A stretch of 30,891 bases of DNA. Origin: a virus. The notes under the pieces are model-generated. The model saw only the letters and a program-made list of their open reading frames with translations. It searched no databases and had not been told where the DNA came from. The DNA lies in the IMG/VR virus record IMGVR_UViG_3300017728_000061, positions 1 to 30,891 of that record; one strand, 5' to 3'. Numbering within the stretch: position 1 is the stretch's first letter; each line of letters begins with the position of its first letter. A program made the position numbers and the translations under genes. Shown here piece after piece: positions 1 to 30,891 of the stretch.

Positions 1-123
1 AGCAGGAGACGCAGGAATCGACCAAAACGTTGCGACAGACGCACTAGTTATTTCTCTACCTCAGATTCATTCTGAAAATATAGGTTTAACATATTTATTT
101 AGAAATACAGGAGCAGACGGTAA
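1..123 (+). repeat. Terminal direct repeat, left copy
   Basis: Bases 1-123 are identical to 30769-30891. The decoration-like gene continues unbroken across the join, so this is most simply the overlap of a circular assembly, not a physical repeat at the virion ends. Confidence 0.95.
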
Positions 124-337
124 CAACATAATCACTTTAAGTCCACACTCTACAGATGGTTTTCACGGATCTATCGCTAACGCTGCAGCAGATTCTGTAG
201 CTAGTGGAGTAGTAGACAAAGATTGGGTAAACACTAAAGCAACTGCAAATAGTGGAGACTATGTAATAATCAGAGCCGTAGCTTTAACAAAGTGGTTTAT
301 CGTAGGCGGTGTCGGAATATGGGCATCTGAAGCATAA
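1..337 (+). CDS. Capsid decoration-type protein candidate (3' part, continues from 30686)
   Basis: This is the C-terminal part of a gene that starts at 30686 and crosses the circular junction; the joined protein is 139 aa. The frame enters at base 2 (codon GCA) and ends at TAA 335-337. The product is small, rich in Ala, Ser, Asn and Val, with no cysteine, and reads like a compact beta-rich structural protein. It lies between the scaffold-like gene (30060) and the major capsid gene (364), where siphoviruses often carry a head decoration or stabilisation protein. I do not recognise the family, so the decoration role is inferred from position alone. Confidence 0.6.
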   Translation, partial: AGDAGIDQNVATDALVISLPQIHSENIGLTYLFRNTGADGNNIITLSPHSTDGFHGSIANAAADSVASGVVDKDWVNTKATANSGDYVIIRAVALTKWFIVGGVGIWASEA

Positions 338-363
338 TAATTAATAAATAAATAAATAATAAA

Positions 364-1323
364 ATGAAAAGAAATATAAATTTAGCGACTACAACTTCGA
401 TAACTACAAGTTATTCCGGTGAGTTCGGAAATCAGTATATCGCTGCTGCTCTTCTTTCTGCGAGTACAATCAATGACGGAGGAATTACAGTAAAACCAAA
501 TATCAATTTTAGAGAAACTATTAAGAAAGTAGACACTGGGTCTTTAGTATCTGATGCTACTTGCGACTTTAACCCTAACTCTTCTATTACTCTTACTGAG
601 AGAATACTTGAGCCAGATAATTTACAAGTTAATTTACAAGTTTGTAAAAATGACTTTTTAAAAGATTGGGAAGCTCAATCTATGGGCTTTAGTGGATTTA
701 AAAATCTACCTCCTCAATTCTCAGATTTTATCTTAGCTCACGTTGCAGCAGAGATAGCTCAAAAAACTGAGCAAACGATCTGGAGAGGTGTAGCTGCAAA
801 TGTAGGAGAGTATGCAGGTTTAGTTACTTTAGCCGCAGCAGACGCTACAATTCCTGCAGCTCAAAAAATTGCTGCCGTAGGTGGTGGAGTTGACTCTGCA
901 AATGTAATAGCTCAAATGGGACTCGTAATTGACCAAATTCCTTCAGCTTTATATGGAAAAGAAGACTTGCACTTATACGTTTCACAAAATGTAGCTAGAG
1001 CTTATGTTAGAGCTTTAGGAGGTTTTGGAGCAAATGGACTAGGAGCAGCAGGTACTAACTCAATGGGAACTCAATGGTGGAATAACGGAAGTCTTTCTTT
1101 TGACGGAGTTAAAGTATTTGTAGCACAAGGAATGAATGACAATTCAATGATGGCTGCAGAGCGTTCAAACTTATACTTTGGAACTTCTTTAGTTGGAAAT
1201 ATGAATGAAGTAAAACTATTAGATATGAGCGATTTAGATGGCTCTTCTAATGTTAGAGTTATTTGCAGATTCTCTGGAACTGTGAACTATGGAATTGCTT
1301 CTGACATCGTAGTTTATTCTTAA
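364..1323 (+). CDS. Major capsid protein
   Basis: This 319-aa protein should form the head shell. Its N-terminal segment (NLATTTSITTSYSGEFG, residues 6-22), the middle stretch LPPQFSDFILAHVAAEIAQK (about residues 115-134) and the length match the capsid proteins I know from Bacteroidota siphophages. It sits just after the scaffold-like and decoration-like genes and is followed by an intrinsic terminator at 1346, as expected for the last gene of a strongly expressed head operon. The ATG follows an A+T-rich leader without a Shine-Dalgarno site. No N-terminal delta domain is evident, which fits use of a separate scaffold. Family assignment is from memory of homologues. Confidence 0.85.
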   Translation: MKRNINLATTTSITTSYSGEFGNQYIAAALLSASTINDGGITVKPNINFRETIKKVDTGSLVSDATCDFNPNSSITLTERILEPDNLQVNLQVCKNDFLKDWEAQSMGFSGFKNLPPQFSDFILAHVAAEIAQKTEQTIWRGVAANVGEYAGLVTLAAADATIPAAQKIAAVGGGVDSANVIAQMGLVIDQIPSALYGKEDLHLYVSQNVARAYVRALGGFGANGLGAAGTNSMGTQWWNNGSLSFDGVKVFVAQGMNDNSMMAAERSNLYFGTSLVGNMNEVKLLDMSDLDGSSNVRVICRFSGTVNYGIASDIVVYS

Positions 1324-1345
1324 TAATTAAATTAACCAAAATTTA

Positions 1346-1380
1346 GGGTAGGTGGGACAAACCTGCTTACCCTTTTTTTT
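1346..1380 (+). terminator. Intrinsic terminator after the capsid gene
   Basis: GGGTAGGTGGG pairs, with a few G-U wobbles, with CCTGCTTACCC across a short ACAAA loop, followed by eight T residues (1373-1380). It should end the head operon, with 1397 reached by readthrough or by its own promoter. Confidence 0.85.
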
Positions 1381-1396
1381 ATAAAAATATATATCA

Positions 1397-1927
1397 ATGA
1401 GTTGTTCAATATTAAGTACAGGTAGAAATCTACCTTGCATCAAAAGTGTTGGAGGCGTTAAGAGTATAATTTTAGCTGACTTTGGAACTTTAGGAAACTT
1501 ATCTGTTACTGGAGCTGAAGTTACTGCAATTAGCACGACACCTGCAGCCTATAAATACCTGGTAAAACCAGGCTCTTCTGGAATGGAGGAAACGATTACT
1601 GCTTCGGCAGAGAATGGTACGGTTTATTACGACCAAAATGTTACTGTTCAATTACAAAAATTAGACAAATTAACTCAAGCTGAATTACAGGACGTAGTCA
1701 AAGGAAACCCTCACGTTTTTGTAGAAGACTTTAACTCTAATACATTCCTAGTAGGAGCGTATAATGGAGCTGACGTTTCTGCAGGTACAATAGGAACTGG
1801 GACAGCCCTTGCAGATTTTACAGGATTTAATTTAACATTTACAGCTCAAGAGCAGTTACCAGCTTTTTTCTGTGCTAGTGCTGTAGTAAGTGCTTTACAA
1901 ATTGGAGCTGCAATAAGCCCAGTATAA
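1397..1927 (+). CDS. Putative tail tube / abundant structural protein
   Basis: A 176-aa protein rich in Thr, Ala, Gly and Val, with a beta-strand-like pattern. A recognisable C-terminal stretch (GFNLTFTAQEQLPAFFCASA, about residues 144-163) resembles structural proteins encoded beside the capsid gene in Bacteroidota phages. It is a single-gene unit between two intrinsic terminators (1346 and 1958), an arrangement typical of a virion protein made in high copy. No other gene in the genome is an obvious tail-tube candidate of the right size, so major tail tube is my preferred inference; a second capsid or head-surface protein is the alternative. Start ATG 1397 follows an A-rich leader. Confidence 0.6.
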   Translation: MSCSILSTGRNLPCIKSVGGVKSIILADFGTLGNLSVTGAEVTAISTTPAAYKYLVKPGSSGMEETITASAENGTVYYDQNVTVQLQKLDKLTQAELQDVVKGNPHVFVEDFNSNTFLVGAYNGADVSAGTIGTGTALADFTGFNLTFTAQEQLPAFFCASAVVSALQIGAAISPV

Positions 1928-1957
1928 TAAAGTTTTTTTCTGTGTTTAGTTTTGAAG

Positions 1958-1982
1958 TAGGGCGTAAAAGCCCTATTTCTTT
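1958..1982 (+). terminator. Intrinsic terminator
   Basis: A perfect 6-bp stem TAGGGC/GCCCTA with a GTAAAA loop, followed by TTTCTTT. It isolates the putative tube gene from the portal operon, which restarts at the late element at 2020. Confidence 0.85.
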
Positions 1983-2019
1983 ATGTAATAGTTTTATTTA
2001 TACAAAAACTAAAAAAATT

Positions 2020-2033
2020 ACGTTATACTATTA
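2020..2033 (+). promoter_or_regulatory. Late-gene element, copy 1 (ACGTTATACTATTA)
   Basis: A variant of the 14-bp element ACGTTATATAAGTA that recurs before five late units. It lies 9 bp upstream of ATG 2043, directly after a terminator, and is preceded by an A-rich run. Promoter function is inferred from its position and recurrence. Confidence 0.5.
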
Positions 2034-2042
2034 AAGGATAAA

Positions 2043-2462
2043 ATGATAGTTTTAACTACTACTACTACGGAACAAACTTTTGGCATAATACCCAGGGAGT
2101 ATGTAACTGACGCTACAATTTGTATAAGAGACGAAAGCACAAACGATGAGAATTGCGTTTTAACTTCTGGTAGTTTTTGGAATACATACAATGTAGATTG
2201 GGAACTTGCGACAAATGATTGGGAAGACGAAGTAGGAATTGTAATAACTAACGACACTATGTTTGTTACTATGAATTTAAACTTAATTGAGGGAAGGTTT
2301 TACGATATTAAAATAACTAATACAAGTGGAACTGTTATATTTAGAGATAAAATATTTTGTACAGATCAAACTATAGACCAAGAAACTAATAATTATTATG
2401 ATGTTAACCAAGGACAATATATTCAAAACACTTCAGGAAATAACGACTATATAATATTCTAA
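2043..2462 (+). CDS. Small structural protein of unknown role
   Basis: A 139-aa acidic protein with a run of threonines near its N-terminus (residues 5-9) and predicted beta-rich character (for example MFVTMNLNLIEGRFYDIKIT). It is the first gene after late element 1 and ends one base before the portal start codon, so the two are probably cotranscribed and translationally linked. The arrangement suggests a virion or head-assembly role. I do not recognise the family; a head-tail adaptor or minor capsid component are both possible. Confidence 0.6.
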   Translation: MIVLTTTTTEQTFGIIPREYVTDATICIRDESTNDENCVLTSGSFWNTYNVDWELATNDWEDEVGIVITNDTMFVTMNLNLIEGRFYDIKITNTSGTVIFRDKIFCTDQTIDQETNNYYDVNQGQYIQNTSGNNDYIIF

Positions 2463-2463
2463 T

Positions 2464-4422
2464 ATGAAAGTAAACTTTTTACAATTAAGCACCTATACAA
2501 CACCTGAAGTAAGAGAGGTAAACAACCAAGATTGGATACAATATGGAGCAGATAATAACTACTTTCAATTTTTGATTGATAGGTATAATGGGTCTGCTAC
2601 TAACAACGCTCTTATTAATGGTATTTCCCAAATGATAGTTGGACGTTATTTAGATGCTACAGACTCTAATAGAAAACCAGACGAGTATGCACAAATGAAA
2701 TCTATGATTTCTGAGGATATGCAAATGAAACTAGCTAGTGATTTAAAACTAATGGGTCAATGTGCTATCCAAGTTATTTATAGTCAAGATAGGTTAAGAA
2801 TAGCTCAAGTTGAGCACGTACCAATAGAGACTTTAAGGGCTGAAAAATGTAATGAAGAGGGAGAGATTCCAGCTTACTATTATTTTTATGATTGGGAAGA
2901 GTTCCAACAAGGTGATGAGCTAGAGAGAATACCAGTATTTGGGTCTTCTAATAGTGAAATGGAAATACTTTATATAAAACCTTATAGAGCTGGATTTAAA
3001 TATTATAGTCCTGTAGACTACCAAGGAGGAATACAATATGCTGAGCTAGAAGAGGAAATAGCTAACTATCACTTAAACAACATAATGAATGGTTTAGCAC
3101 CTTCAATGTTAATAAACTTTAATAATGGTACTCCAACTGAAGAGGAAAGAAATATTATAGAACAAAAAATTGCTGCAAAATACCAAGGGACTTCTAATGC
3201 TGGGCGTTATATACTAGCTTTTAATGACTCGGCAGACTCTGCAGCGACTATGGAGGCAGTTCAATTAAGTGATGCTCCACAACAATACGAGTTTTTATCT
3301 ACTGAGTCTATGAAAAAAATAATGGTAGCTCATAGAGTTACTAGTCCTATTTTATTTGGTATTAAGGATATGACTGGTTTTGGAAATAATGCAGAGGAAA
3401 TAGTTACAGCTAGTACTTTAATGGATAATACTGTTATAAGACCTTTTCAGCAACTTTTATTAAATGCTTTTGACGATATACTAGCTTACAATAAGATAGT
3501 CCTTAATTTATACTTTAAAACGCTCCAACCTTTAGAGTTTAACGACTTAACAAATGCTACTAATAAAGAACAAATAGAAGAGGAGACTGGACAAAAGTTT
3601 TCATTTTCAAAAGTAATTGATGGAAAAATAGCATACGAAACGATTGAGGAAGCTGAAAATAAAGCTAATGAAATAGGATGTATGGGCTATCACGAACACG
3701 AGCTAGATGGTAAAATTTATTATATGCCTTGTCAAACTCACGAAGAGTTAAAGGCTCCTTGTTGGAAAGGATATGAGCAAATAGGCACAAAAATAAAAGA
3801 TGGAAAAGAGGTTCCTAACTGCGTTCCTTTAAATGTAAACGAAGAGTTAACTAAAGCTATTTTAAGTGAGTTAGAAGGTAAGGGCGAAGACGAGGAAATA
3901 GAAGGCTACGAATTAATAGATTCAAGACCTGCTAATGACTATGACAAAATACTAAACCACTCTTTAAAATTTGCTATGGATTTAGCTACAGTACCTACTA
4001 GCACCCCCAACAAAAAAAGCTCTCAAGATACGAGTATAATAAAAGTGCGTTATAGGTATTACGGAAGTAATAATCCAGAAAGAGAATTTTGTCGTAAAAT
4101 GTGGTCAGCTAAAAAAGTTTATAGAATGGAGGACTTAGACAAAGAAAGTTCTGATAATCCTGGGTTCGGTCCTGGTGGTTCAAATTCTTATAATTTATGG
4201 CTTTACAAAGGAGGAGTTAATTGTCAACACTATTGGGAACGTAGAACATATTTAAGAAAAAACAACAAGAGAATTACAGTAGCAGAGGCTAGACGTAAAA
4301 TTGCAGCTTTAGACCCTAGTTTAAAAAAGGAAGCACAAATAGAAACTAATGTCCCTGAAGTTGCTCAAGTGGCTCAACCTAAAAATGATTGGTGGAGCTT
4401 AGACCCAAATTATAGAAAATAA
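2464..4422 (+). CDS. Portal protein with long Cys-containing C-terminal extension
   Basis: This 652-aa protein has an HK97/SPP1-like portal core over about residues 1-365, including RVTSPILFGIKDMTGFGNNA and a helical part (STLMDNTVIRPFQQLLLNAF) resembling the portal crown/stem region. It should form the dodecameric ring through which DNA is packaged and to which the tail attaches. Beyond the core are three short modules: GYHEHELDGKIYYMPC near residues 407-424, CWKGYEQIGTKIKDGKEVPN near 433-452, and an Arg/Tyr/Cys-rich tail from about 528 (REFCRKMW, NPGFGPGG, LYKGGVNCQHYWERR). I recall similar modules on other Bacteroidota phage head proteins; their function is unknown. Neighbours are a small structural gene (1 bp upstream) and a connector (4 bp downstream). 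Confidence 0.85.
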   Translation: MKVNFLQLSTYTTPEVREVNNQDWIQYGADNNYFQFLIDRYNGSATNNALINGISQMIVGRYLDATDSNRKPDEYAQMKSMISEDMQMKLASDLKLMGQCAIQVIYSQDRLRIAQVEHVPIETLRAEKCNEEGEIPAYYYFYDWEEFQQGDELERIPVFGSSNSEMEILYIKPYRAGFKYYSPVDYQGGIQYAELEEEIANYHLNNIMNGLAPSMLINFNNGTPTEEERNIIEQKIAAKYQGTSNAGRYILAFNDSADSAATMEAVQLSDAPQQYEFLSTESMKKIMVAHRVTSPILFGIKDMTGFGNNAEEIVTASTLMDNTVIRPFQQLLLNAFDDILAYNKIVLNLYFKTLQPLEFNDLTNATNKEQIEEETGQKFSFSKVIDGKIAYETIEEAENKANEIGCMGYHEHELDGKIYYMPCQTHEELKAPCWKGYEQIGTKIKDGKEVPNCVPLNVNEELTKAILSELEGKGEDEEIEGYELIDSRPANDYDKILNHSLKFAMDLATVPTSTPNKKSSQDTSIIKVRYRYYGSNNPEREFCRKMWSAKKVYRMEDLDKESSDNPGFGPGGSNSYNLWLYKGGVNCQHYWERRTYLRKNNKRITVAEARRKIAALDPSLKKEAQIETNVPEVAQVAQPKNDWWSLDPNYRK

Positions 4423-4426
4423 AGAT

Positions 4427-4942
4427 ATGGCTACAGCATTATTTATATCGAGAACAGACTTAGTAAGAAACTCCATAATTGATGGGTCAGTAGACGCAGA
4501 TTTGCTTTTACCTTTTGTCAAGATTGCACAACAAATGCACATCCAAAATTATCTAGGTACAGATCTATACAACCAAATTTCAGAAATGATTACTAATGGA
4601 ACTTTAACACACGCAGCAAATCCTGACTATTTTTATTTAGTTAACGAATACGTGCAGCCAATGTTAATAATGTTTAGTATGGTCGATTTCCTTCCTTTCT
4701 CAAATTACGCTACAAAACAAGGAGGCACTTATAGGCATCGTTCAGAAAACGCAGACTTACCCACAAAAGATGAGATTGATTTTCTAGTACAAAAATATAG
4801 AGACTTTGCAGATTTCTATACTAGAAGGTTTATAGACTATATGAATTTTAACGCTTCAACAAAGTTTCCAAAGTACTACTCGAATAGTAATGACGATATG
4901 TACCCTGATACTGAAGCTAATTGGGTAGGATGGGTATTATGA
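4427..4942 (+). CDS. Head-tail connector / adaptor protein (DUF6712-like)
   Basis: A 171-aa, mostly helical protein following the portal by 4 bp. The segment FVKIAQQMHIQNYLGTDLYN (about residues 30-49) and the overall pattern fit the small connector-type proteins (gp6/gp15-like adaptors) encoded after the portal in many siphophages, including a Bacteroidota group I recall as DUF6712. Its role would be to extend the portal ring toward the tail. It ends with GWVL, and its TGA overlaps the ATG of a possible 30-aa gene (4939) in an ATGA arrangement. The connector role rests on position and helical content. Confidence 0.65.
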   Translation: MATALFISRTDLVRNSIIDGSVDADLLLPFVKIAQQMHIQNYLGTDLYNQISEMITNGTLTHAANPDYFYLVNEYVQPMLIMFSMVDFLPFSNYATKQGGTYRHRSENADLPTKDEIDFLVQKYRDFADFYTRRFIDYMNFNASTKFPKYYSNSNDDMYPDTEANWVGWVL

Positions 4943-5031
4943 AAAAAGAATATAATATAAAAAAAACAAACTTTAAAAAGTTATTAGTTTATCTAAAAAA
5001 AATAAAAAATGAGTACACTAACAGGAAATAA
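4939..5031 (+). CDS. Possible 30-aa basic peptide overlapping the fibre start
   Basis: An ATGA overlap with the connector stop opens a 30-codon frame, MKKEYNIKKTNFKKLL then VYLKKIKNEYTNRK. The peptide is very basic and its end overlaps the first 23 bp of the fibre gene. The coupling geometry is what a real gene would show, but in such A-rich DNA a short Lys-rich frame can arise by chance. It may instead serve only to couple translation into the fibre gene. Confidence 0.3.
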   Translation: MKKEYNIKKTNFKKLLVYLKKIKNEYTNRK

Positions 5032-8000
5032 AATAAGTTTAACGTATAAAAGTTTATTTAAAACTGCAGATAATGACGTTTTAACTGCAGCTTTAAAACA
5101 AATGTCGGATGGGTTAGGGAATAATTCAGGTGTATATTTAAACACAGGCGGAGACCTCAAGTCTACTGGAACGTTAGAATTTGCTAATTTTAAAGGCACT
5201 TCTACTGCAGTAACTATCAATAAACTTGTTAATGAGGCAGACGGCATATCTAATAATGATAATGACACTTCCCTTCCTACTTCGGCAGCAGTAAAAGATT
5301 ATGTGGATACTCACGTAACGAGTCAAGATTTAGATTTTTCAGATGGAACTACTCAAAGTGCAGTTGACTTAGACTCTCAAGTTTTTGCTATTGTAGGAAC
5401 GACTAACGAAATTGAAACTACTGCAAGTGGTCAACAATTACAAATAGGTTTACCAAATAGCGTTACTATTAGTGGAACTTATACTGGTGCTACTTTCTCA
5501 GGAGACCTTAATGGAACTATTAATACTGCTACTACAGCTACTACTCAATCTGCTGGTGATAATTCAACTAAGGTAGCTACAACTGCCTACGTTGACACTT
5601 TAGACGCAGCGAGTGATTTAGACTTTAGTGGAACTACTGGAACTGGAGACGTAAACTTAAACACGCAAACTTTTGCTGTAACTGGTACTACCAATCAAAT
5701 AACAACTGCAGCTTCAAACCAAGGGTTACAAATTTCTTTACTTTCTACTGGGGTTACAATGCCTAATAATTCTGTAGCTACTACTCAAAGTGCTGGAGAC
5801 AATTCAACAAAATTAGCCACGACTGCGTATGTAGATGTATTAGATGCTGCAAGTGATCTGGATATAGCTGGAGACTCTGGTACTGGTGATGTTAATTTAA
5901 ATACTCAAACGTTTACTCTTTCAGGGACTACAAACCAAGTAACAACTGCAGTAAGTGGTCAAACTGCTACGTTTAGTTTACCCTCTACAATTCATAGAAA
6001 CCTACAAGGAAATGTAATTGGAGACCTTACAGGAAATGCAGATACTGCTACTAAATGGCAAACTGCAAGAAATCTTAGTGTAAGTGGGGAAGCTACTGGG
6101 ACTCTTTCAAATGTAGATGGGTCTTCGGCAGTAAGTGGAGCTGTAACTTTAACTAACTCTGCTGTAATAGGAAAAGTATTAACTGGTCTTCCTACTCCTG
6201 CTGCAGGAAATATACAACCTTCAGATTCAATATTAGAAGCCTTTGGTAAACTACAATCTCAAGTTAGTTCTATTTCTAGTGGATTAATATTCAAAGGAAG
6301 TTGGGACGCAGACACTAACACACCTACTTTAACAAGTGGAGGAGGCGAAGTAGAGTCAGGAACTACAGACGGAGCTACAACTGCTTTTAAACTTATAGAC
6401 TCAAGCCAAAACTTTAACACTACAGTAAGTATAGGAAATAAAGTAATTAACCAAGTAGATGGCACTACAGCTTTAGTAACTGTTATTGATAGTAATACTC
6501 AGTTAACTTTAGATACAAATATTATGCTAACTGGTGAAGCCTATACAATAGATGCCAGCCCTTTTATTCCTCAAGGAAATTATTACGTAGTAAACTACGC
6601 AGGAAATACTAATTTAAATGGAACTACTGATTGGTCTATTGGAGACTGGGTTATAGCTGACGCTGATAATCGTTGGTCGAAATTAGACCATTCACAAGTA
6701 GATGGACAAGGTAGTCCAGGACACCTACCAGTATTTGCTACTGCTACAACTATAGGAGACTCTATAGTTTCTCAAGCTGGAACTGCTTTAACTATTACAG
6801 GCTCAGCTACTACTACTCTAGGATTATCTAGTACTGGAAACTTTGCAGTTAATACTAATAAATTTACTGCTAACGCTACGACAGGAAATACTGCCTTCAT
6901 AGGCGACTTAGCAATTAATACAAATAAGTTTACAGTAAATGCTACAAGTGGAAATACTTTAGTTGCAGGAACTTTAAATTCTGGTGCTATAACTTCAACA
7001 GGAAATGTAACAATACCAAATGGGTTAATATCTACAATAGGAGGAAATAATTTAAGTATCTCAGGAAGTGTTGCTGACCACGCAGGATTAAGTTTTGCGA
7101 CCAATACTATTATTCCTATGGTACAATCAGCAGAAACCAATAATATAGTTGATATAGGACAAAATGGAAATGCTTTTAAAGACCTTTATTTAGGTGGACA
7201 AATAACATCAACAGGAACAGGAACTTCTGCTTTTAGTGGTGCTGTGAATGTTACTAGTATGCTAAAAATAACTTATCCTGATATTTCAACAGGAGAAAAT
7301 AAAGGATTAGCAATTGTAAATTCTAATTCAAGTGGTCAACAATGGAATTTAACAACAGGTAGAACAGGACAAGAAAACACATCTTTTGTAATTAGAGATT
7401 CAAGTAATAATGTAGATGCAATAGTTATAAATGAACAAACAACCGGAACAACACCTTTAATTACTGTTGCTAATGGTGGTAATACAACTTTTGTAGGAAA
7501 TGTAGATATAAATGGTGCAGGTAATAATTCTATTGCAGGTGATTTATATTTTGGTGTTAATGCTGATATATTTAAAAGTTCAGGAACATTAGGTATAAAT
7601 GCTGATAACTCAACTTTTGCAGGAAGTATAACAAGTACTACTTCAAGTTTTGTTAGTACAGTAGCAGGAACAACAGTAATTAGTTCAGAAGGTAATTATG
7701 CAAGTAGTGGTTCAGTAAAATTATTTGAAGCAAAAAGGTCAGGCGGTGCAGTAGCAGGAAATTGGAGTTATGATGATGCTACAACCTCAATGTCTATTGG
7801 AACAAGTACCTCGCATTCATTTGCTATTAAAACTGCTAATACTCCAAGATTAACAATAGACAGTTCAGGGAACGTAGGAATAAATGGTACGCCTACTGCT
7901 AAACTTCAAGTAAATGGAGATATAAAAATAGGTTCAGGAGGTGGTTCGGGTACTGATTCAAATAATATGAGTATTCAAGTAAGTAATTCAACTTATGGTG

Positions 8001-9130
8001 ATACTGCAAATTTAGGAATACTTGTTAGAAATAATGGTTCAAATGGACAGTTTGCTCAAATAGGGTTTGGTTATTCTGAAACAAAATGCCCTGTAGTTAT
8101 TGGCTCTGTTATTACAGATGGTGGTGGTGCTACAAAAGGCGATTTTATAATAGGTACAAGAAGCACAACAACGGGTACTGATGCTCCTACAGAAAGAATG
8201 CGTATAGACAGTTCTGGAAACGTAGGAATTGGAGGAGGTGCAATTACTTCTCCGACAGGTGTAGGAACATTTTTAAATATAACAGGTAGAAATGGTATAG
8301 GTGGTGGAACAGCAGGAATTGTATTAAAAGATTATGATGATGAAGGTTGGGATATATGGAATAGTGGAGGAGTATTAAATTTTAGATATAATAATGGTGC
8401 AGGTAGTGCTACTAATGGTTTAAATATAAGCACAACAGGTACTGCTACTTTTGCAGGAAATACAAGTGCTAATGTTGTTACTGCACGAGACAATATGTAT
8501 GTACATCTAGGTCAACTTTACATAGGTGCAGATAATGGAAGCACAGATAATACTTTTAGACAAGCAGTTACTTCTGGTGCATATAAAATAGAATCTCGAG
8601 AAAGTGGAACTTGGACTCAGAGATTAATGATAGATACTGTTGGAGATTTAACTGTACCAGGAAATATATTTGCATCAAGCGGAATTCATATAGGTGGAAC
8701 AGGGAGTGCTAATAATTTAGATGATTATGAAGAAGGAAGTTGGACTCCTGTTGCACAAGATTTTAGTGGGAACAATGCTACTATTGATGCAACTAATAGT
8801 GTTGGAGTTTATACTAAAATTGGAGATTTAGTTTATTGGAGATGCACAATTCAAATGTCATCAAAAGGAAGTATGGTAGCAGGAGACACATTTAAAGTTT
8901 CAGGTTTCCCATTTACAAGTACTTCTATTGCAGGAAATTGGTATCGCCCAAGTTCTGCTATAATAAAACAAGTTAATTTTGATGGGTTTGTTAATTTTAG
9001 TTGGGTTTCAAATTCTACTTATGGGTATATGTTTGATAGTAGAACAGGAGCTGCAGGAACTACAATTCCTGTTAGTGATATATCAGACAATTCTGCGATG
9101 AGTTTTAGTGGAGTAAGTAAAGTACAATAA
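5009..9130 (+). CDS. Tail fibre / receptor-binding protein with ~80-aa repeats
   Basis: At 1373 aa this is the largest protein, almost entirely Thr/Ser/Asn/Gly-rich, as in trimeric beta-helical fibres. Residues about 90-340 hold three repeats of about 80 aa, each with a YVD...DLD motif, a strand like VNLNTQTFAVTGTTNQI and an LQI end; the two best copies start at residues 178 and 258. The middle holds short repeats (INTNKFT, NATTGNT) and IDSSGNVGI motifs common in phage fibres (near 8204-8229). The C-terminus carries DDYEEGSWTP and then YTKIGDLVYW, a tip module I know from many marine phage fibres. Codon use changes near 7.2 kb, suggesting the distal half was exchanged between phages. The likely job is host recognition. 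Confidence 0.85.
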   Translation: MSTLTGNKISLTYKSLFKTADNDVLTAALKQMSDGLGNNSGVYLNTGGDLKSTGTLEFANFKGTSTAVTINKLVNEADGISNNDNDTSLPTSAAVKDYVDTHVTSQDLDFSDGTTQSAVDLDSQVFAIVGTTNEIETTASGQQLQIGLPNSVTISGTYTGATFSGDLNGTINTATTATTQSAGDNSTKVATTAYVDTLDAASDLDFSGTTGTGDVNLNTQTFAVTGTTNQITTAASNQGLQISLLSTGVTMPNNSVATTQSAGDNSTKLATTAYVDVLDAASDLDIAGDSGTGDVNLNTQTFTLSGTTNQVTTAVSGQTATFSLPSTIHRNLQGNVIGDLTGNADTATKWQTARNLSVSGEATGTLSNVDGSSAVSGAVTLTNSAVIGKVLTGLPTPAAGNIQPSDSILEAFGKLQSQVSSISSGLIFKGSWDADTNTPTLTSGGGEVESGTTDGATTAFKLIDSSQNFNTTVSIGNKVINQVDGTTALVTVIDSNTQLTLDTNIMLTGEAYTIDASPFIPQGNYYVVNYAGNTNLNGTTDWSIGDWVIADADNRWSKLDHSQVDGQGSPGHLPVFATATTIGDSIVSQAGTALTITGSATTTLGLSSTGNFAVNTNKFTANATTGNTAFIGDLAINTNKFTVNATSGNTLVAGTLNSGAITSTGNVTIPNGLISTIGGNNLSISGSVADHAGLSFATNTIIPMVQSAETNNIVDIGQNGNAFKDLYLGGQITSTGTGTSAFSGAVNVTSMLKITYPDISTGENKGLAIVNSNSSGQQWNLTTGRTGQENTSFVIRDSSNNVDAIVINEQTTGTTPLITVANGGNTTFVGNVDINGAGNNSIAGDLYFGVNADIFKSSGTLGINADNSTFAGSITSTTSSFVSTVAGTTVISSEGNYASSGSVKLFEAKRSGGAVAGNWSYDDATTSMSIGTSTSHSFAIKTANTPRLTIDSSGNVGINGTPTAKLQVNGDIKIGSGGGSGTDSNNMSIQVSNSTYGDTANLGILVRNNGSNGQFAQIGFGYSETKCPVVIGSVITDGGGATKGDFIIGTRSTTTGTDAPTERMRIDSSGNVGIGGGAITSPTGVGTFLNITGRNGIGGGTAGIVLKDYDDEGWDIWNSGGVLNFRYNNGAGSATNGLNISTTGTATFAGNTSANVVTARDNMYVHLGQLYIGADNGSTDNTFRQAVTSGAYKIESRESGTWTQRLMIDTVGDLTVPGNIFASSGIHIGGTGSANNLDDYEEGSWTPVAQDFSGNNATIDATNSVGVYTKIGDLVYWRCTIQMSSKGSMVAGDTFKVSGFPFTSTSIAGNWYRPSSAIIKQVNFDGFVNFSWVSNSTYGYMFDSRTGAAGTTIPVSDISDNSAMSFSGVSKVQ

Positions 9131-9148
9131 TAATTTAAAATAAATAAA

Positions 9149-9394
9149 ATGAGTTTAATTAAAAAAAGAATACAAGACAAAATTGAAATAGTTGGAGAAT
9201 TTAAAACTATACAAATAAGGTATGCAGACCAAATTATAGAAGATGATAAAATTTTATCACAATCTTATCACAGACATAGCATTGAATGTGGGGATGAAAC
9301 CTCAGCTATTGAACACAATGTAAAAGGCATAGCTGATTTATATTGGACTAATGATTTAAAAAAAGCATATAAGGATTCTATTGTAAGAACGTAA
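9149..9394 (+). CDS. Small hypothetical protein, probable paralogue of 9415
   Basis: An 81-aa protein directly after the fibre gene. Its C-terminal half (VKGIADLYW then NDLKKAYKD) matches in pattern the end of the next protein (VKEIADELW then KVAKKDK), so the two look like old duplicates. No membrane segment or catalytic motif is visible. Position between fibre and lysis genes suggests a virion, fibre-chaperone or lysis-timing role, but none can be assigned. Confidence 0.65.
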   Translation: MSLIKKRIQDKIEIVGEFKTIQIRYADQIIEDDKILSQSYHRHSIECGDETSAIEHNVKGIADLYWTNDLKKAYKDSIVRT

Positions 9395-9414
9395 ATGTAA
9401 ATAATTATAAAACT

Positions 9415-9633
9415 ATGGAAATATTAAAAACAGACAAGACTGAAATAATGCAAAACAAAATTAAGATATGGTATTCTACTCACACTATGGATGGAAAGGT
9501 TACTGTAGCTTATTCTGAAGGTCAAGACTTAATAGCTAAAGGAGACGATGAAAAAATAGCTATGTATAAAGTCAAGGAAATTGCAGACGAATTATGGAAC
9601 TCGAAAAAAGTAGCAAAAAAAGACAAAAAGTAA
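9415..9633 (+). CDS. Small hypothetical protein, probable paralogue of 9149
   Basis: A 72-aa protein with a short beta-like N-terminal part (KIKIWYSTHTMDGKVTVAY) and a helical basic tail ending KKVAKKDKK. It shares the VKxIADxxW element with 9149. Function unknown. The start at 9415 follows a 20-bp A/T-rich gap. Confidence 0.6.
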   Translation: MEILKTDKTEIMQNKIKIWYSTHTMDGKVTVAYSEGQDLIAKGDDEKIAMYKVKEIADELWNSKKVAKKDKK

Positions 9634-9664
9634 TATATTTACTTTTCACTTAAAAATTATAAAG

Positions 9665-9901
9665 ATGTCAAAAATTACTAAAGACGAGTTAAAGTCTCTA
9701 AACGAACAAGAAAAAAAGAAAGCTGCAATTAGAAATGATCTGGGCGTTTTAGAAATTCAAAAGCATAGTCTTTTACACATTTCAGCAGAAATACAAATAG
9801 AACAAGACAAGTTAAAAGATTCTCTTGAAAAGTCCTACGGAAAAATAAACGTAGACCTAAAAGACGGTTCTTATACTCTTGTTGAAGAGAAAGAGGAATA
9901 A
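9665..9901 (+). CDS. Small coiled-coil protein
   Basis: A 78-aa protein that is almost wholly helical and charged (KSLNEQEKKKAAIRNDLGVL, then IQIEQDKLKDSLEKSYGKI), with a short strand-like end (NVDLKDGSYTLVEEKEE). Proteins of this type are common in the late region of Bacteroidota phages, without a known role. Its TAA overlaps the ATG of the next membrane-protein gene by one base, tying it to the lysis cassette. Confidence 0.65.
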   Translation: MSKITKDELKSLNEQEKKKAAIRNDLGVLEIQKHSLLHISAEIQIEQDKLKDSLEKSYGKINVDLKDGSYTLVEEKEE

Positions 9902-10056
9902 TGTTTGAATATACAGATTTGAAATTATATTTTTTTAATACCATAGTTTTAGCCCTTACTATGACAGAAATTGAATTGGGTTTAAAAATAATACTTCTAA
10001 TTTGTACTATTGGCTATACAATAAGTAGATGGGTACATAATGAGAAAAATAGATAA
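9901..10056 (+). CDS. Small two-helix membrane protein, holin-like
   Basis: A 51-aa protein starting at the ATG that shares one base with the preceding TAA and overlapping the amidase start by 17 bp. Two hydrophobic stretches are visible: YFFNTIVLALTM near residues 10-21 and LKIILLICTIGYTISRW near 28-44, followed by a polar tail. Size, topology and position immediately before the amidase fit a holin-like or holin-regulating protein. A second, better holin candidate is at 10853, so this may be an antiholin or pinholin. Confidence 0.6.
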   Translation: MFEYTDLKLYFFNTIVLALTMTEIELGLKIILLICTIGYTISRWVHNEKNR

Positions 10057-10468
10057 AATTATAATTCACTGTTCAGCTACTCCACAGTTTAAAGACTTTG
10101 ACGTAGAGGATATACGAGATTGGCACGTCAACGGAAATGGCTGGTCAGACGTAGGGTATCACTATATAATAAAACTAGATGGCGAAATACAAGTAGGTCG
10201 TTTAGAAAAAAAAATAGGAGCTCACGTAAAGGGCGTTAATAGAAGTTCTATAGGTATTTGTTATATTGGAGGAATGGATAGACAAATGAAAGAGTGGCAA
10301 GACACTAGAACTAAAAAACAAAAAGAGTCATTACTAAAAGTTATAAATGATTTGTTAGAAAAATACCCAGGGTCTATAGTTTACGGTCACAAAGATTTTA
10401 CTAATAAAAAGGCTTGTCCTAGTTTTGATGCTAAAAAAGAATATGAATATTTAACTAATAAAAAATGA
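10040..10468 (+). CDS. Endolysin: N-acetylmuramoyl-L-alanine amidase (Amidase_2/T7 lysozyme type)
   Basis: A 142-aa single-domain amidase that cuts the bond between MurNAc and L-alanine in peptidoglycan during lysis. The Amidase_2 signature is clear: IIIHCSAT (H10), GYHYIIKLDG (39-48), GICYIGG (72-78), GHKDF (H117) and ACPSFD (C126). H10, H117 and C126 are the expected zinc ligands by analogy with T7 lysozyme H17, H122 and C130. There is no signal peptide, so release depends on a holin. It overlaps the membrane gene before it by 17 bp and the gene after it by 4 bp (ATGA). Confidence 0.92.
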   Translation: MRKIDKIIIHCSATPQFKDFDVEDIRDWHVNGNGWSDVGYHYIIKLDGEIQVGRLEKKIGAHVKGVNRSSIGICYIGGMDRQMKEWQDTRTKKQKESLLKVINDLLEKYPGSIVYGHKDFTNKKACPSFDAKKEYEYLTNKK

Positions 10469-10749
10469 AAGAGGTAGGAGTAGACTTAGACGGAGACGGT
10501 AAACCAGATCTAAATATAGATTTTAAAACTATATTATTATGCTTAGGAGGTTTAATAAGTATAACTATGACTTATTCTACTTTAACTAAACAAATAGAAC
10601 TCAATCGTCAAGAAATAGAAGTAGCTAAACAGCTCCCTCCTTTACAATCTTTAGAAGTTATAGAGCAAAGAATAGAATTTTTAGAGGGTCAAATAGAGGC
10701 TAAGGATAAACGACTAGACAAAATAGAAGACAAAATATATAAAAGATAA
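10465..10749 (+). CDS. Single-pass membrane protein with coiled coil (spanin-like candidate)
   Basis: A 94-aa protein with an N-terminal Asp-rich loop (DLDGDGKPDL, residues 7-16, calcium-loop-like), one membrane segment (TILLCLGGLISITMTYSTL, about 22-40) and a charged coiled coil to the end (IEFLEGQIEAKDKRLDKIED). One transmembrane helix plus a long coiled coil next to endolysin and holin genes recalls an i-spanin, but the N-terminal Ca-loop and the lack of a visible o-spanin lipoprotein leave this open. It overlaps the amidase stop as ATGA. Confidence 0.65.
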   Translation: MKEVGVDLDGDGKPDLNIDFKTILLCLGGLISITMTYSTLTKQIELNRQEIEVAKQLPPLQSLEVIEQRIEFLEGQIEAKDKRLDKIEDKIYKR

Positions 10750-10752
10750 AAT

Positions 10753-10869
10753 ATGGAAACTATAAAACACTTACTTGGACTTTGTGGAGAGGGTCACATT
10801 AACTTAGTAGCTATTGCTTTGACTGTAGTACTTATAATCTCTTACTTAAATAATGAAAAAAAAGTTTAA
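10753..10869 (+). CDS. 38-aa single-TM membrane peptide in the lysis cassette
   Basis: A short gene between the spanin-like gene and the holin, overlapping the latter by 17 bp. The peptide has a conserved-looking start (IKHLLGLCGEGHINL) and a hydrophobic helix (VAIALTVVLIISYL). I recall peptides with the LCGEGHIN motif in lysis regions of other Bacteroidota phages, without known function. Possible roles are holin modulator or antiholin. Confidence 0.55.
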   Translation: METIKHLLGLCGEGHINLVAIALTVVLIISYLNNEKKV

Positions 10870-11269
10870 AGACACTAAAGTAGGTAAGTTCTTAATAGGA
10901 AAAAACGGCCTATTTAAAAACCTAGGAGACGTAATTCCAAACCAAGGATTATTAGGCGTTATAAAGAACTTAATTAGTAAAGACGATACTCTACCTCCAC
11001 AAGACAAAGAGACTGCCTTAAAGCTCTTAGAAATGGACTCTATAGAAATGCAAGAAGTAACTAAAAGGTGGGAAGCTGACTTAACTAGCGATTCTTTTTT
11101 AAGCAAAAACGTTAGACCAATGACTTTAATATTTTTTTCAATAGCTTACGTTGTAGGCTGGTTTTTAGGATATTCTTTAGATTCAATTACTGGAGTGCTT
11201 ACAGTTATAATTGGAGCTTATTTTGGTTCAAGATGTTTAGAAAAGTATAAAAAAATTTCTAATAAATAG
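10853..11269 (+). CDS. Holin, GTA/3TM type
   Basis: A 138-aa protein resembling the 'holin of 3 TMs' family (PF11351). A soluble N-terminal part includes MQEVTKRWEADLTSDSFLSK (about residues 65-84), followed by VRPMTLIFFSIAYVVGWFLG and GVLTVIIGAYFGSRC as membrane segments. It would permeabilise the inner membrane so that the amidase reaches the wall. It is the last gene of the lysis cassette, before the AT-rich region at 11270. Confidence 0.8.
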   Translation: MKKKFKDTKVGKFLIGKNGLFKNLGDVIPNQGLLGVIKNLISKDDTLPPQDKETALKLLEMDSIEMQEVTKRWEADLTSDSFLSKNVRPMTLIFFSIAYVVGWFLGYSLDSITGVLTVIIGAYFGSRCLEKYKKISNK

Positions 11270-11352
11270 TTATTATATTAGTATAAGTCTTATATTAATA
11301 TAAGTTTATATATATATATGTTTAATTAATATAATATTAATATAATATAATG
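11270..11352 (+). other. Extremely A+T-rich palindromic region (possible origin, unwinding element or operator)
   Basis: Nearly every base here is A or T; I count about half a dozen G/C. It contains a perfect 16-bp palindrome CTTATATTAATATAAG (11289-11304), a run of alternating TA (about 11307-11319) and tandem ATTAATATAAT-type repeats (about 11323-11350). It separates the lysis cassette from the early genes. Easy melting and dyad symmetry fit a replication origin or a regulator site; the beginning (GTTATTATATTAGTATAAG) also resembles a loose copy of the late element. Confidence 0.5.
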
Positions 11353-11362
11353 CAAGTTAATT

Positions 11363-11767
11363 TTGAAAAAAAAATTATCCAGGAGCAAAATTGTAAAAAA
11401 ACTAGACGCTCAGTTTAGTAGATATATACGTTTAAAATACGCAGATCATAATGGGTTTGTAAAATGCTATACTTGCAATCGTATAAAACATTACAAAGAC
11501 TCAATGCAGTGCGGCCACTTCCTTTCACGCAGATTTTATTCCACTCGTTGGAATGAGGATAATTGTAGACCTCAATGCTATGGATGTAATGTACACTCTC
11601 AAGGTAGGCAGTATGAATATGCTTTAAATTTAAATAAAGAGTATGGCTATAATATTGCTGAAGAGTTACTACAAATTAGTAGAGAAACTGTAAAAATTTC
11701 TACGCCAGAACTTCAAGAAAAAATAGAGTATTATAAAGTTTTAAACAATCAGTTTAACATAGATTAA
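11363..11767 (+). CDS. ninG: NinG/Rap-like zinc-binding nuclease
   Basis: A 134-aa protein, shorter than lambda NinG (about 200 aa) but with its hallmark region: CYTC (35-38), QCGHFLSRR (49-57), NCRPQC (67-72) and CYGCN (72-76), the Cys/His pattern of an HNH/beta-beta-alpha zinc fold. In lambda, NinG (Rap) is a structure-specific nuclease acting on recombination intermediates; the same role is inferred here. The start is TTG 11363; an ATG at 11350 is out of frame and gives only 22 codons. It sits alone before a terminator, at the start of the early region. Confidence 0.8.
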   Translation: MKKKLSRSKIVKKLDAQFSRYIRLKYADHNGFVKCYTCNRIKHYKDSMQCGHFLSRRFYSTRWNEDNCRPQCYGCNVHSQGRQYEYALNLNKEYGYNIAEELLQISRETVKISTPELQEKIEYYKVLNNQFNID

Positions 11768-11802
11768 TTTGTTTATATTAGCTATCTAATTTTCTCTGTG
11801 TT

Positions 11803-11840
11803 AGGGAGTGTAGAATATCTTTATTTTATGCTCCCTTTTT
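11803..11840 (+). terminator. Intrinsic terminator after ninG
   Basis: AGGGAG (11803-11808) pairs with CTCCCT (11831-11836) around a 22-nt loop, followed by a T run to 11840. The large loop makes it weaker than the other terminators. Its T run overlaps the -33 box of the next promoter. Confidence 0.6.
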
Positions 11841-11867
11841 GTTTATATAATAATTTTATTATATTTG
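11838..11867 (+). promoter_or_regulatory. Bacteroidota-type host promoter for the early operon
   Basis: TTTG (11838-11841), an 18-bp spacer, then TATATTTG (11860-11867) match the Bacteroidota consensus TTTG-N(17-23)-TAnnTTTG. The expected start point is at or next to ATG 11872, four bases after the -7 box, so the mRNA would be leaderless or nearly so. The host RNA polymerase could start early transcription here. Confidence 0.75.
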
Positions 11868-11871
11868 TCTT

Positions 11872-12003
11872 ATGACACAAATAGAGAAAACTTACCTTCA
11901 CGCAAGGATAACTGCTCTTGAAAAAAAAGTACAAGAGTTAGAAAATCACAACGAGTTATTAACAATGCAAAAAGAAAGAGCAGAGAGTCTGCTTATTAAT
12001 TAA
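11872..12003 (+). CDS. 43-aa coiled-coil peptide, first early gene
   Basis: A short gene four bases after the best host-type promoter of the genome. The peptide is a single predicted coiled coil (LHARITALEKKVQELENHNE). No function can be assigned. As first gene of the early operon it could act on the host takeover or simply lead into 12015. Confidence 0.6.
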   Translation: MTQIEKTYLHARITALEKKVQELENHNELLTMQKERAESLLIN

Positions 12004-12014
12004 ACACACAAAGA

Positions 12015-12401
12015 ATGACAGGAAAAATTACATTTATTAATCGAGAGACTGATTATTTAGAGCTACAATGCTATTCAGTAACTTTCGCAAACGGCCAAAC
12101 ATTTAAGTTTTACCAGCCTAAAGTATGGAACGACCAAACTAGAACTGAGTTTGAGAAAAAAGTAGGAGACGAAATAGAATTTGAAATCAAAAATCCTAAG
12201 CATAATACTGCTAAATTAATTCGTAAACCTAAAGCAGAAACTTTTCAAAAACCAGTTTCTCAACAAACCTCAATAGAGTTTCAATCTTGTTTAAGATCTG
12301 CAGCCCTATTATATTCTAATACACCAAACGTGAAAAGTAGCACAGTATTAGAGACTACTGAATTATTTTATAACAAACTAAAACACATAACTAATGTCTA
12401 A
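12015..12401 (+). CDS. Hypothetical early protein, possibly OB-fold-like
   Basis: A 128-aa protein with a strand-rich first half (KITFINRETDYLELQCYSVT, TFKFYQPKVW, DEIEFEIKNPKHNTAKLIRK), a pattern compatible with a small OB-fold, and a helical second half (FQSCLRSAALLYSN, VLETTELFYNKLKHITN). It overlaps by 8 bp the next gene, which ends in an SSB-like tip, so the pair may work together on single-stranded DNA. The OB-fold idea is inference from strand pattern; no family is recognised with confidence. Confidence 0.6.
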   Translation: MTGKITFINRETDYLELQCYSVTFANGQTFKFYQPKVWNDQTRTEFEKKVGDEIEFEIKNPKHNTAKLIRKPKAETFQKPVSQQTSIEFQSCLRSAALLYSNTPNVKSSTVLETTELFYNKLKHITNV

Positions 12402-12672
12402 TTTTGAAACTGAATATTGGAATTGCGTAGCACCTTACAAATCTAAATATGAATTTATAAAGATTCATTTTTTAATTGATATTGATGAGACGATTAAAAT
12501 GCTTAACAAAGCAAAAGCTGAAGGGAATGAGAAAATAGTTTTAGATGTAATGTCTAAAAAAGCTGACCCTAATAAGTTTTTTGCTAAAAGAAGTATTCCT
12601 ATGAAAAGTCAAACTGAAGCTGCGAAAGCTCACTTACCTAGAGCAGAGGCTAAAGAAGACCTACCATTTTAA
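12394..12672 (+). CDS. Small protein ending in an SSB-like acidic tip (EDLPF)
   Basis: A 92-aa protein with a helical body (FIKIHFLIDIDETIKMLNKA) and a flexible basic/Ala-rich end leading to the exact C-terminus KEDLPF. Bacterial SSB proteins, especially in Bacteroidota, end in a D-D-(I/L)-P-F tip that docks repair and replication enzymes. Here the tip is on a protein with no visible OB-fold; the fold might be supplied by its overlapping partner 12015. It could recruit host SSB partners to phage DNA or compete with host SSB. A strong terminator follows. Confidence 0.6.
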   Translation: MSNFETEYWNCVAPYKSKYEFIKIHFLIDIDETIKMLNKAKAEGNEKIVLDVMSKKADPNKFFAKRSIPMKSQTEAAKAHLPRAEAKEDLPF

Positions 12673-12677
12673 TAAAG

Positions 12678-12704
12678 GGGAGTTAATAGCTCCCTTTTTT
12701 TTTT
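12678..12704 (+). terminator. Intrinsic terminator
   Basis: Stem GGGAGTT/AGCTCCC with an AAT loop, followed by ten T residues (12695-12704). It splits the first early operon from the helicase operon. Confidence 0.9.
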
Positions 12705-12717
12705 AACAAATAATACC

Positions 12718-12725
12718 TACATTTA
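12718..12725 (+). promoter_or_regulatory. Possible -7 box (TACATTTA) for the helicase operon
   Basis: TACATTTA resembles TAnnTTTG and lies exactly four bases before ATG 12730, the same spacing as the promoter at 11860 has to ATG 11872. No clear TTTG is present at the -33 position (the sequence there is TTTT), so this is weaker. Confidence 0.35.
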
Positions 12726-12729
12726 AACA

Positions 12730-13629
12730 ATGCTAATAAACTATGAGAAAGTTACTGAGCACTTACAAAATATTAGAACTGGAAAAATAAAAGAAGGTCT
12801 AACTTTAGGCATACCAGAGATTGACGATTTTTTAAGGTTCAAACCACAAAATTTTAATGTTATACTAGGACACTCCAATACAGGTAAAACAACTATTGTT
12901 CTTTATTTAATGTTAGCTTATTCAATTAAACATAAAATCAAATGGCTAGTCTTTAGTTCAGAAAACGAAGCCTACTCAATTATAAGAAAGCTAGTAGAAT
13001 ATTTAGAAGAGAAAACAATACAAGATATAAGCGAGGAGCAATTCCAAAAACACAGTAAGTTTATATTTGAACACTTTAAAATTATAGATAGTAACAAATT
13101 ATATTCCTATAGAGAATTGTTAGAGTTATGTAAAGCAATTAAAGATGCTTGGAACTACGATGGATTGTTAATTGACCCTTACAACTCTTTAATAAAAGAC
13201 CCTAAACTAATAAAGTCTGTAGGTGGTCACGAGTACGACTACCAAGCTACAACTGAGTTAAGAATATTTGCAAAAAAACAAGGGGTTACTATTTGGCTAA
13301 ACACTCACGCAAATACTACAGCTTTACGATTTACTCACAGATTGGGTCACGATTACGCAGGACACCCTATGCCTCCAAATGCTGCAGACGTTGAAGGTGG
13401 CGGAAAATTCGTCAACCGTGCAGATGATTTTTTAGTGGTTCATAGATATATCCAACACCCTACAGAATTTATGTATTCTTTGCTTCACGTTAGAAAAATA
13501 AAAGAAGTAGAAAGTGGAGGAAGACCTACTAGTATTGATGAGCCTATAAGACTAAGAGCTTTAATAAATAACGTTGGTTTTAGTATAAATGGTCAAAGCA
13601 TCCTAAAAAAAATAATACAACCTTTTTAA
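12730..13629 (+). CDS. DnaB/RecA-like replicative helicase (ATPase domain only)
   Basis: A 299-aa RecA-fold ATPase. Walker A is GHSNTGKTT (residues 47-55), followed by a strand with a likely catalytic Glu (FSSENE, E78), Walker B LLIDPYN (146-152), a sensor-like TIWLNTHANT and a basic GGGKFVNRADDFLVVHR segment that may carry the arginine finger. This is the layout of DnaB C-terminal helicases without the DnaG-binding N-terminal domain. It should unwind phage DNA at the fork. No primase, loader or polymerase gene is visible, so host enzymes are probably recruited. An alternative is a RepA-like or KaiC-type ATPase. Confidence 0.8.
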   Translation: MLINYEKVTEHLQNIRTGKIKEGLTLGIPEIDDFLRFKPQNFNVILGHSNTGKTTIVLYLMLAYSIKHKIKWLVFSSENEAYSIIRKLVEYLEEKTIQDISEEQFQKHSKFIFEHFKIIDSNKLYSYRELLELCKAIKDAWNYDGLLIDPYNSLIKDPKLIKSVGGHEYDYQATTELRIFAKKQGVTIWLNTHANTTALRFTHRLGHDYAGHPMPPNAADVEGGGKFVNRADDFLVVHRYIQHPTEFMYSLLHVRKIKEVESGGRPTSIDEPIRLRALINNVGFSINGQSILKKIIQPF

Positions 13630-13654
13630 ATTTTTTACTATCTTACTATAGTAA

Positions 13655-14233
13655 ATGGAGGAGTCTATACTAGAGTTGGTAAAAAACGAAAGAGTTTGGC
13701 ATAACTACTTAAAATCGTGGGGGTGCAATATTGACACAGCTAAAGACTTAATCCAAGAAATGTATATACAAATAGATACTTATTTAAAAAAACATAAAAA
13801 TTCTATAATGTATAACGAAAAGGAGGTAAACTTTTATTTTGTCTACCTCACTTTATATAGTATGTTTAAAGATTTAAAAAGAGTTGAAAAAAGAGTTAAG
13901 ATAGTGACGTTAGAAAGTTTAGAACATTTTGCAGCAGAAGACCAATATAGTGAGAGGGACGATTACAATAACCATAAAGCTATACAAGAGTGGTTTTTAC
14001 ACGAGGACTATATAGAAATGACAAATTTAAACAACCCAAAACTAAAAGAGTATGACAAAACTAAAATGTTTAATTTCTACCAACGCAAAGTTTTTGAGGA
14101 AGTTTTTTTAAACAACAAAAGTATAAGTCAACTTAGTAGAGACACTAATATTTCTTATTACTCTTTATATAATACTGTCAAAAATATAAGACAACAAATA
14201 AAACAATTATATGAAACTAAGAATTGGGGATAA
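13655..14233 (+). CDS. Sigma-70-like RNA polymerase factor (phage-encoded)
   Basis: A 192-aa protein built like a minimal two-domain sigma factor. Residues about 14-75 resemble region 2 (CNIDTAKDLIQEMYIQI, similar to the D-x-x-Q-E-x-(F/Y) helix, then a hydrophobic/aromatic helix at 59-75). Residues about 143-186 resemble region 4, with a helix-turn-helix (KSISQLSRDTNISYYSLYNT, about 155-174) and a basic end. Between them is an acidic linker (EDQYSERDD). Similar sigma-like proteins occur in other Bacteroidota phages. It lies in the early region and is the best candidate to direct RNA polymerase to the repeated late element. A non-sigma HTH regulator is the alternative. Confidence 0.7.
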   Translation: MEESILELVKNERVWHNYLKSWGCNIDTAKDLIQEMYIQIDTYLKKHKNSIMYNEKEVNFYFVYLTLYSMFKDLKRVEKRVKIVTLESLEHFAAEDQYSERDDYNNHKAIQEWFLHEDYIEMTNLNNPKLKEYDKTKMFNFYQRKVFEEVFLNNKSISQLSRDTNISYYSLYNTVKNIRQQIKQLYETKNWG

Positions 14234-14372
14234 ACTAGAGTTCGTTTTTAAATGGACTGGTATTAAATGGCTAGTAAATAAAGTAGTAGTAGATTGGTTA
14301 GGTTACGAAAGCTGTGGCTGTGAAAAAAGACGTGATGCCTTAAACAATTTTAAAATAAATAGAAATGAATAG
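14211..14372 (+). CDS. Small CGC-motif protein
   Basis: A 53-aa basic protein overlapping the sigma-like gene by 23 bp and the next gene by 8 bp. It has an amphipathic start (LRIGDKLEFVFKWTGIKWLV) and then ESCGCEKRRDALNNF. Small phage proteins with a CGxC-x-(K/R)RR-x-x-LN end are widespread; their role is unknown. The two cysteines could bind a metal as a dimer. Confidence 0.6.
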   Translation: MKLRIGDKLEFVFKWTGIKWLVNKVVVDWLGYESCGCEKRRDALNNFKINRNE

Positions 14373-14583
14373 AGAAGAGTTTTTTAAATGGAAAGACTTT
14401 AGAGAGTCAAAAAAACAACACTTAAATAATGACGAGTTCCAATTAATTTGTGAGCTACACTCTAAGCTATTTTTACATACTTATTACAAACCTTGTACTT
14501 GTTCACCTAAAACTATTGTACAATGGATTAAGGATTTAAATATAAAATTTAATGAGTCTAAGAAATATCGAGTAAGAAAATGA
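14365..14583 (+). CDS. Hypothetical early protein
   Basis: A 72-aa helical protein with a Cys pair (KPCTCSP, about residues 43-49) and a basic tail (ESKKYRVRK). It overlaps both neighbours by a few bases. The spacing of helices around KTIVQWIKDLN could suit a small DNA-binding protein, but I cannot name a family. Confidence 0.55.
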   Translation: MNREEFFKWKDFRESKKQHLNNDEFQLICELHSKLFLHTYYKPCTCSPKTIVQWIKDLNIKFNESKKYRVRK

Positions 14584-15005
14584 AACTCGAAGACATCCAA
14601 AAGTATGAGAAAGCTGTAGTATTTTTATTAAACCTGGACGATTGGGAACTAGAATGGACTGGTGAAGGTTACGAGCATTTTGACGCAGTAGGTAAAACTC
14701 CAAAAGGTTTTAAGTGTGTTATAGAAATGAAGTTTAGAAATAAATATTATCCAGAAAAGTTATTAGAAAAATACAAATACGACAAGCTAATGAAAATGGA
14801 TAAAGAAATAGTTAAGCTATATTTTGTAGCAGACGAGAAAGGAAATTACTTGTATTGGTTAAATGATATTGAGATGCCTCCAATAGAAAAAAGGTATTGT
14901 CCCTCCACTTCATTATGGAATAAAAAGAAGGAATTAAAAGAAGTTTACTTATTAAAAGAAAGTTTAGCCTCAAGAATAAACTGGAACGATTTGGATACTA
15001 AGTAG
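14580..15005 (+). CDS. PD-(D/E)XK-type nuclease-like protein
   Basis: A 141-aa protein with a compact core fitting the PD-(D/E)XK fold: an N-terminal helix, then HFDAVGKTPKGF (D35) leading to a strand CVIEMKFR with E49 and K51, followed by helices and strands (IVKLYFVAD). D35-E49-K51 would be the metal-binding triad. Many phages carry a small protein of this type in the replication region, acting as a structure-specific nuclease or as a relative of VRR or Holliday-junction nucleases. Activity is inferred from the triad only. It overlaps the previous gene by 4 bp. Confidence 0.6.
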   Translation: MKLEDIQKYEKAVVFLLNLDDWELEWTGEGYEHFDAVGKTPKGFKCVIEMKFRNKYYPEKLLEKYKYDKLMKMDKEIVKLYFVADEKGNYLYWLNDIEMPPIEKRYCPSTSLWNKKKELKEVYLLKESLASRINWNDLDTK

Positions 15006-15044
15006 ATTTTTTTTAAATTTAACGCACAGAAAAAATTAGTTACC

Positions 15045-15347
15045 TTGACAAAAGCTGAAAATCTTAAAGACATTGAGTTCTATAATCACTCTGAACTTTG
15101 TATTTCCTTATTGCAAAAATGGAAAGACCAATCTAAAAATCCAGATCTCAAAGAGTTTACTTTAGCTTTTTTAGGTATTTTGTTTTACGTTAATACTTTA
15201 CAACAAGATAGATATATACATAATAAAATAGTAGAAGAGTATAGAGAGGACAAGATACGAGCAATAGAAAGAGCACGAAAAGCTGACAAAAAAGTAGAGG
15301 AGCTAGAAAAGAAAATAGAGAGTTTAAAAAAAATTGCTAACCTATGA
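15045..15347 (+). CDS. Hypothetical protein with C-terminal coiled coil
   Basis: A 100-aa helical protein; the last third is a coiled coil (ARKADKKVEELEKKIESLKK). The start is TTG 15045, because no in-frame ATG precedes the conserved-looking first helix. Its TGA overlaps the next ATG. No function assigned. Confidence 0.55.
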   Translation: MTKAENLKDIEFYNHSELCISLLQKWKDQSKNPDLKEFTLAFLGILFYVNTLQQDRYIHNKIVEEYREDKIRAIERARKADKKVEELEKKIESLKKIANL

Positions 15348-15517
15348 CCTATAAAGATAGCTTACTAGAAATGTATAGAGCAGAAATTGATTGTTTGAGA
15401 AGTGCATATTTAAAAGAAAAAAAAGAATCGAATAAACTTAACGATATTATAAACGACAAAGAAATAATTATAAAACTTCTAAAAAATAAAAACAAAGCCT
15501 ATGACAAATTCAATTAA
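15344..15517 (+). CDS. 57-aa helical peptide
   Basis: Starts in an ATGA overlap with 15045 and overlaps the RecE-like gene by 17 bp. The peptide is highly charged and helical (YKDSLLEMYRAEIDCLRSAY, then a Lys-rich stretch). The double overlap supports translation. No function assigned. Confidence 0.5.
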   Translation: MTYKDSLLEMYRAEIDCLRSAYLKEKKESNKLNDIINDKEIIIKLLKNKNKAYDKFN

Positions 15518-16280
15518 ACTCTTAGATGGAAACTATGTAGAAAGACAAGAAGTATTAGATAATATGTACTCAGACGATTACTATTATAACTACCTAGGTA
15601 AAAATGCTTTGTCTAGTAGTTCTATTAAACTTCTCTTAGATAGTGCAAAGACTTATTTATATGTAACTAAGTACGGCCAAAAAGAAACGCAACCATTAAG
15701 AGATGGACACTTATTTCACACTATGGTATTAGAACCAGACAAATTAAATGATATAGTATTTGTTGACGTACAAAGTAAAAACACTAATAAGTATAAAGAA
15801 GCTAAAAAGTTTCACGACCAAGTATTTACTATAAAAGAAAAGAACGATGCTGAGAGATTATGTGATGCTTTGTTTAAAAATGAGACTGCACTTAGTATGT
15901 TAAACTCTTCTAAGTTTGAAGTGCCTATGATTGATAATATTAATGGCTATCCTTTTAGAGGAAAAGCTGACGTGCTTAAAAATAGTGGAGGAATCGTAGA
16001 CTTAAAAACAACTATAGACGTAAAGAACTTTTATAAATCTGCAGACGCATATAGATATTATAACCAAGTATATATATATTGTCAACTCTTTAACGTGGAT
16101 TACAAAGACTTTAGGTTTTTATGTATAGATAAAAAGAATTTAGATATTGGAGTTTGGGAATGTTCGGAAAATTTCTACTTAAAAGGCGAAGCTAGTGTAA
16201 TGGCTGGTATAGAAATATATAGAGATTTCATCGAGGCAGACTACGACATCGACCAATATATAATAAAAGGAACTTTATAA
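15501..16280 (+). CDS. RecE-like exonuclease (PDDEXK, DUF3799 type)
   Basis: A 259-aa protein of the class annotated as putative exodeoxyribonuclease VIII. Typical features are the LSSSSIKLLLDSAKTYL start region (about residues 37-53), LRDGHLFHTMVLEP (66-79, with the conserved His) and the catalytic block RGKADVL (D157) then GIVDLKTT (D167, K169), ending with an aromatic QVYIYCQLF helix. It would degrade one strand of double-stranded DNA 5' to 3' to start annealing recombination. No RecT, Erf or Redbeta-type annealing protein is recognisable nearby; 12015 or 12394 might serve. Confidence 0.8.
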   Translation: MTNSIKLLDGNYVERQEVLDNMYSDDYYYNYLGKNALSSSSIKLLLDSAKTYLYVTKYGQKETQPLRDGHLFHTMVLEPDKLNDIVFVDVQSKNTNKYKEAKKFHDQVFTIKEKNDAERLCDALFKNETALSMLNSSKFEVPMIDNINGYPFRGKADVLKNSGGIVDLKTTIDVKNFYKSADAYRYYNQVYIYCQLFNVDYKDFRFLCIDKKNLDIGVWECSENFYLKGEASVMAGIEIYRDFIEADYDIDQYIIKGTL

Positions 16281-16302
16281 AAATTAACTAAACACAGAAA
16301 AA

Positions 16303-17043
16303 ATGAACAAATTAAAAAAAGGTACTTATAATCCTACCTACCCAATAAAGGATTTAAAACTAGCTAAAATCAATAGAGACATAAGCACTAATCATTCAGA
16401 AAACTTTACAAGCAAACTCATAGAGTATGGATGGCTAATGCCTATAGTAATTTCTAAAAATGGAGACGTAATAGAAGGACACCATAGAATTGAAAGTGCT
16501 AAAATTTTAAAGCAAAAAACCATACCAGTTTATATAATTGATTGGGTCAATACTAAACAAGAACGTGAACACCTACAATGTATTATTAGTTTAAATAATG
16601 GGAATAAGGTTTGGTCTATGGCAGATTATCTTAAAGCATTTGCCACGCATAATAAAGACTACAACTTAGTTTATAAAACTTATTTAGAAAATACTGATAA
16701 TATAACTGTAGGGAATATTATACATTTGTTTTTTACTTACAACAATAAAAAGTTTAAGATAGGAACTGCTAAGGTAGAGGACAAAGACTTCTCTTATTAC
16801 ATACTAAACAAACTATCAAACTTAACTCAAACCTATGGAAAAGAGTTAGTCGCAGCTTATTGCGTTAGAGAATTTATAAAAGTTTCGTATGCTAAAGCTA
16901 GAAAAGATCTGAAAAAAATAGAGTTCTTATTTATGAAGTGGGAAAAGATGTTAAAGATAAAACACCCTACTTGTACTTCTATTAGAGATTTCAAGCCTAC
17001 AATGGAAATGTACTTAAACGATTATAGCCTTAATAAAAAATGA
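16303..17043 (+). CDS. ParB/sulfiredoxin-like nuclease-domain protein
   Basis: A 246-aa protein with an N-terminal ParB-like fold: YPIKDLKLAKINRDIS, then LIEYGWLMPIVISKNGDVIE and the signature GHHRIESAK (residues 59-67). Phage proteins with this domain often sit next to DNA methyltransferases or recombination genes, as here (methyltransferase 4 bp overlap). The C-terminal half is helical and basic and of unknown function. Roles considered are DNA binding or nuclease activity in replication and DNA protection. The classical HTH of plasmid ParB is not evident. Confidence 0.75.
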   Translation: MNKLKKGTYNPTYPIKDLKLAKINRDISTNHSENFTSKLIEYGWLMPIVISKNGDVIEGHHRIESAKILKQKTIPVYIIDWVNTKQEREHLQCIISLNNGNKVWSMADYLKAFATHNKDYNLVYKTYLENTDNITVGNIIHLFFTYNNKKFKIGTAKVEDKDFSYYILNKLSNLTQTYGKELVAAYCVREFIKVSYAKARKDLKKIEFLFMKWEKMLKIKHPTCTSIRDFKPTMEMYLNDYSLNKK

Positions 17044-17684
17044 GAATATTAAATTTATATGCTTGTCTTGGAGGAAATAGATATAAGTGGGGAGACGAGC
17101 ACGAAATAACTGCAGTAGAGCTAGACCCTGAGTTAGGTAGAATGTACCAGGAACGATTCCCAAAAGACAAAGTAATAGTAGCAGACGCACACCAATATCT
17201 ATTAGACCACTTTAGAGAGTTTGATTTTATATGGACTAGTCCTCCTTGTCCCTCACATAGTAGAGCAGCCTTTGGTTCTAGGAAATCTATTAAAGCCTCA
17301 CATAAACCTTTATACCCAGATATGAAACTCTACCAAGAAATAATATTTTTAAAGCACTACTTTGATGGCAAGTATGTAGTAGAGAATGTTATACCCTATT
17401 ACGACCCATTAATTCCAGCAAAAAAAAGAGGTAGACATTTATACTGGACTAACTTTAATTTGCCTTCAGTTTTAAGTACAAGAAAAAGTATAAGTATGGA
17501 GGATGTAAACGAAGTAGGACAATGGTGTGTATTCCACGATTATAATTTTAGAAACTATAAAGGAAAACAAACTATACAAAAGATAGCCAGAAACCTTGTA
17601 GACTATGAAGCTGGTAAAACCATATTAGATACAGTTCTTGGAATTGAACAAAACCTAAATGCAGAACAAATTAAATTGTTTTAA
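17040..17684 (+). CDS. DNA (cytosine-5) methyltransferase, short form
   Basis: A 214-aa orphan methyltransferase. Motif I-like LNLYACLGGN (5-13), motif II-like TAVELDPE, motif IV SPPCPSHSR with catalytic C70, motif VI VVENV (113-117), motif VIII-like GRHLYW (131-136) and a C-terminal motif IX/X region (KIARNLVDYEAGKTIL) are all present. It would transfer methyl from SAM to C5 of cytosine in a short target. The gap between motifs VIII and IX is only about 50 aa, so the target-recognition region is unusually small. No restriction enzyme is nearby; protection from host restriction or marking of DNA is likely. Confidence 0.85.
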   Translation: MRILNLYACLGGNRYKWGDEHEITAVELDPELGRMYQERFPKDKVIVADAHQYLLDHFREFDFIWTSPPCPSHSRAAFGSRKSIKASHKPLYPDMKLYQEIIFLKHYFDGKYVVENVIPYYDPLIPAKKRGRHLYWTNFNLPSVLSTRKSISMEDVNEVGQWCVFHDYNFRNYKGKQTIQKIARNLVDYEAGKTILDTVLGIEQNLNAEQIKLF

Positions 17685-17686
17685 TT

Positions 17687-18109
17687 ATGAATGAATACGA
17701 CAAAATAGCAAACTTAGTAATAAGTTTAACTGAAATAGATATATTCGAGAATCGAAGGACACAAAGCCACGTAGACGCTAGAGCCTTCTTTGACTTTATA
17801 ATGAGAAAACTAAAGAACAAAACCTATACAGGAATAGCAAAATACTACCACACGAAAGGAAAGTCTGCAGATCATTCGACAATACTATATAGAACAAATA
17901 TGTTTGACGAAATAAAATGTAGAAAGCCTGAATATAAAACTTGGCTAAATATTATTAAAAATGAGATTATATCCTCAAAAGAATTATTAATAGTTTTTGA
18001 TAAAATTAAAGTCTTAAAAACTCCAGATTCTTTAGAACAAGTAAATGAACTTATAGACAAATTAGCTTACAAAGAAAAGTTATACAATACCCTAATAGAT
18101 AAAAATTAA
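17687..18109 (+). CDS. DnaA domain IV-like DNA-binding protein
   Basis: A 140-aa protein whose first half resembles the DnaA C-terminal DNA-binding domain: a helix with HVDARAFFDFIMRKL, then TYTGIAKYYHTKGKSADHST (about 47-65) where DHST (62-65) is the DnaA signature, followed by an ILYRT helix. There is no AAA+ ATPase domain. The second half is helical (LEQVNELIDKLAYKEKLY). It could bind DnaA-box-like sites to start phage replication or to interfere with host initiation. It is the last early gene before the terminase unit. Confidence 0.7.
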   Translation: MNEYDKIANLVISLTEIDIFENRRTQSHVDARAFFDFIMRKLKNKTYTGIAKYYHTKGKSADHSTILYRTNMFDEIKCRKPEYKTWLNIIKNEIISSKELLIVFDKIKVLKTPDSLEQVNELIDKLAYKEKLYNTLIDKN

Positions 18110-18115
18110 AAATTT

Positions 18116-18129
18116 ACGTTATATTAGTA
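18116..18129 (+). promoter_or_regulatory. Late-gene element, copy 2 (ACGTTATATTAGTA)
   Basis: Differs by one base from copies 3 and 4, is preceded by an A/T-rich run, and lies 5 bp before ATG 18135 of the terminase small subunit. It marks the change from replication genes to packaging genes. Confidence 0.6.
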
Positions 18130-18134
18130 GGGTG

Positions 18135-18503
18135 ATGTTACAAATGTTACACTATAAAAAAGATATAATGTTAGAAAAAACTGAAGACAATAAAAGTAAA
18201 ATGCTTAAAGCCTTAGAGGAGTATTATGGTATAGTAACAACCTCTTGTCAAAGTGTAGGTATAAGTAGAATAACTCATTATAGATGGCTTGAGGAGGACG
18301 AAGAGTATAAGGCTAAAGTCTTAGATATAAAAAATGCTGCTATAGATTTTGTAGAGTCTAAACTATTTGATTGTATAAATTCTGAAAAAGAAACTTCTAT
18401 AATATTTTATTTAAAAACTATAGGCAAGAATCGAGGCTATATACCTAGACAAGAAATAGATACTGGAGAGAATAAAGAATTTAGAATTGAAGTAATTGAG
18501 TGA
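18135..18503 (+). CDS. terS: Terminase small subunit
   Basis: A 122-aa protein (ATG 18135; GTG 18132 would add one residue, and an in-frame ATG at 18144 is a further choice). It has an N-terminal helix-turn-helix (ALEEYYGIVTTSCQSVGISR then THYRWLEEDEEY) typical of TerS DNA recognition, followed by helices (LFDCINSEKETSIIFYLKTI) for ring assembly. It would bind the phage packaging site and guide the large subunit. Its stop overlaps the terL start. It directly follows late element 2. Confidence 0.8.
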   Translation: MLQMLHYKKDIMLEKTEDNKSKMLKALEEYYGIVTTSCQSVGISRITHYRWLEEDEEYKAKVLDIKNAAIDFVESKLFDCINSEKETSIIFYLKTIGKNRGYIPRQEIDTGENKEFRIEVIE

Positions 18504-19660
18504 GAGACTTAAAAACAAACATAGTTTGGAAACACTTAGAAAAAAGCCAAAAGAAAATAATAATAGAACAAGGAGGTTCTAGGTCTGGGAAGACTTATAA
18601 TATATTGATCTGGATTATATTTGGATACAGCCTAAGAAATAAAAACAAAATAATATCTATTTGTAGAAAGACCTTTCCAGCTTTAAGGACTTCAGCTATG
18701 AGAGATTTCTTTGAAATCCTTAAAACACACGAGCTGTATAAAGAGGAAGACCACAACAAGACAAGTAGCGAATATAAAATCAATGGAAACCTAATAGAGT
18801 TTATTTCCCTGGACTCACCACAAAAAGTAAGAGGACGTAAAAGAGATTTACTTTTTATAAATGAAGCTAACGAATTGTTTTGGGAAGACTGGAACCAATT
18901 AATATTTAGAACAATAGGTCGAGTCATATTAGACTACAACCCTTCAGACGATTTTCACTGGATATATGACAAAGTCAAAGTTAGAGAAGACGCAGACTTT
19001 TTTAGAACTACTTATAAAGACAATAAGTTCCTGGAGGAATCGATAGTAAAAGAAATAGAAAGACTACAATTTACAGACGAAAACTATTGGAGGATATATG
19101 GACTTGGTGAAGTAGGACAAAGTAAAGCAACTATATTTCAATTTAGAGAAATAGATACTATACCAGAAAATGCTAAGTTCGTTTCACTCGGAATGGATTT
19201 TGGTTATACAAACGACCCCACTTGCATCTCAAAAATTTACTTACACGATACCAACCTTTATTGCGAGGAGCTATTATATAGAACTGGAATGACTAATAGA
19301 GATATACATAATGAATTACTAAACTTAGAAATAGGTAGACGTGATGAAATCTTTGCAGATTCAGCAGAACCAAAAACAATCGATGAGCTGTATAGATATG
19401 GATGGAATATAAAACCAAGTACAAAAGGTAGAGACTCTATTAATATAGGAATTGATATGTTAAAGAGATATACTATTCACGTAAAGAAAAATAGTCAAAA
19501 CGCTATAAAGGAATTTAGAAACTATAAATGGAAAGAGGACAAGAATGGAAATATTCTTAACCAGCCTGAAGACAAATGGAATCATTTTATAGATAGTCTC
19601 AGGTATGGAATTTATAACAAACTAGCTAAACCTAATTATGGAAAATACGCAATTAGATAG
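18500..19660 (+). CDS. terL: Terminase large subunit
   Basis: A 386-aa packaging motor of the Terminase_3 type. The ATPase has Walker A GGSRSGKT (25-32), Walker B with catalytic Glu LLFINEANE (117-125) and a coupling-type DYNPSD. The RNase H-like nuclease domain has D233 in GMDFGYTNDP, D287 in ADSAEP and D365 in HFIDSLRYG, the expected metal-binding acids. It cuts concatemers and pumps DNA through the portal. The start is GTG 18500, overlapping the terS stop by 4 bp. Confidence 0.93.
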   Translation: MRDLKTNIVWKHLEKSQKKIIIEQGGSRSGKTYNILIWIIFGYSLRNKNKIISICRKTFPALRTSAMRDFFEILKTHELYKEEDHNKTSSEYKINGNLIEFISLDSPQKVRGRKRDLLFINEANELFWEDWNQLIFRTIGRVILDYNPSDDFHWIYDKVKVREDADFFRTTYKDNKFLEESIVKEIERLQFTDENYWRIYGLGEVGQSKATIFQFREIDTIPENAKFVSLGMDFGYTNDPTCISKIYLHDTNLYCEELLYRTGMTNRDIHNELLNLEIGRRDEIFADSAEPKTIDELYRYGWNIKPSTKGRDSINIGIDMLKRYTIHVKKNSQNAIKEFRNYKWKEDKNGNILNQPEDKWNHFIDSLRYGIYNKLAKPNYGKYAIR

Positions 19661-19763
19661 CTTTTGTAAAAAGTGCGAAAGGCAAATGACTCCTACAGGT
19701 TCTCTTCAAAATGGTTTCTATTTCTATTGTCCTAAGTGTGGAGACGTCAAGTTTTGGAAATGA
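19638..19763 (+). CDS. 41-aa zinc-ribbon protein
   Basis: Begins inside the end of terL (23-bp overlap). Two CxxC knuckles are evident: CKKC at residues 10-13 and CPKC at 31-34, with an aromatic strand (FYFYC) before the second, a minimal zinc ribbon. Function unknown; possibilities include binding a host protein or nucleic acid. The overlap and four Cys support it being real. Confidence 0.6.
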   Translation: MENTQLDSFCKKCERQMTPTGSLQNGFYFYCPKCGDVKFWK

Positions 19764-19964
19764 TTTGGAAATGTGGAAAACTTTTAGTAACTTTATATTG
19801 TTGTTAAAGTCAAAGTCTCAACATATTCAGACTGGTAGAGTGAGCAAAGGTCAAAGCGAAACCTAACGAAGCAACCAAGGAGCTATCCTAGAATAGTAAA
19901 AAGGTGTAAACAAGGAGCACCTACTCAATGACAAATCAAAATCCTTTTAATTTAAACAAGAGAA
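19764..19964 (+). ncRNA. Candidate structured leader RNA or small RNA
   Basis: About 200 bases without a convincing gene. A promoter-like pair TTTG (19764-19767) and TAACTTTA (19788-19795), spaced 20 bp, would start RNA near 19800. From 19831 the next 100 bases are about 43% G+C by my count, clearly richer than the surroundings. Small hairpins can be drawn: AGTCT/AGACT (19814/19829), AGGT/ACCT (19848/19861), AGGA/TCCT (19878/19886) and AGGTG/CACCT (19902/19918), with GAGT/ACTC closing the latter three. No terminator-like T run follows. A 31-codon frame (19771-19866, WKTFSNFILLLKS...) is an alternative use of the first half. Confidence 0.35.
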
Positions 19965-20165
19965 ATGAAAACAAATAAACAATTTATTAAGAAACTTGCT
20001 AATATCTTAGGAGACAAATTTTTCCTTTGTGATATGATTTGGCAAGAAGACTTACACGAAATGCAAGACAAACTAGCTAAACTAATTTGTGAAGCCTCAA
20101 ACAATAATGTTAGTAGTGCAAGAACAATAGCAAAAGAATGTCCTAAAACTTTTACAATTTCATAA
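19965..20165 (+). CDS. Hypothetical small protein
   Basis: A 66-aa helical protein (FIKKLANILGDKFFLCDMIW, then DKLAKLICEASNNN), first gene after the putative structured leader. No family recognised. It heads a run of five very small genes ending at a terminator (20803). Confidence 0.55.
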   Translation: MKTNKQFIKKLANILGDKFFLCDMIWQEDLHEMQDKLAKLICEASNNNVSSARTIAKECPKTFTIS

Positions 20166-20166
20166 T

Positions 20167-20304
20167 ATGAAAAAAACTAAATGCGATAATTGTAATAAGT
20201 ATAGTCATCCACACTCGTTCCTATGTGAGCATTGTGGGTTTGACTTTGATTTCCAAATTACTTATAACAAATGGGGACTTCCCAATTTAACTCAAAAACA
20301 ATAA
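20167..20304 (+). CDS. 45-aa zinc-ribbon protein
   Basis: Starts 1 bp after the previous stop. Two CxxC pairs, CDNC (residues 6-9) and CEHC (20-23), with GFDF following, form a short zinc ribbon. It is the second zinc-ribbon peptide in this cassette (see 19638). Function unknown. Confidence 0.6.
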   Translation: MKKTKCDNCNKYSHPHSFLCEHCGFDFDFQITYNKWGLPNLTQKQ

Positions 20305-20306
20305 TT

Positions 20307-20456
20307 ATGCCAATATCAAACGAAATATTCGAGACGTATAGGATTCAAGAGAGAGTCAAAGAGCAAAAGAAAGCTATAAGACTTTTAGCATCTCAAGGCT
20401 ATACTATATTAGATTTAGAAAATAATATTATTAACAAAGAAAATTATAAACAATAA
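20307..20456 (+). CDS. 49-aa helical peptide
   Basis: Start taken at ATG 20307, 2 bp after the preceding stop, although the frame is open back to ATG 20271 inside the zinc-ribbon gene. The peptide is helical and basic, then hydrophobic (RVKEQKKAIRLLASQGYTIL). Function unknown. Confidence 0.5.
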   Translation: MPISNEIFETYRIQERVKEQKKAIRLLASQGYTILDLENNIINKENYKQ

Positions 20457-20459
20457 AAT

Positions 20460-20618
20460 ATGACTAGAGAAAAATTAGATGACTTTTTAAGTACTTGGGC
20501 TGCACTAGTAATTCAATTTACTACTATAATGTTTGCCTTAACTTTTTGTTCAGTAGGAGTAATGTCTTGCGTAAAATTATTATATAGAATATTCAAAATG
20601 TTATTTATAAATGGATAA
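20460..20618 (+). CDS. 52-aa membrane peptide
   Basis: A long hydrophobic stretch (WAALVIQFTTIMFALTFC then SVGVMSCVKLLYRIF) predicts one or two membrane helices with a basic, aromatic C-terminus. It overlaps the next gene by 8 bp. It lies far from the lysis cassette, so a different membrane role, such as superinfection exclusion, is possible but unproven. Confidence 0.5.
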   Translation: MTREKLDDFLSTWAALVIQFTTIMFALTFCSVGVMSCVKLLYRIFKMLFING

Positions 20619-20775
20619 CGAGGAGTATATAAAAAGTCAAAGAGAAAGAGTAATGAGACAATATCGAAGTAACCAAGGTAGAAGTCCAAGAAAAGTAAAC
20701 GAAATTATGAAACTATTAAAAGTAGTATTTATAGCTTTGTTTTTAGTGACTATATTATGTTTTGTTTTCCTATAA
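20611..20775 (+). CDS. 54-aa tail-anchored membrane peptide
   Basis: A basic N-terminal half (QRERVMRQYRSNQGRSPRK) followed by a C-terminal membrane helix (LLKVVFIALFLVTILCFVFL), ending directly at the stop codon. This is a tail-anchor layout with the basic part in the cytoplasm. Last gene of the cassette before the terminator. Confidence 0.55.
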   Translation: MDNEEYIKSQRERVMRQYRSNQGRSPRKVNEIMKLLKVVFIALFLVTILCFVFL

Positions 20776-20802
20776 TATAGTAATGGTTTTTTGTTTAAAT
20801 TA

Positions 20803-20830
20803 GGGTAGTTTAACGACTGCCCTTTTTTTT
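20803..20830 (+). terminator. Intrinsic terminator
   Basis: GGGTAGT pairs with ACTGCCC around a 6-nt TTAACG loop, followed by eight T residues (20823-20830). It closes the small-gene cassette, and the late element of the tail operon begins 19 bp later. Confidence 0.9.
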
Positions 20831-20849
20831 GTGAAAATTTTTAAAATTA

Positions 20850-20863
20850 ACGTTATATAAGTA
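20850..20863 (+). promoter_or_regulatory. Late-gene element, copy 3 (ACGTTATATAAGTA)
   Basis: Identical to copy 4 at 27795. It lies between a terminator and ATG 20865, with one base between element and start codon, and is preceded by AAAATTTTTAAAATTA. Position just downstream of a terminator supports a promoter role. Confidence 0.7.
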
Positions 20864-20864
20864 T

Positions 20865-21503
20865 ATGGAATTAAAAGTCAACGTACCAAGTAGAATGGAG
20901 GAAATAACTTTAGAGCAATACCAAAGGTTTCTAAAGGAGTGTGAAGACGAGAGTTTAAAAGAAGACGTGATAGCTTTAAAAATGCTAGAAATATTTTGTG
21001 GAGTTCCTCCAGCCAAAACCTATACATACAAGATGAGTGATGTATATAAAATTTGTGACCAAATCAATAAAGCTCTAAACGAAAAGCCTCCACTAATTTG
21101 TAGATGGAAATTTGATAAAATGGAATTTGGCTTTATTCCACAGCTTGACGATATGACTTTTGGAGAGTATGTAGACGTAGATAGTTATATAGTAGATTGG
21201 GAAAATATGCACAAAGCTATGGCTGTTTTATATAGACCAGTCGTACAATCTTTTAAAGGAAGTTATGAAATCGAAAACTATAAAGGCGATACTTATTGGG
21301 AAGTAATGTTAAAGATGCCACTTAGTTTAGTAATGGGTTCTATGCTTTTTTTTTGGACTTTAGAGAAGGAGTTAGTAGAAGTTATGAAGAGCTCTTTGAG
21401 TCAGGAGCAGAAGCAGATCTATCAAGAGAAGCTAACTTCAATGTTAAATATGGATGGTATCACTCTATCTGGAGACTTGCAAAAGAAGACGTTACGAAAT
21501 TAG
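20865..21503 (+). CDS. Tail assembly chaperone, G-like (zero-frame product)
   Basis: A 212-aa protein at the start of the tail operon, upstream of the tape measure gene, with helical content (LEQYQRFLKECEDESL; IALKMLEIFCGVPP) like other tail assembly chaperones. The reading frame crosses a nine-T run where the slippery heptamer T TTT TTT (21347-21353) is in phase for -1 slippage. Most ribosomes would make this 212-aa form; some would shift to the overlapping frame to give a longer GT-like product. Such pairs coat the tape measure during tail assembly. Assignment rests on gene order and frameshift architecture. Confidence 0.75.
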   Translation: MELKVNVPSRMEEITLEQYQRFLKECEDESLKEDVIALKMLEIFCGVPPAKTYTYKMSDVYKICDQINKALNEKPPLICRWKFDKMEFGFIPQLDDMTFGEYVDVDSYIVDWENMHKAMAVLYRPVVQSFKGSYEIENYKGDTYWEVMLKMPLSLVMGSMLFFWTLEKELVEVMKSSLSQEQKQIYQEKLTSMLNMDGITLSGDLQKKTLRN

Positions 21504-21601
21504 ATGAGGTTACTAATATGAATTTTCATAAATGTCTAAGTGCTTTAATGTACATAAAAGAAAAAAACGTATTACAAACGCAAAAAATAAAAAAGAAATA
21601 A
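21353..21601 (+). CDS. Tail assembly chaperone, T-like extension made by -1 frameshift
   Basis: An 82-codon frame in the -1 register overlapping the end of 20865. It has no credible start of its own (first codon TTG in the T run) and no leader, but is joined to 20865 by slippage at 21347-21353, giving a fusion of about 245 aa (163 + 82). The sequence (NVKYGWYHSIWRLAKEDVTK, VTNMNFHKCLSALMYIKEKN) looks like a genuine helical domain with conserved aromatic positions, as in T domains, which bind the tube and tape measure. The arrangement parallels lambda G/GT. Confidence 0.75.
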   Translation: MDFREGVSRSYEELFESGAEADLSREANFNVKYGWYHSIWRLAKEDVTKLDEVTNMNFHKCLSALMYIKEKNVLQTQKIKKK

Positions 21602-21605
21602 AACG

Positions 21606-22079
21606 ATGAGTAATAAAAGAGGTATAAGAAGTTATTATTTAATAATGTCTAAACTAGAAGAGGAGCTACTAAAAAGCCCTTTTGTTAAGACTGTAACATT
21701 TGGAGACATTACACAAATTGATTTAAGAAAGCAAACTATATTTCCTTTGTCTCATATTATTATGAATAACGTTGTACAAAGCGGCCAAGTCTTAACTTAT
21801 AATATGACTATACTATTAATGGATATTATAGATATTAACAAAGCTATAGTAGTAGACCAATATACTGGCAACACAGATGAGATGGATATTTTAAATACTC
21901 AGCTTGGAGTTGGAAATAAACTTGTAGAACAAATGAGATCTGGAACTTTATTTAACGATATGTACCAGGTCAGCACAGATGTAACATTTGAACCTTTCTT
22001 TGATAGGTTTGAGAACGAGCTGGTAGGCTGGAGTATGAATGTAAACATAACAGTAGAAAACGATATTTATATATGTTAG
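21606..22079 (+). CDS. Tail completion / terminator-type protein candidate
   Basis: A 157-aa protein with alternating strands (KTVTFGDITQIDLRKQTIFP; VLTYNMTILLMDII) and a sheet-like end (WSMNVNITVENDIYIC). The pattern and the place beside 22073 fit a tail terminator (gpU-like) or other neck protein. Family not recognised with certainty. It starts 4 bp after the chaperone T frame and overlaps the next gene by 7 bp. Confidence 0.55.
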   Translation: MSNKRGIRSYYLIMSKLEEELLKSPFVKTVTFGDITQIDLRKQTIFPLSHIIMNNVVQSGQVLTYNMTILLMDIIDINKAIVVDQYTGNTDEMDILNTQLGVGNKLVEQMRSGTLFNDMYQVSTDVTFEPFFDRFENELVGWSMNVNITVENDIYIC

Positions 22080-22657
22080 AGTTTGACGAGATTGAAAAGG
22101 TACTTGAAGCATTTGCAATTAATGTAATATCTGCGGCAAAAAATAATTTAGCTAAGTCTGATAATTCTAATGGCGAACTATACAATAGCTTAACAAGTAA
22201 AGTTTCACCAGGAAGTGACGATATAATTTTAGATTTCTTAGCTACAGATTATGCTTCGTTTTATGATTTAGGTGTACAAGGTGCAGCTCCTTCTAAAATG
22301 CCACCTAAGTCTTTAGCGAGATTTAATAAAGCACCTATGAGTCCATACAAGTTTGGAACTGGGTCTGGCAAAAAAGGAGGGTTACGTGGAGCTATAGACA
22401 AATGGGTTATTACTAAAGGACTAGAAAACGTAAGAGACAAAAAAACAGGTAGATTTCTACCAAGAAAGAGTATGACTTTTTTAATATCCAGGAGTATTTA
22501 TTTAACAGGATTAAAACCTAGTAATTTTTTCTCAGCTCCATTTGAACAATACACTAGAGATTTAGAGTTAGACTTAGAAAAGGCACTAGGAAGAGACGTA
22601 GATATTGCTTTAGAAAACTCCAGCTTTACAAACGAATTAACAATAACAATAACATAA
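22073..22657 (+). CDS. HK97 gp10-like neck / tail completion protein
   Basis: A 194-aa protein with the usual plan of the gp10-like family: an N-terminal amphipathic helix, then GELYNSLTSKV and YASFYDLGVQGAAP, where a short strand and a Gly-rich turn follow. A Gly/Lys-rich loop (KFGTGSGKKGGLRGAIDKW) and a positively charged stretch (RDKKTGRFLPRKSMTFLISR) come next. In siphophages these proteins join the head completion ring to the tail. The stop overlaps the next ATG by one base. Confidence 0.6.
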   Translation: MLEFDEIEKVLEAFAINVISAAKNNLAKSDNSNGELYNSLTSKVSPGSDDIILDFLATDYASFYDLGVQGAAPSKMPPKSLARFNKAPMSPYKFGTGSGKKGGLRGAIDKWVITKGLENVRDKKTGRFLPRKSMTFLISRSIYLTGLKPSNFFSAPFEQYTRDLELDLEKALGRDVDIALENSSFTNELTITIT

Positions 22658-23655
22658 TGGCAGCAATAGCATTAAGAAGCCCTCAATACAAATCAGACGT
22701 AGCAGATACAGGTAGTCCTTTGTCAGCAAAAATAACTATAACAATAGACTCGACTTTAAGATATACTTTAGTAAAAGCAACTTCTATAAATGAGACTATG
22801 CTTTGGGAAATCTCAGAGTTATGTAGAGATTATATAAACATCACTTATAATGGTAGCTATACTGCAGAGACTTTAGCTATAGTATCGGTATTAACTTCTC
22901 ACGCTTCTACGGATGGTAGTGGTACAGCTTTAACTACTAGTACAATTACAGACGTAGGTTACGATGCCTATGGAACTTTTATGGAGGGAGCAAATCCGAC
23001 AGTTCCTTTTGGTTCAAGACCAACCTGGTTAATAAGTGGAAATCCAGATCACACAGGAATAAATGACGAATACTATATTTATGCACCAGTTGGAGCAGCT
23101 TCAGAAATTCCTTATATAATTGCTAATGAGTCAATGGGTTATAATAGTTATGGTGCAAATGATACACAACTAAACGGAACTCCTGCCGGTATTAGAATGA
23201 ATATTGTTAGAATTGATTGTAGTAAATACGGAGATGGAAATAAAATAACATTTGTTAATAAGTTTGGAGCTTTACAAGATTTATGGTTCTTTTTAAAATC
23301 AGTTAATACTACAACTAAAAAACAAGAACAATTCCAAAGAAATATAATAGATGGAAATGGCTCATTTAATGTAAACACTCATACAAAACAAGACTTCAAT
23401 ACTTTAGCAAATACAAGTATAACTCTTAGTTCAGGCTTTTATCCTGAGTGGACTAATACTTGGTTTGAGCAATTACTATTATCTGAACAAGTATGGTTAA
23501 CAAGGCTTGACCCTACAAATCCTAACGCAACTCAATACGTTCCAGTAAATGTTACTAAAAACAATTTGGTTAAAAAAACAATAGTCAATGATAAACTAAT
23601 TGAATATACGTTTGATTTTTCAATGTCATTTGATTATATAAATAATGTTAGATAA
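22657..23655 (+). CDS. Tail structural protein, unknown role
   Basis: A 332-aa protein, Thr/Asn/Tyr-rich and strand-dominated, within the tail operon between neck-type proteins and a 731-aa tail protein. No catalytic motif or membrane segment. I associate proteins of this kind with flavobacterial phages but not with a defined role. Possible parts are a distal tail or baseplate component or a second tube-like protein. It overlaps the following ATG by one base. Confidence 0.6.
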   Translation: MAAIALRSPQYKSDVADTGSPLSAKITITIDSTLRYTLVKATSINETMLWEISELCRDYINITYNGSYTAETLAIVSVLTSHASTDGSGTALTTSTITDVGYDAYGTFMEGANPTVPFGSRPTWLISGNPDHTGINDEYYIYAPVGAASEIPYIIANESMGYNSYGANDTQLNGTPAGIRMNIVRIDCSKYGDGNKITFVNKFGALQDLWFFLKSVNTTTKKQEQFQRNIIDGNGSFNVNTHTKQDFNTLANTSITLSSGFYPEWTNTWFEQLLLSEQVWLTRLDPTNPNATQYVPVNVTKNNLVKKTIVNDKLIEYTFDFSMSFDYINNVR

Positions 23656-25850
23656 TGCAAAAACTCCAGCTTTATATAGATAATAACCCTTTGCCTGAAA
23701 CTATTGCATATCAAAGAATAGATTTATTTAAAGATGAGACTGTAAGTATAAATCAAAGTATTCAAAACATAAAAGACCCAGCTAAGATATTTACTGAGTT
23801 TACTAAAAGTTTTACTATACCAGCTTCTAAGTCAAATAATAAAATATTTGAACACTATTATAATTTTGATATTATTAATGGATTTGATGCTAGAGACAAA
23901 AGACCAGCAAAAATAGAACTTAATAACATTCCTTTTAAAATAGGCTTTATTAGATTAGAAGGTGTGGAGTTAAAAAGAAATGCTCCATACGCTTATAAGA
24001 TTGTTTTTTATGGAAATACAGTTAGCTTAAAAGATACTTTAGGTGAGGCTAAATTACAAAACCTAACTTCACTAGTACAATATAATTTAAACTACGATTC
24101 AGCTACAGTTAAAGCTAGATTACAAACTGCAAACGGCCCAATACTTTGTCCTTTAATAACTTCAGGAGCTTCTAATAAAGACTCTGATTTAGTGCCTCCT
24201 CCCTCACGTTTATATTACGACACAGTAACGAACACTCAAGCAAATGGAAATTTATATTATCCTGGGAACGATGACAACGGTGTTTTATATTCAGACTTAA
24301 AATATTCAATAAGAGTCAAAGAAGTAATAGACGCAATTACAGCTCAATACTCTAATTTAGTATTTAGTGACGATTTCTTTAATACTAGTAACGCTGAGTT
24401 TTACAACTTACATTTATGGTTACATAGAAAAAAAGGAGGAGTACCAGACGAGTCTCTAGTACAAACTTTTCCAAGCCCAGTTACAGGATTCGGCCCTCCA
24501 ACTATTCAAGCTACCAATATGTTTAATGGTACAGGTTTAGTTATACAAAATAATTGGTTAGACACAAATGGAGTTTTAGTTTCAGGAATACCAAACACTA
24601 CTCAAAAACTTTTATTAACAACTTCAAGCACAGATCTTTTTACAGTTGTTATTTATAGAAATGGATTAACTCACGCTACTATAGCAAATCTACAAGGAGG
24701 AGGGGGAACTCTTGTTGTAGGTGCAGGAAGTCTAGGAGGAACGTTTAGTGCAGCAACCTATACTATAACTATTTTTTCAGCAACTCAAATTAATTTTACT
24801 GAAATAAAGTGGGACTTAGCAGGATACGACCCAAATGTTCAAGTAGGATGGGTAGAAACTTATACAGTAGCTTTCAATGCAACTGCAGCTTTTACGTTTG
24901 ATATACCTAGTCAAATACCAGATATGAAAATTATAGACTTTTTAACTTCTATATTTCGTATGTTTAATTTAACAGCTTTTTTAGATGACAATACGTTATT
25001 AGCTAATGGGTCTGTAAATCCAGATTTTAATAAAATTAAAGTACAAACCTTAGATGACTTTTATTCTACAAATGTATCTACCTATGATATATCACAATAT
25101 ATAGATGTTGAAAATAGCCAAGTTAATATTGCTTTGCCATATAGAGCTATTAATTTTAAATACGCAGAAACTGATACTATCTTAGCCCAGCAATATAGCC
25201 AACTTAATGGACGTAAATGGGGGTCTGAGCAATACGATGGAAACGATACTATTGGTGATAATTTTGACGGCCCAAATACTACTTATACTGTTGACGTTCC
25301 ATTTGAACATTTAATGTACGAAAGACTAACTAATACTGGGTCAGGAGTTGCAGCAAATACGCAAACGTCTATACAATATGGATATTTTGTAGACCAAAAC
25401 CAAGAACCAATTTTAGGTAAACCTTTGTTGTTTTATCCTATACACCAAGCAGCAGGTTCAGGAACTACAGTTATTTCTTTTAAGTCTGCTCCTAGTGGTT
25501 CAAACATAAACTCCCCTTTAGATAATTATTTTATTCCTAGTAATAGTTTAGCTATTTCAGCTTCTACTAGCACAAAGAATTTAAACTTTAGAGATGAGTT
25601 TAATGAGTATACAGGGTCTTCAGATTTCCCAGGTACTTTGTTTAAAGAAAACTACGACACATATATAACTAATATTTTTAATGGTAAAAGAAGGTTAATA
25701 AAGATAAAAGCCTATTTGCCTTTAAGTATAATAAACGATTTAAAGTTAAACGATACGTTAACTATTAATAACCAAAACTATAAAATTAATACTATCTCTA
25801 CCAATTTAATTACTGGTGAAAGTGATATAGAAATATTAAACGAGCTATGA
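23655..25850 (+). CDS. Large tail protein (distal tail/baseplate-like)
   Basis: A 731-aa protein with a conserved-looking N-terminal region: SINQSIQNIKDPAKIFTEFT (about residues 32-51), FTIPASKSNNKIFEHYYNFD (53-72) and an N-terminal fold of about 150 aa recalling distal tail proteins that anchor the fibre. The middle (about 250-420) is Thr/Gly-rich and beta-like, the C-terminal part has a helix plus sheet domain ending ISTNLITGESDIEILNEL. Similar N-termini occur in other Bacteroidota siphophages. Likely at the tail tip, possibly carrying part of the adsorption apparatus. The stop overlaps the next ATG (ATGA). Confidence 0.7.
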   Translation: MQKLQLYIDNNPLPETIAYQRIDLFKDETVSINQSIQNIKDPAKIFTEFTKSFTIPASKSNNKIFEHYYNFDIINGFDARDKRPAKIELNNIPFKIGFIRLEGVELKRNAPYAYKIVFYGNTVSLKDTLGEAKLQNLTSLVQYNLNYDSATVKARLQTANGPILCPLITSGASNKDSDLVPPPSRLYYDTVTNTQANGNLYYPGNDDNGVLYSDLKYSIRVKEVIDAITAQYSNLVFSDDFFNTSNAEFYNLHLWLHRKKGGVPDESLVQTFPSPVTGFGPPTIQATNMFNGTGLVIQNNWLDTNGVLVSGIPNTTQKLLLTTSSTDLFTVVIYRNGLTHATIANLQGGGGTLVVGAGSLGGTFSAATYTITIFSATQINFTEIKWDLAGYDPNVQVGWVETYTVAFNATAAFTFDIPSQIPDMKIIDFLTSIFRMFNLTAFLDDNTLLANGSVNPDFNKIKVQTLDDFYSTNVSTYDISQYIDVENSQVNIALPYRAINFKYAETDTILAQQYSQLNGRKWGSEQYDGNDTIGDNFDGPNTTYTVDVPFEHLMYERLTNTGSGVAANTQTSIQYGYFVDQNQEPILGKPLLFYPIHQAAGSGTTVISFKSAPSGSNINSPLDNYFIPSNSLAISASTSTKNLNFRDEFNEYTGSSDFPGTLFKENYDTYITNIFNGKRRLIKIKAYLPLSIINDLKLNDTLTINNQNYKINTISTNLITGESDIEILNEL

Positions 25851-26002
25851 TAAAAAATATATTAGAAATGTTAAAACACGCAGACGGTGAAACTGATAAT
25901 ATCAAATTTGCTCAAGGTGCTAAAAAACTTTCAAAAAACTTTAAAGAGGGAAAAGATAAACTTAAAAAACAAATAAGATGGGAAGGTCAATCCAAACAAT
26001 AG
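25847..26002 (+). CDS. 51-aa basic peptide before the tape measure
   Basis: Starts in an ATGA overlap with the large tail gene and overlaps the tape measure start by 25 bp. Helical and basic, with an Ala/Lys-rich middle (NIKFAQGAKKLSKNFKEGKD). The tight couplings on both sides make translation likely. Role unknown; perhaps a small tail assembly factor. Confidence 0.5.
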   Translation: MIKNILEMLKHADGETDNIKFAQGAKKLSKNFKEGKDKLKKQIRWEGQSKQ

Positions 26003-27774
26003 CAGTCGAAGGAGGCAAAGAAGCTGAAAAGGAAATCAAAGGCGTACAAAATGCTTTAGACAAATTCGGTAAAACAGCACAAAAAAATAGAGACGCTACT
26101 AGACTTTTAGACAAGGCTACTGGAGGTGCAGTTACTAAATTCAATGATCTGCAAAAAGGATTATTACAAGGAACTAAAGGATTAAAAGGTTTAGCACTAG
26201 GTTTTAAAGGTCTTAGTAAAGCTATTATAGCTACAGGTATTGGAGCAATCGTTGTAGCGTTAGGAGCTATCTATGCGTATTGGGACGATATTACAGAGGC
26301 TATTAATGGAGTATCTGCCGAGACTAAAACTTTATTAGGATTACAAGAAGAGCAAGTCGCAGCAACCCAAGAAGCATACGATACTATTGCGGCTACTGAA
26401 AATATTTTAAGACAACAAGGACAAACTGAACAAGATATATTAAACTTAAAAAAGTTAGCTACAGACGAAGCTATCGCAGCTCTTGAGGCTCAATTAATAA
26501 CACAAAAAGAAATTAAAAAAGCTCAAGTAGAAACTGCCGAGAGAAACTCTAAAATACTATCAGGTATTATATTAATGCTTACAGCTCCACTCGCTGCAGT
26601 ATTAGTAGCAGTAGATGAGGTAGCTAAGGTATTAGGCAAAGAAGCTAACTTGGCTAAAAACTTTTACGAGGGTATTGGCACTTTTGTATTTGACCCTGAA
26701 GGTATTGCTGAAGAGGGTGAGGAAGCCATAAACGAAACTGAAAATCAATTAACTAAATTAAAAAATAGAAAGGCAGGTTTTGAATTACAAGAACAAAAAA
26801 ACAAAAAGGCTGCAAGTGACAAGGCTAAAGCAGATCAAGAGAAAGCAGATAAAAAAGCTATAGATGACGAAAAGAAAAAACAAGAAGCGTTAGAAAAAAT
26901 TAGACAAGGAGGTATAGATACTGAGGAAGAGAGAAGAGCTGAAGAGAGAAAAAAAATAAACGATGAGTATACGCAATTACTTTTAGACCAAGAAAAATTT
27001 GGAGGAGACAGGGAAGCATTACTAGAAGCTCAAGAAACCAAACTAAGAGAATTAAGAGAAAAGTTTGCTTTAGAAGACAAAGCTAAAGCTGACGCTGACA
27101 AGTTATTAGAACAAGAAAAAATAATTGAACAACTAGAGTTAGATGCTGAATTTGAACAATTAACTTTTGACGAGCAAAGACAATTATTAAACGAAAGACA
27201 ACAGCAATTATTACAAGACGAAACTTTAAGTGAAGAGCAAAGAACTAAATTAAGTGCAGCCTTTGGAAAAGCTAGAGTTAAAATAGTAGAGCTAGAACAA
27301 AAACAAAAAGAAGAGGCTACAATGTCTTACGCAAATTCGTTAAGTAAAATTTCAGGATTGCTTGGTGCTGAGACTCAAGCTGGAAAACTTACTGCTAGTG
27401 CTGCGGCATTAATTGCAACTTACTTAAATGCTAATAAGGCTAGAGAAAGTCAATTAGCAATAGCAACTCCAGACGCTCCATTTAGAGCTGCGTTAGCTAT
27501 GGCTGCAGAAATAGCATCTGGATTAGCAAATGTAAAAGCTATTAATTCAGTTAAAGTTCCTAAGGCTTCAGGAGGAGGCTCACCTAGTGCACCTAGAACT
27601 CCAGCGACTGTATCTGCTCCTTCATTTAATATAGTTGGAGGAAGTGATACAAGCCAATTAGCCGAGACTATAGCTAGTCAAACTCAAGAACCTGTAAGAG
27701 CTTTTGTAGTAAGCAACGATGTAACTACAGCTCAAAGTTTAGAGAGAAATATAGTAGAGGGAGCTACAATATAA
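25978..27774 (+). CDS. Tape measure protein
   Basis: A 598-aa protein, mostly helical, with a hydrophobic segment near residues 78-101 (SKAIIATGIGAIVVALGAIY) and a second near 195-213 (GIILMLTAPLAAVLVAV), then a very long charged coiled coil (about 250-450, rich in Glu/Lys/Gln) and an Ala-rich, membrane-like part (about 460-525). It sets tail length and probably assists DNA entry. At about 0.15 nm per residue the tail would be near 90 nm. It is the last gene of the tail operon. Confidence 0.9.
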   Translation: MGRSIQTIAVEGGKEAEKEIKGVQNALDKFGKTAQKNRDATRLLDKATGGAVTKFNDLQKGLLQGTKGLKGLALGFKGLSKAIIATGIGAIVVALGAIYAYWDDITEAINGVSAETKTLLGLQEEQVAATQEAYDTIAATENILRQQGQTEQDILNLKKLATDEAIAALEAQLITQKEIKKAQVETAERNSKILSGIILMLTAPLAAVLVAVDEVAKVLGKEANLAKNFYEGIGTFVFDPEGIAEEGEEAINETENQLTKLKNRKAGFELQEQKNKKAASDKAKADQEKADKKAIDDEKKKQEALEKIRQGGIDTEEERRAEERKKINDEYTQLLLDQEKFGGDREALLEAQETKLRELREKFALEDKAKADADKLLEQEKIIEQLELDAEFEQLTFDEQRQLLNERQQQLLQDETLSEEQRTKLSAAFGKARVKIVELEQKQKEEATMSYANSLSKISGLLGAETQAGKLTASAAALIATYLNANKARESQLAIATPDAPFRAALAMAAEIASGLANVKAINSVKVPKASGGGSPSAPRTPATVSAPSFNIVGGSDTSQLAETIASQTQEPVRAFVVSNDVTTAQSLERNIVEGATI

Positions 27775-27794
27775 AAACAAAATTATTAATTAAA

Positions 27795-27808
27795 ACGTTA
27801 TATAAGTA
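27795..27808 (+). promoter_or_regulatory. Late-gene element, copy 4 (ACGTTATATAAGTA)
   Basis: Identical to copy 3; its last A is the first base of ATG 27808. It is preceded by AAAATTATTAATTAA. It opens the protease/head operon after the tape measure. Confidence 0.7.
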
Positions 27809-28749
27809 TGAAAATAGTAGAACTGATTATAGACGAAGAGGATGAGTTAGCAGGTATTGACGCTATAAGCATAGTAGAAAGCCCAGCAATAGAAGAGAAT
27901 TTCGTAGCTCTTAATAAACAAAAAGAGTACAAACTAAAAACCTTAGACGAGGATAAAAGAATTTTAATGGGTGCACTTTTAGTACCTAATAAAACTATAT
28001 ATCGTAAAGAAGGAAAAGAGGAGTATTATATATACTTTTCAAAAGAGACTGTAAAAAAAGCTAGTGAGTTATTCTTGCAAAAAGGTAAACAAAACAACGC
28101 TACATTAGAACACAAATTTGATATAGAAGGTTTAACCTTAGTAGAGTCTTGGATAGTAGAAGACAAAGACAAGGACAAGTCAGCTCTATACAATATGGAC
28201 GTACCAGTAGGAACTTGGATGGGTGCTGTAAAAGTAAACAACGAGGATATATGGAAAGACTTTGTTAAGACTGGTGACGTAAAAGGTTTTAGTATTGAGG
28301 GTTTTTTCCTTGACCGAGAAGAGAGACCAAAAGAAAAAATAAAAGACAAGCTAAATGAAGTAGAGCTAGAAACTTATAATGACTACCCAGAGTCTGCAGT
28401 TAACAATGCTAAGAAAGCAATTAAATATAAAGAAGAGAATGGTTCAAGCTGTGGAACTCCAGTAGGCTGGACTAGAGCTAGTCAATTAGCTAACAAAGAA
28501 AATATAAGTCGTGAAACTATAGCTCGTATGGCATCTTATAAAAGGCACGAAGGAAATAGCGAGGGCTCTTACGAGGATGGATGCGGCCCTATAATGTACG
28601 ATGCTTGGGGAGGAAAATCTGGAGTAAATTGGGCTATAAATAAATTAGAACAAATTGACAAAGAAAAATTATCTCAAATACAAGCAGGGGTCAAGTTGCT
28701 TAAAATAAAAAAAATGTTAATAAATGCCAGTAAGAAAACGAACAAATAA
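27808..28749 (+). CDS. XkdF-like prohead serine protease with C-terminal accessory domain
   Basis: A 313-aa protein of the phage XkdF-like protease group (Peptidase_S78_2). The core (about 40-170) carries ATLEHKFDIEGL with H102 and DVKGFSIEGFF with S162, the expected His/Ser pair. It should cut scaffold and perhaps capsid during head maturation. From about residue 190 is a separate module seen in many phage head proteins: GSSCGTPVGWTRASQLANKE, ISRETIARMASYKRHEG and GCGPIMYDAWGGKSGVNWAI, of unknown function. It is about 3 kb from the capsid gene across small genes and follows late element 4 directly. Confidence 0.85.
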   Translation: MKIVELIIDEEDELAGIDAISIVESPAIEENFVALNKQKEYKLKTLDEDKRILMGALLVPNKTIYRKEGKEEYYIYFSKETVKKASELFLQKGKQNNATLEHKFDIEGLTLVESWIVEDKDKDKSALYNMDVPVGTWMGAVKVNNEDIWKDFVKTGDVKGFSIEGFFLDREERPKEKIKDKLNEVELETYNDYPESAVNNAKKAIKYKEENGSSCGTPVGWTRASQLANKENISRETIARMASYKRHEGNSEGSYEDGCGPIMYDAWGGKSGVNWAINKLEQIDKEKLSQIQAGVKLLKIKKMLINASKKTNK

Positions 28750-28750
28750 A

Positions 28751-28918
28751 ATGAATAGGCGTAGTCAAACTATGCCTTATAATGAGCGTTGGAACCCAGC
28801 TAGTCCTTCTAGTAGTTCTAGGGCTTGTTATTGTAAAGACGAAAACACTTACTCCAGGGAGTGCTGCGATGGGTCTTTGTGGGCTCAAGGTATTGGAGTT
28901 ATTACTCGTGTAACCTGA
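28751..28918 (+). CDS. Cys-rich small protein (CCDGSLWAQGIG type)
   Basis: A 55-aa protein starting 1 bp after the protease stop (ATG 28724 would make it 64 aa and overlap the protease end). The second half has ACYCKDENTYSRECCDGSLW and AQGIG. Short proteins with the CCDGSLxAQGIG motif are very common near structural genes of Bacteroidota phages. Four cysteines suggest a metal site or disulphides in a virion protein. Role unknown. Confidence 0.6.
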   Translation: MNRRSQTMPYNERWNPASPSSSSRACYCKDENTYSRECCDGSLWAQGIGVITRVT

Positions 28919-28940
28919 AAATGCAAAATAATTTTATACT

Positions 28941-28954
28941 ACGTTAAATAGGTA
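28941..28954 (+). promoter_or_regulatory. Late-gene element, copy 5 (ACGTTAAATAGGTA)
   Basis: Two substitutions relative to copies 3 and 4; its final A is the first base of ATG 28954. It leads the scaffold/capsid operon. Confidence 0.5.
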
Positions 28955-29151
28955 TGAATGAGCTAAACAGGATTACAGAAAAGTTGTTCAAAGACAATTT
29001 AAACTTCCCACTTATTTTAAGACAAATCGAGAAAGAGGTAAACCTTGAGGAATACCCTTGGGACGAGTGTATAGCAGATCAAACTAAAAGATATGGAGCT
29101 GAAGCTGCTCCTAAAATATGTGGATATATAAAAGAAAAATATGGCAATTAA
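28954..29151 (+). CDS. Small YPWDECIADQ-module protein
   Basis: A 65-aa protein with the pattern YPWDECIADQTKRYGAEAAP and KICGYIKEKYG. I know this module both as a free-standing small protein and as a tail on head proteins of Bacteroidota phages. Two cysteines, function unknown. It is the first gene behind late element 5 and overlaps the next gene by 11 bp. Confidence 0.6.
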   Translation: MNELNRITEKLFKDNLNFPLILRQIEKEVNLEEYPWDECIADQTKRYGAEAAPKICGYIKEKYGN

Positions 29152-29566
29152 ATTAAACCAAGTAGTTTTAAACAAACTAAAAGAAAACAAAAAAGAAAAT
29201 TCAAAAGTAGACTTAGCTCTTTACGATGGCATAGAATATGATTTTGATTACTTACAAGACGAAGTTAGTAGATTATCTTATTCAACGGAGGAATGGTACG
29301 ATGAAAAGTTTGACGCTTATATGGATGCTAGAGGAGTTTTAAGAAGTGTTTACTTTCAAAATTCAGAAACTTTTATTAGTACAGATGACGTTACTAATGA
29401 CTTAGATATATTAAACGATATTGTAAAACAATCAAATGAGTTAGGTATTGACCCAACAGATGTCGATGCTAATATCTTTGACCACATCAAATTAATAGAA
29501 GACTTAAAATACTTTGAAGACAGATTTGAAGAGCAAAAAAGAGAACTAGAAAATTACGGATTTTAA
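29141..29566 (+). CDS. Acidic helical protein, paralogue-like with 29568
   Basis: A 141-aa acidic, helix-rich protein. The C-terminal part has ELGIDPTDVD then coiled coil to the end (LIEDLKYFEDRFEEQKRELE). It resembles the next protein (ELGINPNDIY at a similar place) and they are probably duplicates. Between small virion protein and scaffold genes; a head-assembly helper or internal head protein are options. Confidence 0.6.
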   Translation: MAIKLNQVVLNKLKENKKENSKVDLALYDGIEYDFDYLQDEVSRLSYSTEEWYDEKFDAYMDARGVLRSVYFQNSETFISTDDVTNDLDILNDIVKQSNELGIDPTDVDANIFDHIKLIEDLKYFEDRFEEQKRELENYGF

Positions 29567-29567
29567 T

Positions 29568-30029
29568 ATGAAAGCACTAAAAAACATACTAAACAAATTA
29601 TACTCAGAAGACAATAAAGTTTTTGCAGTATTAAGCACTCAAAGAAAAATAGATTTGTCATTAGTAGACGATATTGAAAATGAAATAGATAGTTTTGAGG
29701 AAGCAGAGTCTGATGCTAGTTATTTAGCCTATGAGTTTGGAGACGAAGTAATAAACGCTTACGAGGAGTTTCAAAGAAAATATGATTTGGATAATTACGT
29801 AGTAAACGGACCTGTAACTTTATTACAAGACTATGCAGCAGATTTAAAAGTAAAACTAGATAAACTCCAAGCTGCAGCAGATGAGTTAGGAATAAATCCT
29901 AATGACATTTATGGAGAGTACGATTATTTAAGAGACAGAGTAGAAGACGCTGATTCTTTATATAACGATGCTAAAGATAAATATAGAGAAGTTGTGGAAT
30001 ATACAGGAATGAATAATTTCTGGAGTTAA
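29568..30029 (+). CDS. Acidic helical protein, paralogue-like with 29141
   Basis: A 153-aa acidic protein, starting 1 bp after the previous stop. Helices with many Asp/Glu (DDIENEIDSFEEAESDASYL) and ELGINPNDIYGEYDYLRDRV. The N-terminus (ALKNILNKLYSEDNKVFAVL) is comparable with LNKLKENKKENSKVDLALYD of 29141. Possible internal scaffold or head protein; function unknown. Confidence 0.6.
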   Translation: MKALKNILNKLYSEDNKVFAVLSTQRKIDLSLVDDIENEIDSFEEAESDASYLAYEFGDEVINAYEEFQRKYDLDNYVVNGPVTLLQDYAADLKVKLDKLQAAADELGINPNDIYGEYDYLRDRVEDADSLYNDAKDKYREVVEYTGMNNFWS

Positions 30030-30059
30030 TAATAAACATTAATAATTAAATAATAAATA

Positions 30060-30674
30060 ATGAAAGCAAGTGAAATGTTAAAAAAAATCAATACGCTCCT
30101 AGGGGTGCAAGTTGATTTAGAAGAGCTTGTCTTGGATAACGGTACGAGAATTTTTGCCGATAGCTACGACAAGGGAGAAAGCGTTTTTATCGTAACAGAC
30201 GAAGACGAGAGAGTTCCTCTACCAAGTGGCGAGTATACCATAGAGGACGGTAGAATTTTAGTAGTAAAAGATGACGGTTTAATTGATGAGGTTAGACTAG
30301 AAACTATACCAGAAGCTGAAGAGGAAGGATACAAGGACGGAATTAAAGATGAAAAGGAAGACATCCGAGAGGATATGGAAGAGGAAGTAATAGTTGAAGT
30401 GCCTGACGAAGTAGCTCCTGAAATGGGTGATATTATCGCTGCAGTAGTAGAGGTAGTAAGTCCTATTATCGAGGAAGTAAAAGAAGAGATTGAGGAATTA
30501 AAAAAGAAGTATGGTGAAGTTGAAAAGGTAAAAGAAAAAATGTCTAAACAACCAGCTCGTAAACCTTTAACTCAAGCTCCAAATAAAAAGAATGATACTT
30601 TTCTATATGGTCAAAATAGACCAGAGACAACTATGGATAGAGTATTAGCAAAAATAAGTCAAATTAAAAAATAA
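30060..30674 (+). CDS. Scaffold-like protein
   Basis: A 204-aa protein lying just before the decoration-like and capsid genes, the usual place of a scaffold. The N-terminal part (MLKKINTLLGVQVDLEELVL, then FADSYDKGESVFIVTDEDER and GEYTIEDGRILVVKDDG) is beta-like; a long acidic coiled coil follows (about 85-158), then a Pro/Lys-rich, basic end that may touch the capsid. N-termini of this type precede capsid genes in other Bacteroidota phages. It would shape the procapsid and be cut by the protease at 27808. Confidence 0.75.
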   Translation: MKASEMLKKINTLLGVQVDLEELVLDNGTRIFADSYDKGESVFIVTDEDERVPLPSGEYTIEDGRILVVKDDGLIDEVRLETIPEAEEEGYKDGIKDEKEDIREDMEEEVIVEVPDEVAPEMGDIIAAVVEVVSPIIEEVKEEIEELKKKYGEVEKVKEKMSKQPARKPLTQAPNKKNDTFLYGQNRPETTMDRVLAKISQIKK

Positions 30675-30685
30675 TAATAAAAACA

Positions 30686-30891
30686 ATGAGTACATTTATA
30701 CACACAAGTAACGATGACGTAAGAGTACAAGTATCACAAAATACTATTTCTGCTTCATTATCAATTCCAGCAGGAGACGCAGGAATCGACCAAAACGTTG
30801 CGACAGACGCACTAGTTATTTCTCTACCTCAGATTCATTCTGAAAATATAGGTTTAACATATTTATTTAGAAATACAGGAGCAGACGGTAA
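30686..30891 (+). CDS. Capsid decoration-type protein candidate (5' part, continues at base 1)
   Basis: ATG 30686 lies 11 bp after the scaffold-like stop in an A-rich leader. The frame runs through the repeated end and joins codon GCA at base 2, ending at 337. See the entry at 1-337 for the joined 139-aa product. Confidence 0.6.
   Translation, partial: MSTFIHTSNDDVRVQVSQNTISASLSIPAGDAGIDQNVATDALVISLPQIHSENIGLTYLFRNTGADG
30769..30891 (+). repeat. Terminal direct repeat, right copy
   Basis: Second copy of the 123-base overlap. Collapsing it gives a 30,768-bp circle. Confidence 0.95.

Follow-up and report, generated by a model that had tools for sequence, protein, structure and literature searches.

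The window, i.e. the whole stretch of 30,891 nucleotides that was analysed, begins and ends with the same 123 nucleotides (positions 1-123 are identical to 30769-30891). This exact terminal repeat indicates that the genome, of about 30.77 kb, is complete and either circular or circularly permuted. All main genes are located on the plus strand. The late part comprises terminase, portal, protease-like, tail, and lysis genes, among them the portal gene at 2464-4422 and the gene for the large terminase subunit at 18500-19660. An early block extends from about 11.9 to 18.1 kb and contains a helicase gene (12730), nuclease/replication genes and, at 13655..14233 on the plus strand, the open reading frame of a putative ECF-like sigma factor of 192 amino acids. 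This frame is surrounded by replication/recombination-type genes and lies upstream of the terminase genes, which agrees with its earlier assignment to the early/middle region. At the head of the block, we found one match to a host-type promoter of the Bacteroidetes: the -7 element TATATTTG with an upstream TTG box (11860..11867, plus strand), a candidate promoter resembling the -7 consensus TAHHTTTG (PMC6847099). The block from about 11.9 kb would be transcribed early. Two further genes were observed near its end: positions 17687-18109, directly before the late promoter proposed for the terminase genes, encode a DnaA domain IV-like protein (PF08299, E 1.9e-5), and the product of 17040-17684 matches the C5 cytosine methylase profile over its N-terminal 94 residues only and is possibly a partial or changed methylase. 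The nearest cultured relative, found through the portal and protease genes, is Nonlabens (Persicivirga) phage P12024L (NC_018272). As this phage infects Persicivirga/Nonlabens, the label "flavobacterial" given in the earlier note receives indirect support, and the host is presumably a flavobacterium.

In the 192-residue protein, residues 1-84 resemble region 2 and residues 129-192 region 4 of sigma factors. The linker (85-128) carries 11 acidic and 2 basic residues, which bears out the previous description of two such parts with an acidic linker. Residues D73 and R76 are located at the end of region 2.4. When the window protein was used in single-sequence searches, it reached no Pfam sigma profile and matched the PHROG sigma family weakly (E 0.037). 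The sequence signature of sigma-70 region 2 is found at the level of the family, not in the window protein alone: 28 of 46 family members match Sigma70_r2 (PF04542; best 1.4e-5), 15 of 25 match the PHROG RNA polymerase sigma family (best 8e-7), and the motif E-D-(L/I/F)-V-Q-E-M-Y is conserved and complete in region 2. The homologous protein gp35 of P12024L likewise passes the Sigma70_r2 cut-off (25.2 versus 24). A first scan identified 53 viral contigs with the sigma-like frame, and a profile search more than 490 stretches; in a scan of genome contigs, a single MAG contig matched. A tblastn search of the sigma proteins against 50,697 phage records gave no close relative and no annotated phage sigma; one unannotated gut phage matched with E 0.08. 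The end of the sigma gene is overlapped by a frame for a 53-residue cysteine-containing protein (14211-14372), a recurrent neighbor of sigma in related phages that could be its partner or regulator. Tandem sigma paralogs within one phage genome also occur (L152/L153 and L154/L155, in G024 and G025). The G024 genes lie at 18313-18807 and 18807-19382; the second has diverged strongly (profile E 1e-22), and such a second paralog could read a second promoter class.

ECF (group IV) sigma-70 factors consist only of the domains sigma2 and sigma4 joined by a linker and possess neither region 1.1 nor domain 3. The same two-domain architecture was seen in an AlphaFold2 model of the window protein, built with 55 relatives, and in the subsequent fold search, which delimited region 2 (residues 1-81), region 4 (about 101-191), and a linker of low confidence. 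The model has a mean pLDDT of 80 with values of about 87-96 over most of region 2 and supersedes a weak earlier one (pLDDT 65). Its best fold matches are SigL, SigE, SigH, and RpoE. Region 2 superposes on a SigH-type sigma factor with 2.4 Å for 75 residues, model residues 1-81 being placed on residues 26-100, and region 4 on that of E. coli sigma-E with 1.9 Å for 68 residues. The alignment score (Z about 9) is moderate for helical domains and the Foldseek E-values are modest (best 1.7e-3); nearly all leading matches are sigma factors. The earlier note had proposed comparing a predicted structure with ECF sigma factors, and these made up essentially all top matches. Because of the Sigma70_r2 matches of the family and the fit of both domains to solved ECF sigma factors, the modeled protein is very probably a two-domain (region 2 plus region 4) ECF-like sigma factor. 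We also considered a sigma-like activator of the ArpU/RinA kind, which would bind the late element described below without replacing the host sigma factor. Eight of 25 members indeed show weak matches to the PHROG family "late transcriptional activator" (best E 0.008), but the region 2 fold is complete, as is the above motif, which belongs to the helix contacting core polymerase in ECF sigma factors, and the fold matches are led by sigma factors and not by such activators. We therefore regard this alternative as very unlikely.

The late element consists of two parts, a CAAAA box and, after about 15 nt, the box CGTTATATA. Five elements were located on the plus strand of the window, all of them 13-23 nt before a start codon; the previously described sites 20850 and 27795 were recovered, and 2020, 18116, and 28941 (ACGTTAAA) were added. 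Before gene 2043, which is followed by the portal gene, a -35-like box ACAAAAA (2001..2007, with approximate ends, as it was placed relative to the G of GTTA) precedes the -10-like box ACGTTATA (2020..2027), 23 nt before the ATG; this site is conserved in the related genomes G001, G002, G003, and G005. The terminase small-subunit-like gene 18132 is preceded by the -10-like box ACGTTATA(TTAGTA) at 18116..18123. For gene 20865, the boxes are TGAAAA (20832..20837) and ACGTTATATAAGTA (20850..20863); for the protease-like gene 27808, they are ACAAAA (27777..27782) and again ACGTTATATAAGTA (27795..27808), whose G is exactly 11 nt before the ATG. Gene 28954 has TGCAAAA (28922..28928) and the variant -10-like box ACGTTAAATAGGTA (28941..28954), also with the G 11 nt before the ATG.

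Counted within the window alone, ACGTTATA shows no more than a mild enrichment (4 occurrences found versus 1.3 expected on both strands). The element is not due to chance, because it recurs at the same offset before orthologous genes of related phages: ACGTTATA precedes the corresponding late genes of five close relatives at unchanged distances, and the element precedes orthologs of 2043, 20865, 27808, and 30060 across 33, and after extension of the set 55, syntenic contigs. In an unbiased count over 18 lineages, CGTTATA was observed 34 times just upstream of ATGs, compared with 1.6 expected occurrences; the other enriched words were mostly A/T-rich start contexts. EM-based motif discovery had too little power when confined to single genomes, giving nothing clearly above shuffled sequences, whereas the comparison across orthologs succeeded. 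The element is missing before some late orthologs, for example 30060 in the window and 27808 in a GC-rich clade; thus, not every late gene has a promoter of its own. The clade in question (G006, G007, G008, G009, G011, and G013; L132-L137, L142, L143, and L164-L167) has the same gene order, a GC content of 45-48% instead of 32%, and the promoter boxes GGTTATTT, which suggests a host shift within the phage group.

The second box, C-A-A-A-A, occupies positions -20 to -16 counted from the G and almost equals the -10 box in conservation, with A frequencies of 96% at -18, 99% at -17, and 85% at -16. Promoters of ECF sigma factors combine a -10 box of the CGT/GTT type with a -35 box of the AAC type and a spacer of about 16. 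In comparison, the CGTT of the -10 box agrees, and the second box has a comparable spacing; its sequence is CAAAA and not GGAAC. Could the ACGTTATATAAGT block act in translation, as a Kozak-like context or a ribosome-binding signal, and not be a promoter? Start codons are no more than 25 nt away, and Bacteroidetes, which have no Shine-Dalgarno signals, make use of the upstream sequence context instead (PMC6847099). However, the element was found only at the heads of late units and not before most genes, its second box follows at a fixed distance of about 17 nt further upstream, genes in general have a separate A-rich start context, and the sequence varies between lineages in step with residues of the sigma protein, as detailed below. 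These observations make a translation signal highly improbable.

The position of the element relative to the start codon is well defined. At 35 of the 57 CGTTAWA sites within 6-40 nt of an ATG, the G is exactly 11 nt before it; control words showed a flat distribution with no peak at 11 nt before the ATG. The same distance occurs at 70 of 98 CG-type ortholog sites, for which the selection admitted only distances of 9-14. In the open complex of SigH, the bases G-11, T-10, and T-9, counted from the start site, make up the -10 element (PMC6411747). Given a SigH-like geometry, transcription from a site with the G 11 nt before the ATG would begin at the A of the start codon, and late mRNAs would then be leaderless at most sites. 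Among the promoters of the window, 27795 and 28941 have exactly the predicted distance (11 nt) and 20850 comes close to it (13 nt), whereas short leaders would result at 2020 and 18116. Leaderless late mRNAs would be unusual for the host, because 87% of the predicted transcripts of F. johnsoniae have leaders of more than 10 nt (PMC6847099).

The co-occurrence of sigma gene and element, which the earlier note had suggested as a check, was determined for 21 contigs of more than 20 kb that had been found via the portal or its neighbor gene and not via sigma. The sigma factor is encoded in 19 of them and thus in 19 of 19 informative ones, as the early region is cut off in G051 and G055, the two contigs without sigma. 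G055 starts after this region; G051 had been a candidate for an element without sigma and was rejected, since the contig begins just downstream of the position that sigma occupies in its relatives. In two cultured flavobacterial phages lacking sigma, none of 96 CGTTAW sites was at the 11-nt distance. Co-occurrence alone is weak evidence, because the phages are syntenic.

A closer connection emerges from 168 sites at which the element could be compared with region 2.4. In a first classing, CG was present at 95 of 99 sites of phages with R76 and at 0 of 51 with K76, figures which overstate the change in one K76 clade (G027): there, some sites do have the C, and the core contains an additional T, so that the C is relaxed and not lost. 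The element is shifted in four clades, namely to the GG/RG/AA-TTAYTT types, from G to A in G032, from C to T in G052, and to the relaxed form in G027. Of 22 conserved sigma columns, only 2, D73 and R76, are lost in all four clades; for eight other phage proteins, a comparable pattern was seen in 1 of 647 columns (Fisher p 0.003, based on four independent shifts and on columns chosen after looking). A tree-based independent-pairs test of R76 versus the element was not significant, four shifts giving too few pairs. Exceptions are G045, which combines CG with L76, and G053, which combines GG with R76. The -11 G:C pair of GTT is contacted in SigH by I91 and N92 (PMC6411747), to which L72 and D73, respectively, correspond according to the SigR/SigE alignment and the ranges of the fold alignment. 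Residues of region 2.4 (D73, R76) change together with the upstream bases of the element.

These data also bear on the question of which sigma factor reads the element. Flavobacteria possess many ECF sigma factors, and one of these might recognize it as a promoter, the phage protein acting otherwise, e.g. by modulating host sigma-A. The similarity of CGTT to known ECF -10 boxes such as the GTT of SigH (PMC6411747) would be in line with this possibility. Against it stand the presence of both DNA-reading domains in the phage protein, the occurrence of sigma in every informative syntenic contig, the co-variation of its region 2.4 with the element, and the missing element at the diagnostic spacing in sigma-less flavobacterial phages (a sample of two). 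A host ECF factor is thus an unlikely reader. The proposal that the sigma-like protein itself reads the late element has gained support from fold, conservation, co-occurrence, and co-variation, and we consider it highly likely that a phage-encoded ECF-like sigma factor, made early, directs the host core RNA polymerase to the two-box late promoters. The protein would be made early, probably from the host-type promoter at about 11860, and would bind the host core RNA polymerase. Region 4 would then read the CAAAA box and region 2 the CGTTATATA box, so that the holoenzyme is directed to the late promoters before the terminase and virion gene units. At most sites, transcription would start at the A of the ATG and yield leaderless late mRNAs. 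Holoenzyme formation, promoter activity, early-to-late timing, and the start site are predictions of this model; gene, family, sigma-like fold, bipartite element, spacing, co-occurrence, and co-variation are the computed observations behind it.

P12024L offers a comparison within a cultured phage. Its gp35 is a distant homolog of the sigma family (hhalign probability 98, E 4e-14) with about 20% identity, encoded in the early block before terminase. The record already annotates Sigma-70 region 2 and gives no promoter or function. An element of the same kind, the two-box arrangement AAAACAAA-N-CGTTAATATA, stands in front of late genes and precedes seven genes with a spacing of 10-11 nt; this phage has, however, its own -10 box CGTTAATATA and -35 box AAAACAAA.

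The opening of late genes by phage sigma factors has precedents (phiEco32, 7-11). T4 gp55 lacks region 4, depends on the sliding clamp, and uses the late promoter TATAAATA, which has a -10 box only and no -35 box. Like gp36 of phiEco32, whose promoter is the single element tAATGTAtA (PMC8948821), it switches middle/late transcription on the host core polymerase; both differ from the window phage, with its two boxes and region 4, in having single-element promoters and no region 4 function. An early-to-late switch by a phage sigma factor, as put forward in the earlier note, is supported, whereas the analogy with T4 gp55 is a loose one. The closer functional precedent is gp47 of Salmonella phage 7-11, likewise a small phage sigma factor with regions 2 and 4, which serves the bipartite late promoters GTAAtg-(16)-aCTA (PMC8948821). 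In both phages, bipartite late promoters (predicted ones in our case) stand at several unit heads, and early genes have host-type promoters. The promoter code of 7-11 is different, and start-codon-fused promoters have not been described there. As hhalign aligned only region 4 of gp47 with our family (probability 9.7), the latter looks like an independent recruitment; further independent recruitments of phage sigma factors were predicted by the authors of the 7-11 study (PMC8948821). M. tuberculosis SigH and S. coelicolor SigR share the folds of regions 2 and 4, the -10 core GTT, and the correspondence of D73 to N92, but they are cellular stress regulators of 10-16% identity whose -35 box is GGAAC instead of CAAAA.

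Our literature search, which did not cover many subscription papers, found no publication on this sigma factor or element. Judging from the searched sources, the promoter code and its variants among lineages appear to be new, as do the co-variation of residues and the placement of promoters fused to the start codon. It seems somewhat more probable than the contrary that a whole clade of Bacteroidetes phages shares a private sigma factor and start-codon-fused late promoters, with region 2.4 and promoter co-diversified into at least five codes. If so, the clade would be a natural experiment in the evolution of sigma specificity and would produce leaderless late mRNAs in hosts where such mRNAs are rare. 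Its sigma factors and promoters would form a natural series of pairs, with changes at two positions of region 2.4 following those at the upstream edge of the -10 box. Leaderless late mRNAs, if they are produced, also raise the question of how the ribosomes begin translation on them in hosts lacking Shine-Dalgarno signals. For these abundant, mostly uncultured, and largely unannotated small phages, the model offers a concrete, testable early-to-late switch, and the late-promoter pattern can be used for annotating late genes.
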